From an uncultured Eubacterium sp. (GTDB lineage: Bacteria; Bacillota; Clostridia; Lachnospirales; Lachnospiraceae): DNA of 64,000 nt. Below the pieces are notes generated by a model. It was not told where the DNA came from, searched no databases, and saw only the letters and a program-made list of their open reading frames with translations. Positions within the stretch are counted from its first letter, which is position 1, and the number at the start of each line of letters is the position of its first letter. Both the position numbers and the translations under genes were made by a program. Location of the stretch: NCBI GenBank assembly GCA_905235555.1, contig CAJOMD010000008.1:1-64000 (forward strand), in the 5' to 3' direction. Shown here in pieces: positions 1-64,000 of the stretch.

Positions 1-273
1 AAGTTTGGATTTATAGGATATGATACTGAGAAGGAAGAATTTTATAGCTACGGAAATGAAAAAGTGGATATGAAATCTCACGGCACAGGTGATGTATTTG
101 CCAGCACATTCACAGGCGCACTAGTAAGTGGCAAGTCAGTGTTTGATGCATTAAAAATAGCAGCTGATTTTACGCGAGCTGCTATACTTAACACGTATAA
201 CGATCCAAACTCAGTCACTTATGGAGTGAACTTTGAAAACGAAATACCATTATTGGTAAATTTATTGAACTAA
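1..273 (+). CDS. Pyridoxamine/pyridoxal kinase (PfkB/ribokinase-like), C-terminal part, truncated by window start
   Basis: Frame open from base 1 (KFGFIGYDTEKEEFYSYGNEKVDMKSHGTGDVFASTFTGAL...); GTGD anion-hole motif followed by FAS typical of pyridoxal kinases. Confidence 0.75.
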   Translation, partial: KFGFIGYDTEKEEFYSYGNEKVDMKSHGTGDVFASTFTGALVSGKSVFDALKIAADFTRAAILNTYNDPNSVTYGVNFENEIPLLVNLLN

Positions 274-284
274 TTCTTATAAAC

Positions 285-330
285 AAAAAAGATGGTTCCC
301 AAACGACTTTCTCGCAGGGAACCATCTTTT
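285..330. terminator. Bidirectional intrinsic terminator between convergent genes
   Basis: aaaagatggttccc ... gggaaccatctttt inverted repeat flanked by A/T tracts, between + and - stop codons. Confidence 0.85.
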
Positions 331-747
331 CTATTTTGTTAAATATTTATGTAATCTACCAAAAATGCTATTTTGTGGTTCGAAAACCACCACATTATCA
401 TGCACATAGAACATTCTATATAAATAAACCATTATGAACGCCACTACAGTAACTCCAAGTATAAAGTTGAACACTTTTTTATTAATCTTCTTCCTGAAAA
501 TACCAAGAGGAAGCCAAACAAAAACTAGTGGCCAAAGTGGGTGGTAGTGAAAAGCATCTGTATAATGTAATCTGCTCGCAGACCACAATGCTCTTGTCAT
601 TCCGCATCCCATACATGATATGCCTGTAATATATTTAATTGGACAGCCGTATACTGCATAAAAAACAGACAATAGACACGCTATAATACCAAGAATTATT
701 TTATTTGAATGCTTTTTAACTTTTTTCGCTTTAGTACTCAATTTCAA
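331..747 (-). CDS. DUF2752 domain membrane protein
   Basis: [19 protein letters not shown] motif plus hydrophobic segments; overlaps 3' end of metK. Confidence 0.8.
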
Positions 748-1897
748 TTACACCTTCCCAAGGAACGTTGATATCATCTCTACCAAAATGACCATACGCA
801 GCCGTCTGTTTATATATAGGTCTGCGCAAATCTAGCATTTTGATAATTCCATTTGGAGTAAGATCAAAGTTTTTATTAATGATTTCAATTAACTCTTCTT
901 CTGATTTCTTACCTGTTCCAAATGTATCCACTGAAATGGATGTAGGATGAGCCACACCGATAGCATATGAAAGTTGAATCTCGCACTTGTCAGCAAGTCC
1001 TGCTGCTACTATGTTCTTTGCTACATATCTAGCTGCATATGCTGCCGAGCGGTCCACTTTTGTGCAGTCTTTGCCAGAGAAGGCTCCTCCGCCGTGTCTA
1101 GCATATCCGCCGTAAGTATCCACTATTATTTTTCTTCCAGTAAGTCCAGCATCTCCATTAGGTCCACCTATCACGAAACGACCTGTTGGATTAATTAAAA
1201 TTTTTGTGTCATCATCTATCATGCCAGCATCTACCACTTCATCTATCACCTGTTCTTTTATATCCTTGTGAATCTGCTCCTGAGTAACATCCGGATCGTG
1301 CTGAGTAGAAACAACGATAGTGTTAACTCTAACCGGTTTATCGTTCTCGTCATATTCTATAGTCACCTGCGCTTTTCCATCAGGGCGAAGGTATGTGAGA
1401 GTGCCATCCTTTCTAACCTGCGCTAGACGTTTGGTTAGCTTGTGTGCCAAAGAAATAGGATAAGGCATATACTCTTCTGTCTCATTTGTGGCATAACCAA
1501 ACATCATACCCTGATCTCCGGCACCAGTCTCCATATCTTCTTCCTTTTCACCTTCTCTAGTTTCCAGCGCTTTATCCACACCCATTGCAATGTCAGCTGA
1601 TTGCTCATCTAGTGCCACCAACACACCACAAGTATCTGCATCAAAACCAAACTTGGCTCTAGAATATCCGATGTCGCGTATAGTGTCCCTTACCACTTTT
1701 TGGATATCAACATATCCAGTAGTTGAAACCTCTCCCATCACCAAAACTAAACCTGTAGTGATAGAAGTCTCGCAAGCCACACGGCTCTGTGGGTCTTGTC
1801 TCATCAACTCATCCAATATAGCATCAGAGATTTGATCACAGATTTTATCTGGATGTCCTTCTGTTACCGATTCCGATGTAAATAATCTATTACTCAT
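731..1897 (-). CDS. metK: S-adenosylmethionine synthetase
   Basis: Full length 388 aa; [64 protein letters not shown]. Confidence 0.98.
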
Positions 1898-1937
1898 AAT
1901 TGCTCCTTAAAACTTTCTTTTGATATTATAACACCAA

Positions 1938-3926
1938 TTACTTAGAATTTCTAAATTGAACCGGTGTCATGCCATATTTTTTCTTGAAAGTTCTAGTAAA
2001 GTTTTCTGCATTTTGATATCCAACTTCGTGCGCAATAGTTTCCACATTTTTATTTCCGCTCTTAAGCATTGTTCTAGCCTTCTTCATGCGAACATTAGTC
2101 ACTATATCGCCAAATGTCTTACCTGATTTATCTTTAATATATTTTGATAGATAAGTCTTTGTAAGTTTAAACTCGTCAGCTAATTCATCAAGTGTCACCG
2201 ACAAATAATTTGTATTAATGTAGTTTAAAATTTCTGTTAGTCTTTCATCCTGGTCATCTTTATCTTTTAGGGTGACCACATACTGATTAACAGCTGAAGT
2301 CAAAGCATTGATTGATGATTTGATAATATCTTCATCAATGCCTACACCCCAGAACATTGTTCCGTTGCAGCTGATTCCCACATATGAAACAGCCTTAGAT
2401 GAAGACCCACGAGAAAGCGAGTGTTCCTCGTAAAATGAAAGTTCGTAGCTTATATCAAAGAAAGATTTGAATGCGTTACTAACCGCGTCTAATCTTCCGT
2501 TACCTGTGCTCTTGATAACTCTCTTCTTATCTTTGTAAACCATTGTAACATCTGAAGTGATTCCTCTAGTCTGCTTGAAGTGAACTTCGGGCACTGAGAA
2601 AATACTTGTATTGTTCACATACTTATCTTCAAAAATATGATAAATAGTCTCTGGTGAAAGTTCTGCATGTTCTTTGTCGGAGACATCCTTAATCATATAT
2701 CCCACCTCTTCGCGCATCTCCTGCGGAATAGATAGACCATAATTAGTTTTAAGAACATAACTTACGCCGCCCTTACCAGACTGCGAATTAATTCTTATAA
2801 CATCTGAGTCGTAAGTTCTTCCCACATCCACTGGGTCGATAGGAAGATATGGAACATTCCATTTGCCTTCTGGGTCTGCATCACGACATGCCATTCCTTT
2901 GGCGATAGCATCTTGGTGAGAACCTGAGAAAGCTGTGAACACCAAATCACCTGCGTATGGCTGACGAGGGCTAACCTGCATACGAGTAACACGCTCGTAT
3001 AGTTCACAAATCTTAGGCATATCACTAAAGTCTAACTTTGGATCTACGCCGTGTGAGAACATATTCATGGCAAGTGTCACGATATCCACGTTACCTGTAC
3101 GCTCTCCGTTTCCAAAAAGTGTTCCTTCTATTCTGTCTGCTCCAGCAAGCACTGAAAGTTCCGCAGTAGCCACACCACAACCTCTATCGTTGTGAGGGTG
3201 AACTGAAATAGTAACTGCATCCCTGTACTTCAAGTTCTTATGCATATACTCAACCTGTGTTGCGAACACATGTGGCATAGCATTTTCCACTGTGGCTGGA
3301 ATGTTAATGATTACTTTGTTTTCTTTCTTTGGTTTCCAAACATCAAGCACCGCATTACAAACATCTAATGCATAGTCCACTTCTGTTCCAGGAAAACTCT
3401 CTGGTGAATATTCAAATGAGAAGTTTCCATCTACTTCTGAAGCCAACTTATCAAGAAGTTTAGCTCCGTCCACCGCAATCTGCTTAATCTCTTCCTTACT
3501 CTTCTTAAACACCTGCTCTCTTTGAGCAACAGACGTAGAATTGTAAAGATGAATTACTGCGTGCTTCGCACCCTTAACAGCCTCAAATGTTTTCTTTATA
3601 ATATGCTCTCTGGCCTGAGTCAAAACTTGCACAGTCACATCATCAGGGATCATATTTCTATCGATAAGCGCACGCATAAAATCGTACTCTGTCTGAGATG
3701 CTGCTGGAAATCCCACTTCTATTTCCTTGAAACCTATATCAACAAGTAACTGGAAAAATTCCAACTTTTCATCAAGACTCATTGGTTCGATAAGCGCTTG
3801 GTTACCATCGCGCAAATCAACGCTACACCAGATAGGAGCTTCTTCGATATACTCTTTCTTTACCCAATCATAAGTAGTTTCTGGTGGCATGAAATATTGT
3901 CTTTTGTACTTTTTAAAATTCTCCAT
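1938..3926 (-). CDS. leuA: 2-isopropylmalate synthase with C-terminal AraC-type HTH domain
   Basis: [51 protein letters not shown], LeuA regulatory domain, then ...[84 protein letters not shown] (AraC double HTH). Confidence 0.95.
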
Positions 3927-4036
3927 AATGTTACCTCTTTCTGCAATATTGTGTTAAAATATCCTAGGCACACTTAATTTGCAATAATATTTGTCAGTTA
4001 ATTTGACCTATATTACACATATTTATAACAAATAAA

Positions 4037-4070
4037 ATAAGATTAGTCAAGTTTTATTGACTAATCTTAT
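4037..4070 (-). terminator. Intrinsic terminator downstream of 4095..5324
   Basis: ataagattagtcaa/ttgactaatcttat stem just after the minus-strand stop. Confidence 0.7.
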
Positions 4071-4094
4071 TATAATTCTATGAATATTTAATTA

Positions 4095-5324
4095 TTATTT
4101 AACTTTGCACTTCTTCTTCGCACTCCATGAACCTGTGTATTCGTCGTTCATGCCTCGAACTCTGAAGTAGTATTTTTTCTTTCTCTTAAGCTTCTTAATT
4201 GTTACTTTATTCTTTGTAGTGTACTTTTTCTTTCCACCCTTGAAGTTTTTCTTGAGTGCGTAATTGTATTGATACTTTGTAGAATTCTCATCTCTACTCC
4301 AAGAAAGAATAACTGATTTTTTAGATTTAGATTTTGCTTTTACGCCAGTGATCTGTTCTGGTTCGTCGTACCATACGGCACCACCGCCGCCACCACCTGA
4401 TCTTCTAGTAGTAGTTTCTACTTGTGGTTCATTCAAGTTACCTTGAATGATATCACAGTTCTCTATATGAACTTTACCACTCCAAACAACTTCCTCATGT
4501 TTAATGATTGGTCCTTCTAACAAGAATGCTCCATACATCATTTCTACCTTAAGGTAATTATTCTTTGTGGAATCCATATCAAAATTAAACTGGAATCTCT
4601 TCTTTTGAGTAGTTATATCAAGATATCTTACAAATAAAATTTTCCCTGTTGAGTTCGTTCCAACAATTTTTGCATACTTATTATCAACTGGCTCATTTCC
4701 ACCTAGTTTTGCCATGTATGCGCCTTCATCTATATATGCATCAAATACCCAAGTGTATGTTCTGTTGCTCTTTAATCCTGTAGCTTTAGTCCAACTTCTA
4801 AGTGTATATGGATTATTGTCCATTAGATATGGAACAAAAGATGTGGTCTCGCCTTGAGGTGTTGTGGTTTCTCCCCACTTAGGTGGATCATCATTAGGTT
4901 CTGTTTCATCTGGAATCCATTTTCCTGACCAACCATTACTCTCAATATCTGCTACATATCCATGTGAAACACCAAACATTGTTAACTGATATGGATCTTC
5001 CACTTGAGGATTAGTAGTAGTGCTACCATGCTCAAAAAAATGGTTTTTATGTGTATAACTTCTTAGAAAATTAGTAGTTCCATCTGGTCCCACTGAATCA
5101 GGGAATTTATCACTGTCATCTGGAAGATATACACCATTAAACGCATTTAATTCCCACTGATTCCATTGATCAGTGGTAACACCTGTCTGCCAGAAAGTCC
5201 AAGGTTCAAGAGTGTACTGTGCTCTATCACCATAGGCAGCATTAACATCTTTAGTGCCTGTAAGCACCAACACCCCTAAAAATAACAAGGAAATTGGGAT
5301 TATTAGTATTGATAATCTCTTCAT
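4095..5324 (-). CDS. Secreted protein with Gly-rich linker and C-terminal Lys-rich FN3-like domain
   Basis: Signal peptide MKRLSILIIPISLLFLGVLVLTGTKDVNA; linker RRSGGGGGGAVWYDEP; C-term VILSWSRDENSTKYQY...KKYYFRVRGMNDEYTGSWSAKKKCKVK. Confidence 0.75.
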   Translation of the reverse strand: MKRLSILIIPISLLFLGVLVLTGTKDVNAAYGDRAQYTLEPWTFWQTGVTTDQWNQWELNAFNGVYLPDDSDKFPDSVGPDGTTNFLRSYTHKNHFFEHGSTTTNPQVEDPYQLTMFGVSHGYVADIESNGWSGKWIPDETEPNDDPPKWGETTTPQGETTSFVPYLMDNNPYTLRSWTKATGLKSNRTYTWVFDAYIDEGAYMAKLGGNEPVDNKYAKIVGTNSTGKILFVRYLDITTQKKRFQFNFDMDSTKNNYLKVEMMYGAFLLEGPIIKHEEVVWSGKVHIENCDIIQGNLNEPQVETTTRRSGGGGGGAVWYDEPEQITGVKAKSKSKKSVILSWSRDENSTKYQYNYALKKNFKGGKKKYTTKNKVTIKKLKRKKKYYFRVRGMNDEYTGSWSAKKKCKVK

Positions 5325-5401
5325 TTCGGTCTCCTTTATAAGTTCTTCAAACTATCTATTTTGAAATTGATTATAGTAAATAATTATAATGTAAATATGT
5401 T

Positions 5402-6694
5402 TTATCCAACCTTAAGTCTAAACTTCTGTTCTTCTTCTTCAGAACTAGCTATATCAATAACAGCTCCCAGTCCCTTTAATTTTTCGACGAATCTCTCGTA
5501 ACCTCTCTTGATATAAACAATATCATTTACTGTAGTAAATCCGTTTGCGGCCAGTCCAGCAACAACAAGTGCAGCTCCAGCTCTAAGGTCTGGTGCAGAA
5601 ACTTCTGCTCCCTGCAAACCACCTACTCCGGTGATAAATGCTGCATTTGATTCCACCTTAATAATGGCACCCATTCTATTTAATTCGTCTACATATTTAA
5701 ATCTGTTTTCAAAGATACTCTCTGTAACAGAACTATTTCCATGAGCTAGCGACAATACAGCTGTCATCTGTGGTTGCATATCTGTAGGAAAACCTGGATA
5801 AGGAAGAGTCTTAATCTTTGCTCCTCTTATAAAGTCTCCCGCTTTCACTCTAACCGCATCATCATATTCAATAACTGTACATCCCATCTCAATAAGCTTT
5901 GATGAAATAGACTCCAAGTGTCGTGGAATGACACTTTTAACTAACACTTCTCCACCAGTAGCTGCTGCTGCACACATAAATGTACCAGCCTCAATCTGGT
6001 CTGGAATAGTGCTATAAACTGTACCATGAAGTGATGGTACACCCTGAATTCTAATCTTATCTGTACCAGCACCACGAATGTTTGCGCCCATACTGTTAAG
6101 CATGTTGGCAACGTCTACTATATGTGGTTCCTTCGCACAGTTCTCAATGACAGTTCTTCCTTCCGCCTTAACTGCAGCAAGCATAACATTGATAGTAGCC
6201 CCTACAGAGACTACGTCAAAGAAAATGTGACTTCCAGTAAGTCTGTCAGCCTGAGCATTAACCATACCGTGATCAGTAATGATATCTACTCCCAATGCTC
6301 TAAAACCTTTCAAGTGCTGGTCAATAGGTCTGCTTCCTATAGCACAACCGCCAGGAAGGGCAACCTCAGCCTTGCTCATCTTTCCGAGCAAAGCTCCAAG
6401 CAAATAATAAGAAGCTCTAATTTTTCTCATCTGTTCATAATCAACAACATGAGATTTAATAGTGCTTCCATTTATTGTGACAGTATGTCTGTCAATTCTA
6501 GTAACAGTTGCTCCGATGTTTTCAATAGCATCAATCAATTGATTAATATCACTTACATCAGGTAAATTTTCTATTGTAACGTCTTCGTCTGTCATAATAG
6601 CAGCGGCCAATAAACCAAGCGCAGCGTTCTTTGCTCCGCCCACTTCTACTTCACCACTCAATGGTTTGCCACCTTTAATTACATAACGATCCAT
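5402..6694 (-). CDS. murA: UDP-N-acetylglucosamine 1-carboxyvinyltransferase
   Basis: GGAKNAALGLLAAAIMTDE, ALPGGCAIGSRPIDQHLKGF (catalytic Cys), FPTDMQPQMTAVLSLA. Confidence 0.97.
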   Translation of the reverse strand: MDRYVIKGGKPLSGEVEVGGAKNAALGLLAAAIMTDEDVTIENLPDVSDINQLIDAIENIGATVTRIDRHTVTINGSTIKSHVVDYEQMRKIRASYYLLGALLGKMSKAEVALPGGCAIGSRPIDQHLKGFRALGVDIITDHGMVNAQADRLTGSHIFFDVVSVGATINVMLAAVKAEGRTVIENCAKEPHIVDVANMLNSMGANIRGAGTDKIRIQGVPSLHGTVYSTIPDQIEAGTFMCAAAATGGEVLVKSVIPRHLESISSKLIEMGCTVIEYDDAVRVKAGDFIRGAKIKTLPYPGFPTDMQPQMTAVLSLAHGNSSVTESIFENRFKYVDELNRMGAIIKVESNAAFITGVGGLQGAEVSAPDLRAGAALVVAGLAANGFTTVNDIVYIKRGYERFVEKLKGLGAVIDIASSEEEEQKFRLKVG

Positions 6695-6818
6695 GTTTAT
6701 CTCCTAAATGCATAAAATGCAATGGATAAAATTATCCATAGTCAGAATTATTATAACATCAGCCCCACGAATACTCAATATCTTCTTTCTAGGAGCATTC
6801 ATTTATTTTTTATGTAAA

Positions 6819-7757
6819 CTATTTCTTCTTTTTCTTGTCAACCAGCCTAAATCCTACAAGAGAAACTTTGTCTTTGTCTAAGTCATAAGTCAAAGTCATA
6901 ATAACTTTTCTCTTCCCTTTTTTCTTGAAAATATAACTATTTGAAACAGAGATATCAGTGGCTGATTTATATTTGTAACTATAACTATATATAGAGGTAA
7001 ACTGTTTCTTCTTGGCGTTATACTTAAATTCTTTGTTAATGGAGTTAATCTTAATATCCTTTATGGCATATTTTTTGATTTTTCCATTCTTTGACCCCTT
7101 CGTCAAAACCTTAATATTTTTACTTGCAGCTTTTCTTATAGAATTTTTCACTGCCTTTTTATTTTTGAAAAGAGCAATCACATCATTACATTTTTTATCT
7201 TCATTCCTAATGGCAGTATAGTATCTATTCATTAAAGCATCAGCAGATGCACTGAGAGTATTCCTATACTCATTAGCCATCATCTCTTCGTCTTCATTCA
7301 CCTTGCTCAAATCAACTTGATAAGTTGGATTGAAGAATCCTCGTTTTGAAAAGTAGACTGTGAAGTTCTTCCTTGACTTGGTCTGATCATCCTTACAAAT
7401 CATAGTGATGCACTGTGTTCCATCCTTACTCTCAACTTTGCCTATATCATATGAATCTATCTCATATGTTTGGCGAAGACTCCTCATTTTTTCTATAAAT
7501 TTTTCTTTGCTAATTTTGCTAGTGTCTTTGTCCACCATCTTGTACATAGTGTCATAATCTTGCATTATAAATGCGCGAAGATATTTAGAGCCCTCATTTG
7601 TGGGATTGTTCGCATGTTGATAAACGGCGATTCCCATTCCAATAAGAATGCACGCAGCTATCGCTATTAAAATAATCACAAATGAATAAACTCTAGTCTT
7701 TCTAAATTTAGTAAATTTTTCTTTAAAACTTTCTTTCATTATTTTATCCTTCGTCAA
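6819..7757 (-). CDS. Hypothetical protein, single N-terminal TM, Lys-rich
   Basis: ORF with one N-terminal hydrophobic helix; no family recognised. Confidence 0.6.
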   Translation of the reverse strand: MTKDKIMKESFKEKFTKFRKTRVYSFVIILIAIAACILIGMGIAVYQHANNPTNEGSKYLRAFIMQDYDTMYKMVDKDTSKISKEKFIEKMRSLRQTYEIDSYDIGKVESKDGTQCITMICKDDQTKSRKNFTVYFSKRGFFNPTYQVDLSKVNEDEEMMANEYRNTLSASADALMNRYYTAIRNEDKKCNDVIALFKNKKAVKNSIRKAASKNIKVLTKGSKNGKIKKYAIKDIKINSINKEFKYNAKKKQFTSIYSYSYKYKSATDISVSNSYIFKKKGKRKVIMTLTYDLDKDKVSLVGFRLVDKKKKK

Positions 7758-7864
7758 ATTTCTCTCTGTTTAAAATGTTAACCATATATCTTGATTTTTT
7801 CAAGGCTTTTATTTATCATAATACTGTAAGACAGAACGGGTTATAAAAAATAGAGGATCTTAAA

Positions 7865-8494
7865 ATGACAGAGACTAATAAGGAAATTGCAATTATTGAA
7901 ATGTATATGAAAGATGTGGAAAATATTCCTCAACTTTCAGATGATGAAAAAGAAGATTTAATAATGCGATTAGCTGATGGAGATTCTTCAGTAGTTGAAG
8001 ATTTAGTTAATTCGGAGCTTTTGCATGTTGCTGAAATGGCTCAGAACTATCGCGATAAGGGCGTAACCTTTGGAGATTTGATTCAGGAAGGAAACGTTGC
8101 ACTCACGGAAGTGATTTCCGATTATGATGGAGACGGAGATTCTGAAGCATTTAATAAATTGGTGAATGAAGCTGTGACAGAAGCATTTGAAAATGCCATC
8201 AAAGATCAAGCAGATTCGGATAAGATTAATCAACACTTAGCTGATAAACTTAATCTTTTAGATGACACTACTAAAAAGTTGACTGAAAAACTTGGTAGAG
8301 TACCAGAGGCCAGTGAATTAGCTAAAGAGATGGATATCCCTGAAGAGGAGGTAGATAATCTATTAAAAATATCTTTAGAAGTATTGTCAGTGAATGAAGA
8401 TAGTCATCTAGCAGATGATATTGATTCATCTATAGACGAAACAGAAGAAGATGTATCAGATGAAGATCCATTAGACTGGAGAATTAACGGTTAA
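7865..8494 (+). CDS. Degenerate sigma-70-like protein (RpoD regions 1.2-3 resemblance, no region 4)
   Basis: VNSELLHVAEMAQNYRDKGVTFGDLIQEGNVALTEVISDYDGDGDSEAF... and KLTEKLGRVPEASELAKEMDIPEEEVDNLLKISLEVLSVNEDSHLADDI...DEDPLD mirror RpoD regions 2 and 3; RBS gagg upstream. Confidence 0.85.
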   Translation: MTETNKEIAIIEMYMKDVENIPQLSDDEKEDLIMRLADGDSSVVEDLVNSELLHVAEMAQNYRDKGVTFGDLIQEGNVALTEVISDYDGDGDSEAFNKLVNEAVTEAFENAIKDQADSDKINQHLADKLNLLDDTTKKLTEKLGRVPEASELAKEMDIPEEEVDNLLKISLEVLSVNEDSHLADDIDSSIDETEEDVSDEDPLDWRING

Positions 8495-8499
8495 ACATA

Positions 8500-8530
8500 A
8501 AAGTAGCGGTGGAAAAACCACCGCTACTTT
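8500..8530. terminator. Bidirectional intrinsic terminator
   Basis: aaagtagcggtgg aaaaa ccaccgctacttt between convergent stops. Confidence 0.9.
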
Positions 8531-8542
8531 TTTATTGTGATT

Positions 8543-9481
8543 CTATGCAAATATTTCTTTAATAGTTGAACAAACTCCTTCGCCATCTAGTCTATACTCG
8601 CTTAGGAGTTCAAGGGCCGGCCCTGAGTGTCCATATTCATCATTGATACCAATCTTCGTCTGAACTGTTGGATGATATGAAACTAATACATCAGATACTG
8701 CATCTCCCAAACCACCAATCACTGAATGTTCTTCCACTGTCACTACTCTGCCAGTCTTCTTTGCGCTTTCAATAATAATGTCTTTATCTATAGGCTTAAT
8801 AGTATGAATGTTAATTACTTCGGCGCTGATGCCGTCCTTTAGCAGTTTGTCTGATGCTTCTAGTGCTGACGAAACCATAAGACCTGTAGCAATAATAGTA
8901 ACATCATCACCATCTCTCATTTTCACACCTTTGCCCAACTCAAACTTATATGACTCATCATTTATGATTGGGGCAGCCAATCTACCAAATCTCATATAAA
9001 CTGGACCTTCCATCTCATATGCCGCTTTCACCGCCTGACGTGCTTCTATAGCATCCGATGGATTGATGATAGTCATTCCAGGAATAGTTCTCATTAGTGC
9101 AATATCTTCGTTACACTGGTGAGTGGCTCCGTCTTCTCCCACTGAGATACCAGCGTGTGTGGCACCTATCTTTACATTTAAGTGTGGATATCCGATAGTA
9201 TTTCTAATTTGCTCGTATGCACGCCCTGCTGCAAACATAGCAAATGAACTAGCAAATGGAACTTTACCGCAGGTAGATAAACCGGCTGCTATTCCCATCA
9301 TATTTTGCTCTGCAATACCACAATCTATATGTCTATCAGGAAATTCTTTTTGAAATTTATCAGTCTTTGTAGCGCCCGCCAAATCAGCATCTAACACTAT
9401 TACATCATCATGTTCTTTTGCTAATTCTATTAGCGCATCACCATAAGCTTCTCTGGTAGCAATTCTTATCTCTTCTGACAT
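8543..9481 (-). CDS. Transketolase C-terminal subunit
   Basis: ATREAYGDALIELAKEHDDVIVLDADLAGATKTDKF; adjacent to N-terminal subunit. Confidence 0.95.
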   Translation of the reverse strand: MSEEIRIATREAYGDALIELAKEHDDVIVLDADLAGATKTDKFQKEFPDRHIDCGIAEQNMMGIAAGLSTCGKVPFASSFAMFAAGRAYEQIRNTIGYPHLNVKIGATHAGISVGEDGATHQCNEDIALMRTIPGMTIINPSDAIEARQAVKAAYEMEGPVYMRFGRLAAPIINDESYKFELGKGVKMRDGDDVTIIATGLMVSSALEASDKLLKDGISAEVINIHTIKPIDKDIIIESAKKTGRVVTVEEHSVIGGLGDAVSDVLVSYHPTVQTKIGINDEYGHSGPALELLSEYRLDGEGVCSTIKEIFA

Positions 9482-10302
9482 TATGCATCACCTCCCTCTA
9501 ATTCATTAAGAGCTTGTTCGCATAATTCATCATTTGGTGCCTTTCCATGCCAACCGGCTTGGTCTTCCATATATGAAACTCCTTTACCTTTTACTGTTTT
9601 CATAATGATAGCAGTTGGCTTTCCTTTTGTATTTTTCGCCTCTTCTAGTGCCGCTTTAATTTCGTCAAAGTCATGACCGTTTATGTCTATCACATAGAAG
9701 TTAAACGCTTCAAACTTTTGCTCGATAGGATATGGTGAGCATACCTCATCCAATGTGCCGTCAATTTGAAGATTATTGTTATCCACTATCGCTACCAAGT
9801 TATCAAGCTTTCTATGACCGGCAAACATTGCTGCTTCCCAAATCTGTCCCTCTTCAATCTCTCCATCACCTAGCAATGCATATGTTCTAAAGGATTTACC
9901 ATCCATCTTTGCAGCAAGCGCCATACCAACTGCAGTAGAAAAGCCTTGTCCTAGTGAACCTGAAGACATATCAACACCCGGAGTGTGTTTCATATCAGGG
10001 TGCCCCTGCAAATATGAATCAGGTTTTCTAAGAGATTCCAAATCTTCCTTTGGAATAAAACCACGCTCCGCCAAAACACCGTAAAGTGCTGGTGCAGTGT
10101 GTCCTTTAGACAAAACAAATCTGTCGCGGTCTGGATTGTCTGGGTTGGCAGGATCAATGTTCATTTCTTCGAAATACAAATATGTAAGCATATCTGTGCA
10201 CGAAAGCGAACCACCTGGGTGCCCTGATTTGGCCGCATGTGTCTGGACGATAATGTCCTTTCTCACTTCATTCGCAATGCTTTGAAGTTTTTCCATTTCC
10301 AT
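9481..10302 (-). CDS. Transketolase N-terminal subunit (TPP-binding)
   Basis: HAAKSGHPGGSLSCTDMLTYLYFEEMN, ALLGDGEIEEGQIWEAAMFAGHRKLDNLVAIVDNNNLQIDG. Confidence 0.95.
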   Translation of the reverse strand: MEMEKLQSIANEVRKDIIVQTHAAKSGHPGGSLSCTDMLTYLYFEEMNIDPANPDNPDRDRFVLSKGHTAPALYGVLAERGFIPKEDLESLRKPDSYLQGHPDMKHTPGVDMSSGSLGQGFSTAVGMALAAKMDGKSFRTYALLGDGEIEEGQIWEAAMFAGHRKLDNLVAIVDNNNLQIDGTLDEVCSPYPIEQKFEAFNFYVIDINGHDFDEIKAALEEAKNTKGKPTAIIMKTVKGKGVSYMEDQAGWHGKAPNDELCEQALNELEGGDA

Positions 10303-10314
10303 CGTATTTCCTCT

Positions 10315-13191
10315 CTACTTTAGACTTATATTGAAATCTGACTCATCTAGTAATTTGAGTCCCTTGTCATCTTTCTTTGATCCAAACAGTTTCTTTCCAA
10401 ATCTATCACTTCTTGCAATAGCTTTATCAATGATTTCTTCCACATCTAGTCTGCCTATGTGAGCACCAAATGCATCATCTATGGATTTAAATAATGCAAG
10501 TTCTGCCACTTCATCCAATTTATACCCTTGAGTCTCTGCATATTCACTTCCATATGCAACCCACTCGCGAATATTATACTGTTTTATTTTTATAACATTA
10601 TTGAATGTTTGTCCAAGACTAACTGTTGATGAAAGAAGATCTTCCATAGGTTCAGTCTCTGCTTCCAAAATGATAATAGAATCTGTATTGTTTGGATATA
10701 GATATTTTACAATTTCTTGTATTGTGGTTTGATGAATTTCATGAGCATTCTCAATAATTAAATCACAACCTTTAATTTGGTTTAGAATGCTAGCGAAGCC
10801 TTTTCTATTTAAAGTACTTGCGCTAATCTTAGCAATCTTTCTATTTCTTCTCTCGCTCTTCTTATTTACAAGTTTAATAATTTCGATAGCCATTGTAGTT
10901 TTGCCTGTCTTCTCATCGCCCATCACAATGACATTAGCATTAATATCTTTTTCTTGCCCTGTGAACTTTTTGATAAGATTATTGCAAACTTTTTTCACTG
11001 CATCTTCTAAGCCTTCTACATTTAAGTAGTTTCCAAATACAGCCATGTCACTATCTTCTACATCAAATTTAACGCGTTCAGTGTTTAGTTCTTTATTCTT
11101 CTCTTTGCTCATCTCATGTTTTAATTCTTTTTTAACTGAAACATCTACCACTTTAGTGGCTCCTAGGTCTTCTGCGTTTTGGTTTAACTCTTCTTTTGGT
11201 TCTTCCTTAGGTTCTACTTTTGGCTCTTCCTTCGATTCCTCTTTTGGCAACTCAGGTTTATTATCTGGGGTTTCACCAGAAATCATATCTATTTGCGCCG
11301 AAGATTCATTGCTCTCTTTTAGAACCTTTTCAATCTTTGGTGCTGGAGTTTCTTCTAGTTCAGGTTTGCTATTGTCCTGAGTAGTATACTCCCCGGACAA
11401 ATCGAACACTGGAACATCCTTTGACTGCTCACTAGTAGGTTTAACTGCCTCATCCAAAACCTTTGCAGCCTGAATAGGTTTCTTGCTTTCTTTTTCTAGT
11501 TCTTCACCATCAGGCATAACCTCAGTAGGCTTATGCATAACATCGCCTATGTCCTTAGTTTCTCCTAAGTCTGCACTATCATTTAATTCTGGTTCAAAAT
11601 CATCTAACTCTCCAGCTTCCACTGGCGCTTTATCAGAATTATCTACTAGGTTACTCTCAATTTCTCTTTCATCATCGGCTTCCCACTTGTTTCCAATTTG
11701 AACTGTGTGGAATTTGCTGTCATCAGTTTTTTCTGCCTCAATTTCTTCTGGTTCTTCTCTTGTATATCTATTTTGAGGTTTTTCAAAGTCCTCAGTATTT
11801 GTTGCAGGTTCTTCAGAAGCTACCCCTTTCGTAACTGGTTCTTCAGAGGCTACTTCCTCCACAGTGGGCTCATCAGAAGTTACTTCCTCCGTAATTGGTT
11901 CTTCTAAAGTTTCATCTTTAGGTTCTTCTTGCTCACTCATAATGCTGTCTACTTCCTCTTTTAGTTCTTCCTCTATTTGATGAGTGTCACTATTTATAGC
12001 ATCTACTGCTTTATTTACAGTATCCGCTCCTAAGATTCCTCTTTCTTGAAGAGACTTGAGCATATCTTCCACATCATCCACGTCCGGCAAAGGTTCCTCT
12101 GCTGGTTTTTCAGAAATATCTGGTATATTCTCTTCTTTCAAAAAATCAGGTTTTTCGTAATTTTGTGTTTCATTTGGCTGTTCATACTTATTATTTGAAG
12201 GTGAGTCATCATTAAAGAAACTCATCTGCTGCGGACCTTCCTCTACAGGCTGAGCAGTCAAAATGTTTTCAGGCTGAATCTTTGGTTCATCAGCCACTTT
12301 AATCTCCGTAATATCAAATGAAGGCTTATACTCGTTTGCAGAATCAGTATTTTGAACTTCTGCCTCAAAGTTTGACTCTCCAAGCGGTTTATCTAAACCT
12401 GGCTTCACTAATTTTTCCTCCCCAAATCCTTCTTCTTTCAAATCAATGCCAAAATGACTTGGCTCTTCTGGTTCCACATATGGAGTACGTTCAGGCTGTT
12501 TTTCCATAATAGTTTCTAATGGACTCTTCGAAACATGAGGTTCACTCTTTGGTTTTTCGACCACTTTTTCCTCCTCCACTGGATCTTCCTTATCTAACAA
12601 CTGCTGCTGAGTAATGTTAAGCGGCTGAATGGTTTTCTTAAGTTCCATAGCCTTTTTAATGTAGCGCCCTTCGGAGAACCAAAGTCCCATCTCATCACAT
12701 AGTTCAACACACTTTGCTGTATCACCAGTTTCTTTATATAGTTTAGCAAGCTCGTAAGCCCACTTTTCTTCCATATCAATATTTACATACTCTTCCAAAA
12801 TCTTGATTAACTCATCTTTTGGCTTGTTTAATGCTTCCGCCATTTTGTATTTTAGTACATAGCGACCAGTATCCTTTGGTGCCATCTCGACAAAGTCTTC
12901 GTAATATTCTTCAGCCTCGTCTATCTCTCCATTATTAATTGAAACAAGACATAATCTGTAAGCCAAGTGTCTTCCAGCCTTTGTATTTTCGTAAGCGTAA
13001 AGAAGAACTTGCTTTGCTAATTCATAATCATTAGATAATTCATATGCATCGGCAATCAAGCAAAGCAGATTGTTGTCTCTGATATGTTTTATATCAAGAG
13101 TGTCTGCAATCTGTACTGCAGTGTCATAATCCCTGTTGTTCATAGCAGTTTTAAATTGTTCAATTTTTCCGTCTTGTTCTACTTTTCCCAT
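10315..13191 (-). CDS. TPR - acidic low-complexity - C-terminal P-loop NTPase protein
   Basis: N-term TPR-like helices; about 500 aa E/P/K-rich region with EEP repeats; C-term Walker A VIVMGDEKTGKTTMAIEI. ORF track starts at a TTG (13197); ATG at 13191 follows gagga. Confidence 0.8.
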   Translation of the reverse strand: MGKVEQDGKIEQFKTAMNNRDYDTAVQIADTLDIKHIRDNNLLCLIADAYELSNDYELAKQVLLYAYENTKAGRHLAYRLCLVSINNGEIDEAEEYYEDFVEMAPKDTGRYVLKYKMAEALNKPKDELIKILEEYVNIDMEEKWAYELAKLYKETGDTAKCVELCDEMGLWFSEGRYIKKAMELKKTIQPLNITQQQLLDKEDPVEEEKVVEKPKSEPHVSKSPLETIMEKQPERTPYVEPEEPSHFGIDLKEEGFGEEKLVKPGLDKPLGESNFEAEVQNTDSANEYKPSFDITEIKVADEPKIQPENILTAQPVEEGPQQMSFFNDDSPSNNKYEQPNETQNYEKPDFLKEENIPDISEKPAEEPLPDVDDVEDMLKSLQERGILGADTVNKAVDAINSDTHQIEEELKEEVDSIMSEQEEPKDETLEEPITEEVTSDEPTVEEVASEEPVTKGVASEEPATNTEDFEKPQNRYTREEPEEIEAEKTDDSKFHTVQIGNKWEADDEREIESNLVDNSDKAPVEAGELDDFEPELNDSADLGETKDIGDVMHKPTEVMPDGEELEKESKKPIQAAKVLDEAVKPTSEQSKDVPVFDLSGEYTTQDNSKPELEETPAPKIEKVLKESNESSAQIDMISGETPDNKPELPKEESKEEPKVEPKEEPKEELNQNAEDLGATKVVDVSVKKELKHEMSKEKNKELNTERVKFDVEDSDMAVFGNYLNVEGLEDAVKKVCNNLIKKFTGQEKDINANVIVMGDEKTGKTTMAIEIIKLVNKKSERRNRKIAKISASTLNRKGFASILNQIKGCDLIIENAHEIHQTTIQEIVKYLYPNNTDSIIILEAETEPMEDLLSSTVSLGQTFNNVIKIKQYNIREWVAYGSEYAETQGYKLDEVAELALFKSIDDAFGAHIGRLDVEEIIDKAIARSDRFGKKLFGSKKDDKGLKLLDESDFNISLK

Positions 13192-13209
13192 TTTCAATTC
13201 CTCTTAAGA

Positions 13210-13806
13210 TTATATAGTTACACGTCCCTGCAAAGCACGAAGTAATGTCACATTATCAATACACTCTAAATCTCCGCCCACTGGAACACCACTAGCAATT
13301 CTTGAAACCTTTATTCCAAGTGGTTTAACCACCTTACTTATATACATAGCTGTGGCCTCGCCTTCCACACTAGAATTAGTGGCGATAATCACTTCATCCA
13401 CATCGTCCTTCAGGCGTTCGAACAATTCTTTGAGGCGGATGTCATTTTGTGTGATTCCTGCCATTGGGTTAATAGCGCCGTGCAAAACATGGTAAACACC
13501 TTTGTACTCTCCCACGCTCTCATAAGCAGCCATATCCTTTGTAGTTTCAACTACCATAATAGTTTTTTTATCACGTTCGTCACTGCTACAAATAGGACAA
13601 ACCTCCTGGTCTGTCAAAGTTTGGCAACATTTACAAAACTTTACATTCTTCTTTGCCTCCACTAAAGCATTGGCCAAACCATCCACTTCATCTTGTGGCA
13701 TATCCAATATATGAAAAGCAAGTCTGCCCGCAGTTTTAGAACCAACTCCAGGAAGGCTTGATAATTCATCTATTAACTTTGTAATATAACCACTGTAATA
13801 ATCCAC
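13210..13806 (-). CDS. recR: Recombination protein RecR
   Basis: LSSLPGVGSKTAGRLAFHIL, Cys zinc finger CKCCQTLTDQEVCPIC, TOPRIM. Confidence 0.97.
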   Translation of the reverse strand: MDYYSGYITKLIDELSSLPGVGSKTAGRLAFHILDMPQDEVDGLANALVEAKKNVKFCKCCQTLTDQEVCPICSSDERDKKTIMVVETTKDMAAYESVGEYKGVYHVLHGAINPMAGITQNDIRLKELFERLKDDVDEVIIATNSSVEGEATAMYISKVVKPLGIKVSRIASGVPVGGDLECIDNVTLLRALQGRVTI

Positions 13807-13815
13807 TTTTGCTCC

Positions 13816-14154
13816 TTAGAACAATCCACCCATACCGCCAGTAATTTTAGACATTTCTTCCTGGGTCTGCTCTTCCATCTTTCTGATTGCTTCATTGACA
13901 GCTGCAGTCACCAAATCCTCCAATGTCTCTACATCTTCTGGGTCCACTACATCTGGATCAATTTTAATGCTCTTAATTTCTTTGTTTCCGCCCACAGTCA
14001 CTTCTACAACACCGCCGCCTGCTGATGCTGTGAATTCGCTAGCCTCTAGTTCCTCCTGCGCCTCAGCCATCTGTTGCTGCATCTTCTGAGCTTGTTTCAT
14101 TAAATTTCCCATATTAGATGGCATACCGCCTGGGAATCCACCTTTCTTAGCCAT
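13816..14154 (-). CDS. YbaB/EbfC family nucleoid-associated protein
   Basis: [21 protein letters not shown]...[11 protein letters not shown]; synteny dnaX-ybaB-recR. Confidence 0.95.
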
Positions 14155-15767
14155 TAAAAATCTTCCTCCTCAATTTCTAAATCTATTTTTGATGAAATAA
14201 TTTGAAAATAGTTTTCGTTTCCGTCTGGTTTCTTTTGAGTCATCTCGACTTGAACATCTTTTTTTATCTGTTCTCTAATGATGGTGTTAATCATATCCAT
14301 CATCTCTATAGTGTTGCACTCTCCAAACATAATGTCGTCAGAATCAAACACGATAAGCAATGTGTCTTCACCTTTTACAGCGAGTGATACCTTTTTAAAG
14401 TTGGCCTTCTCCAAAGGGCTCATATGATTTAGAACCATATTCCAGTTATCAGCCACATACTGAACATCCTCTGGCACAGCCTTATCTATAGGCTCTTCCT
14501 TTGGCGCTTCCTTTGGTTCCTCGTCAAGAATATCTGCCTCCGGCAAAGGATTTCCATTAGTCACCATTTCAGCATTCGCTCTTCTAACTGGAGCAGCATC
14601 CACTTTTATATTTCCACTCTCGATCTTGTTTTCTAAAACCGAAATTCTATTTATCAATGATTCGTAATCGTTCTCCATGGCAGGAGTATTAAGTTTGATA
14701 AGCGCAATCTCAAGTAAAACTCTCTTCTGGTCTGAATACTTAATCTGTGCAGCTGTCTCTGATAGTACTCTGATATATCTCATAACAGATTCATTATCTA
14801 TCATCTCTGATTCCTGCTTAAGTGCTTCTATTCTTTCCATTGGAGCATCTATCACTTCCATAGCATCTTCAGAACCTTTTACAAGCATTAGGTTTCTCAA
14901 ATACCAAATGAAGTCATTTACAAACTGACCAAGCTCACGACCTTGAATGATTACCTCATCCAAAATCTTCATAGTGTTTGCAACATCGCCTTGGATAATG
15001 CATCTAATTAAACGACTAAACACTTCTTGATCTACTGCACCCAAAACCTCAAGCACATTTTCGTATGTGAGCTCTTGGTCTGAGTAAAATGCTATGCACT
15101 GATCAAGCAAACTTAATGCATCACGCATAGAGCCGTCTGCCACTTTTGCAATATAGCGAAGAGCCTTGTCATCCACACTTATGTTTTCTTTATTCATCAA
15201 CTCTTCTAGTCTGTCCACTATAGTCTCAATAGAAATACGTTTGAAATCATATCTCTGACATCTAGAAAGAATAGTGACTGGAATCTTATGAGGCTCTGTA
15301 GTAGCAAGTATAAAAATAACATATGCTGGTGGTTCTTCTAGCGTTTTCAAAAGTGCATTAAACGCTGAAGGGCTCAACATATGTACCTCATCAATAATAT
15401 ATACTGTATATTTACCCACTGTTGGTGAGTATTGAATTTCTTCTATAATCTGGCGGACATTCTCCACTCCATTGTTAGAAGCGGCATCCATCTCGATAAT
15501 GTTAGGTGCACTTCCGCCTTCTGAAGCCTTACATGTTTCACACTCCCCGCAAGGGCTTCCGTCTACTGGATTTTCACAGTTAACTGCGCGCGCCAAAATC
15601 TTAGCCACACTAGTCTTACCAGTTCCTCTAGTACCACAAAAAAGGTATGCGTGTCCTATTCTATCAGAATTAATCTGATTTTTAAGAGTGGTAACTATGT
15701 GGTCCTGGCCTTTGACTTCGTCAAAAGTATTAGGTCTAAATTTTCTATATAAAGCTTGATAAGACAT
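14154..15767 (-). CDS. dnaX: DNA polymerase III subunit gamma/tau
   Basis: [52 protein letters not shown]. Confidence 0.97.
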
Positions 15768-15799
15768 GACGTCCCTTTCCTGGAAAACCTATATAATTA

Positions 15800-16060
15800 T
15801 CGCGCGACTTGCTTTGTGAGTGGATCATAAGCGTTACCTTTACAGCCAACTCGGTCTAGGCTACCTCATGTCACTTAGGATTATCTACTTAGTGCTGCTT
15901 CATTCCTGACCTGACACGGTTCATAGGGTCCTAATGCATGAGACCCAAACGTCAACATCGCTTATAAAGGGCAGCCTTACCATCCAAACCCGAGGCAAAT
16001 CATCACCCCTGCTAAAGCGGGCTTCAGGTATAGGGCTCCGCTACTTCCCCGGCTGCGCGA
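15800..16060 (-). ncRNA. ffs: Signal recognition particle RNA (large Firmicutes form)
   Basis: Minus strand contains GTCAGGTCAGGAATGAAGCAGC (domain IV GGAA loop and asymmetric loop, ~15893-15914); TCGCGC/GCGCGA terminal pairing; located between dnaX and tadA as in Bacillus. Confidence 0.92.
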
Positions 16061-16100
16061 CATTTACATTATAAACGATTTAGCCTTAAAACTCTATATG

Positions 16101-16544
16101 TTATCGGAGTTTTTTGAAGAAATTCTTCAAAATTTCACTACATTCTGACTCCAATACACCACTTTCTATCTCTACCTTATGGTTAAACTCGTCCATCTGC
16201 AAAAGATTCATAATAGAACCCGCGCAACCAGCCTTTGGATTCATGCAGCCAATATAAACTTTCTTAATTCTAGCCTGTACTATGGCTCCTGAGCACATCT
16301 GACATGGCTCAGTGGTTACATACATCTCACAATCATCCAAACGCCAGTCTTTTAATTTCTTACTAGCTTTTTTGATAGCATTGAGTTCCGCATGCGACAA
16401 AGTATTTTTATCCTTCATCCTACGGTTATAACCACGCCCAATAATTTTGCCATCTTTCACTATCACACAGCCTATCGGAACTTCATTATTTTTATTTGCT
16501 TTCTCGGCTTCTTTCAAAGCCTCTCTCATATATTGTTCTTTCAT
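16101..16544 (-). CDS. tadA: tRNA-specific adenosine deaminase
   Basis: HAELNAIKKA...TEPCQMCSGAIVQARIKKVYIG deaminase zinc motif; MREALKEAEKANKNNEVPIGCVIV. Confidence 0.95.
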   Translation of the reverse strand: MKEQYMREALKEAEKANKNNEVPIGCVIVKDGKIIGRGYNRRMKDKNTLSHAELNAIKKASKKLKDWRLDDCEMYVTTEPCQMCSGAIVQARIKKVYIGCMNPKAGCAGSIMNLLQMDEFNHKVEIESGVLESECSEILKNFFKKLR

Positions 16545-17800
16545 TAAATCATCTCCACTGGAATCGCAATATTATTCTTGTTTAAATATATTGGTTCTTG
16601 ATACATACATATCACCGTTCCTTGCCCCAGTTTTTTATTAGGAACTTTGCTTAAGACATCAAATGCATTTGTCATTTCCAATTTAGGGTTAGCTGACAAT
16701 TTAATCTCTACTGGATAAAGCGTGTCTGCAGTTTCTATTACAATGTCTATTTCCGCTTCTTTGGTAGTTTTCACTCCGTTTTTTTGTCTTCTAATTTTGT
16801 CTTTACCTCTGTAGTATGAGATATACATCCTGTGGTCATAACCTGCATTCGTAAAACTCTTAAGAATCTCTGACACCACAAATGTTTCAAATATTTCTCC
16901 TGCCATATGTCCATTCATTAACATTTCTGGAGTCTGGTGTTTTGTCAAATAGCAAACAAGTCCCGTATCTCTAAAATATATTTTTGGGGTTTTAATAGCT
17001 CTTTTCAAAACTGAATTCGAATATGGTTGCATAATATAAATTAAGTCTGATGCTTCCAGTATAGAAATCCATTCCTTAATAGTTTTTTGCTCAGCTTCTA
17101 CTTGTTCAGCTATATTAGAATAATTGATAATCTGCCCCGTACGCGCCGCTAGTATGGACATAAATTTTGCAAATTTGGTTTTATCTTGCACCTTAGTTAA
17201 ATCATTTACGTCTCTATCAATATATGTAGATATGTATGATTCGTAAAACAATTGCCAATCACAATCCGTCGCAACTAATTCTGGGTAGTTCCCTCTATGT
17301 ATTCTTTCCCAAATATCATCACACTTTTTAAATTTGTTTTTTCGTTTTTGAATAAAATCGTCTGTAGGTATAAAAGGCTCATTAAAAGAATCTCCCAATA
17401 TTTCCCTTAGTGATAGCCCTGACAATCTCAAAATAGCTACTCTGCCTGCAAGTGATTCTGAGACATTTTTCATTAAATGAAATTGTTGCGACCCCGTCAA
17501 AGCGAATAGACCTCTTTCATTAGATTCGTCACATTTGATTTTTATATATGGAAAAAGATCAGTAATATACTGTATTTCATCTAAAATAATTGGTGGTTTA
17601 TTATTCAAAAAGAATAATCCCGGCTCTTCTTTCGCATCATTAAGAGCCAACGGATTGTCAAAAGATATGTATCTGTAACCTTCTGTCATTTGTTGAAGCA
17701 ATGTTGATTTTCCTACTTGTCTTGCGCCAGTTACTAACACTGCCTTAAATTGTTTCATACTTTTATTAAAAGTTTTCTCTATTGCTCGTGAAATGTACAT
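16544..17800 (-). CDS. AAA_14 / DUF4143 family ATP-binding protein
   Basis: VLVTGARQVGKSTLLQQ, PPIILDEIQYITDLFPYIK, GLFALTGSQQFHLMKNVSESLAGRVAILRLSGLSLREI; C-term ...EIDIVIETADTLYPVEIKLS. Confidence 0.93.
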   Translation of the reverse strand: MYISRAIEKTFNKSMKQFKAVLVTGARQVGKSTLLQQMTEGYRYISFDNPLALNDAKEEPGLFFLNNKPPIILDEIQYITDLFPYIKIKCDESNERGLFALTGSQQFHLMKNVSESLAGRVAILRLSGLSLREILGDSFNEPFIPTDDFIQKRKNKFKKCDDIWERIHRGNYPELVATDCDWQLFYESYISTYIDRDVNDLTKVQDKTKFAKFMSILAARTGQIINYSNIAEQVEAEQKTIKEWISILEASDLIYIMQPYSNSVLKRAIKTPKIYFRDTGLVCYLTKHQTPEMLMNGHMAGEIFETFVVSEILKSFTNAGYDHRMYISYYRGKDKIRRQKNGVKTTKEAEIDIVIETADTLYPVEIKLSANPKLEMTNAFDVLSKVPNKKLGQGTVICMYQEPIYLNKNNIAIPVEMI

Positions 17801-17830
17801 ATGTCCCTCCTAATCTACAAATAAACATAT

Positions 17831-17882
17831 AAAAAGTTGCGACTAATTAGGTACTTCTATACTAAATCTATCGCAACTTTTT
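17831..17882 (-). promoter_or_regulatory. 12-bp inverted repeat in promoter region of the DUF4143 gene
   Basis: aaaaagttgcga (17831-17842) / tcgcaacttttt (17871-17882), ~30 bp before the ATG at 17800. Confidence 0.6.
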
Positions 17883-17902
17883 GTCAAGTTATTTTGTAGA
17901 AA

Positions 17903-18073
17903 CTACTTTAGTAGTTCGTATTTAAATAATTTATCTAATATATGGCTATGATAATAACTCTCCAATTTCTTTTTTAGTGTAACAATATATGTATTCAATA
18001 TTGGATAATCATATACTTTCTTTTCTTGTTTGCCCACTCCTTCCCTATGATATGTATTAAGTTCTTTTACAAC
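17903..18073 (-). pseudogene. Probable out-of-frame 3' continuation of the 130-aa ORF
   Basis: Unlisted frame reads VVKELNTYHREGVGKQEKKVYDYPILNTYIVTLKKKLESYYHSHILDKLFKYELLK*, offset by one base from the 18067 stop. Confidence 0.5.
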
Positions 18074-18459
18074 CTATAGTACTTATTGTCGACACCTTTA
18101 AACGATATGCATCTATTTGAACTAGATAAACAAGTATAAATCAAACATGCTTTGATTAGAGCTTTACTTTTCTTATATGAATAACCTCCATCTGAACAAT
18201 TATAATAAAAATCTATATCATACCAATTTTTCTGAGGCCACATCTTAGCACACCAAATAACCAACTTTTCTAAATAATTGTCTTTTCTAAGATGGTACCC
18301 AAATGATTGTTCCAGCCCCTTTTTCAAATTTGATCTAACTAGTAAAACATTATTAGGATTAAGAGCAAAATTAATAGTTTCTTTATCATTTTTAAATTTT
18401 CTTAAATCATTATATTCAGAAATATTATTAAATACTTCTTTAACTATCATGTTGTCCAA
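18067..18459 (-). CDS. Hypothetical protein (130 aa), possibly frameshifted at its 3' end
   Basis: Starts 5 bp after the stop of 18465..19715; no family recognised. Confidence 0.55.
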   Translation of the reverse strand: MDNMIVKEVFNNISEYNDLRKFKNDKETINFALNPNNVLLVRSNLKKGLEQSFGYHLRKDNYLEKLVIWCAKMWPQKNWYDIDFYYNCSDGGYSYKKSKALIKACLIYTCLSSSNRCISFKGVDNKYYRL

Positions 18460-18464
18460 TTGAA

Positions 18465-19715
18465 TTATTTTTTATATTTAGTACCTCTTCCATTGCCAAT
18501 AGCTTCTATATATTTATACTCTTTCAAAGAATTAAGAATTCTTATAACCTTGTCTCTACTAAAGCCTGTCTTTTCTGCAATCTCGCTACTTGCAAGCTGT
18601 CTACCGTTGTCAAGAGTGCCATATACTGTCTCCTCGGCTATAGTCATGGATGGTTTATCTGCTAGTACTGGTAAGATTATCATTATTGTACTATCAGTAA
18701 TGTCAAAATAAGGTGAAACTCCTGAATCAGAATATGCATCTACTATTTTTCTAACTCCTGTTCCAAACATTTCGATGTAGCCTAATCTAGAAAAAACACT
18801 TGCCAAGATAGGATTTCTAAATGATGATGATCTATCTTTTAAATAGTCATTTTTAGTAAATCCTTTTGGTAATCCTCCAAAAGAAGTAATCTCGATTCTA
18901 TCATCATACATAGCTATTCTTGTATGACCATTCACATCCCACACTCTATGTATAAGAGCATTAGCAACAGCCTCTCTAAATGCTTCCTCTGGAATTTTTT
19001 CCTTTGTATTCCTGTAAAACCCCTCTACCCTATCAAATTGGTAGTATCTTCTATAAACATCTATAGCCTCATTATACTGGCTAATAATGGACTTGTGCTG
19101 AATGGTTACTCTGTCTAAAATGTCATTAATACTATCTCCGAACCTCGCAATATCTATACCAAAGAATCCATTCTCATCAGATAATAGTTCTGCTGCTAAA
19201 TTAAATCTACCCTTCCTATCATAAAGTCCTAATGTTTTTAAAATATCATCATTAATTTCCTCTATATCCAATTTCTCTTTAAGTTTTCCTTCTAATACTT
19301 TAAAGGTCAGTTTTTCTCGTTTACTAGGAAGTTCCTCATAATTCATATTACTCCCCTCTAAAGCCAGTCTTTTCAACTCAAAAGAATCCACTTCCACAGT
19401 AGATGTTTCATTTCTTATATATGCTTTTCCTTTATACCAATATGGTTTATGGAGTCCTTCTTCCACTTTAAGTGTAATTACTTTCGTTCTTCTATTTACA
19501 TCTAAAGTATATGTAGGTCTAGGATTAAAACTGTCATTAATTTTATTTTCAATCTGAGAACATACTTCATCAGGGTCCTTTACACCCACTTCTTTTCCAT
19601 CATCAGTTATTCCAAACTTAATTTCACCGTCCTCATAATTGGCAAAAGCGCTGACAGTCTTTAAAAATGTGTCTGTCAACGTCTCTTTAAACTCTAAAAC
19701 ATTACTTTCTTTCAT
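18465..19715 (-). CDS. AlbA_2 (Schlafen-like) DNA-binding domain plus HATPase_c_4 protein
   Basis: ESNVLEFKETLTDTFLKTVSAFANYEDGEIKFGITDDGKEVGV; EEAFREAVANALIHRVWDVNGHTRIAMYDDRIEITSFGGLPKG; start moved to ATG 19715 with RBS aaggaggg. Confidence 0.9.
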   Translation of the reverse strand: MKESNVLEFKETLTDTFLKTVSAFANYEDGEIKFGITDDGKEVGVKDPDEVCSQIENKINDSFNPRPTYTLDVNRRTKVITLKVEEGLHKPYWYKGKAYIRNETSTVEVDSFELKRLALEGSNMNYEELPSKREKLTFKVLEGKLKEKLDIEEINDDILKTLGLYDRKGRFNLAAELLSDENGFFGIDIARFGDSINDILDRVTIQHKSIISQYNEAIDVYRRYYQFDRVEGFYRNTKEKIPEEAFREAVANALIHRVWDVNGHTRIAMYDDRIEITSFGGLPKGFTKNDYLKDRSSSFRNPILASVFSRLGYIEMFGTGVRKIVDAYSDSGVSPYFDITDSTIMIILPVLADKPSMTIAEETVYGTLDNGRQLASSEIAEKTGFSRDKVIRILNSLKEYKYIEAIGNGRGTKYKK

Positions 19716-19773
19716 ACTTTTTCCCTCCTTGTCGTAATTTTTAGTTATAATTAGTGTAGCACTCTTGCAACAA

Positions 19774-19803
19774 AAATGCAACGCAAAAATTTGCGTTGCA
19801 TTT
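19774..19803 (-). promoter_or_regulatory. Perfect 14-bp palindrome overlapping putative -35 of the AlbA_2 gene
   Basis: aaatgcaacgcaaa-aa-tttgcgttgcattt; minus strand TTGCAT-17 nt-TACACT promoter-like spacing. Confidence 0.65.
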
Positions 19804-19807
19804 AGTA

Positions 19808-19891
19808 TTATTGCTCAAAATCAATCAGTTTTACATGATTGTTATCTACAATAACATTCTTTGGCTGAATATCTCTAACTTTTTGAGGACC
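19808..19891 (-). pseudogene. Remnant of a Ser/Thr protein kinase catalytic loop
   Basis: Minus-strand frame reads PQKVRDIQPKNVIVDNNHVKLIDFEQ* (RDxxPxN...VKLIDF motif); no start, interrupted upstream. Confidence 0.6.
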
Positions 19892-19911
19892 TTAAACTTG
19901 TTCCCCAGTTT

Positions 19912-21684
19912 TTATTCATTCTCATCAATGATATTCCAAATACTATCTTTCTCTTGGCCTAATGCCCAGTAAGCATTACCACCTAGTTTGTATTTCTTTG
20001 TTAGTTTAAGTCTAGACTTCATAGATGTGGCATCTTCTAGCCAGAGTTCATAAGTGGTAGCACCTTTCTCCCAAGTTGCATAGTTTTGTCCTGTCGTCTT
20101 ATCAAATGTAGGTTTTACTTTTGCATCTTTCCATGCTTTTTCCGCTTTGTTCATAGTAAGTGCTTGCGAATTCAAATAATAATTTCCATCCGCTGCATCT
20201 TCCACAAATGTTCCTTTGTTTGTGCCTTTGCCCTCTGGGGTCATTTCCCAAAGTCTTGTAAAAAATGGAATCCCATTTATAATTCTGTTTGATTCTCCAA
20301 TCTGCTCTATTGAATTGGTAATAGCGTTTTCCATAAATTCTAATGAGGAAACAGATCCTGCCTCATCATCGCCAGCATTATGTTCATCATAGTTCATAAA
20401 GATTACGTAGTCCGCAATCTTGTACTGCTGCTTCCAATCGTAATAAGCAGTATGTCCCATTGCAGCATAGTTATCCACCGACAAAGTAATTCTATTCTTT
20501 CTACACTCTACTGACATTTCTCTTAGGAACTGTAAGTAATCTTTAGCCACAGATTCTGTCACAAACTCAAAGTCAATATTTATTCCGTCCACTCCCAATC
20601 CGTCTATGCTGTCCATCAAACTAGAAATTAATCTCTGTCGTGAACTTGTATGAGTTAGGACATAATGATTAATCTTCTTACTTTTGAAATCATCCAAAAG
20701 CGCCCAAACTTCCATTCCATTTTTGTGAGCAGTCTTGATATAGTCATTATTCGCTCTCGAGACTAGTCCTCCATTTTTACTTTCCATCTCAAACCATGTA
20801 GGAGAAATAACATTTACTCCCTCCACATGTTTGATTTCATATTTAAGGTTTGCGTTTGCTGATTGATTGTAAACCGCATCCCAGACTAAATTCACTCCGT
20901 CTTTAATTAGCTGATGGTTATATGTATCATCATCACTTTTGTAAACAGATGTCAATGTCTGTACATCATCCACATACTTTGTTGGAACAAAACCAATAAG
21001 TCCGCCCACAGCTTTTACTTTGTCCCAGTTTTCACCTTCTTCTATAATCTTAACTTTAGTTCCTTCTTTAAGTTCTTTGACGATGAGATTTTGATAATCA
21101 CCATTTGTTCTCATCTCAATGTCATCATCCAATGTGCCCTCTTTCACTTTTCCAGATTTGTAGTTTAGACTTATGATAGCTGGACATTTTTTCTTAGGCT
21201 CAAATAATTTGTATTCAGCATTGATACAGTCAGTCACAAAATCTAGATTCACATAACAGTTTCCCTTTTCCACAAAAGAAATCTGATAATCTTTTGATTC
21301 TCCATTTGCTAGTTCACTCTTTCCTATTTCAGAGGTTATGACCTCAGTGGCGTTTGTAAACATTACAAGTCCTTCATTTTTATCATAATAAAATCTATCA
21401 TCCACATTGCTTTTTAAACTATCAATATTTACGAAGCAGTCACCATTTTTTACAATGCCATACTCCTCAGCATAGTTATCCTCAAATGCCACCGCTGCCA
21501 CATCTCCTTCGTCGGAAGTAAATTTAACTTCCTTTCCACTGGAATTTTCTTCAGTCAAATTCATATACCAGAAAAGATCCGTGTGACCTTTGTTAGTTTT
21601 CTTAAATAAATCACATCCGGCTATGCCAAAGACCATAGCTAGCGCTAGCAACATTACTATTGTTCTTTTTAAAAATGTTTTCAT
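19912..21684 (-). CDS. Lipoprotein glycoside hydrolase family 18-like protein with SH3 domain
   Basis: Lipobox LALAMVFGIAGC; SH3-like KVIEEGENWDKVKAVGGLIGFVPTKYV; GH18-like LGVDGINIDFEFV and YDWKQQYKIADYVIFMNYDEH. Confidence 0.88.
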   Translation of the reverse strand: MKTFLKRTIVMLLALAMVFGIAGCDLFKKTNKGHTDLFWYMNLTEENSSGKEVKFTSDEGDVAAVAFEDNYAEEYGIVKNGDCFVNIDSLKSNVDDRFYYDKNEGLVMFTNATEVITSEIGKSELANGESKDYQISFVEKGNCYVNLDFVTDCINAEYKLFEPKKKCPAIISLNYKSGKVKEGTLDDDIEMRTNGDYQNLIVKELKEGTKVKIIEEGENWDKVKAVGGLIGFVPTKYVDDVQTLTSVYKSDDDTYNHQLIKDGVNLVWDAVYNQSANANLKYEIKHVEGVNVISPTWFEMESKNGGLVSRANNDYIKTAHKNGMEVWALLDDFKSKKINHYVLTHTSSRQRLISSLMDSIDGLGVDGINIDFEFVTESVAKDYLQFLREMSVECRKNRITLSVDNYAAMGHTAYYDWKQQYKIADYVIFMNYDEHNAGDDEAGSVSSLEFMENAITNSIEQIGESNRIINGIPFFTRLWEMTPEGKGTNKGTFVEDAADGNYYLNSQALTMNKAEKAWKDAKVKPTFDKTTGQNYATWEKGATTYELWLEDATSMKSRLKLTKKYKLGGNAYWALGQEKDSIWNIIDENE

Positions 21685-21836
21685 ATTTATCCTCCGATAT
21701 TTTTAAAGTGCCGGCGCTTTTGCACCGGCACATACAAGTCGTTAAACTCGCAGGGAACTCTTTTATAGAAGGTCAAGTCCGTAATGTATTAACCCTCTAG
21801 TTGTTGTTCACCTTTAGATCTGTTCTGTTCCGATTC
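21685..21836 (-). ncRNA. Unclassified structured 5' leader / small RNA ending in a GC hairpin
   Basis: Promoter TTGTAT-17-TATAAT (21865..21837, minus) followed by ~150 nt non-coding leader; hairpin gtgccggtgc-aaaa-gcgccggcac (21708-21731) before TTTAAAAAT. Confidence 0.5.
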
Positions 21837-21877
21837 ATTATAACATATGTTTTTATTACATACAATATGTGATTAAG

Positions 21878-22684
21878 TTATCTATAAATTAAAATGGCAG
21901 TGGCTACTGCCGCATTTAGAGATTCCACTTCCCCTTCCATTGGAATCTTTATTTTTTTATCAGCTAAACTTGCCACTTCATCACTTAAGCCATTCGCCTC
22001 ATTTCCGATTAGAAACGCTCTATCACTTGCTAAATCTACACTCGAAATATCTTCGCCATCCAAATGTGCTGCGTATGTAGTAACACCGCTTGCTTTTATC
22101 TTATTAACTGCTGTGCTCAAATCATCCACTACCACACATGGCACTCTAAAGATTGAGCCCATAGTTGAGCGAATAACTTTCGGATTATAAAGGTCTACTG
22201 TATCTGCGCTCATAACTACTGCACTTATACCAGCACCTTCCCCAGTTCTAATAATAGTTCCAAGGTTTCCTGGATCTTGAATTTTATCTAAAACCACTAT
22301 GCAGCTGTTTTCTTGGTCTCGGTTATTTAACACTTCTTCTAATGTGTACTCAGCCATTTTAACCACAGCTAAAACTCCTTGAGGATTAACTGTGTCAGAT
22401 AATTTCTTAAAAACATTATCTGCTACTATTGTATAGTCCACACGACTAAATAAGTCTGGGATATTGTCATATCTGTTATCAGTCGAACTTTCTTTTTCTA
22501 CATTTATATAAGTGTTCACAAAACTTTCGGACACATAAACAGAATCAATATCCATAGCTGGAATTTCTTTGAAAATTCTAATTCCTTCTACCACGAATAA
22601 GCCCTCAGTTTTTCTCTCCTTGGACTTCTCTCGCAGTTTCACTATTTTCTTGATTTGTTCATTGCTAGTAGATGTGATTATCAT
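21878..22684 (-). CDS. TrmH/SpoU family RNA 2'-O-methyltransferase
   Basis: VLDKIQDPGNLGTIIRTGEGAGI...LIGNEANGLSDEV...IPMEGEVESLNAAVATAIL. Confidence 0.95.
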   Translation of the reverse strand: MIITSTSNEQIKKIVKLREKSKERKTEGLFVVEGIRIFKEIPAMDIDSVYVSESFVNTYINVEKESSTDNRYDNIPDLFSRVDYTIVADNVFKKLSDTVNPQGVLAVVKMAEYTLEEVLNNRDQENSCIVVLDKIQDPGNLGTIIRTGEGAGISAVVMSADTVDLYNPKVIRSTMGSIFRVPCVVVDDLSTAVNKIKASGVTTYAAHLDGEDISSVDLASDRAFLIGNEANGLSDEVASLADKKIKIPMEGEVESLNAAVATAILIYR

Positions 22685-25600
22685 TTCACATTCTCCTCGC
22701 CATATATTTCTTTAAGTTTACTTATAAACTCTGATGAACCATTCACATTGAATTTTGCATCCATCTGTTTTGCTTGTTTTTCTTCTGCCAAGTAAACCAT
22801 CACTATGTCATTTCCATGATTGTCCCAAAGTAAATTTTCAAATTCTTTTTCTTTCTCAAAGTATTCATTCTTATTTTTGAACAATACCCAAATTTTAGAA
22901 GGCATATCATCAAATGAAGAAATGTTATTTGCAATAATTTTACCATCATTGTTTTCTTCTATCTGGGCTTCGCCCGAAACAAAGATTATCTGACCCTCTT
23001 CCATAAGAGTCCTGTACTGCTCGTACTGTCTTGGGAAAACAATTACTTCCACTGTTCCCACCAAATCTTCCAAAGTGACAAATGCCATCTGTTGCCCTTT
23101 CTTGGTGAACTTCTTCGTTAAATTACTAATAATTCCGCCCACAGTCACTTTGCTCTTGTCTTTAACCTTTGGATCTTCGCCCTCCTCAGGCTCGTTAAAG
23201 TCAATTGAAATATTTGTGATGTGACTCTTCCACTTATCTTCTAATTCATCAAGCGGATGTCCACTTACATATATTCCAAGAATTTCTTTTTCAAATTCTA
23301 AAAGTTGTTCTTTACCAAACTCTCCACAGTCTGGCAGTTTAACTTTGTATGCATCTTTAGTTTCATCATCTGCTATATCAAAGAATGAAACTTGGCCTTC
23401 CATAGCAGTCTTGTTTTCTTGAGAAATGCTGTCACAAATATCGTTGTAAACCATCATCATCTGTTTTCTAGTAGCGCCAAATGAATCGAATGCTCCACAT
23501 TTGATAAAGTTTTCAATTGCACGCTTGTTAACTCCATGCTGCATAGTTCTAGAAATGAATTCATCTATATCATTGAACTTTCCGTTTTTCTCGCGCTCTT
23601 CTATAATAGCTGAAATGATAGGACGACCGACACTCTTGATGGCAGTAAGTCCATATCTAATGCTATCACCTGCTGCTGAGAAATCGCTAAAGCCCTCATT
23701 TATATCTGGAGGCAAAATCTCGATTCCCATTGAGCGACATGAGTAAATGTACTCTGCCACTTTGGATGAATTATCCATAACAGATGAAAGCATAGCTGCC
23801 ATAAACTCTGTTGGATAATAGTATTTAAGATATGCTGTCTGATAGGCAACAACCGCATAAGCTGCCGCGTGAGATTTGTTAAACGCATACTTTGCAAAGT
23901 CTGTCATTTCGTCGTAAATCTTGTTTGCGATAGCCTCATCTATTCCGTTATTTACACATCCTTTGACGCCCTCGTCCTCATTACCGTAAACGAAGTTCTG
24001 ACGTTCTTTGTCCATAACTTCCTGCTTCTTCTTACTCATAGCACGGCGAAGCAAATCGCTTCGGCCAAGTGTATAGCCAGCCAAGTCACGTACTATTTGC
24101 ATAACCTGCTCTTGGTAAACGATACAACCGTAAGTAGGCTTAAGGATAGGCTCTAATTCTGGGCAATCGTATGTGACCGCATCCGGATTATTTTTGCCCT
24201 CTTCATATTTCGGAATAAAATCCATAGGGCCTGGGCGATACAACGAAATACCCGCAATCACATCTTCCAAAGTTTCAGGCTTAAGTTCTTTCATAAAACT
24301 CTTCATACCCGCACTCTCTAATTGGAAGATTCCTTCAGTATTTCCTGTTCCGATATAGCCTAGAACTTTCTTATCGTCGTAATCTATTTCTTTTAGGTTT
24401 ACCACATCGCCCTTGTTTTCTTTTATAAGGTCGATTGTATTTTGAATAACTGTTAGGTTTCGAAGACCGAGGAAATCCATTTTCAAAAGTCCAAGTTCTT
24501 CTAGCGTAGTCATAATGTACTGAGTGGTAATGGAACCATCGCTAGCTAGCGACAAAGGAACATACTCATCCACTGGTTTTGCACAGATAACTACACCGGC
24601 TGCGTGCATTGACGCATGGCGTGGAAGTCCCTCTAGTCTCATTGACATATCAATCAAGTATTTGACCTCAGGATCATTTTCGTATTCTACCTTTAGCTCG
24701 TTGCTAGTCTTTAAGGCTTCTGCCAAAGTAATATTAAGTTCATTTGGGATCATCTTTGCGATTTGATCGCATCTGGCATATGGCATATCAAGAACACGCC
24801 CTACATCTCTTACTACACCTTTAGCCTTAAGCGTACCAAACGTAACAATCTGAGCTACATGGTCTTTGCCGTACTTTTGTGCTACATAGTCTATTACTTC
24901 CTGGCGTCTCTCGATACAAAAGTCGATATCAATATCGGGCATTGATACACGCTCTGGATTTAAGAAACGCTCGAATAGCAAGTTGTAACGAACTGGCTCT
25001 ATGTCTGTTATTTCCAAACAGTATGATACGATACTTCCCGCTGCAGAACCACGACCTGGACCTACAGGGATTCCGTTTCTTTTTGCATAATCTATAAAAT
25101 CCCAAACAATCAAGAAATACTCGATGTATCCCATATCCTTGATTGTGTTTAACTCAAAGTTTAATCGCTCTTGAAGTTCTTCTTTTGTGGCATCGCACTT
25201 AGGATCTTCTTCTCCACGCATTATGGGGTATCTTTTCTCAATCCCCTTCTGGCAAAGTTCCTTTAAATATGTCCAAGGAGTGTAACCTTCAGGCACATCA
25301 AAATTAGGAAGCTTTGTAACACCAAACTCAAAGTCCACATTACATCTGTCTGCAATCTTCTGAGTATTCTCGAGTGCCTGTGGCGCATACTTAAACAGCT
25401 CCGCCATCTCCTCGGGACTCTTCAAATAATATTGACCACCCTCGTAGCGCATTCTGTCTTCATCGCTCTTTAGCTTGCCAGTCTGTATGCAAAGCAAAAT
25501 GTCATGTGCTTCCACATCGTCTTTGTATGTGTAGTGAACATCATTGGTGCAAACCAAGTCCACATTTATATCTTTGCTAAGCCTTAGTAACTGCTGATTT

Positions 25601-26157
25601 ACAGTCTGCTGCTCTGGAATTCCGTGATCTTGCATCTCAAGGAAATAGTTACCCTCGCCAAAGATTTTCAAATACTTTTCTGCTGCTTCTTTGCCCGCCT
25701 CGTAATCTTCTCTAGCCAAATGTCTTTGAACTTCACCAGCCAAGCAAGCACTTAGACAAATGATTCCCTCGTGGAACTCTTCTAGCACTTCGTAGTCCAC
25801 TCTAGGCTTGTAATAGAAACCATCCACAAAACCCTTTGATACAATCTTACAAAGATTCTCGTAACCCTTATTGTTTTCTGCAAGCAAAATGAGGTGATAG
25901 TATCTATCCTCACTCTCACCTGCTTCCTTATCAAACCTAGAACCTGGAGCCACATAAACCTCGCAGCCGATAATAGGCTTAATGCCCACATCATTGGCCG
26001 CACGATAAAAATCAATCGCGCCATACATCACACCGTGATCTGTAATGGCAAGACTGTTCATTCCAAGCTCTTTGGCCTGCTTTGTAATCTCTTTAATTTT
26101 ACTTGAGCCGTCCAACAGACTATATTCCGTATGGACATGCAAATGTGTAAAATTCAT
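22681..26157 (-). CDS. dnaE: DNA polymerase III subunit alpha
   Basis: FTHLHVHTEYSLLDGSSKIKE (PHP), VGPGRGSAAGSIVSYCLEITDIEP, PDIDIDFCIERR. Confidence 0.97.
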   Translation of the reverse strand: MNFTHLHVHTEYSLLDGSSKIKEITKQAKELGMNSLAITDHGVMYGAIDFYRAANDVGIKPIIGCEVYVAPGSRFDKEAGESEDRYYHLILLAENNKGYENLCKIVSKGFVDGFYYKPRVDYEVLEEFHEGIICLSACLAGEVQRHLAREDYEAGKEAAEKYLKIFGEGNYFLEMQDHGIPEQQTVNQQLLRLSKDINVDLVCTNDVHYTYKDDVEAHDILLCIQTGKLKSDEDRMRYEGGQYYLKSPEEMAELFKYAPQALENTQKIADRCNVDFEFGVTKLPNFDVPEGYTPWTYLKELCQKGIEKRYPIMRGEEDPKCDATKEELQERLNFELNTIKDMGYIEYFLIVWDFIDYAKRNGIPVGPGRGSAAGSIVSYCLEITDIEPVRYNLLFERFLNPERVSMPDIDIDFCIERRQEVIDYVAQKYGKDHVAQIVTFGTLKAKGVVRDVGRVLDMPYARCDQIAKMIPNELNITLAEALKTSNELKVEYENDPEVKYLIDMSMRLEGLPRHASMHAAGVVICAKPVDEYVPLSLASDGSITTQYIMTTLEELGLLKMDFLGLRNLTVIQNTIDLIKENKGDVVNLKEIDYDDKKVLGYIGTGNTEGIFQLESAGMKSFMKELKPETLEDVIAGISLYRPGPMDFIPKYEEGKNNPDAVTYDCPELEPILKPTYGCIVYQEQVMQIVRDLAGYTLGRSDLLRRAMSKKKQEVMDKERQNFVYGNEDEGVKGCVNNGIDEAIANKIYDEMTDFAKYAFNKSHAAAYAVVAYQTAYLKYYYPTEFMAAMLSSVMDNSSKVAEYIYSCRSMGIEILPPDINEGFSDFSAAGDSIRYGLTAIKSVGRPIISAIIEEREKNGKFNDIDEFISRTMQHGVNKRAIENFIKCGAFDSFGATRKQMMMVYNDICDSISQENKTAMEGQVSFFDIADDETKDAYKVKLPDCGEFGKEQLLEFEKEILGIYVSGHPLDELEDKWKSHITNISIDFNEPEEGEDPKVKDKSKVTVGGIISNLTKKFTKKGQQMAFVTLEDLVGTVEVIVFPRQYEQYRTLMEEGQIIFVSGEAQIEENNDGKIIANNISSFDDMPSKIWVLFKNKNEYFEKEKEFENLLWDNHGNDIVMVYLAEEKQAKQMDAKFNVNGSSEFISKLKEIYGEENVK

Positions 26158-26175
26158 AAAACTCCCTATTGTAAA

Positions 26176-26207
26176 AAACTTCCGGAAACTAATGATCCCG
26201 GAAGTTT
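26176..26207 (-). terminator. Intrinsic terminator after 26218..26853
   Basis: aaacttccgg/ccggaagttt stem. Confidence 0.65.
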
Positions 26208-26217
26208 GTACTTTCGA

Positions 26218-26853
26218 TTATCTATTTCTTCGTATCGAAGCCTCCAAAACAAATGCCTCAAAAACAAATATTGCCAACGTTGGTAGTGCGGTAATACAAC
26301 CATATATTAGTGATTCTTTAATATTAGAATCTCTTAACAGTAGCCCATTTGATACTATCTGTCCAACAATAGCTAGCAATAATACTGTCGATAATTTATC
26401 CAAAAATCTCATTAATCCTAACTCTCGTAGGATATACAAACACATAACTATTAGAAGTATAACTTGCGAAATAAAATAAACTAAACAGTTAGCCTTCTGT
26501 GTGCTAGATCTAATAAGGTCTGTAGATGCGAAGATGTAAATACATGCAACTACTTGAATCAAGTTATAAACTGCCATAAATAAATATGCAAACTTGAGTA
26601 GTCCTTTAGATTTTCCTCCAATAAGGTCAATCGCCATAAGAAGTAAGCCTATACAAGCCAACAAGCAGATAACACCCACTGTGATGTGAGATAACTGTCT
26701 TACCTTCTCCACTTTATCTAGCTGATCTCCACCTGTTATTTTCATAATATAGATTGTGCCTGTGCAAGTAGTAGGCTCTTTTGCCATAAAAATAAGTGCA
26801 GCTTCACCTAGAAGTACAAAAAAGTATACAAAAATTGCTCTTACTCTGCTCAT
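26218..26853 (-). CDS. Multi-pass membrane protein, unknown
   Basis: Several hydrophobic segments; ATG at 26853 preceded by tcggag is a better start than 26889. Confidence 0.65.
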   Translation of the reverse strand: MSRVRAIFVYFFVLLGEAALIFMAKEPTTCTGTIYIMKITGGDQLDKVEKVRQLSHITVGVICLLACIGLLLMAIDLIGGKSKGLLKFAYLFMAVYNLIQVVACIYIFASTDLIRSSTQKANCLVYFISQVILLIVMCLYILRELGLMRFLDKLSTVLLLAIVGQIVSNGLLLRDSNIKESLIYGCITALPTLAIFVFEAFVLEASIRRNR

Positions 26854-26929
26854 AAAATCATCTCCGATACAAATAATCCTAGTAGTCATTTTACTACACT
26901 ATAACTGCCTTTGTCAAAAGGCTACAAAC

Positions 26930-27880
26930 CTATTTGGAACGCCCTTCAGCCCTTAACTCTTCAGCAATATCACTAATTTTTCTAAGTCTATGATTGACTC
27001 CAGATTTGCCAAGAGGCGGTACCATCATATCACCTATATCCTGCAAAGATGCATCTGGATTTTCCACCCTAATTCTTGCAATTTGTTGCAATTTCTCTGG
27101 TAAGTATGAGAGTCCTACTTCCTTTTCTATATAGTTAATATCCTCAACCATTCTTCTAGATGCATTAACTGTCTTATTAATATTTGCTTGGTCACAGTTC
27201 ATCTGTCTATTTATCTTGTTGGACATCTGTTTGTCTATTTTTACAGTTTCCACTTCTAATAGTGCGATAGGAGCCTCCATAATATTTAGCGCATCTACCA
27301 CTTTCTCGCTATCCTTCAGATAGACAATAAATTTATTCTTTCTATCCAAAGTCTTTGCGTCCACGTCAAAGGACTTTAGAATATCTACTATTTGGTTAGC
27401 CTTGTTCTCATTTGTGCAATTGATTTCAAAGTGATAAGACTTTTTCGGATTGCTAATAGAACCCGCTGCTAGGAATGCTCCTCTTAAATATGCTCTTTTA
27501 CAACAATCTCTTTTTATAATTTCATTTTTGTTTATATTCATCATTTCATTTTGATTATTCATAATTCTGGTCTCATTCAAAACTAAAAGAGCATCTTTAT
27601 TATTATTTATCTCAACTATATATGTTTTTTTTGAGTGAGATAACTGCTTATCTTTTCCCTTAACATCTGTATCTATGTGGAAAGTTCTCCAGAGAAGTTC
27701 TCTGAATTTCTTTGCTGTCACTTCAGTGTCAGTATGAATACTCACTGTATATTTATCATTTTCATCTATCGAAACACTTCCACACATTGAAATGAGGGCA
27801 GCAATCTCTGCTACCCTGCAATGTTTTGCATTACTAATGCGGTCTGCTAATTCTGTTTTTACCTTCGAAGTAAAACTCAT
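26930..27880 (-). CDS. whiA: DNA-binding protein WhiA
   Basis: MSFTSKVKTELADRI, RGAFLAAGSISNPKKSYHFEI, C-term HTH PPLGKSGVNHRLRKISDIAEEL. Confidence 0.96.
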   Translation of the reverse strand: MSFTSKVKTELADRISNAKHCRVAEIAALISMCGSVSIDENDKYTVSIHTDTEVTAKKFRELLWRTFHIDTDVKGKDKQLSHSKKTYIVEINNNKDALLVLNETRIMNNQNEMMNINKNEIIKRDCCKRAYLRGAFLAAGSISNPKKSYHFEINCTNENKANQIVDILKSFDVDAKTLDRKNKFIVYLKDSEKVVDALNIMEAPIALLEVETVKIDKQMSNKINRQMNCDQANINKTVNASRRMVEDINYIEKEVGLSYLPEKLQQIARIRVENPDASLQDIGDMMVPPLGKSGVNHRLRKISDIAEELRAEGRSK

Positions 27881-27882
27881 AA

Positions 27883-28743
27883 TTATCTGTCAATATCACG
27901 ATGTGCTTTTCTCAATCCGAAATTGCCCTCTTCTTTAGAAAGTTTTTTGTATAGTTCGTTAGCCACAGTAACTGACCGGTGGTGTCCTCCTGTACAACCT
28001 ATTCCAATAACTAACTGGTTCTTTCCTTCATCAATATAGTTTGGAATTAGGAAATCAACCATATCAAAAAGTTTGTCTATAAATATTTCTGAAACCGGGG
28101 AATTTAGCACGAAATCTTGAACATCTTTATCTTCACCAGTTTTCTTCTTTAACTTTGGTTCGTAATATGGATTTGGTAAGAATCTTACGTCAAACACCAA
28201 ATCACAATCTGCAGGTACACCATACTTAAATCCAAACGACAGTATTGTTACAAATAAATTGCTGTACGCTTTATCTTTGACAAAGATATTTTCTATTTCT
28301 TTGCGCAAATCTCTAATTAGAAGATTGCTTGTATCTATAATATAGTCTGCTTGATCTTTTAGGAAAGCTAACTTTTCTCTCTCCTCTTCTATCTCGTTAT
28401 ACACACTATCCTGATCACCCATTGGATGAGAACGTCTAGTCTCTTTAAAACGCTTAACAAGTGTGTCATTGTTACAATCTAAGAAAAGTATCTCATACTC
28501 TTGATCCTTCTCTTTCAGTTCTTTGAGAACGTCATCCATTTTATCAAGACGAGCGCCACTTCTGATATCAACACCTATTGCCACTTTGTTCTTTTCACTA
28601 TTCTCAGCAAAAACCAAATCTGCAAAACTGTTAATCAATTCAATAGGTAGATTATCTGCACAGTAAAAACCGCTGTCTTCAAATATTTTTAATGCTGAAA
28701 TTTTTCCTGCTCCGGAAATTCCGGTTACAATTACAAAACGCAT
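27883..28743 (-). CDS. rapZ: RNase adapter / nucleotide-binding protein RapZ (YvcJ)
   Basis: MRFVIVTGISGAGKISALKIFEDSGFYCADNLPIELI; GCTGGHHRSVTVANEL. Confidence 0.95.
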   Translation of the reverse strand: MRFVIVTGISGAGKISALKIFEDSGFYCADNLPIELINSFADLVFAENSEKNKVAIGVDIRSGARLDKMDDVLKELKEKDQEYEILFLDCNNDTLVKRFKETRRSHPMGDQDSVYNEIEEEREKLAFLKDQADYIIDTSNLLIRDLRKEIENIFVKDKAYSNLFVTILSFGFKYGVPADCDLVFDVRFLPNPYYEPKLKKKTGEDKDVQDFVLNSPVSEIFIDKLFDMVDFLIPNYIDEGKNQLVIGIGCTGGHHRSVTVANELYKKLSKEEGNFGLRKAHRDIDR

Positions 28744-28776
28744 ATTTTACTCCTTGCAATTATGTAAACCAATACT

Positions 28777-29670
28777 TTATCCTATAATTCTAACTTCTGG
28801 CTCCAAGTCCACGTCAAACTCTTTCTTCACCTTGGCCTGCACATCTTTAATAACCTGAATCACTTCTGTAGCTGTAGCATTACCACAGTTTATTACAAAA
28901 CCGCTGTGCTTATCAGACACCATAGCATCGCCCACGCGATAACCTTTCATGCCAGCATCTTGCACTAGCTTTCCTGCAAAGTAACCCTCAGGTCTCTTAA
29001 ATGTAGAGCCAGCACTTGGATACTCAAGTGGCTGACTAGCTTTTCTCTTGCTCATAAGTAGAGCCATCACTTCTGCTATCTCACCCATCACTCCAAGTTC
29101 TAACTTGATACAAGCCTCTAACACTATCATCTTTTCTTTCATAATGCGGCTTGTTCTATAACCCAACTCTAGTTCTTCATTCTCTAGAGTTTTAATTTCA
29201 CCATTTTGATCTATCACCTTCACCCACTTTAGGACATCTTTCATCTCTCCGCCGTAGGCCCCAGCATTCATGACAACTGCACCACCCATATTTCCAGGGA
29301 TACCGTGTGCAAATTCAAAGCCCGCCAAATCATTTTCCATAGCAATAGTGGCTACCTTTGATAGTTTAGCTCCAGCTTCCACTATTATTTCTTCACCGCG
29401 GACATCAATCTCTGAAATCTTTTTATCAACTTCCACTATAGCTCCATCGTAACCTTCATCTTTCACTAACAAGTTACTTCCATTTCCAATAACCATATAT
29501 GGATAGTTCTCACTCCTTAAAACCTCTAGCACTTTCGCTAGTTCGTCGGTGGAATTAGGCGCAATGTAAAGACTGGCATTTCCACCACACTTGAATGTAG
29601 TGTGATTTGCCATGTTCTCATTTTCAAATATGCTGTTTTCACCAACTATCTGTTTTAAAGTGTCAATCAT
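28777..29670 (-). CDS. murB: UDP-N-acetylmuramate dehydrogenase
   Basis: NHTTFKCGGNASLYI, GNGSNLLVKDEGYDGAIVE, YPSAGSTFKRPEGYFAGKLVQDAGMKG. Confidence 0.96.
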   Translation of the reverse strand: MIDTLKQIVGENSIFENENMANHTTFKCGGNASLYIAPNSTDELAKVLEVLRSENYPYMVIGNGSNLLVKDEGYDGAIVEVDKKISEIDVRGEEIIVEAGAKLSKVATIAMENDLAGFEFAHGIPGNMGGAVVMNAGAYGGEMKDVLKWVKVIDQNGEIKTLENEELELGYRTSRIMKEKMIVLEACIKLELGVMGEIAEVMALLMSKRKASQPLEYPSAGSTFKRPEGYFAGKLVQDAGMKGYRVGDAMVSDKHSGFVINCGNATATEVIQVIKDVQAKVKKEFDVDLEPEVRIIG

Positions 29671-29680
29671 TTTTATATCC

Positions 29681-30646
29681 TTAATCCAAAATTACTTTTT
29701 CTTCTGATCTAGAAACTAAAGCTGCTGCTCCTATAATTCCTGCATCGTTTCCTAACTCTGCTAGTTTTACTTCTGCGTTACTACAAGGTGCAAAACAACT
29801 TGATCTATAATATCTCTCCACATTATCAATCAAATACTGTCCTGCATTGCTCACTCCTCCGCCAATTACAAAGCACTGAGGATTAACTACACTAGCAATA
29901 ACTGAAAGACCCTTTCCCAGGTATTCCGACATTTCTCTAATCACAGCCTCTGCTGCCACGTCTCCGTCTTTTGCCAAGTTAAATACATCTCTACAAGCAA
30001 GAGGATTCAAATCTCTCATCTTGGTAGGCTCACCGTGAGTCTCCATATATTTCTTTGCAAGTTTAACTACTCCCGTAGCCGAACAATACTGTTCTAGACA
30101 ACCAAATCTTCCACAGTTACAAGACTCAGTCTCATTCTCATTTACTGTGATGTGTCCAATTTCCCCAGCGCCTCCATTAAAGCCTTGAACTATTTTTTTA
30201 TTAATAATCACTCCGCCACCTACGCCAGTGCCCAGAGTAATCATAACGATACTGCTGTATTGCTTTCCTGCGCCCATCCAGTCTTCGCCCAATGCTGCCA
30301 CGTTTGCATCGTTGTCAGCCTTCACTGGAACATCGTGGAATAACTGCGACATTTTTTCTACCACATTGAAAGTGCCCCATCCTAAATTTACACAATTTAG
30401 TACTGTGCCGTTTACAAGCACTGGACCAGGAAGTCCAATTCCCACTCCCTCTATATCATTAGGTTTGAGATTCCACTGTTCTAGTTTTGAATCAAGAGAC
30501 TTACAAATATCTCCCAAAATGTTTTCGCCATTATTACTAGTATCAGTTTCTATCTCCCACTTTTCTACTACCTCGCCAGTAGTTTTAATTAATCCAATTT
30601 TCACTGTGGTTCCGCCCACATCTACTCCAAAACAATACTCTCTCAT
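29681..30646 (-). CDS. ROK family glucokinase
   Basis: FGVDVGGTTVKIGLI; CNCGRFGCLEQYCSATG ROK motif; ATG at 30646 has RBS taggag. Confidence 0.93.
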   Translation of the reverse strand: MREYCFGVDVGGTTVKIGLIKTTGEVVEKWEIETDTSNNGENILGDICKSLDSKLEQWNLKPNDIEGVGIGLPGPVLVNGTVLNCVNLGWGTFNVVEKMSQLFHDVPVKADNDANVAALGEDWMGAGKQYSSIVMITLGTGVGGGVIINKKIVQGFNGGAGEIGHITVNENETESCNCGRFGCLEQYCSATGVVKLAKKYMETHGEPTKMRDLNPLACRDVFNLAKDGDVAAEAVIREMSEYLGKGLSVIASVVNPQCFVIGGGVSNAGQYLIDNVERYYRSSCFAPCSNAEVKLAELGNDAGIIGAAALVSRSEEKVILD

Positions 30647-30682
30647 CTTAACTCCTAATCCTTTAGTTTTACCACTAAACAA

Positions 30683-31609
30683 TTATTTATCTTCTAAAAA
30701 ACTTTCTTCCACTCTTCTTTCTAATTCTTTGGCTGCATTATATCCAAGCATTTTCTGTCTGTGGTTAACTGAAGCCGACTCTACTATTACAGCCACATTT
30801 CTTCCAGGTCTAATTGGAATATTATAACTTATAACTTGGTTCCCTAAGATATCAATATAATGATCTTCTATCCCCAATCTATCATATTCTTTGCCGCGGT
30901 CCCACTCTTCTAGCTGAATAACCATATCTACATTCGCTGTATCAAGAATACTTTCAACACCAAACAACGCCTTAACATCAATCACTCCAATACCTCGGAG
31001 TTCAATTAAATGCTTTGTCATATCAGGTGATGTGCCAACCAAAGTCTCATCACTCACTTTCTTGACAACAACCACATCGTCACTTACCAATCTGTGACCA
31101 CGCTTTATAAGTTCAAGCGCTGCCTCACTCTTACCAATTCCACTCTCGCCCATAATCAGTACACCTTCGCCGTACACATCCACCAAAACTCCGTGAATAG
31201 TTTTAGATGGAGCAAGTTGAACGTGAAGCCATCTAGTGAGTTCTGCGTCAAACGGTGAAGTAGCCATATGGGTAGTAGCCACTGGCACTCCATACTTAAC
31301 TGCCGCTTCTAATAATTCTTTGTCTGGATGTACTCCTCGACAAATAATAAGGCAAGGAATTCCGCTGCTCATAAGTTTATCGTAAACCCAAACGCGATTT
31401 TTCTTTTCCATATTATTAAGGAATGCACACTCCACATTTCCAATAACCTGAACTCGCTCTTTGTCGAAGTGTTCAAAGAAACCTGCGAGTTGCAAAGCTG
31501 GTCTGTTAACCTCTGGTGTAGAGATTATCACCTCATCAGCATCAATCTCAGGTGTGCAATATTTTAACCCATAATTATTAATAATTTCGCTAAATTTTAT
31601 ATTCTCCAT
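30683..31609 (-). CDS. hprK: HPr kinase/phosphorylase
   Basis: GVLIMGESGIGKSEAALELIKRGHRLVSDD. Confidence 0.97.
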   Translation of the reverse strand: MENIKFSEIINNYGLKYCTPEIDADEVIISTPEVNRPALQLAGFFEHFDKERVQVIGNVECAFLNNMEKKNRVWVYDKLMSSGIPCLIICRGVHPDKELLEAAVKYGVPVATTHMATSPFDAELTRWLHVQLAPSKTIHGVLVDVYGEGVLIMGESGIGKSEAALELIKRGHRLVSDDVVVVKKVSDETLVGTSPDMTKHLIELRGIGVIDVKALFGVESILDTANVDMVIQLEEWDRGKEYDRLGIEDHYIDILGNQVISYNIPIRPGRNVAVIVESASVNHRQKMLGYNAAKELERRVEESFLEDK

Positions 31610-31659
31610 AACATCCTCCGAATTATAAGAATAATTTTTAACTTATCTTTATTATTCTA

Positions 31660-33510
31660 TCATTTATGAAAATACTCGTAAATATTTTTGGCTACATTTT
31701 CTGTGATGCCATCGGCTTTTGTCAGTTCTTCTATGCTAGCATTCCTTATTCCGTCAATATCTTTAAATGTTTTCATTAAAGCCTTTCTTCTAGTAGGACC
31801 AATGCCCTCTATGTCATCTAGGATAGACTTAATCTCTTTTTTGCCCCTAAGTCTTCTGTGATACTCTATGGCAAATCTGTGAGTCTCATCCTGAATTCTC
31901 GTGATTAGTTTAAACGCTTCGCTTCGTTTGTCAATGTCTATCTCTTCATTGTTATAAAATAGTCCACGAGTGCTGTGTGTATCATCTTTTACCATTCCGC
32001 AAACTGGAATGTCTAGTCCCACTTCCTTTAGTACTTCTAGCGCTATATTTACTTGGCCTTTACCACCGTCCATCAAAAGTAGATCTGGGAATTTGGCAAA
32101 TGAATCCATTTCATCTTTACTCTCTAGACCGTGAGTGAAACGTCTTAGTAAAACTTCATGCATGCTTGCATAATCATCAGGTCCTTGTACTGTCTTAATC
32201 TTAAACTTTCTGTAGTGATTTCTCTTTGGTTTTCCATTTTCATACACTACCATTGATCCCACAGACTCATAGCCGCTGGTATTTGAGATATCGTATGACT
32301 CAATTCTAATTACATCAGTAATACCAATAAGTTCTTCAATCTCTTTAACTGCGCCCACGGTTCTCTTTTCTTCTCTTCTGTATCTCTCTTTGTTTTGTTT
32401 TAGTAAGTTGGCAGCATTTTTCTTGGCTAGCTCAACTAACTTTTCTTTCTTGCCCTTTTTGGGATTTGCAATCTGAACTGTGTAGTTTAGATTTCTTGAT
32501 AGCATCTCACTTATAAGTTCAGGCTCATCCACTTCCTCCTGCACCAAAATCTGATGAGGTATAAAAGGTGTTCCAATGTAATACTGCTTGATAAAGTTTG
32601 TTATTATTTCTTTGCCGTCGTTCTCATCTGTCTTCATATAGAAGTTTTCTCTACCAATCAACTTTCCATTTCTCACAAAGAAAACAACCACCACTGCTTC
32701 GCCGTCTTCATAGGCATAAGCAATAATATCTCTGTCTTCAAACTTATGTGTGACCATCTTTTGATTTCCTGCCACATGATTTATACTGGCAATCAAATCT
32801 CTATATTCTTTGGCAGCCTCAAAATCTTGATTATTTGAGGCCTCCATCATTTTCTCTTCTAATTCGTCTCTCACTTCAGTAAATTTACCGTCTAAAAAGT
32901 CCATGGAATCTTCCACATGCTTTAAGTAATCTTCTTTAGTAATCATACCCTGGCATGCGCCATCACACTGGCCAATATGATAGTAAAGACAAGGTCTACC
33001 GTTAGGTTTAGCTCTTCCTTCTTCTCCTGCTTCTAAAGATTTATTACAGTTTCTGATTTTATACATCTTTTGGAGCAATTCGATAGTATCTCGAACTGCC
33101 AAGCTACTAGTGAAAGGACCATAATATTTATTTTTGTCCTTTTTCATTTTTCTAGAAAGTTTAATTTTAGGAAAGTCCTCGCCCAAAGTCACCTGGATAT
33201 ATGGATAAGTTTTGTCATCCATAAGCATAGTATTGTACTTTGGTCTGTACTCTTTTATAAGATTACATTCTAAAATGAGAGCCTCCAGCTCAGAGTCAGT
33301 GATTATATATTCGAAGGCATCCACATTTGATACCATCGATTTAATCTTTTGACTATGACGGGCTCCCGTTCTAAAGTACGAGCTGACTCGGCGCTTAAGA
33401 TTGATGGCTTTCCCCACATAGATAACATCTGCATGAGAGTTTTTCATCAAATAAACGCCAGGAGTCTGCGGTACTTTTTTAAGTTCTTCCTTTATATCAA
33501 AACTACTCAT
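31660..33510 (-). CDS. uvrC: Excinuclease ABC subunit C
   Basis: PQTPGVYLMKNSHADVIYVGKAINLKRRVSSYF; C-term HhH. Confidence 0.97.
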   Translation of the reverse strand: MSSFDIKEELKKVPQTPGVYLMKNSHADVIYVGKAINLKRRVSSYFRTGARHSQKIKSMVSNVDAFEYIITDSELEALILECNLIKEYRPKYNTMLMDDKTYPYIQVTLGEDFPKIKLSRKMKKDKNKYYGPFTSSLAVRDTIELLQKMYKIRNCNKSLEAGEEGRAKPNGRPCLYYHIGQCDGACQGMITKEDYLKHVEDSMDFLDGKFTEVRDELEEKMMEASNNQDFEAAKEYRDLIASINHVAGNQKMVTHKFEDRDIIAYAYEDGEAVVVVFFVRNGKLIGRENFYMKTDENDGKEIITNFIKQYYIGTPFIPHQILVQEEVDEPELISEMLSRNLNYTVQIANPKKGKKEKLVELAKKNAANLLKQNKERYRREEKRTVGAVKEIEELIGITDVIRIESYDISNTSGYESVGSMVVYENGKPKRNHYRKFKIKTVQGPDDYASMHEVLLRRFTHGLESKDEMDSFAKFPDLLLMDGGKGQVNIALEVLKEVGLDIPVCGMVKDDTHSTRGLFYNNEEIDIDKRSEAFKLITRIQDETHRFAIEYHRRLRGKKEIKSILDDIEGIGPTRRKALMKTFKDIDGIRNASIEELTKADGITENVAKNIYEYFHK

Positions 33511-33518
33511 ATATAAAT

Positions 33519-35417
33519 TTATTCTGTCTCATCTTCGCTAGTTTCTACATTATTTTCCATTTCTTCTTTTCTATCATCCAAATGGAAAATGTCCATAAAT
33601 TCTTTTCCAGTGATAGTTTCTTTTTCGAATAGATATTCGGCAATCTTATCAAGTTTTTCTCTATTATCGGTTAACAGTTTCTTTGCGTCTTTGTATCTTT
33701 CGGCAAGAAGTTTCTTTACTTCTTCTTCTATCTCTGTAGCAGTTTTATCACTGCAGTTCATTTTAGTGTTTCTTCCAAGATATGGATCTTCAATCTGCTC
33801 TAGGCTCATTAGTCCAAACTTCTCAGACATACCGTACTGTGCAATCATAGAGCGGGCTGTCTCGGTAGCTTTTTCCATATCATTAGAAGCGCCAGTAGTG
33901 ATTGAATTAAATACAATCTCCTCTGCTGCACGACCAGCTAAAAGCATTACTAACTTAGCATCTAACTCATCCTTGCTCATCAAGAACTTTTCTTCCTCAG
34001 GAGCAGCTATAACATAACCTAGAGAACCCATAGTACGAGGAATGATTGTAATCTTTTGAACTGGCTCTGCATCTTTTTGAAGGGCAGATATAAGAGCGTG
34101 TCCCACTTCGTGGTAAGCTACTATCTTCTTCTCTTCCTTGCTTAGGATTCTATCTTTCTTTTCTTTACCGGCTATAACTACTTCCACAGCTTCCATCAAA
34201 TCATCCTGTGAAATAGCTTTTCTGCCTTGCTTAACTGCATTGATAGCTGCCTCGTTCACCATATTTGCTAAATCAGATCCCACAGCACCTGAAGTAATAT
34301 TTGCAATTGCTTCCAAATCTACTGTCTCATCCAACTTCACATTTCTAGAGTGAACTTTCAAGGTTTCTATACGACCTTTAAGGTCTGGTGTGTCCACAAT
34401 AATTCTTCTATCGAAACGTCCAGGTCTAAGTAGCGCTGGATCTAGCACCTCTGGTCTGTTAGTAGCCGCCAGAATTAAGATTCCCTTTGTAGGGTCAAAT
34501 CCATCCATCTCAGCGAGTAATGCGTTAAGAGTTTGTTCTCTCTCATCGTTTCCCCCACCAAATCTAGAATCTCTGCTCTTACCGATAGCGTCAATCTCAT
34601 CGATAAAGATAATACATGGTGCCTGCTGTTCAGCCTGCTTAAACAAATCACGAACACGCGATGCACCAACACCTACAAACATCTCAACAAAGTCTGAACC
34701 ACTTAACGAGAAAAATGGTACGTGAGCTTCGCCGGCCACGGCTCTAGCAAGAAGCGTTTTACCAGTACCAGGAGGGCCTACTAACAATCCACCCTTAGGA
34801 AGCTTAGCACCAATATCTGTGTACTTCCCTGGATTGTGCAAAAAGTCTACCAGTTCCGCCACTGATTCTTTGGCTTCCTTTTGTCCTGCTACATCTTTAA
34901 ATGTAACACCAGTATCTTTTTGCACATAAACTTTGGCATTGGATTTGCCCACGCCAAAGATTCCTCCATTTCCGCCACCTTGACGGCGCATAAGCATAGA
35001 GAATAAGAACCAGAAAAATACCAAAGGTAAAATCCATGTGAGTAAGAATTCTAATATAGCACCTGATGTACTAGCCTGCGCACCTTTGAATTTTACACCT
35101 TTATATGTGGTCTTCAGTTCAGAAATAATATCTGGATCTTTAATGTCTGTAGTCCAATAAGTAACTTTAACTATTTCATTTCCTTTTGACTCAGGAGTGA
35201 TAAGAATTTTGTCTCCGTCAAAGACCACTTCTTTCACTGCTCCTTGATCCAAAAATGAAATGAATTCATTGTATGAAATTTCTTTTTTTGTTAATGAATC
35301 GTAGAAGAAAGATGAAAGTACTGTAAATAGAAGTGCTGCGCCAAGAGCAACTACTATCAGTATTATTTTTCTTTTTCTTTCTTCAGGATCTGGTTTTCTA
35401 TTTTGATTATTGCTCAT
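33519..35417 (-). CDS. ftsH: ATP-dependent zinc metalloprotease FtsH
   Basis: [45 protein letters not shown]. Confidence 0.97.
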
Positions 35418-35531
35418 TTTTCTATTCCTTAATATTTAATAGTGTTAGCTAAAGTTTCCACTTTCGCCAGTTATAGATTATACCATATTACCTTATAAAA
35501 AACACTTAACTATACACTGTTATATCAAATA

Positions 35532-35554
35532 AAAAGACTGCTTTGCAGCCTTTT
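35532..35554 (-). terminator. Intrinsic terminator after niaR
   Basis: aaaagactgc ttt gcagcctttt just after stop. Confidence 0.75.
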
Positions 35555-35556
35555 CA

Positions 35557-36096
35557 TTAACTCCAAAAATCAACTGGTTCGTAGTCTCTAAGAGCTACTA
35601 AATATCCATTCTTTTGTAGTTCCTCCTGTATTTCGTCTAGCACTTCTTCACTATCGGCTGTCACTGTGTGGTAGTGAAAACCAGATGTTATCATCTCCAG
35701 TGGAAGCGAGATATCTCCGTTTACTTCTTCCACATATCTCTCGGCATCGCGTCTAGATTTTACACTCATATTTACACGAATAACTCCGTACATTTTGTGA
35801 TATACAAACTCATCTTCTATCTTTCCACCGGCATCCACTATTATGTTTAATTCATCAAGCATTTTCTCTGGTTCATGTTTAACCTTAAACACTCTCAAAG
35901 TCTTTTCTTCATTTTGAAGAAGATATCCTTTGTGAGTGGCGATAATATCATGGTTGGCCGCACGAAGAAGAGCGATATCCTGCACCAAAACTTGTCTGGA
36001 GACATTAAAGTTTTTAGCAAACTTGCCACCAGATACTGGTTCATCACTCTCGCGAAGAATTTTTAAGATTTTTTCTCTTCTAATACTTCCGTCCAT
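35557..36096 (-). CDS. niaR: NiaR/YrxA-type NAD biosynthesis repressor (HTH_11 + 3H domain)
   Basis: HTH_11 N-term (RREKILKILRESDEPVSGGKFAKNFNVSRQVLVQDIALLRA); 3H histidines (DEFVYHKMYGVIRVNM, ITSGFHYHTVTA); adjacent to nadBC. Confidence 0.9.
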   Translation of the reverse strand: MDGSIRREKILKILRESDEPVSGGKFAKNFNVSRQVLVQDIALLRAANHDIIATHKGYLLQNEEKTLRVFKVKHEPEKMLDELNIIVDAGGKIEDEFVYHKMYGVIRVNMSVKSRRDAERYVEEVNGDISLPLEMITSGFHYHTVTADSEEVLDEIQEELQKNGYLVALRDYEPVDFWS

Positions 36097-36117
36097 AAAT
36101 GTGTCCTCTTAGAATAT

Positions 36118-38262
36118 CTATACTCTATGTAAGTTCTTCAATGAAATATCAAGACTAGGCGTTGAATGTGTAAGCGCTCCACTTGAAATATAATCTACTC
36201 CCAAATCTAATAATTTCTCAACATTCTCCTTTGTGACATTTCCAGAAACTTCTATCTCTGCCCTTCCGTCAATCACACCTATAGCTTCTTTGATGTGCTC
36301 GTGGTCCATATTGTCTAACATTATAATGTCTGCTCCAGCTTCCACAGCATCTTTTACCATATCAAGACTCTCCACTTCTACTTCTATTTTTCTAACGAAA
36401 GGAGCATAATCTTTTGCAGCCTTTATTGCTTCCTTCACACCACCTGCTGCGCTTATATGGTTATCCTTAAGTAGCACACCATCACTTAAATTATATCTAT
36501 GATTGTGACCACCTCCCACGCGCACTGCATACTTTTCAAAAATACGATTGTTTGGCGTAGTCTTTCTTGTGTCTAGAAGTTTAGTTTTACTTCCCTCCAT
36601 CATCTTTGCAATAGAGCGAGTATATGTGGCAATTCCACTCATTCTCTGAAGATAATTAAGTGCTGTACGCTCGCCAACCAACAGAACTCTGATATCGCCA
36701 CGAACAGATCCAAGTCTCTGACCTTTCTCCACTACATCGCCGTCTTTCACATGAAGATGCACATTTACATTTTCATCTAGCATCTCGAACGCACGTTGAA
36801 ATACTTGAAGTCCACAAATCACACCGTCTTCTTTACAGATAAGTTCCACCTTGCCTGCCACAGCGTTTGGTATAACCGAATTAGTAGTCACGTCCTCACT
36901 TGTGACATCCTCCTTCAAAGCACTTTCGATAAGTGGGTCCACATTCATTTTTAATGTAATTGGATCAAACATATTTGTCTCCTTTTCATTTTCATCTTCT
37001 ATTTCTTGTAAAATTATTTTCTTGTTATCTTCTTGCCATTTATCAATGTCTTCGTATTCGCTCCAGTCTATTTTGTTGAACTGCTTTGTTTTAACTTCAT
37101 CGTAATGTTTAATCATATCTAGGGCTGCACGCTTTGCGAATACCATACTCTCGAGTAGTGAGTTACTAGCCAGTCTGTTATGGCCATGCACTCCGTTGCA
37201 AGAAGTTTCTCCCACTGCATATAATTGTTCCATTGAACTCTTAGAATTCAGGTCTACTTTTATCCCGCCCATAAAGTAATGTTGTGCTGGAATAATTGGA
37301 ATCATTTGCTCTGGAACATCATAGCCTTGGTCTCTACAATACAGAACAATATTAGGGAAGTGAGTCTCTAATTCTTTTGGTTCAATCGGTTTGAATGATA
37401 GCCAAACATTATCCGCGCCTTCTTTTTCCATCTCTGCAATAATATTTTCAGTAACTATGTCTCTAGGCTTAAGTTCGTTTGTAAAACGCTCGCCCTTATT
37501 ATTATATAGAAGTGCTCCCTCACCTCGAACCGATTCTGAAATCAAGAAGCTTCTGTCTGGATTCTTCTCGATATAGAATGTCGTTGGGTGTGTTTGCACA
37601 TAATTTACATTTTTAACTTTGACACCGTGTCTGATGGCTATAGCCACTCCATCACCTGTTATGTGTTTAAAGTTTGTGGAGTATTTATAGATTCCGCCTA
37701 TTCCACCGCACGCTAACACTGTGTAGTCAGCATAAATAGTATCTAGTCCATCCCCGTTTTTATTTACGATTATTCCAAAGCATCTATTGTCAGAACTTAA
37801 GATGTCCACCATTGTCCAATGCTCTTTTATGGTGATGTTCTTTCTCTTCTTGCACTCCTCGTAAAGGTTAAGCATAATTTCTTTGCCGGTGGCATCTTCA
37901 TGATACAATATTCGCTCATTATGGTGAGCGCCCTCTTTTGTAAATTTAAGATTACCCTTTTCATCGCGTGTAAAATCTACGCCCAATTTAATTAAATCAT
38001 CAATAAGTTCAGGCGATTCTTTTATCATAGTCTCCACTGCTTCTGGCTTATTCATATATCCGCCGGCACGCATTGTATCCTCATAATAACTGTCGAAATC
38101 TTCTTCGTCACGCAGCATACAAATACCACCCTGGGCTAAGTATGAATCGCTACGCTCCACAGTGTCTTTTGTAATAATCAATATTTCTTTGTCTTTGGGA
38201 AGGTTGAGCGCACAATATAGTCCTGCACAACCGCTTCCTACTATAAGTATATCTGTTCTCAT
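36118..38262 (-). CDS. L-aspartate oxidase / nicotinate-nucleotide pyrophosphorylase fusion (NadB-NadC)
   Basis: N-term DILIVGSGCAGLYCALNL (FAD) ... GVHGHNRLASNSLLESMVFAKRAA; C-term LICKEDGVICGLQVFQRAFEML...LNYLQRMSGIATYTRSI...LLDTRKTTPNNRIFEKYAVRVGGGHNHRYNLSDGVLLKDNHI. Confidence 0.95.
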   Translation of the reverse strand: MRTDILIVGSGCAGLYCALNLPKDKEILIITKDTVERSDSYLAQGGICMLRDEEDFDSYYEDTMRAGGYMNKPEAVETMIKESPELIDDLIKLGVDFTRDEKGNLKFTKEGAHHNERILYHEDATGKEIMLNLYEECKKRKNITIKEHWTMVDILSSDNRCFGIIVNKNGDGLDTIYADYTVLACGGIGGIYKYSTNFKHITGDGVAIAIRHGVKVKNVNYVQTHPTTFYIEKNPDRSFLISESVRGEGALLYNNKGERFTNELKPRDIVTENIIAEMEKEGADNVWLSFKPIEPKELETHFPNIVLYCRDQGYDVPEQMIPIIPAQHYFMGGIKVDLNSKSSMEQLYAVGETSCNGVHGHNRLASNSLLESMVFAKRAALDMIKHYDEVKTKQFNKIDWSEYEDIDKWQEDNKKIILQEIEDENEKETNMFDPITLKMNVDPLIESALKEDVTSEDVTTNSVIPNAVAGKVELICKEDGVICGLQVFQRAFEMLDENVNVHLHVKDGDVVEKGQRLGSVRGDIRVLLVGERTALNYLQRMSGIATYTRSIAKMMEGSKTKLLDTRKTTPNNRIFEKYAVRVGGGHNHRYNLSDGVLLKDNHISAAGGVKEAIKAAKDYAPFVRKIEVEVESLDMVKDAVEAGADIIMLDNMDHEHIKEAIGVIDGRAEIEVSGNVTKENVEKLLDLGVDYISSGALTHSTPSLDISLKNLHRV

Positions 38263-38292
38263 AATAAATCTTTCTTAAGCGACTTGGGAAGA

Positions 38293-38344
38293 ATTATAGC
38301 ATATTTGCTTTAGTCTGACAAGACAGGTGTAAAGACACTTTACA
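38293..38344 (-). promoter_or_regulatory. nadBC promoter with putative NiaR operator
   Basis: Minus: IR TGTAAAG-TGT-CTTTACA (38328-38344) immediately upstream of TTGTCA-17-TATAAT. Confidence 0.65.
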
Positions 38345-38358
38345 GTTGTAAAAAAAGA

Positions 38359-38378
38359 CTAGGCAACGATTTGCCTAG
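38359..38378 (-). terminator. Intrinsic terminator after pepD
   Basis: ctaggcaa/ttgcctag stem followed on the minus strand by T-tract. Confidence 0.8.
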
Positions 38379-38389
38379 CCTTATAACTT

Positions 38390-39886
38390 TTATTTTAAAT
38401 TTCCTAACGTTTTTAGAATTAAATCCCAGCACCTCTTCGCCGAAAGGATACTCGCTTTCTCTGAGGTGGTATGAATGTCATCAACTTGTGGACCAAATGA
38501 AATGGCATCTAGTCCTTTTATTTTGTTAGCAAATATGCCACACTCAAGTCCAGCATGAACTGTGCCCACTTTTGCCTCCTTGCCAAACAACTCCTTATAG
38601 CTATTTGACATAACCTTAGTTACCTTAGAATTTTCTATTGGCTCCCATCCAGTATACTGACCGTAAGTTTTTATTTCTCCGCCAAAAATTTCTGTCAAAG
38701 CACGAATCTGCTCTACCACATTCCACTTTGCAGTATCTTTTGTGCTTCTAACTAAGAATTTGAATGTCACTCTGTCATCTTCAGTTCTAACGACACCTAA
38801 ATTGAGTGAAGTCTCGACGCTTTTCATTTTTGCATCATATCTTTGAATGCCATTTGGCATATTTGAAAGAGCAATAATAGTGGAAAGTGTGGAACCATCT
38901 CCTAAGGCTTTCACGTTCTGCTCTCCCACCTCGTTAATAACTAAGTTAGCATTTGGATCTGTATTTTTGTACTCAGCTTTGATCTCTTCAAAAGTTTCTT
39001 TAATTATCTTTACAGTCTCTTCTCTATTTTCTTCTAACACCACAACAGCGGCTTCAGCTTCTGTAGGGATAGCATTATCTGCCACACCACCGTCCACTGT
39101 AATAATTCTCATCCCAACATTCTGGAAACATTTAAGAAGAATTCTTCCCATTGCCACTAAACCATTCATTCTGTACTGATCAATAGCTGTTCCTGAATGT
39201 CCACCAGTCAAACCTTCAATTCTAAACTCTATTACATATGGAGTAATTGGCTCCTTATTTATTGGGAGGTTACACTCCACTATAACTCCACCTGCGCAGC
39301 CCACCACAAATTTACCTTCGTGTTGAGAATCTGCATTAAGCAAAATTTTTCCCTTTAGGTCTGATACATCAAGTTCTGTGGCTCCTATCATTCCTATTTC
39401 TTCATCCATCGTAAAAACGCACTCAAGTGGTGGATGTTTTATTTCATCGCTGTCTAAAATTGCTAGCATATAAGCGACAGCCATTCCATCATCGCCGCCC
39501 AAGGTAGTCCCCTTTGCAGTAACCCATTCGTCATGCTCAAACTCTCCTTTGAGACCTTCAGAATCTGTTGTATCATCTGCTTGAACAATTTCTAAATCAA
39601 TATGATCTTTTTTTAGGTCTTTATTAATATCATCATCTTTTACAGCTACCATATCAATATGACCCTGCAAAATGACTGGCTCTGATTTTTCATAACCATC
39701 TGTCGCATCTTTGAAGACAACAACATTTCCCACTTCATCTTGCCTATGCTTTAAACCACGATCTTTAGCAAACTGTGCCACATAGTCACTTATTTCTTTT
39801 ATGTTTCCCGAACCATGAGGAATGTTACTGATTTCCTCAAAAAATTTCCATACCTCTTTTGGCTCATAACTATCTAATAATCCCAT
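38390..39886 (-). CDS. pepD: Aminoacyl-histidine dipeptidase (M20 family)
   Basis: WKFFEEISNIPHGSGNIKEISDYV, LQGHIDMVAVK, LGGDDGMAVAYMLAILD, TMDEEIGMIGA. Confidence 0.93.
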   Translation of the reverse strand: MGLLDSYEPKEVWKFFEEISNIPHGSGNIKEISDYVAQFAKDRGLKHRQDEVGNVVVFKDATDGYEKSEPVILQGHIDMVAVKDDDINKDLKKDHIDLEIVQADDTTDSEGLKGEFEHDEWVTAKGTTLGGDDGMAVAYMLAILDSDEIKHPPLECVFTMDEEIGMIGATELDVSDLKGKILLNADSQHEGKFVVGCAGGVIVECNLPINKEPITPYVIEFRIEGLTGGHSGTAIDQYRMNGLVAMGRILLKCFQNVGMRIITVDGGVADNAIPTEAEAAVVVLEENREETVKIIKETFEEIKAEYKNTDPNANLVINEVGEQNVKALGDGSTLSTIIALSNMPNGIQRYDAKMKSVETSLNLGVVRTEDDRVTFKFLVRSTKDTAKWNVVEQIRALTEIFGGEIKTYGQYTGWEPIENSKVTKVMSNSYKELFGKEAKVGTVHAGLECGIFANKIKGLDAISFGPQVDDIHTTSEKASILSAKRCWDLILKTLGNLK

Positions 39887-39896
39887 ATCAACCTCT

Positions 39897-41012
39897 CTAT
39901 AACTTTTTCATTCCTTCCATTTCTCTTTTCACTTTCCCTCGTTTGGTAAAAACTGCTTTAAACAATCTATGTACCCAGAAGAAAGGAAGTAGCCAGCCAT
40001 GTTTCTTAAGACTTGGATAAATAAACTCCATACGTTCTCTCTCCATAAACATTCTTCTTAGGAAATAACCTTTTTTAGTTTTTACCCCATACTCTTTCTT
40101 GTAATTTTCATACTGGAATTTTTGATATGCTTCAAATGTTCCGTAAGTTCCACTGTCAATCATAAACTTTAAAGATTTTTCTAACTCTTCTGTCATCTTG
40201 CCGTCTTCAAACAATGCTATTGCCAAATCCGTAGCCATCTTTTCAAACTCTACATAATTCATCTTCGGCAAAGTTTCTTTCACATAGTCCCAATCAATCT
40301 GATTTTTAAGTTTAGTCATAATATAGTAGTGATCCACAATACCTCTTATGCCACTTCCACCCATTGAGTAATGTTTCTCAAAATGCAAAAGATGATAGAG
40401 ATAAAAATCAGTCCAAGTCATATGTTTATGGTATGAATTTGATTCATAACTTTCTAATCTTTCCCAAATATCGTCCGTGTACCAGTGGTTCTCCTCTGTA
40501 GGTGGAAGAAGTCTTCTATGATTTTCCACCACTAAATATGGGTCTTTCTTGTACACATCATGACTATCCTCTAGTCCTACATCGTTTGGTTTGTATTGCA
40601 TTTCCTTCATTATAGAATCCATCTCTTCAACTTTATCTGGCTCTATCAAGAAATCTAAATCACCCATCTCTCTATATGTGGTCTTTGGATAAATCTGTTT
40701 TAGGATGTAGCCCTTAAGTGGAAGAATTCCAATTTCCTTCTTGGAAGCTTGCTCCACAATCATCTCGGCTTCTTCTCTTTGGAGAATATCTATTACTTCG
40801 CATCTCTCGTGCCCTCTCATCCATTTAGTTTTATCTTCACCCTCTGGTTTGTTCTGTAATTTTTCCACAGAAAAAAATGCCAACTCTACTACCTGGTGAT
40901 ACTTGGCAAGATCAAATAAATCTTGCCAGCTAATGTCATCTGGTTTTTCCATTGGCATTTCATTTCTTACTGTAGACCTTATTAAGTTTATTAAATAATT
41001 GCTAGTATTCAT
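39897..41012 (-). CDS. Nucleotidyltransferase family protein (NTP_transf_5-like)
   Basis: LPLKGYILKQIYPKTTYREMGDLDFLIEPDKVEEMDSIMKEMQY. Confidence 0.8.
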   Translation of the reverse strand: MNTSNYLINLIRSTVRNEMPMEKPDDISWQDLFDLAKYHQVVELAFFSVEKLQNKPEGEDKTKWMRGHERCEVIDILQREEAEMIVEQASKKEIGILPLKGYILKQIYPKTTYREMGDLDFLIEPDKVEEMDSIMKEMQYKPNDVGLEDSHDVYKKDPYLVVENHRRLLPPTEENHWYTDDIWERLESYESNSYHKHMTWTDFYLYHLLHFEKHYSMGGSGIRGIVDHYYIMTKLKNQIDWDYVKETLPKMNYVEFEKMATDLAIALFEDGKMTEELEKSLKFMIDSGTYGTFEAYQKFQYENYKKEYGVKTKKGYFLRRMFMERERMEFIYPSLKKHGWLLPFFWVHRLFKAVFTKRGKVKREMEGMKKL

Positions 41013-41023
41013 AATGTTATCTA

Positions 41024-41587
41024 TTAATTAGTAGGTGGCTCTGGTGCTTCAGTCTGAGGTGGATTTGTCTGTGGAGCCTTTGTCTGTGGCGCCTTTGTCT
41101 GTGGTGCCTTTGTAGGCTTTGGTTTCTTTGTAGTAGGCTTAACTTTTTTCTTTGTAGTCACTACAACAGGTTTTTGAGTATTTCTATTCTCTCTTGATGC
41201 CTCATCTTCCTTTGTCTCAGTCTCGTCCGAAGTCACTTCAGTAACCGCCGTACTCTCGTCTGTAGGTGTTCCAGAAAATGTATTCGATAGAACAACTGCT
41301 GTTATAACTATAGCCATAACAACTACACATGCTATAACAATAGCAATGATATTCATCTTTTTATTTTTACTAGTTTCTTCACGGGCCTCAGCTCTAGCTT
41401 TTCTAGTAGCATCCTCATAACCAGCCTCGTAGTCATCTTCATCCAACTCTATTCTATCTTCTTCCGCATCGTCTTCTACGCCTAAGTCTTCATCCATCTC
41501 TTCAGGAAAATCGAAATCTTCAATCACATCGTCCTCTTCAAAGACGATTTCCTGGGTTGGCTCAAATTTTTCATCATCGTAACTCAT
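41024..41587 (-). CDS. Single-pass membrane protein: acidic cytoplasmic N-term, TM, Pro/Thr/Lys-rich tail
   Basis: E/D-rich N-term; MNIIAIVIACVVVMAIVITAVVL TM; TKAPQTKAPQTKAPQTNPPQTEAPEPP. Confidence 0.7.
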   Translation of the reverse strand: MSYDDEKFEPTQEIVFEEDDVIEDFDFPEEMDEDLGVEDDAEEDRIELDEDDYEAGYEDATRKARAEAREETSKNKKMNIIAIVIACVVVMAIVITAVVLSNTFSGTPTDESTAVTEVTSDETETKEDEASRENRNTQKPVVVTTKKKVKPTTKKPKPTKAPQTKAPQTKAPQTNPPQTEAPEPPTN

Positions 41588-41599
41588 AAATTTCTTCCT

Positions 41600-42094
41600 C
41601 TATTTTATTCTTTCAATAATATAGTCTTCTATCTTATCTAAATCAATTTCTAATGCTATAGAAAACTCATGATTTAAGAAGTCTTTAGCTTCTTTCAAAT
41701 ACCTATCATCGACAAAAGTGTTCCTTTTACCCTGTTTTTCGCGCTCCTTACTACGCACTTGCAAAGTTTTAATAATTTCTGCAAGCTTCAAACAGTCGCA
41801 TGAAGCGATAGCTTCTTTGTATACGACTTCTCTCTGCCTGTCATTTGCGATAAATACAGGCTCCACTTTTTTCATGTCTCGCAATACTTTCCTAGCCTCG
41901 TTTTTTGTCAGGATTGGTCTCAAAACAATTCTGTCATTATCAACTGGGAAGAAAATTTTGCTTTCAGGAGTTTTCACGGGTACCAAAACATAATACTTTT
42001 GGTCTTTGTCTTCCGACATATCAGTGGTGGTGATGTTTTCTACAATACAAACACCACTTCGTCCGTGGACAACATATTCTCCTTTTTTAAACAA
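41600..42094 (-). CDS. CarD family transcriptional regulator
   Basis: MFKKGEYVVHGRSGVCIVENI...YYVLVPVKTPESKIFFPVDND. Confidence 0.92.
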   Translation of the reverse strand: MFKKGEYVVHGRSGVCIVENITTTDMSEDKDQKYYVLVPVKTPESKIFFPVDNDRIVLRPILTKNEARKVLRDMKKVEPVFIANDRQREVVYKEAIASCDCLKLAEIIKTLQVRSKEREKQGKRNTFVDDRYLKEAKDFLNHEFSIALEIDLDKIEDYIIERIK

Positions 42095-42175
42095 TTAAAA
42101 CACCTTCTTCGTAAAAATGTCCCTTCTAACCACCGTTTTTATTTTATAACTTTCCAGTTAAATTTATCATTTTGT

Positions 42176-42391
42176 TTATCTGAGACGATCTTTCGCGATA
42201 AAGAAAACCATCACTATCGCAAATGCCAAAGGAATATCCATCAGCAAAAACTTTGTTCCTTCGCTAGAATTCGTATCTAACGAGAACATCGTCACCAAAA
42301 CCATAACACCAATCAAAAATGCGATGATAATTGATGCCACTAAAATTATTAATCTATTTCTTCTTTTTCTTTTCTTACTCTTACTAGCCAT
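42176..42391 (-). CDS. Small two-TM protein
   Basis: 71 aa, basic N-term plus two hydrophobic segments. Confidence 0.55.
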   Translation of the reverse strand: MASKSKKRKRRNRLIILVASIIIAFLIGVMVLVTMFSLDTNSSEGTKFLLMDIPLAFAIVMVFFIAKDRLR

Positions 42392-42426
42392 TACTACTAG
42401 TCACTCCTTCACACAAAATCGAAAAA

Positions 42427-43275
42427 TTATTTTTCGATAAACAAAACTCCCAAAGTATTTGGCCCGCAATGACTACCGATAGTAGTTCCAGCATCAGTCA
42501 CTAAGACTTCGTCAAAATAATCTAAGCTTTTAACATATTCAACTACTGATTCCACTATTCCGTCATTGCAAGGAGTATGTGTAACAAACACTCTATCTTT
42601 CTTGGCATTTCTCATATATGGTTCAAGTTCTTTTACATATTGTAAAATTACTTTCTTGTATGACCCACGATATTTTTTATCAATATCCATCGTTCCATCT
42701 TTAACCACAATCTTTGGTTTAATATTAAGCACACTTCCTATCAAAGCTGTAACTGCGGAACATCTGCCACCTCTTGCTAAATAAACCAATGTATCAATAA
42801 CAAAACTTGCACGTGATTTTGGAATGTACTCATTAATCTGATCTACTATCTCTTTGGCGCTCTTTCCATCTTGGGCCATAATAGCCGCCTCTATAATCAA
42901 AAGCCCAATTCCTGTTGAAAGATTTCTAGAGTCAATTACAAAAACATGGTCATCATATTCCAATTCTTCTGCTGCCATTCTTATAATCTTAAATGTAGAT
43001 GACATTTCACCAGAAATTGTAAAAATAATAACATCATCACCTGATTCCTTGTATGGTTCAATGGCTTTTATCGCATCATCCACAGAACAGGCTGCTGTCT
43101 TGGGCGTAGACTTATGTTCATCAGACCACTTGAATGCATCTTCAATCCTGATTTCTTGTCCATCCTTATACTCTTTATCACCTAAGTGAATATAAAGTGG
43201 AATTACATCAATATCATATTTATCAAGTAGTTCCTCTGTAAGATCACTAGTACTATCTGTTATTATTTTTACCAT
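42427..43275 (-). CDS. DegV family fatty-acid-binding protein
   Basis: KIITDSTSDLTEELLDKYDIDVIPLYI...IFTISGEMSSTFK...HCGPNTLGVLFI. Confidence 0.95.
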   Translation of the reverse strand: MVKIITDSTSDLTEELLDKYDIDVIPLYIHLGDKEYKDGQEIRIEDAFKWSDEHKSTPKTAACSVDDAIKAIEPYKESGDDVIIFTISGEMSSTFKIIRMAAEELEYDDHVFVIDSRNLSTGIGLLIIEAAIMAQDGKSAKEIVDQINEYIPKSRASFVIDTLVYLARGGRCSAVTALIGSVLNIKPKIVVKDGTMDIDKKYRGSYKKVILQYVKELEPYMRNAKKDRVFVTHTPCNDGIVESVVEYVKSLDYFDEVLVTDAGTTIGSHCGPNTLGVLFIEK

Positions 43276-43314
43276 TATTATCTCCCAATAACATTAAATA
43301 TTGATTAGAATAAA

Positions 43315-44241
43315 CTATTTTTCATCTTTAACTTCTGTCACATCATATGGGGTAGTCTGATATACGTAGTAATTAATCCAGTTTGTGTAGAATAACTGAC
43401 CTGCTGCCCTCCAATTTACCACCGGCTCCTTTGAAGGGTCATCATCCGGAAAGTAATTAACTGGAATTTCAGGGTTTATACCCTTATTTAAATCTCTAAA
43501 ATATTCTTTCTTCAAAGTATCAATGTCATATTCAAAATGACAAAATACATAAAATTGTCTACTATCTACTGTTTTAACAATAGTAACTCCAGTATCATCA
43601 CCCTCAGCCATTAGTTCTAAACGTGGTTCCGCCAAAATATCTTCTTTTTTAATTCCTATCTCTCTAGATTGGGGTGCCAAGAACACATCATCAAATCCCC
43701 TAAACAATGGAGAGTTTTTATTAAGTAGTTTGTGTTCAAAAACGCCCGAAATCTTTTTATCGTAAAATTCTTTTTTTATTCCGTAATGATAATATAGTCC
43801 AGCAAATGCCGCCCAGCACAAATATAGTGTAGAGTGAACGTGCTTTTTAGACCACTCCATAATGTCGGCCAATTCTGCCCAGTACTCTACGTCCTCATAA
43901 TCCACAAATGCAAGTGGTGCACCTGTAATAATAAGTCCATCAAAGTATCTGTCTTTGATATTTTCATATGTGGTGTACATCTCATCTAGATAACTAGAAT
44001 CTGTATGAGTAGCCTGATATGTGGCAGTCTGCAAAAACTCAACTTCTATCTGAAGTGGAGTGTTTGATAGTTTTCTAAGGATTTGTGTCTCAGTAGTTTG
44101 CTTATCAGGCATCAAATTAAGAACCAGAACCTTCAAAGGTCTGATATCCTGAGTTATAGCTCTCTTTTCGGTCATAACGAATATATTTTCGTTTTCTAAT
44201 ACTTGTGTAGCAGCCAAATCCTGCTTTATTTTAATAGGCAT
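43315..44241 (-). CDS. metA: Homoserine O-acyltransferase MetA
   Basis: MPIKIKQDLAATQVLENENIFVM, RPLKVLVLNLMPDKQTTETQILR, LYLCWAAFAGLYYHYGI. Confidence 0.95.
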   Translation of the reverse strand: MPIKIKQDLAATQVLENENIFVMTEKRAITQDIRPLKVLVLNLMPDKQTTETQILRKLSNTPLQIEVEFLQTATYQATHTDSSYLDEMYTTYENIKDRYFDGLIITGAPLAFVDYEDVEYWAELADIMEWSKKHVHSTLYLCWAAFAGLYYHYGIKKEFYDKKISGVFEHKLLNKNSPLFRGFDDVFLAPQSREIGIKKEDILAEPRLELMAEGDDTGVTIVKTVDSRQFYVFCHFEYDIDTLKKEYFRDLNKGINPEIPVNYFPDDDPSKEPVVNWRAAGQLFYTNWINYYVYQTTPYDVTEVKDEK

Positions 44242-44314
44242 AATAACTCCTATCTAAATCCCATATTTGTTCTTAATTCTAACATAAAAAATCTGTTTTT
44301 TCTACAGAATCTGA

Positions 44315-44358
44315 GATGGTTTGAAAAGGCTGCGAAATGAGACTTTTTTCAAATCATC
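44315..44358 (-). terminator. Intrinsic terminator after cinA
   Basis: gatggtttgaaaa ... ttttttcaaatcatc. Confidence 0.6.
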
Positions 44359-44365
44359 CTAAATT

Positions 44366-44836
44366 TTATAGAAATTCTATGAGTTTTTCTGCAAGAAGTT
44401 TAGTGCTTTGTTCTCGCATTTCGATTCTGCTCAAAGAAGGATCTAAATGGAAGGTGTGGGTCCAAAGTTTACCATCTATATAAATACCTACGCACACTGT
44501 ACCTACTGGTTTTTCTTTTGTGCCACCTGTAGGACCAGCCACTCCAGAAAAACTTACTCCCACATTGGAGTTTGTCTCTTTAGCTATGCCCTCTGCCATC
44601 TCTCCTGCCACTTGTTCACTCACCGCACCAAACTTATCCAATGTATCTTGTGACACTCTGGCATACTTTTTTTTAGCATCATTGGAATATGTAACTACTG
44701 ATGCATTTAAAACCTTGGATGCATCAGGCACATCTACTATGTGCGCTGCAAAAAGACCTCCCGTGCAACTTTCCGCACTGGCAATTGTCTTTTGTTTTTC
44801 TATTAATACACTTACTAGTTCTTCAAAAATATTCAT
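44366..44836 (-). CDS. CinA family / nicotinamide-nucleotide amidase
   Basis: TIASAESCTGGLFAAHIVDVPDASKVLNASVVTYSNDAK. Confidence 0.92.
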   Translation of the reverse strand: MNIFEELVSVLIEKQKTIASAESCTGGLFAAHIVDVPDASKVLNASVVTYSNDAKKKYARVSQDTLDKFGAVSEQVAGEMAEGIAKETNSNVGVSFSGVAGPTGGTKEKPVGTVCVGIYIDGKLWTHTFHLDPSLSRIEMREQSTKLLAEKLIEFL

Positions 44837-44889
44837 GTTTTCGAAACCTTTTCTTTTAAAAAAATCTTAAATATATTATACTTTATTCA

Positions 44890-45840
44890 ATGGAAAAATT
44901 GAAGAAAACTAAAATTAGAAATTCAGGACTGCTTTTGATTACCGCATTTATTTGGGGTATAGCTTTTGTTGCACAACTATCCGGCGGAAATACCGTAGGT
45001 CCTTTTACATTTAACGCTATCAGATCTTTGCTAGGGTGTCTTGCTCTAGTTCCAGTACTTTTAGTCGTGGACAAACTAGGACTTACACGCGGCGTGCCAA
45101 AGACAAATAAAGAAAAGAGAACTTTGATAGTGGGTGGAATACTGTGCGGACTTGCTCTTTGTCTAGCAAGCAATGTTCAACAAGTCGGATTGCTTTTAGG
45201 GCAATCAGCAGGTAAAGCAGGTTTTCTAACCACACTTTATATATTGATAGTTCCAATACTTGGAATATTCTTTAAAAGGAAATGTAGATGGAATGTTTGG
45301 GTGGGTGTAGTAATAGCCTTAGTTGGAATGTACTTGCTTTGCTTTAAAGGATCACTCTCATCATTTAAATTGGGAGACGGACTCTTGCTACTCACATCAC
45401 TACTATTTTCATTCCATATTTTAATAATCGATTACTACACTCCAAAAGTGGACGGAGTTAGAATGTCCATCATACAACTAGCAGTATGCGGAATAGTTAC
45501 GTTAATTCCAATGTACTTTTATGATATTCAAGTGCAAGCAGGAAGCTTCGCCAAATGGTTAGAACCTTTAACACAATTTGAATCCTGGATTCCAATCTTG
45601 TATGCTGGAATCCTATCATCGGGCGTAGCCTACACACTGCAGATAATAGGACAAAACAAACTAAACCCAACCGTAGCCTCACTAATCATGAGCTTAGAGT
45701 CCGTGTTTAGTGTAATAGCAGGCTGGGTGATCTTGGGCGACAAACTAACCCCACGAGAATTGCTGGGCTGCGGCTTAATCTTTACAGCCGTGTGCATCGC
45801 ACAGATGAGATTTTCAATAAATAAAAAGGAGTTTTCATAA
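44890..45840 (+). CDS. EamA/DMT family transporter
   Basis: Two EamA repeats; ITAFIWGIAFVAQ, ESVFSVIAGWVILGDKLTPRELLGCGLI. Confidence 0.9.
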   Translation: MEKLKKTKIRNSGLLLITAFIWGIAFVAQLSGGNTVGPFTFNAIRSLLGCLALVPVLLVVDKLGLTRGVPKTNKEKRTLIVGGILCGLALCLASNVQQVGLLLGQSAGKAGFLTTLYILIVPILGIFFKRKCRWNVWVGVVIALVGMYLLCFKGSLSSFKLGDGLLLLTSLLFSFHILIIDYYTPKVDGVRMSIIQLAVCGIVTLIPMYFYDIQVQAGSFAKWLEPLTQFESWIPILYAGILSSGVAYTLQIIGQNKLNPTVASLIMSLESVFSVIAGWVILGDKLTPRELLGCGLIFTAVCIAQMRFSINKKEFS

Positions 45841-45855
45841 AGAAAACTCCTTTTT
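45823..45855. terminator. Bidirectional terminator overlapping EamA stop codon
   Basis: aaaaaggagttttc ataaa gaaaactccttttt. Confidence 0.85.
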
Positions 45856-45858
45856 GAT

Positions 45859-46656
45859 TTAGTTTGTATTTACAGACTTTAGGAAGCTCTGTGTTCGAGG
45901 GTTTTTGGGATGATTGAAAATCTCATCTGGTGTGCCCTCTTCGGCGATGATGCCATCAGCCATAAACAACACTCTGTCTGCCACTTCTCTAGCAAATCCC
46001 ATCTCATGTGTTACACAAAGCATTGTCATACCTTCCTTAGCCAAAGATTTCATAACTTCTAGCACGTCTCCTACCAACTCAGGATCAAGAGCTGATGTAG
46101 GCTCATCAAACAACATAATTTCTGGTTCCATGGCAAGCGCTCTAGCTATAGCCACACGCTGCTGTTGTCCACCAGAAAGTCTGCTTGGATATTCATTAGC
46201 CTTTTCAGAAAGCCCAACTCTTTTTAATAATTCAATGGCTTTCTTATTAGCATCTTCCTTCTTCACGTTCTTAACAGTGATAGGCGCAATCATAAGATTT
46301 TCTAAAACTGTTTTGTGTGGAAAAAGATTAAAACTCTGGAAACACATTCCCATTTCAAGCAAAAGTTTTTTATACTTATCTTTACTGATGCGCTCCACTG
46401 TTTTATTGTGCTCTCTATGTAGGAATAAATCTCCATTAATGAAAATCTTTCCACTTGTGATTGTTTCCAACTGGTTAAGCGAGCGAAGATAAGTGGATTT
46501 GCCGGCACCTGATGGCCCAATAATACAAATCACTTCACCCTTTTTAACTTGGAGGTTGATATCTTTTAAAACTTCGTTACTTCCAAATTTCTTTCTAACG
46601 TGTTCAGTTTCTAGAATAAAATTGCTGTTATCTTTACTAATATTACTCATCATCAC
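45859..46656 (-). CDS. Polar amino-acid ABC transporter ATP-binding protein
   Basis: [50 protein letters not shown]. Confidence 0.95.
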
Positions 46657-46661
46657 ACCTC

Positions 46662-47702
46662 CTATTCATATACCGAGAATTTCTTCTCGACCTTATTAAA
46701 TATATATGTGAAGAATGCAGTGATTATTAGATAAATAACCAAGGCTGGCACAAATACCAAATATGATCCTTCAGCTGTCATGATAGTTTTTGAGATAGTT
46801 GTAATATCCATCAAAGAAATAGCGAATATTAATGAAACATCTTTCAAAATCATAATAAACTCGTTACAGATAGGTGGAACCATTCTTCTGATAGACTGAG
46901 GAATGATAATCTTTCTCATTGTCTGTCCATAGCTCATTCCAAGAGCTTTGGCTGCTTCGCTTTGTCCTTTATCGATAGACTGAATGGCCGCACGCACAAT
47001 CTCGGCACAATACGCACCAGAGTTTAGGGCAAAAGCGATTAAAGCTGCCACGAACGCTCCTTTGTACACAGCTTCTGGATCTCCAGGGAACAAACTCTTC
47101 CATGCAAATCCACAAACGCCAGGAACTGTAAAGTAAACAACAAACAACTGAATCAAAAGTGGTGTTCCTCTAAAGAAGAAAATGTATGCGCTAGATATAT
47201 TTCTAAGTATTGGATTCTTGGCAATCTTTCCAAGAGCCAAAATGATACCTAGGAATACACCAAGTATAATCGACAATACAGTAAGCAAGATAGTGAGTTT
47301 AGCACCGTGCATTAGGTTCTCTCCCACACCTAGCATTCTGTATGTGTAGTTAACCATTTGACCAGTAGTCTCCCATGCGCCCTTTTCAGCATTATGAATC
47401 TGCCCGGCAAATCCTACATACTTTTCTGTTACACCATTTGCTCCAGATGTAGAAAAAGAAATATAGTTTATAACAATCATATTGTTATAAGTAATTGTGA
47501 CTCTCTTTCTATCTAGAGTTTGATCTTTCTCAATTAATCTTTGCATTTGCGGAGAAGCCTTAGTTTCCATCTCCGCTTGGCTAGGTTTCATAAAAGCTAA
47601 AACAGTACAAGCAATCAATGCCAGCAAAACAATGATTGTTGTGACTTTAGTTTTTACTTGCCAATTTTTAATGCTTATTACACTTTTTAACCAATTCTTC
47701 AT
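46662..47702 (-). CDS. Amino-acid ABC transporter permease with extra N-terminal extracytoplasmic region
   Basis: [20 protein letters not shown]..., [43 protein letters not shown]. Confidence 0.92.
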
Positions 47703-47721
47703 AATTCTCTCTATTCTATTA

Positions 47722-47757
47722 CTGCTGACAAACCAAGATTTTTGATCTGTCAGCAGT
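47722..47757 (-). other. Intercistronic hairpin between binding protein and permease genes
   Basis: ctgctgaca ... tgtcagcag stem without T-tract. Confidence 0.6.
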
Positions 47758-47785
47758 TAATAATTTTTAAGTATTAATTTAATAA

Positions 47786-48625
47786 TTATTTAGCCTGTTT
47801 GAACCAGAAATCGTAAGAATCGTCAATTTCACCCTTAGCTTTCATATCTTTAAGTGCAAGGTTGATAGCCTTCTGAAGAGCTACATTTTTCTTGCCCATA
47901 GCTATACCAAACTGTTCTGGTTCTGAATTATCTTTCCAAGCAATTTTGAAGTTTTTGTTCTTAGCAACCTGTCCGTCAGCAACTGTACTATCTACAAGCA
48001 CTGCATCCACTTCTCCATTCTTTAGTTGCTCGAAGCAGTTAGTAACTTTTTCACTCTTGATATATTTAGCCTTCTTCAAAGTCTTAGTTCCAATAAGGTC
48101 ATCCATCATTTCCATAGATGTTGTGCCTTCTTGAAGTGCGATTGTTAAACCTTCTAGGTCTGTAAATGCACCAATCTTAGCTTTGCTATCACTGTTTACA
48201 ACTACTGCTTGATAATTGTCAATGTAAGGATCTGAGAAAAGCATAGTTTTCTTTCTTTCCTTAGTGATGGTAATAGCTGAACATACCACATCGTAGTTCT
48301 TATCAATACCTTTAAAAATACCATCAAAGCCTGTGTTTACAAAATTAGCCTTTAGGCCTAATCTCTTTGCAACACCTGAAATAATATCAATATCATATCC
48401 TTCTGGAGTTTTACCATCTTCTGCAAATTGTTCAAATGGTGGATATCCAATTTCAACACCAATGTTTAGAGTTCCTTTTTCAAGGGTCTTAACTCCATCT
48501 GTGTTAACAGTAGCTACTTCTTCCTTTTTAGCTGTAGTAGCATCTTCTTTATTAGAAGATCCACATGCTGTAAAAACTGTTACAGCCATAACTAATGTTA
48601 GGGCTAATGCTAATATTTTTTTCAT
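47786..48625 (-). CDS. Amino-acid ABC transporter substrate-binding lipoprotein
   Basis: Lipobox VMAVTVFTACGSS; GVEIGYPPFEQFAEDGKTPEGYDIDI. Confidence 0.95.
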   Translation of the reverse strand: MKKILALALTLVMAVTVFTACGSSNKEDATTAKKEEVATVNTDGVKTLEKGTLNIGVEIGYPPFEQFAEDGKTPEGYDIDIISGVAKRLGLKANFVNTGFDGIFKGIDKNYDVVCSAITITKERKKTMLFSDPYIDNYQAVVVNSDSKAKIGAFTDLEGLTIALQEGTTSMEMMDDLIGTKTLKKAKYIKSEKVTNCFEQLKNGEVDAVLVDSTVADGQVAKNKNFKIAWKDNSEPEQFGIAMGKKNVALQKAINLALKDMKAKGEIDDSYDFWFKQAK

Positions 48626-48646
48626 TATAATTTTCCTCCTCTAACG

Positions 48647-48682
48647 AAAAAATGAGCCATGGATAAAACGTTCCACCGCTCA
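48647..48682 (-). terminator. Terminator-like hairpin with T6 in the 5' leader of the ABC transporter operon
   Basis: Minus: TGAGCGGTGGAACGTTTTATCCATGGCTCATTTTTT, ~20 nt before ATG 48625. Confidence 0.6.
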
Positions 48683-48697
48683 TCACATTGTAATATA

Positions 48698-48749
48698 AAT
48701 ATACATCAAAATGTATAATAATTCAATGCTTTATCTCAATAAAGCATTG
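48698..48749 (-). promoter_or_regulatory. Putative promoter with overlapping 10-bp palindrome for the ABC transporter operon
   Basis: caatgcttta-tctcaa-taaagcattg (48724-48749); minus TTGAAT-17-TATATT. Confidence 0.5.
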
Positions 48750-48781
48750 TTCACAAAGCAAAAGAACAAAGAACTCATTCA

Positions 48782-48842
48782 CACAAAAAAATAACAGCGC
48801 AGTCACTAGAAAAGTCGTTCCTACATCTGTTATTTTTCTGTG
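48782..48842 (-). terminator. Terminator after psd
   Basis: cacaaaaaaataacag ... ctgttatttttctgtg. Confidence 0.6.
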
Positions 48843-48872
48843 TAATATATACTATTTCATTATGATAAGACA

Positions 48873-49670
48873 TTAATTTATTCTTTGGCCGTATTTGACC
48901 TTTACTTCTTCGTCGTGTTCTGGGATGTTTAAAACACCCTTTTTGGTTAAAATAACAATAGTCGAACCACCGTAATGGAACATTCCTTTTTCATCTCCTT
49001 TATACACGGGTCCTTCTGTTTTATGGTTCTCTATTTTACCAATCATCAAAGCTCCCACTTCCACTTGAGCTATAGTGTCAAAGTTATTAGTCTTAATCAA
49101 AGTGACAGATCTAGCATTTTGTATAAATACAGGATATTTTTCTAATGCAATAGGACGTACTGTGTGCAGTTTACCCTTCACATTTAGTAGAGACTGGATA
49201 TGTCCATCTGCTGAGTATCCATATCTATGATAATCATCCACACAAAGTCTAAATACTAAAGCTTTGCCTCCGGCAAATTCGCTATAATATTTTTCATCCA
49301 TCAAAAGACTTTCCACTGTATAATGACTTCCCTTAATTTCAAATGAAGTGTCTTCCTTAATGTCATAAACCGAAAGTCTACCATCGCATGGTGATATGAA
49401 AGCATCTTCATCTTTGTCTATAGGACGGCATTCACTTCTAATTCTTCTAGTAAAGAAGTAATCGAAACTTTCCCACTTCTCTATATGGTATTCATCCATA
49501 TTTATATTGTTCTTCTCGATGAACTTATTTATATGGCGAACACTTCCTTTGGAATTCATATAAGCCCCACCAATTTTAGAAATGATGGGGCTTGTTACAA
49601 CCTTTAGAAGTACCCTTCCAGGTACGGTATGATATAAAAATCTTAATACTTTTGATTCTCTGTAATCCAT
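48873..49670 (-). CDS. psd: Phosphatidylserine decarboxylase
   Basis: FFTRRIRSECRPIDKDEDAFISPCDGRL; DDYHRYGYSADG; C-term GGSTIVIL. Confidence 0.93.
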   Translation of the reverse strand: MDYRESKVLRFLYHTVPGRVLLKVVTSPIISKIGGAYMNSKGSVRHINKFIEKNNINMDEYHIEKWESFDYFFTRRIRSECRPIDKDEDAFISPCDGRLSVYDIKEDTSFEIKGSHYTVESLLMDEKYYSEFAGGKALVFRLCVDDYHRYGYSADGHIQSLLNVKGKLHTVRPIALEKYPVFIQNARSVTLIKTNNFDTIAQVEVGALMIGKIENHKTEGPVYKGDEKGMFHYGGSTIVILTKKGVLNIPEHDEEVKVKYGQRIN

Positions 49671-49682
49671 ATTTAACTACTG

Positions 49683-50438
49683 TCACCTAAAGAATTTTAA
49701 AACTGCATTTATGAGTGACCAAACATCTTTTTGTAGACTAGTAAAGAATAACATTATTATAAACTCTACTACACCAAATGCTACCATAATATAAATCATT
49801 ACATTGCTTGGCTTTGTAATCTTGAACCTTGCCACAAATAGTATTCCTACTATAATTAACAAAACAAAATACAAATGCGAAATATCATATTTCCAAATAT
49901 CAGCTATTGCATATCTTAAAATTAAAAATGATGGGAAAATAAGTGCTGTACTAGTAACTGGAAGTCCGAAATAATACTTCTTTCTATCCATATTTTCATT
50001 CTGTGTATCTTCACATGTCACATTGAAATATGCAAGTCTAATAAGTGCTGCCAAGACAAATAAAACACAGATGATATAGATAACCCAAATAGGAATATTT
50101 CCAATCCAAGGGTCATCTCCGAAACCAAAAAGTTTCTTTTCGTATCCTGCATTTGATTTGTTGTAAAGCGCCATTCCCAAACAAACAGGAAGCACACCAA
50201 ATGCTATCAAGTCTGAGAGAGAATCTATCTGAACTCCAAAATCCTTTTGAAGTTTTGTTCTGTTTTTCTTTGTGCGGGCCACTTTGCCGTCGAATGTATC
50301 ACATAGACCACAAAATAGTAAGAACACCATACCAATGTAGGGATGCCCTGGATTGGTAAGTGTCACAAAAATACCTGTACTTGCCGAAAGTACAGAGATA
50401 TAAGTCAATATTACGGTGTAATCATAAATGCCTAACAT
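49683..50438 (-). CDS. pssA: CDP-alcohol phosphatidyltransferase (phosphatidylserine synthase)
   Basis: LLFCGLCDTFDGKVARTKKNRTKLQKDFGVQIDSLSDLIAFG = DGx2ARx8Gx3Dx3D-like motif. Confidence 0.93.
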   Translation of the reverse strand: MLGIYDYTVILTYISVLSASTGIFVTLTNPGHPYIGMVFLLFCGLCDTFDGKVARTKKNRTKLQKDFGVQIDSLSDLIAFGVLPVCLGMALYNKSNAGYEKKLFGFGDDPWIGNIPIWVIYIICVLFVLAALIRLAYFNVTCEDTQNENMDRKKYYFGLPVTSTALIFPSFLILRYAIADIWKYDISHLYFVLLIIVGILFVARFKITKPSNVMIYIMVAFGVVEFIIMLFFTSLQKDVWSLINAVLKFFR

Positions 50439-51481
50439 TATTTTTTCTTTCCTCTAAAGTTATAAATACTATATGCTGTCAAAGTGAATATTCCACATAC
50501 TAAAACACATACATAGAATGAAATTCCTCTACTTACTAATTCTACACTAACAGGGTCTTTTAGTAAATCGGCAAAACCATCTACATACAAATAGTCTGCC
50601 GCACCAATAGCTCCTGGAATAGGAACTGCATTAGAGCCTAATGCTACGAATCCCTGCACTGAGAATGCTTTAAGTATATCTTTATGTCCTTCAGTCCATC
50701 CTTGAACTCCTAAGAATACAAATACCGAAATCAGTATTTGAGATGTCCTTTGTAGGAAGTTGCACAAGAACGCCTTAGACAAAGTAGCTTTGTTCTTCAA
50801 AATCAAGTCAGCACACTCTTTGTATTGCACTTCCATATCATCAAGTTTCTTTAACTTCTTGTCCATATTTTTAACTACGTGGAGTTTCTTAGCAAATCTA
50901 AGAAGTCCATTAGCTATAGTCTTTACAATAGCTGATTTATACACAAGTAAAATAAACACTAGCATTAAAACAAGTTGTGTGATTAATCCAATAGCAATTA
51001 ATGTTAAAGAAACCGGACCAAACTCTCCCAAAACTGAAGGATAGAGAATTAGGCAAAGCAAACTTAATATTAAGACAGATGCGATATAGAATATTAAATT
51101 TAATAAAAGCGCTATAGTAGAAACTGCCGCTGGCACTTTATCTTTATACATAAAGTAAAGTGATGCAGGCTGTCCACCTGTGGCTGATGGCGTGATTGCT
51201 GAAAAATAAACATCAGGAGCGGCATAGAACCATCCTCTTTTGGGTTTCCTCTTGTAGCCAAAAACTCTCAATATAATAACAATAGCGAAGCCTTCAAAGA
51301 AGACAAACCCTAGCATTCCAAGAAACGCCAAAACAATCCATACAGGATTCATGTTAGATAAAATGGCGCCAAAACTTTCAAGCGAGAAAGACTTGGTCTG
51401 AGTGACCATAACATAGACTGTAAGAGCAGCCAATACTACGAACACTAACATATATATTATTGTTTTCTTTGAATTCTTCAT
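50438..51481 (-). CDS. Lysylphosphatidylglycerol synthase TM region / flippase-like (UPF0104)
   Basis: SAITPSATGGQPASLYFMYK...PGAIGAADYLY. Confidence 0.88.
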   Translation of the reverse strand: MKNSKKTIIYMLVFVVLAALTVYVMVTQTKSFSLESFGAILSNMNPVWIVLAFLGMLGFVFFEGFAIVIILRVFGYKRKPKRGWFYAAPDVYFSAITPSATGGQPASLYFMYKDKVPAAVSTIALLLNLIFYIASVLILSLLCLILYPSVLGEFGPVSLTLIAIGLITQLVLMLVFILLVYKSAIVKTIANGLLRFAKKLHVVKNMDKKLKKLDDMEVQYKECADLILKNKATLSKAFLCNFLQRTSQILISVFVFLGVQGWTEGHKDILKAFSVQGFVALGSNAVPIPGAIGAADYLYVDGFADLLKDPVSVELVSRGISFYVCVLVCGIFTLTAYSIYNFRGKKK

Positions 51482-52194
51482 TATTCCTCTTTATCTTTAC
51501 CACTTAATTTGCGTTCTAACGTAAAGAACACTCTACCTAAATTATATTTCTTTGCGAGGAATAATGCAATCTCTACTACTACTATTCCGCCAATAACGTC
51601 TATTATTACATGTTGTTTTACAAATAATACACTCGCAAAAATAAGTATCGCTGATATAAACATAAATATCTTATATTTAACTCCGCCATGTTTCAAACTG
51701 AATGATGCTCTAAATACAAACCAGCTTTCCAAACAGTGAATAGACGGGAATAAGTTATTTGGTTCGTCAAAACTGTATACAAAACGACAAAGCCATCCAA
51801 TAAATCCGTGTTGTATTTGACTGCTAAATTCAGGGGCATGTTGTGGATCAATCATCATTGTTGGATATACAAAGAAACAAACAAGAACAAGTGTCTTTGC
51901 TATAATTTCTGCTGTAAACATATTATAGCAAATTTTTCTATCTTCCCTTGCAATCATAACATATCCGATGCCCCAAATTGGAAATGCTAACACATATATA
52001 ACCATCCACCATGGACAAAAAGGAATCATCTTATCTATTTTCGAATATATATCATGATGATATAAATATCTAGTAAGAGGTCTAGTACCTGTAAATACAA
52101 GGACGTTATATGAAAGTGCAATTACAATCGGCACTAATCCATAAAATGGTACAAGATTAAATATTTTTTTGTTCCAGTCTAATTTCTTCAGCAT
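51481..52194 (-). CDS. PAP2-family membrane phosphatase
   Basis: FPSIHCLESWFVFRAS ... KQHVIIDVIGGIVV phosphatase signature. Confidence 0.85.
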   Translation of the reverse strand: MLKKLDWNKKIFNLVPFYGLVPIVIALSYNVLVFTGTRPLTRYLYHHDIYSKIDKMIPFCPWWMVIYVLAFPIWGIGYVMIAREDRKICYNMFTAEIIAKTLVLVCFFVYPTMMIDPQHAPEFSSQIQHGFIGWLCRFVYSFDEPNNLFPSIHCLESWFVFRASFSLKHGGVKYKIFMFISAILIFASVLFVKQHVIIDVIGGIVVVEIALFLAKKYNLGRVFFTLERKLSGKDKEE

Positions 52195-52204
52195 GTTTTA
52201 GCTT

Positions 52205-54049
52205 CTATTCCTTAACTTTCTTCTTTGCTTTCTTCCCTTTTTTGTAAACTACCTTGCTGTATGCGCCATAATATATTTTGCTGCCAACCTTTAAGTATCC
52301 TCTTACTTTTGCGTAGTAAGTTTTCTTTTTGTTTAGTTTCCTTATAATCACAAAACCTTTTTTGGTTCTTGTTGATTTAACTTTTACGCCCTTTGTAAAT
52401 TTCTTATCAGTGGCTATTTTCACGTTGTAGCCTGTTACTCTAGGAAGTCTTCCGAATGCTACTGAAATAGTCTTTTTCTTCTTCGAGCGTCCCATTCTTA
52501 TAGCCTTTTCTGTGGCAGGTTTAGTGTAGGTAGTCTTTCCTGTACAAGGACTCGATTTATAAGTTTTCTTATTATAAGTCAAATATGTTTTAACTCTAAA
52601 TCTATGCTTGGTAGCAGTTTTTAGTTTCTTAAATTTGAATTTCTTAATTACTCCATCTTTAGTAGAACTTGTATTTTTTATAGTCTTAACACATTTGTAT
52701 TTCTTTGTCTTATAATTGTACTGATAAACTTTGTATCCAGTTACATCTGTATTAGTAGTCCATTTGTATTTAAGACTTGTTGCATAGTTTTTGTCCACTG
52801 CAAAATTTTTAACCTTAGGCATATTAATAGTAAATGTCTTATCTTTTTCACCACTTATATTTCTAAGAAAAGTAGCTGTGGCTGTAGCTGTGCCAGGATA
52901 TTTGTTGTTTGAATAACTTGTCTCATAGCACAAGCCTTCTAACAATTCCTCACCCTCATAAGTTATGGTAAAAGTAGGTTTCTTTCTTGCATTTGTAAAT
53001 GTGTAACTAGTCTTAGATAGTTTATAAGTAAAATCACTCTTCGAGTACTGATGCTTCATCAAACTCACCGACATACTACCTGGTGTTATATCATTGGTTG
53101 TGAATGATCTAACTCCCATTTTATAATATGTACCCATCATTACTCGGCTATCTAAAGCATAAGTTCCCAATTTGAATCCTTCATCTAATGCTGCTTGCAT
53201 TTCAGATTCATCTGTAGTGTTTGTAGTTCCTCTAAAGATTACTGTACTAATATTTGCATGCCACTTATCTCTAAGCGAAATGGCATAATCTAAGTATTTC
53301 TCTTCTAAAATCTCAGCCAAGTAACAAATTTTAATATTTGTATGATTTCTTATTGCGTTATAAAGATTTGAGTAATAGAAAGAAATGAATGTAATATCAT
53401 CCTCTAGTCCAGCTTCTATCAATGGCTCAACCACTTCTTCCTCTATGTGTGTTTTCTCATCATCCTCTAATTTTTTTAATTCAATTCGCCAGTCTACATC
53501 ATAGCCTTGTTGTTTACAACTCTTCATGTATGAAATAAGTTCTTGCAAAGAAACAACTTTCACATTTTTGTATAGACCAATATTATTTCCTTCTTTATAG
53601 TTGTATTTTTTTATTTCATCTAAATACATGTTTTGTATTTTTTTATCAACGCCACAAAGTCTTTTCAAACTTTCGTCATGACTAATAACCCAGTCCGCTG
53701 TTCCATCTGCTTTTTCCTTACATCTTCTAATGTCTAACTCGATATGTTTGAAGCCTGCCTGTACAGCCTTTTGGAATGCGGGCATTGAGTTTTCAGGTGC
53801 CACTCCAGAATAACCTCTGTGCGCCACTAATTCATATTCATCTGGATCCACAGGTACGGGCTCAGTAGTCTCTTGCTCTTGTGCATGGGTCTCAACCTGC
53901 TCTGCATTAGTTTCTGTCTCATCTGCCTTAGTATTTTTAGGCAAAACAAAAGCACTCATCATAGTAATAATGAGTGTCATAACAATTAGTACTGATATTT
54001 GTTGTAGGCTTTCTTTTCTAAACATAATTATTTCCACGCAACCTTTCAT
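52205..54049 (-). CDS. Secreted glycerophosphodiester phosphodiesterase with Lys-rich FN3-like C-terminal domains
   Basis: ELVAHRGYSGVAPENSMPAFQKAVQAGFKHIELDIRRCKE (GDPD); C-term FN3-like Lys-rich repeats. Confidence 0.92.
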   Translation of the reverse strand: MKGCVEIIMFRKESLQQISVLIVMTLIITMMSAFVLPKNTKADETETNAEQVETHAQEQETTEPVPVDPDEYELVAHRGYSGVAPENSMPAFQKAVQAGFKHIELDIRRCKEKADGTADWVISHDESLKRLCGVDKKIQNMYLDEIKKYNYKEGNNIGLYKNVKVVSLQELISYMKSCKQQGYDVDWRIELKKLEDDEKTHIEEEVVEPLIEAGLEDDITFISFYYSNLYNAIRNHTNIKICYLAEILEEKYLDYAISLRDKWHANISTVIFRGTTNTTDESEMQAALDEGFKLGTYALDSRVMMGTYYKMGVRSFTTNDITPGSMSVSLMKHQYSKSDFTYKLSKTSYTFTNARKKPTFTITYEGEELLEGLCYETSYSNNKYPGTATATATFLRNISGEKDKTFTINMPKVKNFAVDKNYATSLKYKWTTNTDVTGYKVYQYNYKTKKYKCVKTIKNTSSTKDGVIKKFKFKKLKTATKHRFRVKTYLTYNKKTYKSSPCTGKTTYTKPATEKAIRMGRSKKKKTISVAFGRLPRVTGYNVKIATDKKFTKGVKVKSTRTKKGFVIIRKLNKKKTYYAKVRGYLKVGSKIYYGAYSKVVYKKGKKAKKKVKE

Positions 54050-54176
54050 ATTATAACATAAACATTAATTTTTACCATATTTTAAAAGGTAAAATTGATG
54101 TAAATAAAAACAGTGCTACCTAACGGTAACACTGTCTTTATATTCTCATTTTAGAGCATGTATTAGTTTTTCACTC

Positions 54177-55352
54177 TTAGTGATGGAATAGACGAAGTCC
54201 TGTAAAGCTCATAACCATGTCATATTTGTCGCAGGCATCTATTACATCCTGGTCTCTAATTGATCCGCCTGGCTGAGCTACATATTTAACGCCACTCTTC
54301 TTGGCTCTCTCTATATTATCTGAGAATGGGAAGAACGCATCTGAACCTAGTGTGATGCCTTCAGCCTGTGATAACCACTCTTCCTTCTCTTCTTTAGTGA
54401 ATACTGGAGGTTTCTCTGTAAATACTCTCTCCCACTCACCATCTTTTAGCACATCCATATATTCTTCACCTATGTATAGGTCAATTGCATTATCTCTCTC
54501 TGCACGCTTGATGTCATCTCTAAATGGAAGGTTAAGTACCTGTGGAGACTGACGAAGTAGCCAATTATCGGCTTTTTGTCCAGCAAGTCTCACGCAGTGG
54601 ATTCTTGACTGTTGTCCAGCTCCCACACCAATAGCCTGTCCATTCTTAACAAAACAAACTGAATTAGATTGTGTATATTTAAGTGTAATCATTGAAATTG
54701 CCATATCAATCTTTGCCTGCTCCGATAGGTCTTTGTTCTTTGTTACAACATTTGCAAAAAATTCGTCATCTATGTTTAACTCATTTCTACCTTGCTCAAA
54801 GCTGATACCAAACACTTCTTTTGTCTCAATCTCTTCTGGCTCGTAGTTTGGATCAATTTCGATGATAGCGTATGAACCTTTCTTCTTACCCTTTAGCATC
54901 TCTAATGCTTCTGGCTCGTATCCCGGTGCAATAATACCGTCTGAGAATTCTCTTTTGATAATACTGGCCGTTGAAACATCACACACATCAGATAGTGCAA
55001 TAAAGTCACCATATGATGACATTCTGTCAGCACCTCTTGCTCTAGCATAAGCGCAAGCTAGTGGTGATAGTTCACCTAGATCATCCACCCAATAAATCTT
55101 TGACTCGATTTCTGAAAGTGGCTGACCAACTGCTGCTCCCGCCGGAGACACGTGCTTGAATGATGTGGCTGCAGGCATGCCTGTAGCCTTCTTAAGTTCT
55201 CTTACTAACTGCCATCCATTGAATGCATCTAGGAAGTTTATATATCCTGGCTTACCATTTAAAACTTTGATTGGAAGTTCTCCTTCCTTCATATAGATTC
55301 TAGATGGCTTCTGGTTTGGATTACATCCATACTTTAATTCTAATTCTTTCAT
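54177..55352 (-). CDS. Phosphoribosylaminoimidazolecarboxamide (AICAR) formyltransferase, stand-alone
   Basis: LKYGCNPNQKPSRIYM, ATSFKHVSPAGAAVG, QSNSVCFVKNGQAIGVGAGQQSR. Confidence 0.95.
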   Translation of the reverse strand: MKELELKYGCNPNQKPSRIYMKEGELPIKVLNGKPGYINFLDAFNGWQLVRELKKATGMPAATSFKHVSPAGAAVGQPLSEIESKIYWVDDLGELSPLACAYARARGADRMSSYGDFIALSDVCDVSTASIIKREFSDGIIAPGYEPEALEMLKGKKKGSYAIIEIDPNYEPEEIETKEVFGISFEQGRNELNIDDEFFANVVTKNKDLSEQAKIDMAISMITLKYTQSNSVCFVKNGQAIGVGAGQQSRIHCVRLAGQKADNWLLRQSPQVLNLPFRDDIKRAERDNAIDLYIGEEYMDVLKDGEWERVFTEKPPVFTKEEKEEWLSQAEGITLGSDAFFPFSDNIERAKKSGVKYVAQPGGSIRDQDVIDACDKYDMVMSFTGLRLFHH

Positions 55353-55430
55353 TATTTTCCCTCTCTTTATTTAATAGTTATTACGCACTTTTATGTTTGC
55401 TTTTAATGTTTTTTTACAATTATTATTTGT

Positions 55431-56171
55431 TTACTGATTCTTATTAACAATCTTTGTCTCGTACTCGCCAGTCTCTATGTCGATGTATCTAACAAACAAA
55501 CTTACCTTATTTTCGCCGTTTAGGTTATTCCAAAGCTTCTGTGTAAATTCATCAATGTCATCCAGCATTTCCACTAGCGTAGGTTCTCCCTCAAAACTAG
55601 GAAGTGGATTTCCATCATGCTTATAAGTATGAATAAATCTACCCTCACCTGCCACTGGTTTATCGTAACTGAATGTGTATCTATTACAGCAATCTGGATT
55701 TCCATTGTCGCTCTTTAGGATAGACATTTCATATGAGAATTTGTCATCTGCCACATGCATAACACCTGAAATTCTTGGTGTGTAGTTAGGAGCGTCTGGC
55801 TCAAACTCACGCGTTCTTAGTGCCTCTTCAAATGTTTTTCCAGCTCTAGTCAAATCGTAAACTGTATCAGTCTGATCCCCGTTTGTAACGATAGTATCAA
55901 ATCCACTACCATTCTTACCTTCCATCTTTTCGTGCGGAAGTACGTGAACTGGTGAGTAAATAATCAAACTAGGATCTTCCAATTTTGCTGGGTCAAAGGC
56001 TTCAGTTCTAATACCTTCTCCTTCTTCCACAAAAATTCTGTTTCTAGAATTTTCACTTCTTCCCATAATAAAATATCCAGCGATAGCCTTTGTGCCATCT
56101 GGTGAAGTACCAATCACTATACCTCTTCCTGGATACTCGTTGTTTGCAACTTCGTCAAATAATGATTTCAT
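55431..56171 (-). CDS. IMP cyclohydrolase (PurO family)
   Basis: NNEYPGRGIVIGTSPDGTKAIAGYFIMGRSENSRNRIF; start at 56171 (RBS gagg); 5' extension to 56348 runs through the riboswitch. Confidence 0.88.
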   Translation of the reverse strand: MKSLFDEVANNEYPGRGIVIGTSPDGTKAIAGYFIMGRSENSRNRIFVEEGEGIRTEAFDPAKLEDPSLIIYSPVHVLPHEKMEGKNGSGFDTIVTNGDQTDTVYDLTRAGKTFEEALRTREFEPDAPNYTPRISGVMHVADDKFSYEMSILKSDNGNPDCCNRYTFSYDKPVAGEGRFIHTYKHDGNPLPSFEGEPTLVEMLDDIDEFTQKLWNNLNGENKVSLFVRYIDIETGEYETKIVNKNQ

Positions 56172-56194
56172 ATTTTCCCTCCAAATTTGCGCAG

Positions 56195-56310
56195 AAAAAG
56201 ACCGCCCGGGCTTTTTCTCCTTCTTTCTTCTCTGCCCAGGCGGTCGACTTCGTTTTCCCGTGCTCCCTCGTGGTTTTTCTCCACTTATCCGCCAGTCGCA
56301 CGGAACTCTT
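56195..56310 (-). ncRNA. ZTP (pfl) riboswitch with transcription terminator
   Basis: Minus: TTCCGTGCGACTGGCGGATAAGTGGAGAAAAACCACGAGGGAGCACGG ... CCGCCTGGGC matches pfl consensus; terminator GACCGCCTGGGC...GCCCGGGCGGTCTTTTT. Confidence 0.95.
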
Positions 56311-56416
56311 TGTACTTTTATAATACATAACTTTACCCAAAAATACAAGCAAAATTATTAAATTTTAGGTGCAAATTTTTCACTAAAAAATAGGCACTTT
56401 TTTAGAGTTACTTTCT

Positions 56417-57040
56417 CTATTCTTCACCCTCATATATTGGTTCAAAATCTTCCTTTGGATGTCCGCACATTGGACATTTGTAGTCGTCTGGAAGTTCCTC
56501 TCCTTTATATACATAACCACAAATCTTGCACTTCCAAGCCACTATCTTTTTGTCTTTCTTAATCTCTGGTTTAGGTTTAACGTTAGCATGATAGTCTGCG
56601 TATGTAAGTGGTGCGTTATCGCTTAATACTTTCATATCATCTAATTCCGCAATAAACATAGTATGACTTCCAAGATCCATACTGTCCACTACCTTTCCAC
56701 TAAGCACAGCACAAGCCTGATATCCAAGATAAGGATTTCCATTTACATCAAGTTGAGGGGTGAGCGATTCAAATTTATTTACATCTCTACCAGACTGAAA
56801 GCCAAAATGACTAATGGTTTCAAATGTACAAGTCTGGTCCAAAAGTGTAAGTGCAAAACTTCCACTCTCCTTAATCAATTCGCAAGTGTAATTTGCATTT
56901 ATACAACAAATCGCAATTCTGTCAGGATTAGATGCCACTTGCATTGCTGTGTTTGTAATACATGCATTCATCTTATCCCCTGCTGTAGTTCCAAGGACAA
57001 ATACTCCATATGATAATTTATATAATGCTTTACTATCCAT
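56417..57040 (-). CDS. Flavin reductase-like protein with C-terminal rubredoxin domain
   Basis: FMN-binding split-barrel region plus WKCKICGYVYKGEELPDDYKCPMCGHPKEDFEPI; ATG 57040 preceded by ggagg. Confidence 0.93.
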   Translation of the reverse strand: MDSKALYKLSYGVFVLGTTAGDKMNACITNTAMQVASNPDRIAICCINANYTCELIKESGSFALTLLDQTCTFETISHFGFQSGRDVNKFESLTPQLDVNGNPYLGYQACAVLSGKVVDSMDLGSHTMFIAELDDMKVLSDNAPLTYADYHANVKPKPEIKKDKKIVAWKCKICGYVYKGEELPDDYKCPMCGHPKEDFEPIYEGEE

Positions 57041-57091
57041 CTTTATTCCTCCGTTCAATTCTTTTCTCCATTATAACATATTGTAAGAAAT

Positions 57092-57143
57092 AAAAAATAA
57101 CAAGAATGCAAACGATTGTTAGCACGCATTCTTGCTATTTTTT
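57092..57143 (-). terminator. Intrinsic terminator overlapping the end of the VWA gene
   Basis: aaaaaataacaagaatgc ... gcattcttgctatttttta. Confidence 0.75.
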
Positions 57144-58340
57144 ATCCCCCATCAATTGTTTGATTCCTCTCTTCAATCCGTCCACAGTTAATGGATACAT
57201 ATCAATCTGTTCTCTTATTAATCTCTCGGACTCCATCCAGTAGGATGTACTTGATAAATCGCCGTGGAAGGATGGATTTAACCAAATGGTATTTGGATAT
57301 CTTTGCTTAAACCACTTAATCCACTCGTGACCTGACAGACCATTGTTTGGTCCAGAATAGTTTCCGTTCTTATCTAAAAATTCTTCTGGTGCCATTCCGG
57401 CATCTCCCACTATTATAACTTTGTAATCTTTGCCATAGTTTTTGAAAGCCCATGTGGTATCTATCCAATCTCCGCTTATGCACTCAGGACTCTTGTAGAG
57501 TTTTGCGTAAATACAGTTGTGAAAATAGTAAGTCTTAACATCCTTGAAATGATTAGCCTTATCCACCGCTTGAAAAAGTTCATTACAAAGCGATGAGTAT
57601 GGATACATTGAACCACCGCTGTCAAACAAAAGCATAAGTTTGACTGAATTTTTTCTAGGCTGTTCAAACTCTAGTTTCAAATATCCACCTTGATTACAAG
57701 TGGAATCCACTGTTTTATCTATATCGAGTTCCGTCTTAGGAAGATCCATCTTTCGTGAATACTGTTTAAGTTGTCTGAATGCCACCTGAAACTGTCTCAT
57801 TGTAAGTTTTTTGTCCTGTCTAAAGTCTTTGTATCTGCGCTCTCCTAAAACGGCAAAGGCTGTCTTCATTCCAGCCTTATCACCTAACTGAATACCGCCA
57901 GCCACATGACCGTTCTTACCAAACTCTGAACCACCGCCTGTTCCTATCCAGTAATTTCCACCATTGTGCTCTGTATGCTGCTCGCCTACACGCTCTCTAA
58001 ACATTCGGTGCACTTCTTTTGCCTCGCGCTTGGTACGCATATCACGATACATCTCTGGGTCTGTCATCTTTGCGTCTTTTTCATCATTGTGGAGCCATTT
58101 GTTTATCTCGTCTAAATTTATTTTGTTTTCTTTTATGTTTTTAAAATACTCTAAAAATGCGCTGTCTAACTTATCATAATCCGCTTCAGATTTTATAAGG
58201 ACCGCGCGGCAAAGATAATAAAAGTCTGTAAAATTAGAATGCGCAAGATCTTGGTCTAGCGCATCCATAAGACTCAACCACTCAGTAGTTGAGACATTTA
58301 TTCCATTATCTTTTAGTGTATAGAAAAAACCTGAAAACAT
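57135..58340 (-). CDS. VWA domain (CoxE-like) protein
   Basis: VKLMLLFDSGGSMYPYSSLCNELFQAVDKANHFKDVKTYYFHNCIY; paired with MoxR ATPase. Confidence 0.88.
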   Translation of the reverse strand: MFSGFFYTLKDNGINVSTTEWLSLMDALDQDLAHSNFTDFYYLCRAVLIKSEADYDKLDSAFLEYFKNIKENKINLDEINKWLHNDEKDAKMTDPEMYRDMRTKREAKEVHRMFRERVGEQHTEHNGGNYWIGTGGGSEFGKNGHVAGGIQLGDKAGMKTAFAVLGERRYKDFRQDKKLTMRQFQVAFRQLKQYSRKMDLPKTELDIDKTVDSTCNQGGYLKLEFEQPRKNSVKLMLLFDSGGSMYPYSSLCNELFQAVDKANHFKDVKTYYFHNCIYAKLYKSPECISGDWIDTTWAFKNYGKDYKVIIVGDAGMAPEEFLDKNGNYSGPNNGLSGHEWIKWFKQRYPNTIWLNPSFHGDLSSTSYWMESERLIREQIDMYPLTVDGLKRGIKQLMGDKK

Positions 58341-58352
58341 TTAATACTCTTT

Positions 58353-59168
58353 CTATTCGTTCATTTCTTTGACGAGTGCTTGGTCTTCATCCTTCTTAAT
58401 TAGGACACCTAAGAACGGGAGCTCTTGCTGAATCTTATCCGGGTCACAGCCACCCACCATCAATGCTCGTAGCCAATCTATAAGTTCAGATGTGCTAGGT
58501 TTCTTTCTGACATCTCTAATACCTCTAATCCAATAGAAAGTCTCCATCGCTTTTTCTAGCAAATGATCTTCTAGATTTTCGAAATGTGAGTGAACAATCT
58601 GACTCATCATATCTTTGTCTGGGAATTCTATATAGAAGAAAATACATCTACGTAGGAACGCGTCAGGCAGTTCCTTCTCTGCATTTGATGTAATGATAAC
58701 TATAGGGCGCTGCTTAGCCTTTACAGTCTCTTTAGTTTCGTGAATATAAAATTCCATCTGGTCTAACTCCCAAAGTAAATCGTTAGGAAATTCCAAATCA
58801 GCTTTATCAATCTCATCAATAAGTAGAACAACCTGTTCTTCCTGTTTAAAAGCCTCACCCAGTTTCCCAAGTTTAATATAGTGACCAATGTCATCTACGC
58901 TCTCCCCGCCAAACTGGCTATCATATAGTCTTTGAACAGTATCATAAACATAAAGACCATCTTGAGCCTTTGTAGTTGATTTAATGTTCCAAATATATAA
59001 ATCTTTGTCCAGCGCTTTTGCTACAGCATCAGCTAGCATAGTTTTACCAGTACCAGGCTCGCCCTTAATTAAAAGTGGCTTTTCAAGATGCGTAGCCACA
59101 TCTACTGCCGCCATTAGCTCATCACTAGCAATATATGTATCAGTTCCTATAAACTTTGTCTTACCCAT
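58353..59168 (-). CDS. MoxR-type AAA+ ATPase
   Basis: LLIKGEPGTGKTMLADAVAKAL, VVLLIDEIDKADLEFPNDLLWELDQ; ATG 59168 with RBS ggagg. Confidence 0.93.
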   Translation of the reverse strand: MGKTKFIGTDTYIASDELMAAVDVATHLEKPLLIKGEPGTGKTMLADAVAKALDKDLYIWNIKSTTKAQDGLYVYDTVQRLYDSQFGGESVDDIGHYIKLGKLGEAFKQEEQVVLLIDEIDKADLEFPNDLLWELDQMEFYIHETKETVKAKQRPIVIITSNAEKELPDAFLRRCIFFYIEFPDKDMMSQIVHSHFENLEDHLLEKAMETFYWIRGIRDVRKKPSTSELIDWLRALMVGGCDPDKIQQELPFLGVLIKKDEDQALVKEMNE

Positions 59169-59216
59169 ATTTATCCTCCGTACATTCACTGCTATAAGTA
59201 TAACATATTTAAAAGA

Positions 59217-59327
59217 GCAGTTGCATTTTACTTTGCAACTGCCCTTATACTATAAAGGACCCTCAGACATAACATCTGAGGGCCTTTATTGTAAGAATTA
59301 TTTCGAACTACAAAGCATTATGCTTTG
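59217..59327. terminator. Cluster of three hairpins between MoxR and surface-protein genes
   Basis: gcagttgca/tgcaactgc; aaaggaccctcaga/(t)ctgagggccttt; caaagcat/atgctttg. Confidence 0.6.
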
Positions 59328-59355
59328 CATCAATTTAACTCTTAAACTCATTTAA

Positions 59356-62300
59356 TTATTTTTTCTTAGATTTCTTTACTCCACTCCAAGTACCAAATCC
59401 AGCTGTGTTCCAAGCTCTAGCTCTTACGTAAACAGTCTTCTTACCTTTGAGCTTCTTAGATTTGATAGTAACTTTTAGTTTAGTAACCATCTTCTTAACT
59501 AACGCTTTCTTATTCTTCTTAGCGTTCTTCTTAGTCTTGTAAACAACTACCTGATACTTAGTAGCACCAGTTACTTTCTTAAGTGTTACCTTAATCTTCT
59601 TAGCTGATTTTTTCTTCTTAACAGCTTTCTTAACTGAAGCCTTACCAGGTTTTGCAACTGCAGGAGCCTTTGTAGTAACAGGTGTTACTGTTGGCTTCTG
59701 AGTAGGAGCCTGTGTAGGAGCTTCTGTAGTAGGTTCAGTTCCCTTCTTAACAGTTACTGTAAGTTCTTTACCAGTGGTCTTCTGTGCACCAATAGTTGCA
59801 ATAACCTTAACTGTGTGCTCACCATCTGACAAGATACCTGTATTATATGTTCTCTCATTACCCCTAACAGTTCCAACCTTGTTTCCATCTACATAAATTT
59901 CAAATGAACCTGGGTTGTTAACTGTACCATATATAGTACCTGCAGTCTGCTCCCATGATAGAGCCACTTGACCATTAGTCTGTGGTGTTGCTTCAAACGC
60001 TGATATTTCAGGCACCTGAGTAATAGGATCACCAAAATCTACTGCTGAAATATTAATAATTGTAGTTGGATCTAATACATCAAGATTAAACTGTACATTA
60101 TCTGCACCAGTATTTGAATAAGGTTTTGAAAGTTGTGGAATTACATATGTGTATTCTCCCTTATAAATAGGAATAATGTAATCATTATTGTCTATTGTTA
60201 CAAGGATTCCTCTTTCATTACCACTACCATCAAGACCGAAGCAATCTTCTGAACTCTTAATCTTAATACCTACAGAATAATTCTGACCTTGAACTAGTTT
60301 TCCTTCTGTATACTTATTAAGGATAGCTCTCATAGATCTAGCACCAAACCATCCTGATGTACTGTATGCATAGATAGTAGTATCACCCATAGCTGTTGGT
60401 GTATCTACGCTATTTGCATAGAACATTTTGCCCCATGATTCTGTTTCTGCATTAAAGTTAGCGAATAGTGTCCAAGCGCCTACCTTCGTAGCTGCGTTAT
60501 TTGGAACATCTACCCATGTAGGGTCATCTTGATTCTTAATAAATTCTATCCTCTTAATTCTTAGAGTAGCGTTCTTTGTGAACATATCCAATACAAGTCT
60601 TAAATCATCACTATTCTTCTGGTATACGAATTCTTTTGTTTCAAGAACATAATCTTCACCGTCTGGTAATTCCTCGAATTCATATTCCTTAGTTTGGTCT
60701 ACAACAAGTTTAATAGCATTTCTGCCTTCTTCATCATCACCAGTACCATCTTTATCTTTCTGTTCTTTTGTTCTGTCCGCATTAATTACAACTCTTACTT
60801 TGTACCTATTAGCTTCATTCATGTTTTCTGCAGCCAAACCTGGGAAGTCAACAACACTAGCTGGGTTGTTTGTTACATACCAACCAGATGTGGATCTAGT
60901 CTTAATTTGTACTTTAGAGAAATCATCTGTAACAGCTGGGTTATCATACTTATATGATGTTTTACCCCATGAACCTTCTTGAACAGTCTCACCCATTCTA
61001 GCGTATAATTCCATGCCAGTACTTCCGATTGCGGTATATTTTTTGTTTGGAATTGGCTCCCATCCGTCATTAACTGGCTCAAATGTTAAACTTTCGAAAG
61101 TCAAAATAGTATCTGGTTCCACCTGATCTAGGTTGATAACAACATCGTTAGGTTTCTCTGGCTTCTGAGACTCAAATGTAAATTCATCTAGTGTAATAGT
61201 CTTGTGTTCTGCCACTTCAAGTGGGAATGTAATGTTAGTATTATCAATACTTAATAATACTGTCTTAGGATCACCTGAGTCATCAATACCTGTAGCCTTA
61301 TTTGAAGTATAAGTTAATACAGGTTTATATGTACGGCCTACTTCTAGACCAGCATCTTCTAGATAATTTGGTAGCATAGCTAATGTAGCCCACGCATTGT
61401 GCCATCCTGATGATGAACGAACCTTAATCTGTGTATCTGCCATACTTTCTGCAGGCTGTGCTGTCTTATATGACAAAGCACCCCACTGTCCTTCTTCCAC
61501 TGTTTCGCCAGTACGAGCAAATAGTTGCCACTTACCAGTGTTTACTGTAGCTTCATTAGGAACTTTAGTCCAATCTTTATCTACTGCTTCAAAACTTACT
61601 TCTGTAAATGTAAGCTCAGTATTTTTTTCTACGCAGTCTAATTCAAAATCAACATCAGGCTTAGCTGAGTTGTATTTGAAAGCCTGTTCTGGATCAGTTA
61701 CTGTAAATACATTTTCTTCTCCAGGTTCAGCTGTTATAGGAAATTCATATGTCTTTCCACTGATAATAACCATAACTGTCTGCAACTTACCATGATCATC
61801 TTCAGTAGTCTTCTTGTTTGATATTACCTTGATAGTAGGCATATATTTATCGCCTGAAGCAAGACCAATCTGTCCATCAACTTCTGCAGTTTCACAGTAA
61901 TTCTTTAATGAAGCTGATACTGACCAAGCATCGTGGAATCCTGAAACACTAGTTACTTTAATAGTAGTGTCATTTAAATCTGTTCCACCATTGTTCTTAT
62001 ACTTCATTTTTCCGTATAGTGTGTATTTTGGGCTGAACATAGCATTAAGTGTAAATGCTCCAGCTTTAACAAATACTGGGTCTTTATCAGGATCAGTATT
62101 TGTAACTGGTGTCCATCCGTCATCATTCAAATTAAATTCTACTGCACTAACAGTAATTTCTGTGTTTTTAGGGAATATTCCATAGTAGAATGACACGTCC
62201 TCAGTGCTAGCAAATGCATCATGGTCAAAAGTAGCTACAGTGATAGTCTGCGCACTATTAGAACCAGTAACTTCTTTTCTATACTCCTGACCTTCAATAT

Positions 62301-62685
62301 TAGCAATAAGTGTACCACTATTCTGTACCTTAATGGTTACATCACAGTTATATCTCTTATCTGCATCCATCTTGTTTGCTGAATAATTTTTTAGTCTAGC
62401 ACCTAGACCATATTCAACATCATTCCAATCTCCATTTGGGCTGTTAGTTAATGTAACTGTAGTATCACCCAAAGCGCTTCCAGTTGAAGTGTATTCCATA
62501 GTAGCATATGAGCACCATCCATCGTTACCATTGTATAGCTGCCATGCGCCAACGTTTGTCCACTCAGCTGTTGGAAGTGTCTGACCTGCGTCAACTTTCG
62601 TTGGAGTGAATGCCATACATGTAGTAACCATAGCGATTGCACATACTACAGAAACAACTCTTCTTAAAAGTTTTGCCATTTTCAT
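59356..62685 (-). CDS. Large secreted surface protein: five repeats of a ~160-aa module, Ig-like domain, Thr/Pro linker, Lys-rich FN3-like C-terminus
   Basis: Signal peptide; repeats share WxLxA...WGxxxY...DTxIxxxSxSGW...xNYxE; TEPTTEAPTQAPTQKP linker; KKKKSAKKIKVTLKKVTGATKYQVVVY... Confidence 0.85.
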   Translation of the reverse strand: MKMAKLLRRVVSVVCAIAMVTTCMAFTPTKVDAGQTLPTAEWTNVGAWQLYNGNDGWCSYATMEYTSTGSALGDTTVTLTNSPNGDWNDVEYGLGARLKNYSANKMDADKRYNCDVTIKVQNSGTLIANIEGQEYRKEVTGSNSAQTITVATFDHDAFASTEDVSFYYGIFPKNTEITVSAVEFNLNDDGWTPVTNTDPDKDPVFVKAGAFTLNAMFSPKYTLYGKMKYKNNGGTDLNDTTIKVTSVSGFHDAWSVSASLKNYCETAEVDGQIGLASGDKYMPTIKVISNKKTTEDDHGKLQTVMVIISGKTYEFPITAEPGEENVFTVTDPEQAFKYNSAKPDVDFELDCVEKNTELTFTEVSFEAVDKDWTKVPNEATVNTGKWQLFARTGETVEEGQWGALSYKTAQPAESMADTQIKVRSSSGWHNAWATLAMLPNYLEDAGLEVGRTYKPVLTYTSNKATGIDDSGDPKTVLLSIDNTNITFPLEVAEHKTITLDEFTFESQKPEKPNDVVINLDQVEPDTILTFESLTFEPVNDGWEPIPNKKYTAIGSTGMELYARMGETVQEGSWGKTSYKYDNPAVTDDFSKVQIKTRSTSGWYVTNNPASVVDFPGLAAENMNEANRYKVRVVINADRTKEQKDKDGTGDDEEGRNAIKLVVDQTKEYEFEELPDGEDYVLETKEFVYQKNSDDLRLVLDMFTKNATLRIKRIEFIKNQDDPTWVDVPNNAATKVGAWTLFANFNAETESWGKMFYANSVDTPTAMGDTTIYAYSTSGWFGARSMRAILNKYTEGKLVQGQNYSVGIKIKSSEDCFGLDGSGNERGILVTIDNNDYIIPIYKGEYTYVIPQLSKPYSNTGADNVQFNLDVLDPTTIINISAVDFGDPITQVPEISAFEATPQTNGQVALSWEQTAGTIYGTVNNPGSFEIYVDGNKVGTVRGNERTYNTGILSDGEHTVKVIATIGAQKTTGKELTVTVKKGTEPTTEAPTQAPTQKPTVTPVTTKAPAVAKPGKASVKKAVKKKKSAKKIKVTLKKVTGATKYQVVVYKTKKNAKKNKKALVKKMVTKLKVTIKSKKLKGKKTVYVRARAWNTAGFGTWSGVKKSKKK

Positions 62686-62856
62686 TTTCCTCCTCTTTCT
62701 TCGAAATAACTTTTACATAAAGCACATTTCTGAACAATGCACTAGTATCATTATTATAACAGTATTTCATTTTTTATCAAGCAAAAGATGATAAAAAATG
62801 AGGGACATAATAAAAAAATATAACTACTATAAAATCAGTAATAAAACAATAAAAAA

Positions 62857-62886
62857 GCGACTACTAGGAATAATTCCTGTAGTCGC
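62857..62886 (-). terminator. Intrinsic terminator after 62899..64000
   Basis: gcgactac...gtagtcgc stem with minus-strand T6. Confidence 0.9.
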
Positions 62887-62898
62887 TCTGAGTGGTTT

Positions 62899-64000
62899 TT
62901 ACTTTTTAGTTTTTCTCTTCTTAATAGCACTCCATTTGCCAAATACTTTGATGCCATTTCCATCTAGTACATAAGCTCTAGCTTTAACATAAAGTTTTTT
63001 CTTTTTCTTTAACTTCTTAGACTTAAGAGTAACTTTAAGTTTTTTCGTATATTTTTTAGTTAATGCCTTTTTGTTCTTTTTAGCATTCTTCTTACTCTTG
63101 TAAACTGCTACTTGGTAACCTTTAGCTCCCTTGACCTTTTTAAGTTTAACTTTAAGTTTCTTTGCAGATCTCTTCTTCTTGTAAACTTTTTTAATCTTAG
63201 CCTTGCCAGGAGCCTTAACTGTAGTGGTTTCTGCCTGCTTAGTTGTAACTTCGCTTGGTTGCTGACCTGAAGCAGTCTCTGCTGTTGGTGCCTGTGTAGT
63301 GTCTCCTGTAGGAGCCTGTGTAGTAGGCTGTGTTGGAGATTGTGTAGTAGGCGCCTTAGTAGTAGTTGGAGCTGTTGGGTCAATTATCTCAATACTACTA
63401 AATGAAACCTTTGAACCTTTTAACAATTGATCAAAGTCAAATGCTAAGTTTTTATTAGTTCCTGTATATGTAAACTCTTTTTCAAATGTCTGTATTCCTG
63501 TGGCTGGATTAGGAACATTGAAATCATAATCCTTGTTGTCAATTGTCATTCTCAACTGTTTAGCATATTCAGGATTCTTATCAGCCGGTGCTACACTAGA
63601 TTCATCAATGTTCATCTTTACAGTTATTTTGTATGTTTTTCCTACAGTCAATGAGTCTAGATAATTATTTAATGTCGCTCTAACGGATCTAGCAGCAAAC
63701 CAACCTGACACGCTCTTCAAAGTCATCTTCACGCTAGATATATTAGCCGGATCACCCGTCACTTCATATCTCATAGCACCATATTTATCCTGAGTGGAAT
63801 CTGTAATTGCATATAATGTCCAAGGTGTGCCATCAGGTTTGAAGGCTATACCATTTGGAATATCTTGAGAATCATCATCTGGTCCCACAAATTCTATCTT
63901 TTGAATATTTAAAATTGCCTTTGGTGAAACCATATCTAGTTCAAATTCTACATCGTTTGTCTTTGTGTTATCATATGTCATTCTATTTCCACAAATTTCA
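62899..64000 (-). CDS. Paralogous modular surface protein, 5' end beyond window
   Basis: Same module (WTLYA...YGAMRY...SVSGWFAARSVRATLNNYLD) and Lys-rich FN3-like C-term; frame remains open through base 64000. Confidence 0.85.
   Translation of the reverse strand, partial: EICGNRMTYDNTKTNDVEFELDMVSPKAILNIQKIEFVGPDDDSQDIPNGIAFKPDGTPWTLYAITDSTQDKYGAMRYEVTGDPANISSVKMTLKSVSGWFAARSVRATLNNYLDSLTVGKTYKITVKMNIDESSVAPADKNPEYAKQLRMTIDNKDYDFNVPNPATGIQTFEKEFTYTGTNKNLAFDFDQLLKGSKVSFSSIEIIDPTAPTTTKAPTTQSPTQPTTQAPTGDTTQAPTAETASGQQPSEVTTKQAETTTVKAPGKAKIKKVYKKKRSAKKLKVKLKKVKGAKGYQVAVYKSKKNAKKNKKALTKKYTKKLKVTLKSKKLKKKKKLYVKARAYVLDGNGIKVFGKWSAIKKRKTKK

Follow-up and report, generated by a model that had tools for sequence, protein, structure and literature searches.

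A degenerate sigma factor of Lachnospira-group gut bacteria, possibly a transcriptional brake or decoy

The closest described relatives of the protein presented here are the group 1 sigma-70 factors RpoD/SigA (Pfam PF03979, PF00140, PF04542, PF04539 and PF04545). In Bacillus subtilis SigO-RsoA the sigma regions are carried by separate polypeptides. Phage T4 gp55 (with gp33 and gp45) is a sigma-family protein that has no region 4, binds RNA polymerase (RNAP) and is a promoter specificity factor with a coactivator. A lower level of RpoD holoenzyme is the outcome associated with Rsd, 6S RNA, mycobacterial Ms1 RNA and B. subtilis SigN. Rsd binds sigma, and Ms1 RNA binds core enzyme free of sigma (PMC4191392). 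SigN is a working sigma factor that outcompetes SigA for core, and competition for core alone can, as in its case, inhibit RpoD-type transcription (PMC10601692).

In the window, i.e. the whole stretch of 64,000 nucleotides analysed from an uncultured Eubacterium sp. of the Lachnospiraceae, the gene at positions 7865-8494 codes for a degenerate relative of RpoD, referred to as the dummy sigma. The dummy sigma family is homologous to RpoD/SigA over regions 1.2, 2.1/2.2 and 3 and, in many members, over region 1.1. Unlike RpoD/SigA, it is acidic and lacks region 4, the residues that read and melt the -10 element, and the tip of the sigma finger; of the features that define group 1 sigma-70 factors, the core motif of 2.1/2.2 is found, and the aromatic/basic residues of 2.3/2.4 and region 4 are not. 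It resembles SigO-RsoA in its incomplete set of sigma regions, but no region-4 partner was found in the genome and the -10 chemistry is lost too. It resembles gp55 in having no region 4 and, presumably, in binding RNAP, but has the residues for neither of the gp55 roles. With Rsd, 6S RNA, Ms1 RNA and SigN it would share the outcome, although none of these is a degenerate sigma. Literature searches returned no named family and no paper describing this one. The features of the locus are the following.

7865 to 8494, plus strand: dummy sigma gene, 209 residues, RpoD-derived by homology, lacking region 4 (orthologs; dN/dS 0.10-0.145)
7865 to 7999, plus strand: region 1.2-like segment, residues 1-45 (alignment to SigA; pooled dN/dS 0.08)
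8075 to 8095, plus strand: putative core-binding motif DLIQEGN, residues 71-77, equivalent to Escherichia coli sigma70 403-409 (kept in 30-33 of 33 family members)
8117 to 8215, plus strand: degenerate region 2.3/2.4, residues 85-117, net acidic (residue comparison, charge)
8216 to 8398, plus strand: region 3, residues 118-178, under the strongest constraint within the protein (Pfam region 3, 45.6 bits; pooled dN/dS 0.03)
8399 to 8491, plus strand: acidic C-terminal tail, probably disordered (pLDDT), ending in DPLDWRING
7852 to 7857, plus strand: Shine-Dalgarno sequence AGAGGA (GAGGA conserved in 8 aligned orthologs)
7775 to 7819, divergent: conserved promoter block with a dyad, upstream of the dummy sigma gene in 23 of 23 genomes
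8499 to 8531, plus strand: strong, conserved intrinsic terminator with a 14-bp stem (dG -22.5 kcal/mol, z -7.6)
6819 to 7757, minus strand: gene of a membrane-anchored MecA_N/NTF2-like protein, the conserved divergent neighbour (Pfam MecA_N 23.8 bits, cut-off 22; synteny)

The open reading frame is genuine and, with 44890-45840, one of two complete plus-strand genes of at least 90 codons in the window, as a first-pass annotation of the sequence had stated. The strongly negative charge that it reported corresponds to a pI of 4.05, with 58 acidic and 17 basic residues. It had also proposed a comparison with the profiles of regions 2, 3 and 4, in which Sigma70_r3 exceeds its cut-off (25.3 bits), Sigma70_r2 stays below (18.8 bits, cut-off 24) and Sigma70_r4, the -35 binding domain, has no match. 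The best NCBIfam match is RpoD (E 1.5e-27), under the curated cut-off of the model. Among PDB chains, phmmer aligns residues 11-186 with residues 121-301 of Clostridioides difficile SigA (E 9e-25), and identity to Bacillota RpoD is about 35-38%. In this alignment the segment YKFSTYATWWIRQAI is replaced and the protein stops past region 3.2. The annotation had thus correctly described a kept LIQEGN motif and region-3 block, a replaced region 2.3/2.4 and an end where region 4 would begin; no adjacent open reading frame supplies an intact region 4. At the positions of W433, W434, Q437, T440 and R441 the protein has E, A, E, E and N, and the sigma-finger tip within region 3 is shorter by 6 residues.

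A helical, sigma-like model was obtained with AlphaFold2 from an alignment of orthologs and RpoDs (pLDDT 78, pTM 0.59). In it the degenerate region 2.3/2.4 is still helical, and pLDDT falls below 50 at residues 175-203 and 206-209. Foldseek places the model closest to chains of SigA and SigS from RNAP complexes (E 1e-7, probability 1.0), with modest TM-scores of 0.4-0.5 that reflect a different or uncertain domain arrangement in the model. As its homology in regions 2 and 3 is significant, the protein is a sigma-70 homolog by descent.

The first-pass annotation dealt with a single open reading frame; its description of that frame holds, but the gene belongs to a conserved Lachnospiraceae family in which many members have a region 1.1. 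Full-length orthologs of 209 residues at 85-91% identity occur in eight public metagenome-assembled genomes of the Lachnospira/Eubacterium type. Within the genus an ortholog was found in 23 of 23 genomes, none of which has region 4 in it. The 209-residue form is that of the small-genome clade of the window (1.1-1.7 Mb), with which the related genome G152, carrying a 169-residue form, is placed in the tree. Proteins from the remaining 14 genomes are longer (about 263-311 residues) and 47-51% identical, and they carry an additional region-1.1-like N-terminus (PF03979 over cut-off in L094) that was lost in the small-genome clade. A profile built from 26 members gives at least 265 bits for full-length members and at most 219 for RpoD; short members, L088 and L068 among them, reach about 200-213. 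At the strict threshold, members occur in 11 of the 150 Lachnospiraceae genera sampled, its own included, so that relatives exist in at least 10 further genera; these counts are lower bounds, since so strict a threshold misses short members like L088. At E 1e-66, none of the 242 remaining genomes sampled from the class gave a match. No relatives were recognised in the phage and plasmid collections, where the matches were below 60% identity and, where annotated, were RpoD or other sigma factors; an origin from these elements was rejected.

In the tree, family members and RpoD lie on opposite sides of one long branch with support 100/100, which is compatible with a single origin of the family, short of proof. 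The values of dN/dS listed for the gene come from comparisons with the window gene within the small-genome clade. Pooled by region, dN/dS in 2.1/2.2 is 0.10 and in 2.3/2.4 is 0.22. Judged by sequence, the family descends from RpoD and is under purifying selection; dN/dS and conservation rule out a one-off truncation or pseudogene. In automated annotation the family members score as RpoD-like, their top NCBIfam matches being RpoD models, and the loss of function is masked.

The distribution of kept and lost residues was determined on 33 aligned members in E. coli sigma70 numbering, with the roles of the residues in contacting beta' or DNA taken to be those generally assigned to sigma70. In the core motif, D403, L404, Q406, E407, G408 and N409 account for the retention given above, and this motif is the best-kept part across distant members. 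None of the 33 members has K426, W433, W434, T440 or R441; one retains Q437 and four retain R436, and at least 31 lack the finger tip (510-515). Retention of RpoD-invariant sites is higher for the core motif than for 2.3/2.4 (Mann-Whitney p = 1e-4, for sites that are not independent). Region 2.3 has a net charge of +2.3 in RpoD and -3.2 in the dummy family; for region 2.4 the values are +2.0 and -2.2. No region 4 is present in the alignment; a PF04545 match in L099 overlaps region 3 of that protein and was rejected as a region 4. By these residue patterns, core contacts are retained and the DNA-contact parts are lost family-wide.

The anti-sigma-like or decoy core-binding function proposed by the first-pass annotation is partly supported, the pattern fitting a core binder without promoter recognition; RNAP binding and the decoy effect themselves are inferred. 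An ancient duplicate of RpoD would have turned into a core-binding dummy that competes with RpoD, the best reading, to which even chances are given. DLIQEGN would dock the protein on the beta' clamp helices, where it would occupy the RpoD position and also that of NusG. It would bind or melt no promoter, since its presumed -10-facing surface is now acidic, and the RNAP pool open to RpoD would be lowered or held in reserve. Its level would be set by the dedicated, conserved divergent promoter shared with the membrane-protein gene. Some observations sit less well with the competing dummy. Constraint is stronger on region 3 than on the core motif. L402, which we take to contact beta' as well, is G or S in most members and kept in one of 33, and the motif has drifted in some (ELVAEGN in L084, DLIQSAN in L095). 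In region 3.0, H455 is found in 23 of 33 members and D at position 458 in 26; as such H455/E458-like residues are partly retained within the genus, some contact with DNA, or else another partner, is conceivable.

In G150, an assembly of three contigs at 96% completeness, and in G154 and G155, RpoD is the only sigma-70 over cut-off besides the dummy sigma, and no sigma-54 was found; larger-genome relatives have about 9-18 region-2 matches. The dummy sigma is thus retained in reduced, near-complete genomes where RpoD is the sole true sigma, and a role as referee among alternative sigmas was rejected for the small-genome clade. A broader formulation falls a little short of even chances: the family would form a chromosomal class of Lachnospiraceae dummy sigmas. 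These RpoD duplicates, devoid of promoter-reading parts, would keep core RNAP (or RpoD) in reserve, and would be the sole other sigma-family protein left once genome reduction had removed the alternative sigmas. In the assembly of the window itself (G000, 1.41 Mb, 92% complete), no gene for RpoD, another sigma-70 or sigma-54 was found; the missing RpoD is probably an assembly gap, since long lysine/alanine/threonine repeats occur in the RpoD of this clade.

The dummy sigma gene is monocistronic, judged by its signals. In the promoter block the plus strand reads TTGATT-17-TATCAT and the minus strand TTGAAA-17-TAACAT, and the two -35 elements overlap in the dyad TCTTGATTTTTTCAAGG, with the consensus [CT]CTTGATTTTT[GT]CAAGG. 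The block with its dyad CTTGATTTTTKCAAG is nearly unchanged in the 23 genomes, even where the proteins are only about 50% identical (mean conservation 0.87 vs 0.49 in the flanks, which are not conserved). The dyad was rejected as a regulon operator, further matches being scattered and nearly all with one mismatch. The two genes form a divergent pair throughout the genus, and the pair recurs in some other genera, near L082, L083 and L084. This conserved pairing with overlapping promoters, together with the strong constraint on region 3, would suit a sigma fold with a partner other than RNAP, e.g. as the cytoplasmic partner of the MecA_N-type membrane protein in an envelope-sensing pair. Such a role is improbable, though the least so among the alternatives: the membrane gene is not adjacent in L085, L086, L088, L089, L092 and L099, and it is the core motif that distant members keep best.

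A second partner to be considered is RpoD. Five genomes of the small-genome clade have RpoD assembled, and in these the segment preceding region 1.2 has a net charge of +22 to +31; for the remaining 14 genomes of the genus the values are -25 to -97. In these five RpoDs (L074-L077 and L162, from G154, G150, G155, G153 and G152) the segment is a strongly basic linker of about 100 residues, rich in K, A and T. The dummy sigma of that clade is more acidic than elsewhere and no longer has region 1.1. Because of this reversal, which possibly points to RpoD as direct partner and so counts against competition for core, anti-sigma action through binding of the very acidic protein to the lysine-rich linker between RpoD regions 1.1 and 1.2 is a serious rival. 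It is nevertheless rated unlikely, marginally more so than the membrane-protein partnership. The charge change is a lead only, as it is one clade-level event and not a correlation; elsewhere the family members are acidic although the RpoD linkers are acidic too, and the retained DLIQEGN would be left unexplained.

An action after initiation would use the same docking site as the competing dummy; sigma region 2 and the NGN domain of NusG bind a common site on the beta' clamp helices. On elongating or idle RNAP the protein could displace NusG or RpoD and tune pausing or recycling. Retention of the core motif would be expected here likewise, and the sequence offers nothing to separate this version from the free-core model; it is given a low probability. 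Very improbable is that the protein is one half of a split sigma receiving region 4 from another protein. Split sigmas such as B. subtilis SigO-RsoA and phage T4 gp55-gp33 are known (PMC10141391; PMC2988020; PMC7892883), but the residues for -10 reading and melting, needed by RsoA-type halves, are also lost, and neither in G000 nor in G150 does a lone region-4 protein pass the Pfam threshold; hits below it are short HTH proteins only. The only lone region-4-like match in G000, an open reading frame of 122 residues, is weak and was read as YlxM-type. A decaying duplicate with no function, to which truncation and degeneration relative to RpoD might point, is refuted within the genus by the dN/dS values, by conserved length, promoter and terminator, and by the presence of the gene in all genomes, strongly reduced ones among them, and is given next to no probability.

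If the dummy sigma binds RNAP, a sigma factor would be shown able to evolve into its own competitor, and abundant gut bacteria would have a protein counterpart of the 6S and Ms1 RNAs in setting the free RNAP pool. Core contacts kept and every DNA contact lost make a simple in vitro test possible. Two other genes of the window may be mentioned. The gene at 41600-42094 looks, from its N-terminal sequence, like that of a CarD/CdnL-type RNAP-binding protein. The gene at 10315-13197 codes for a protein of 960 residues with a TPR-like N-terminal part, a long acidic middle and an ATPase-like C-terminal part, and is conserved next to transketolase genes.
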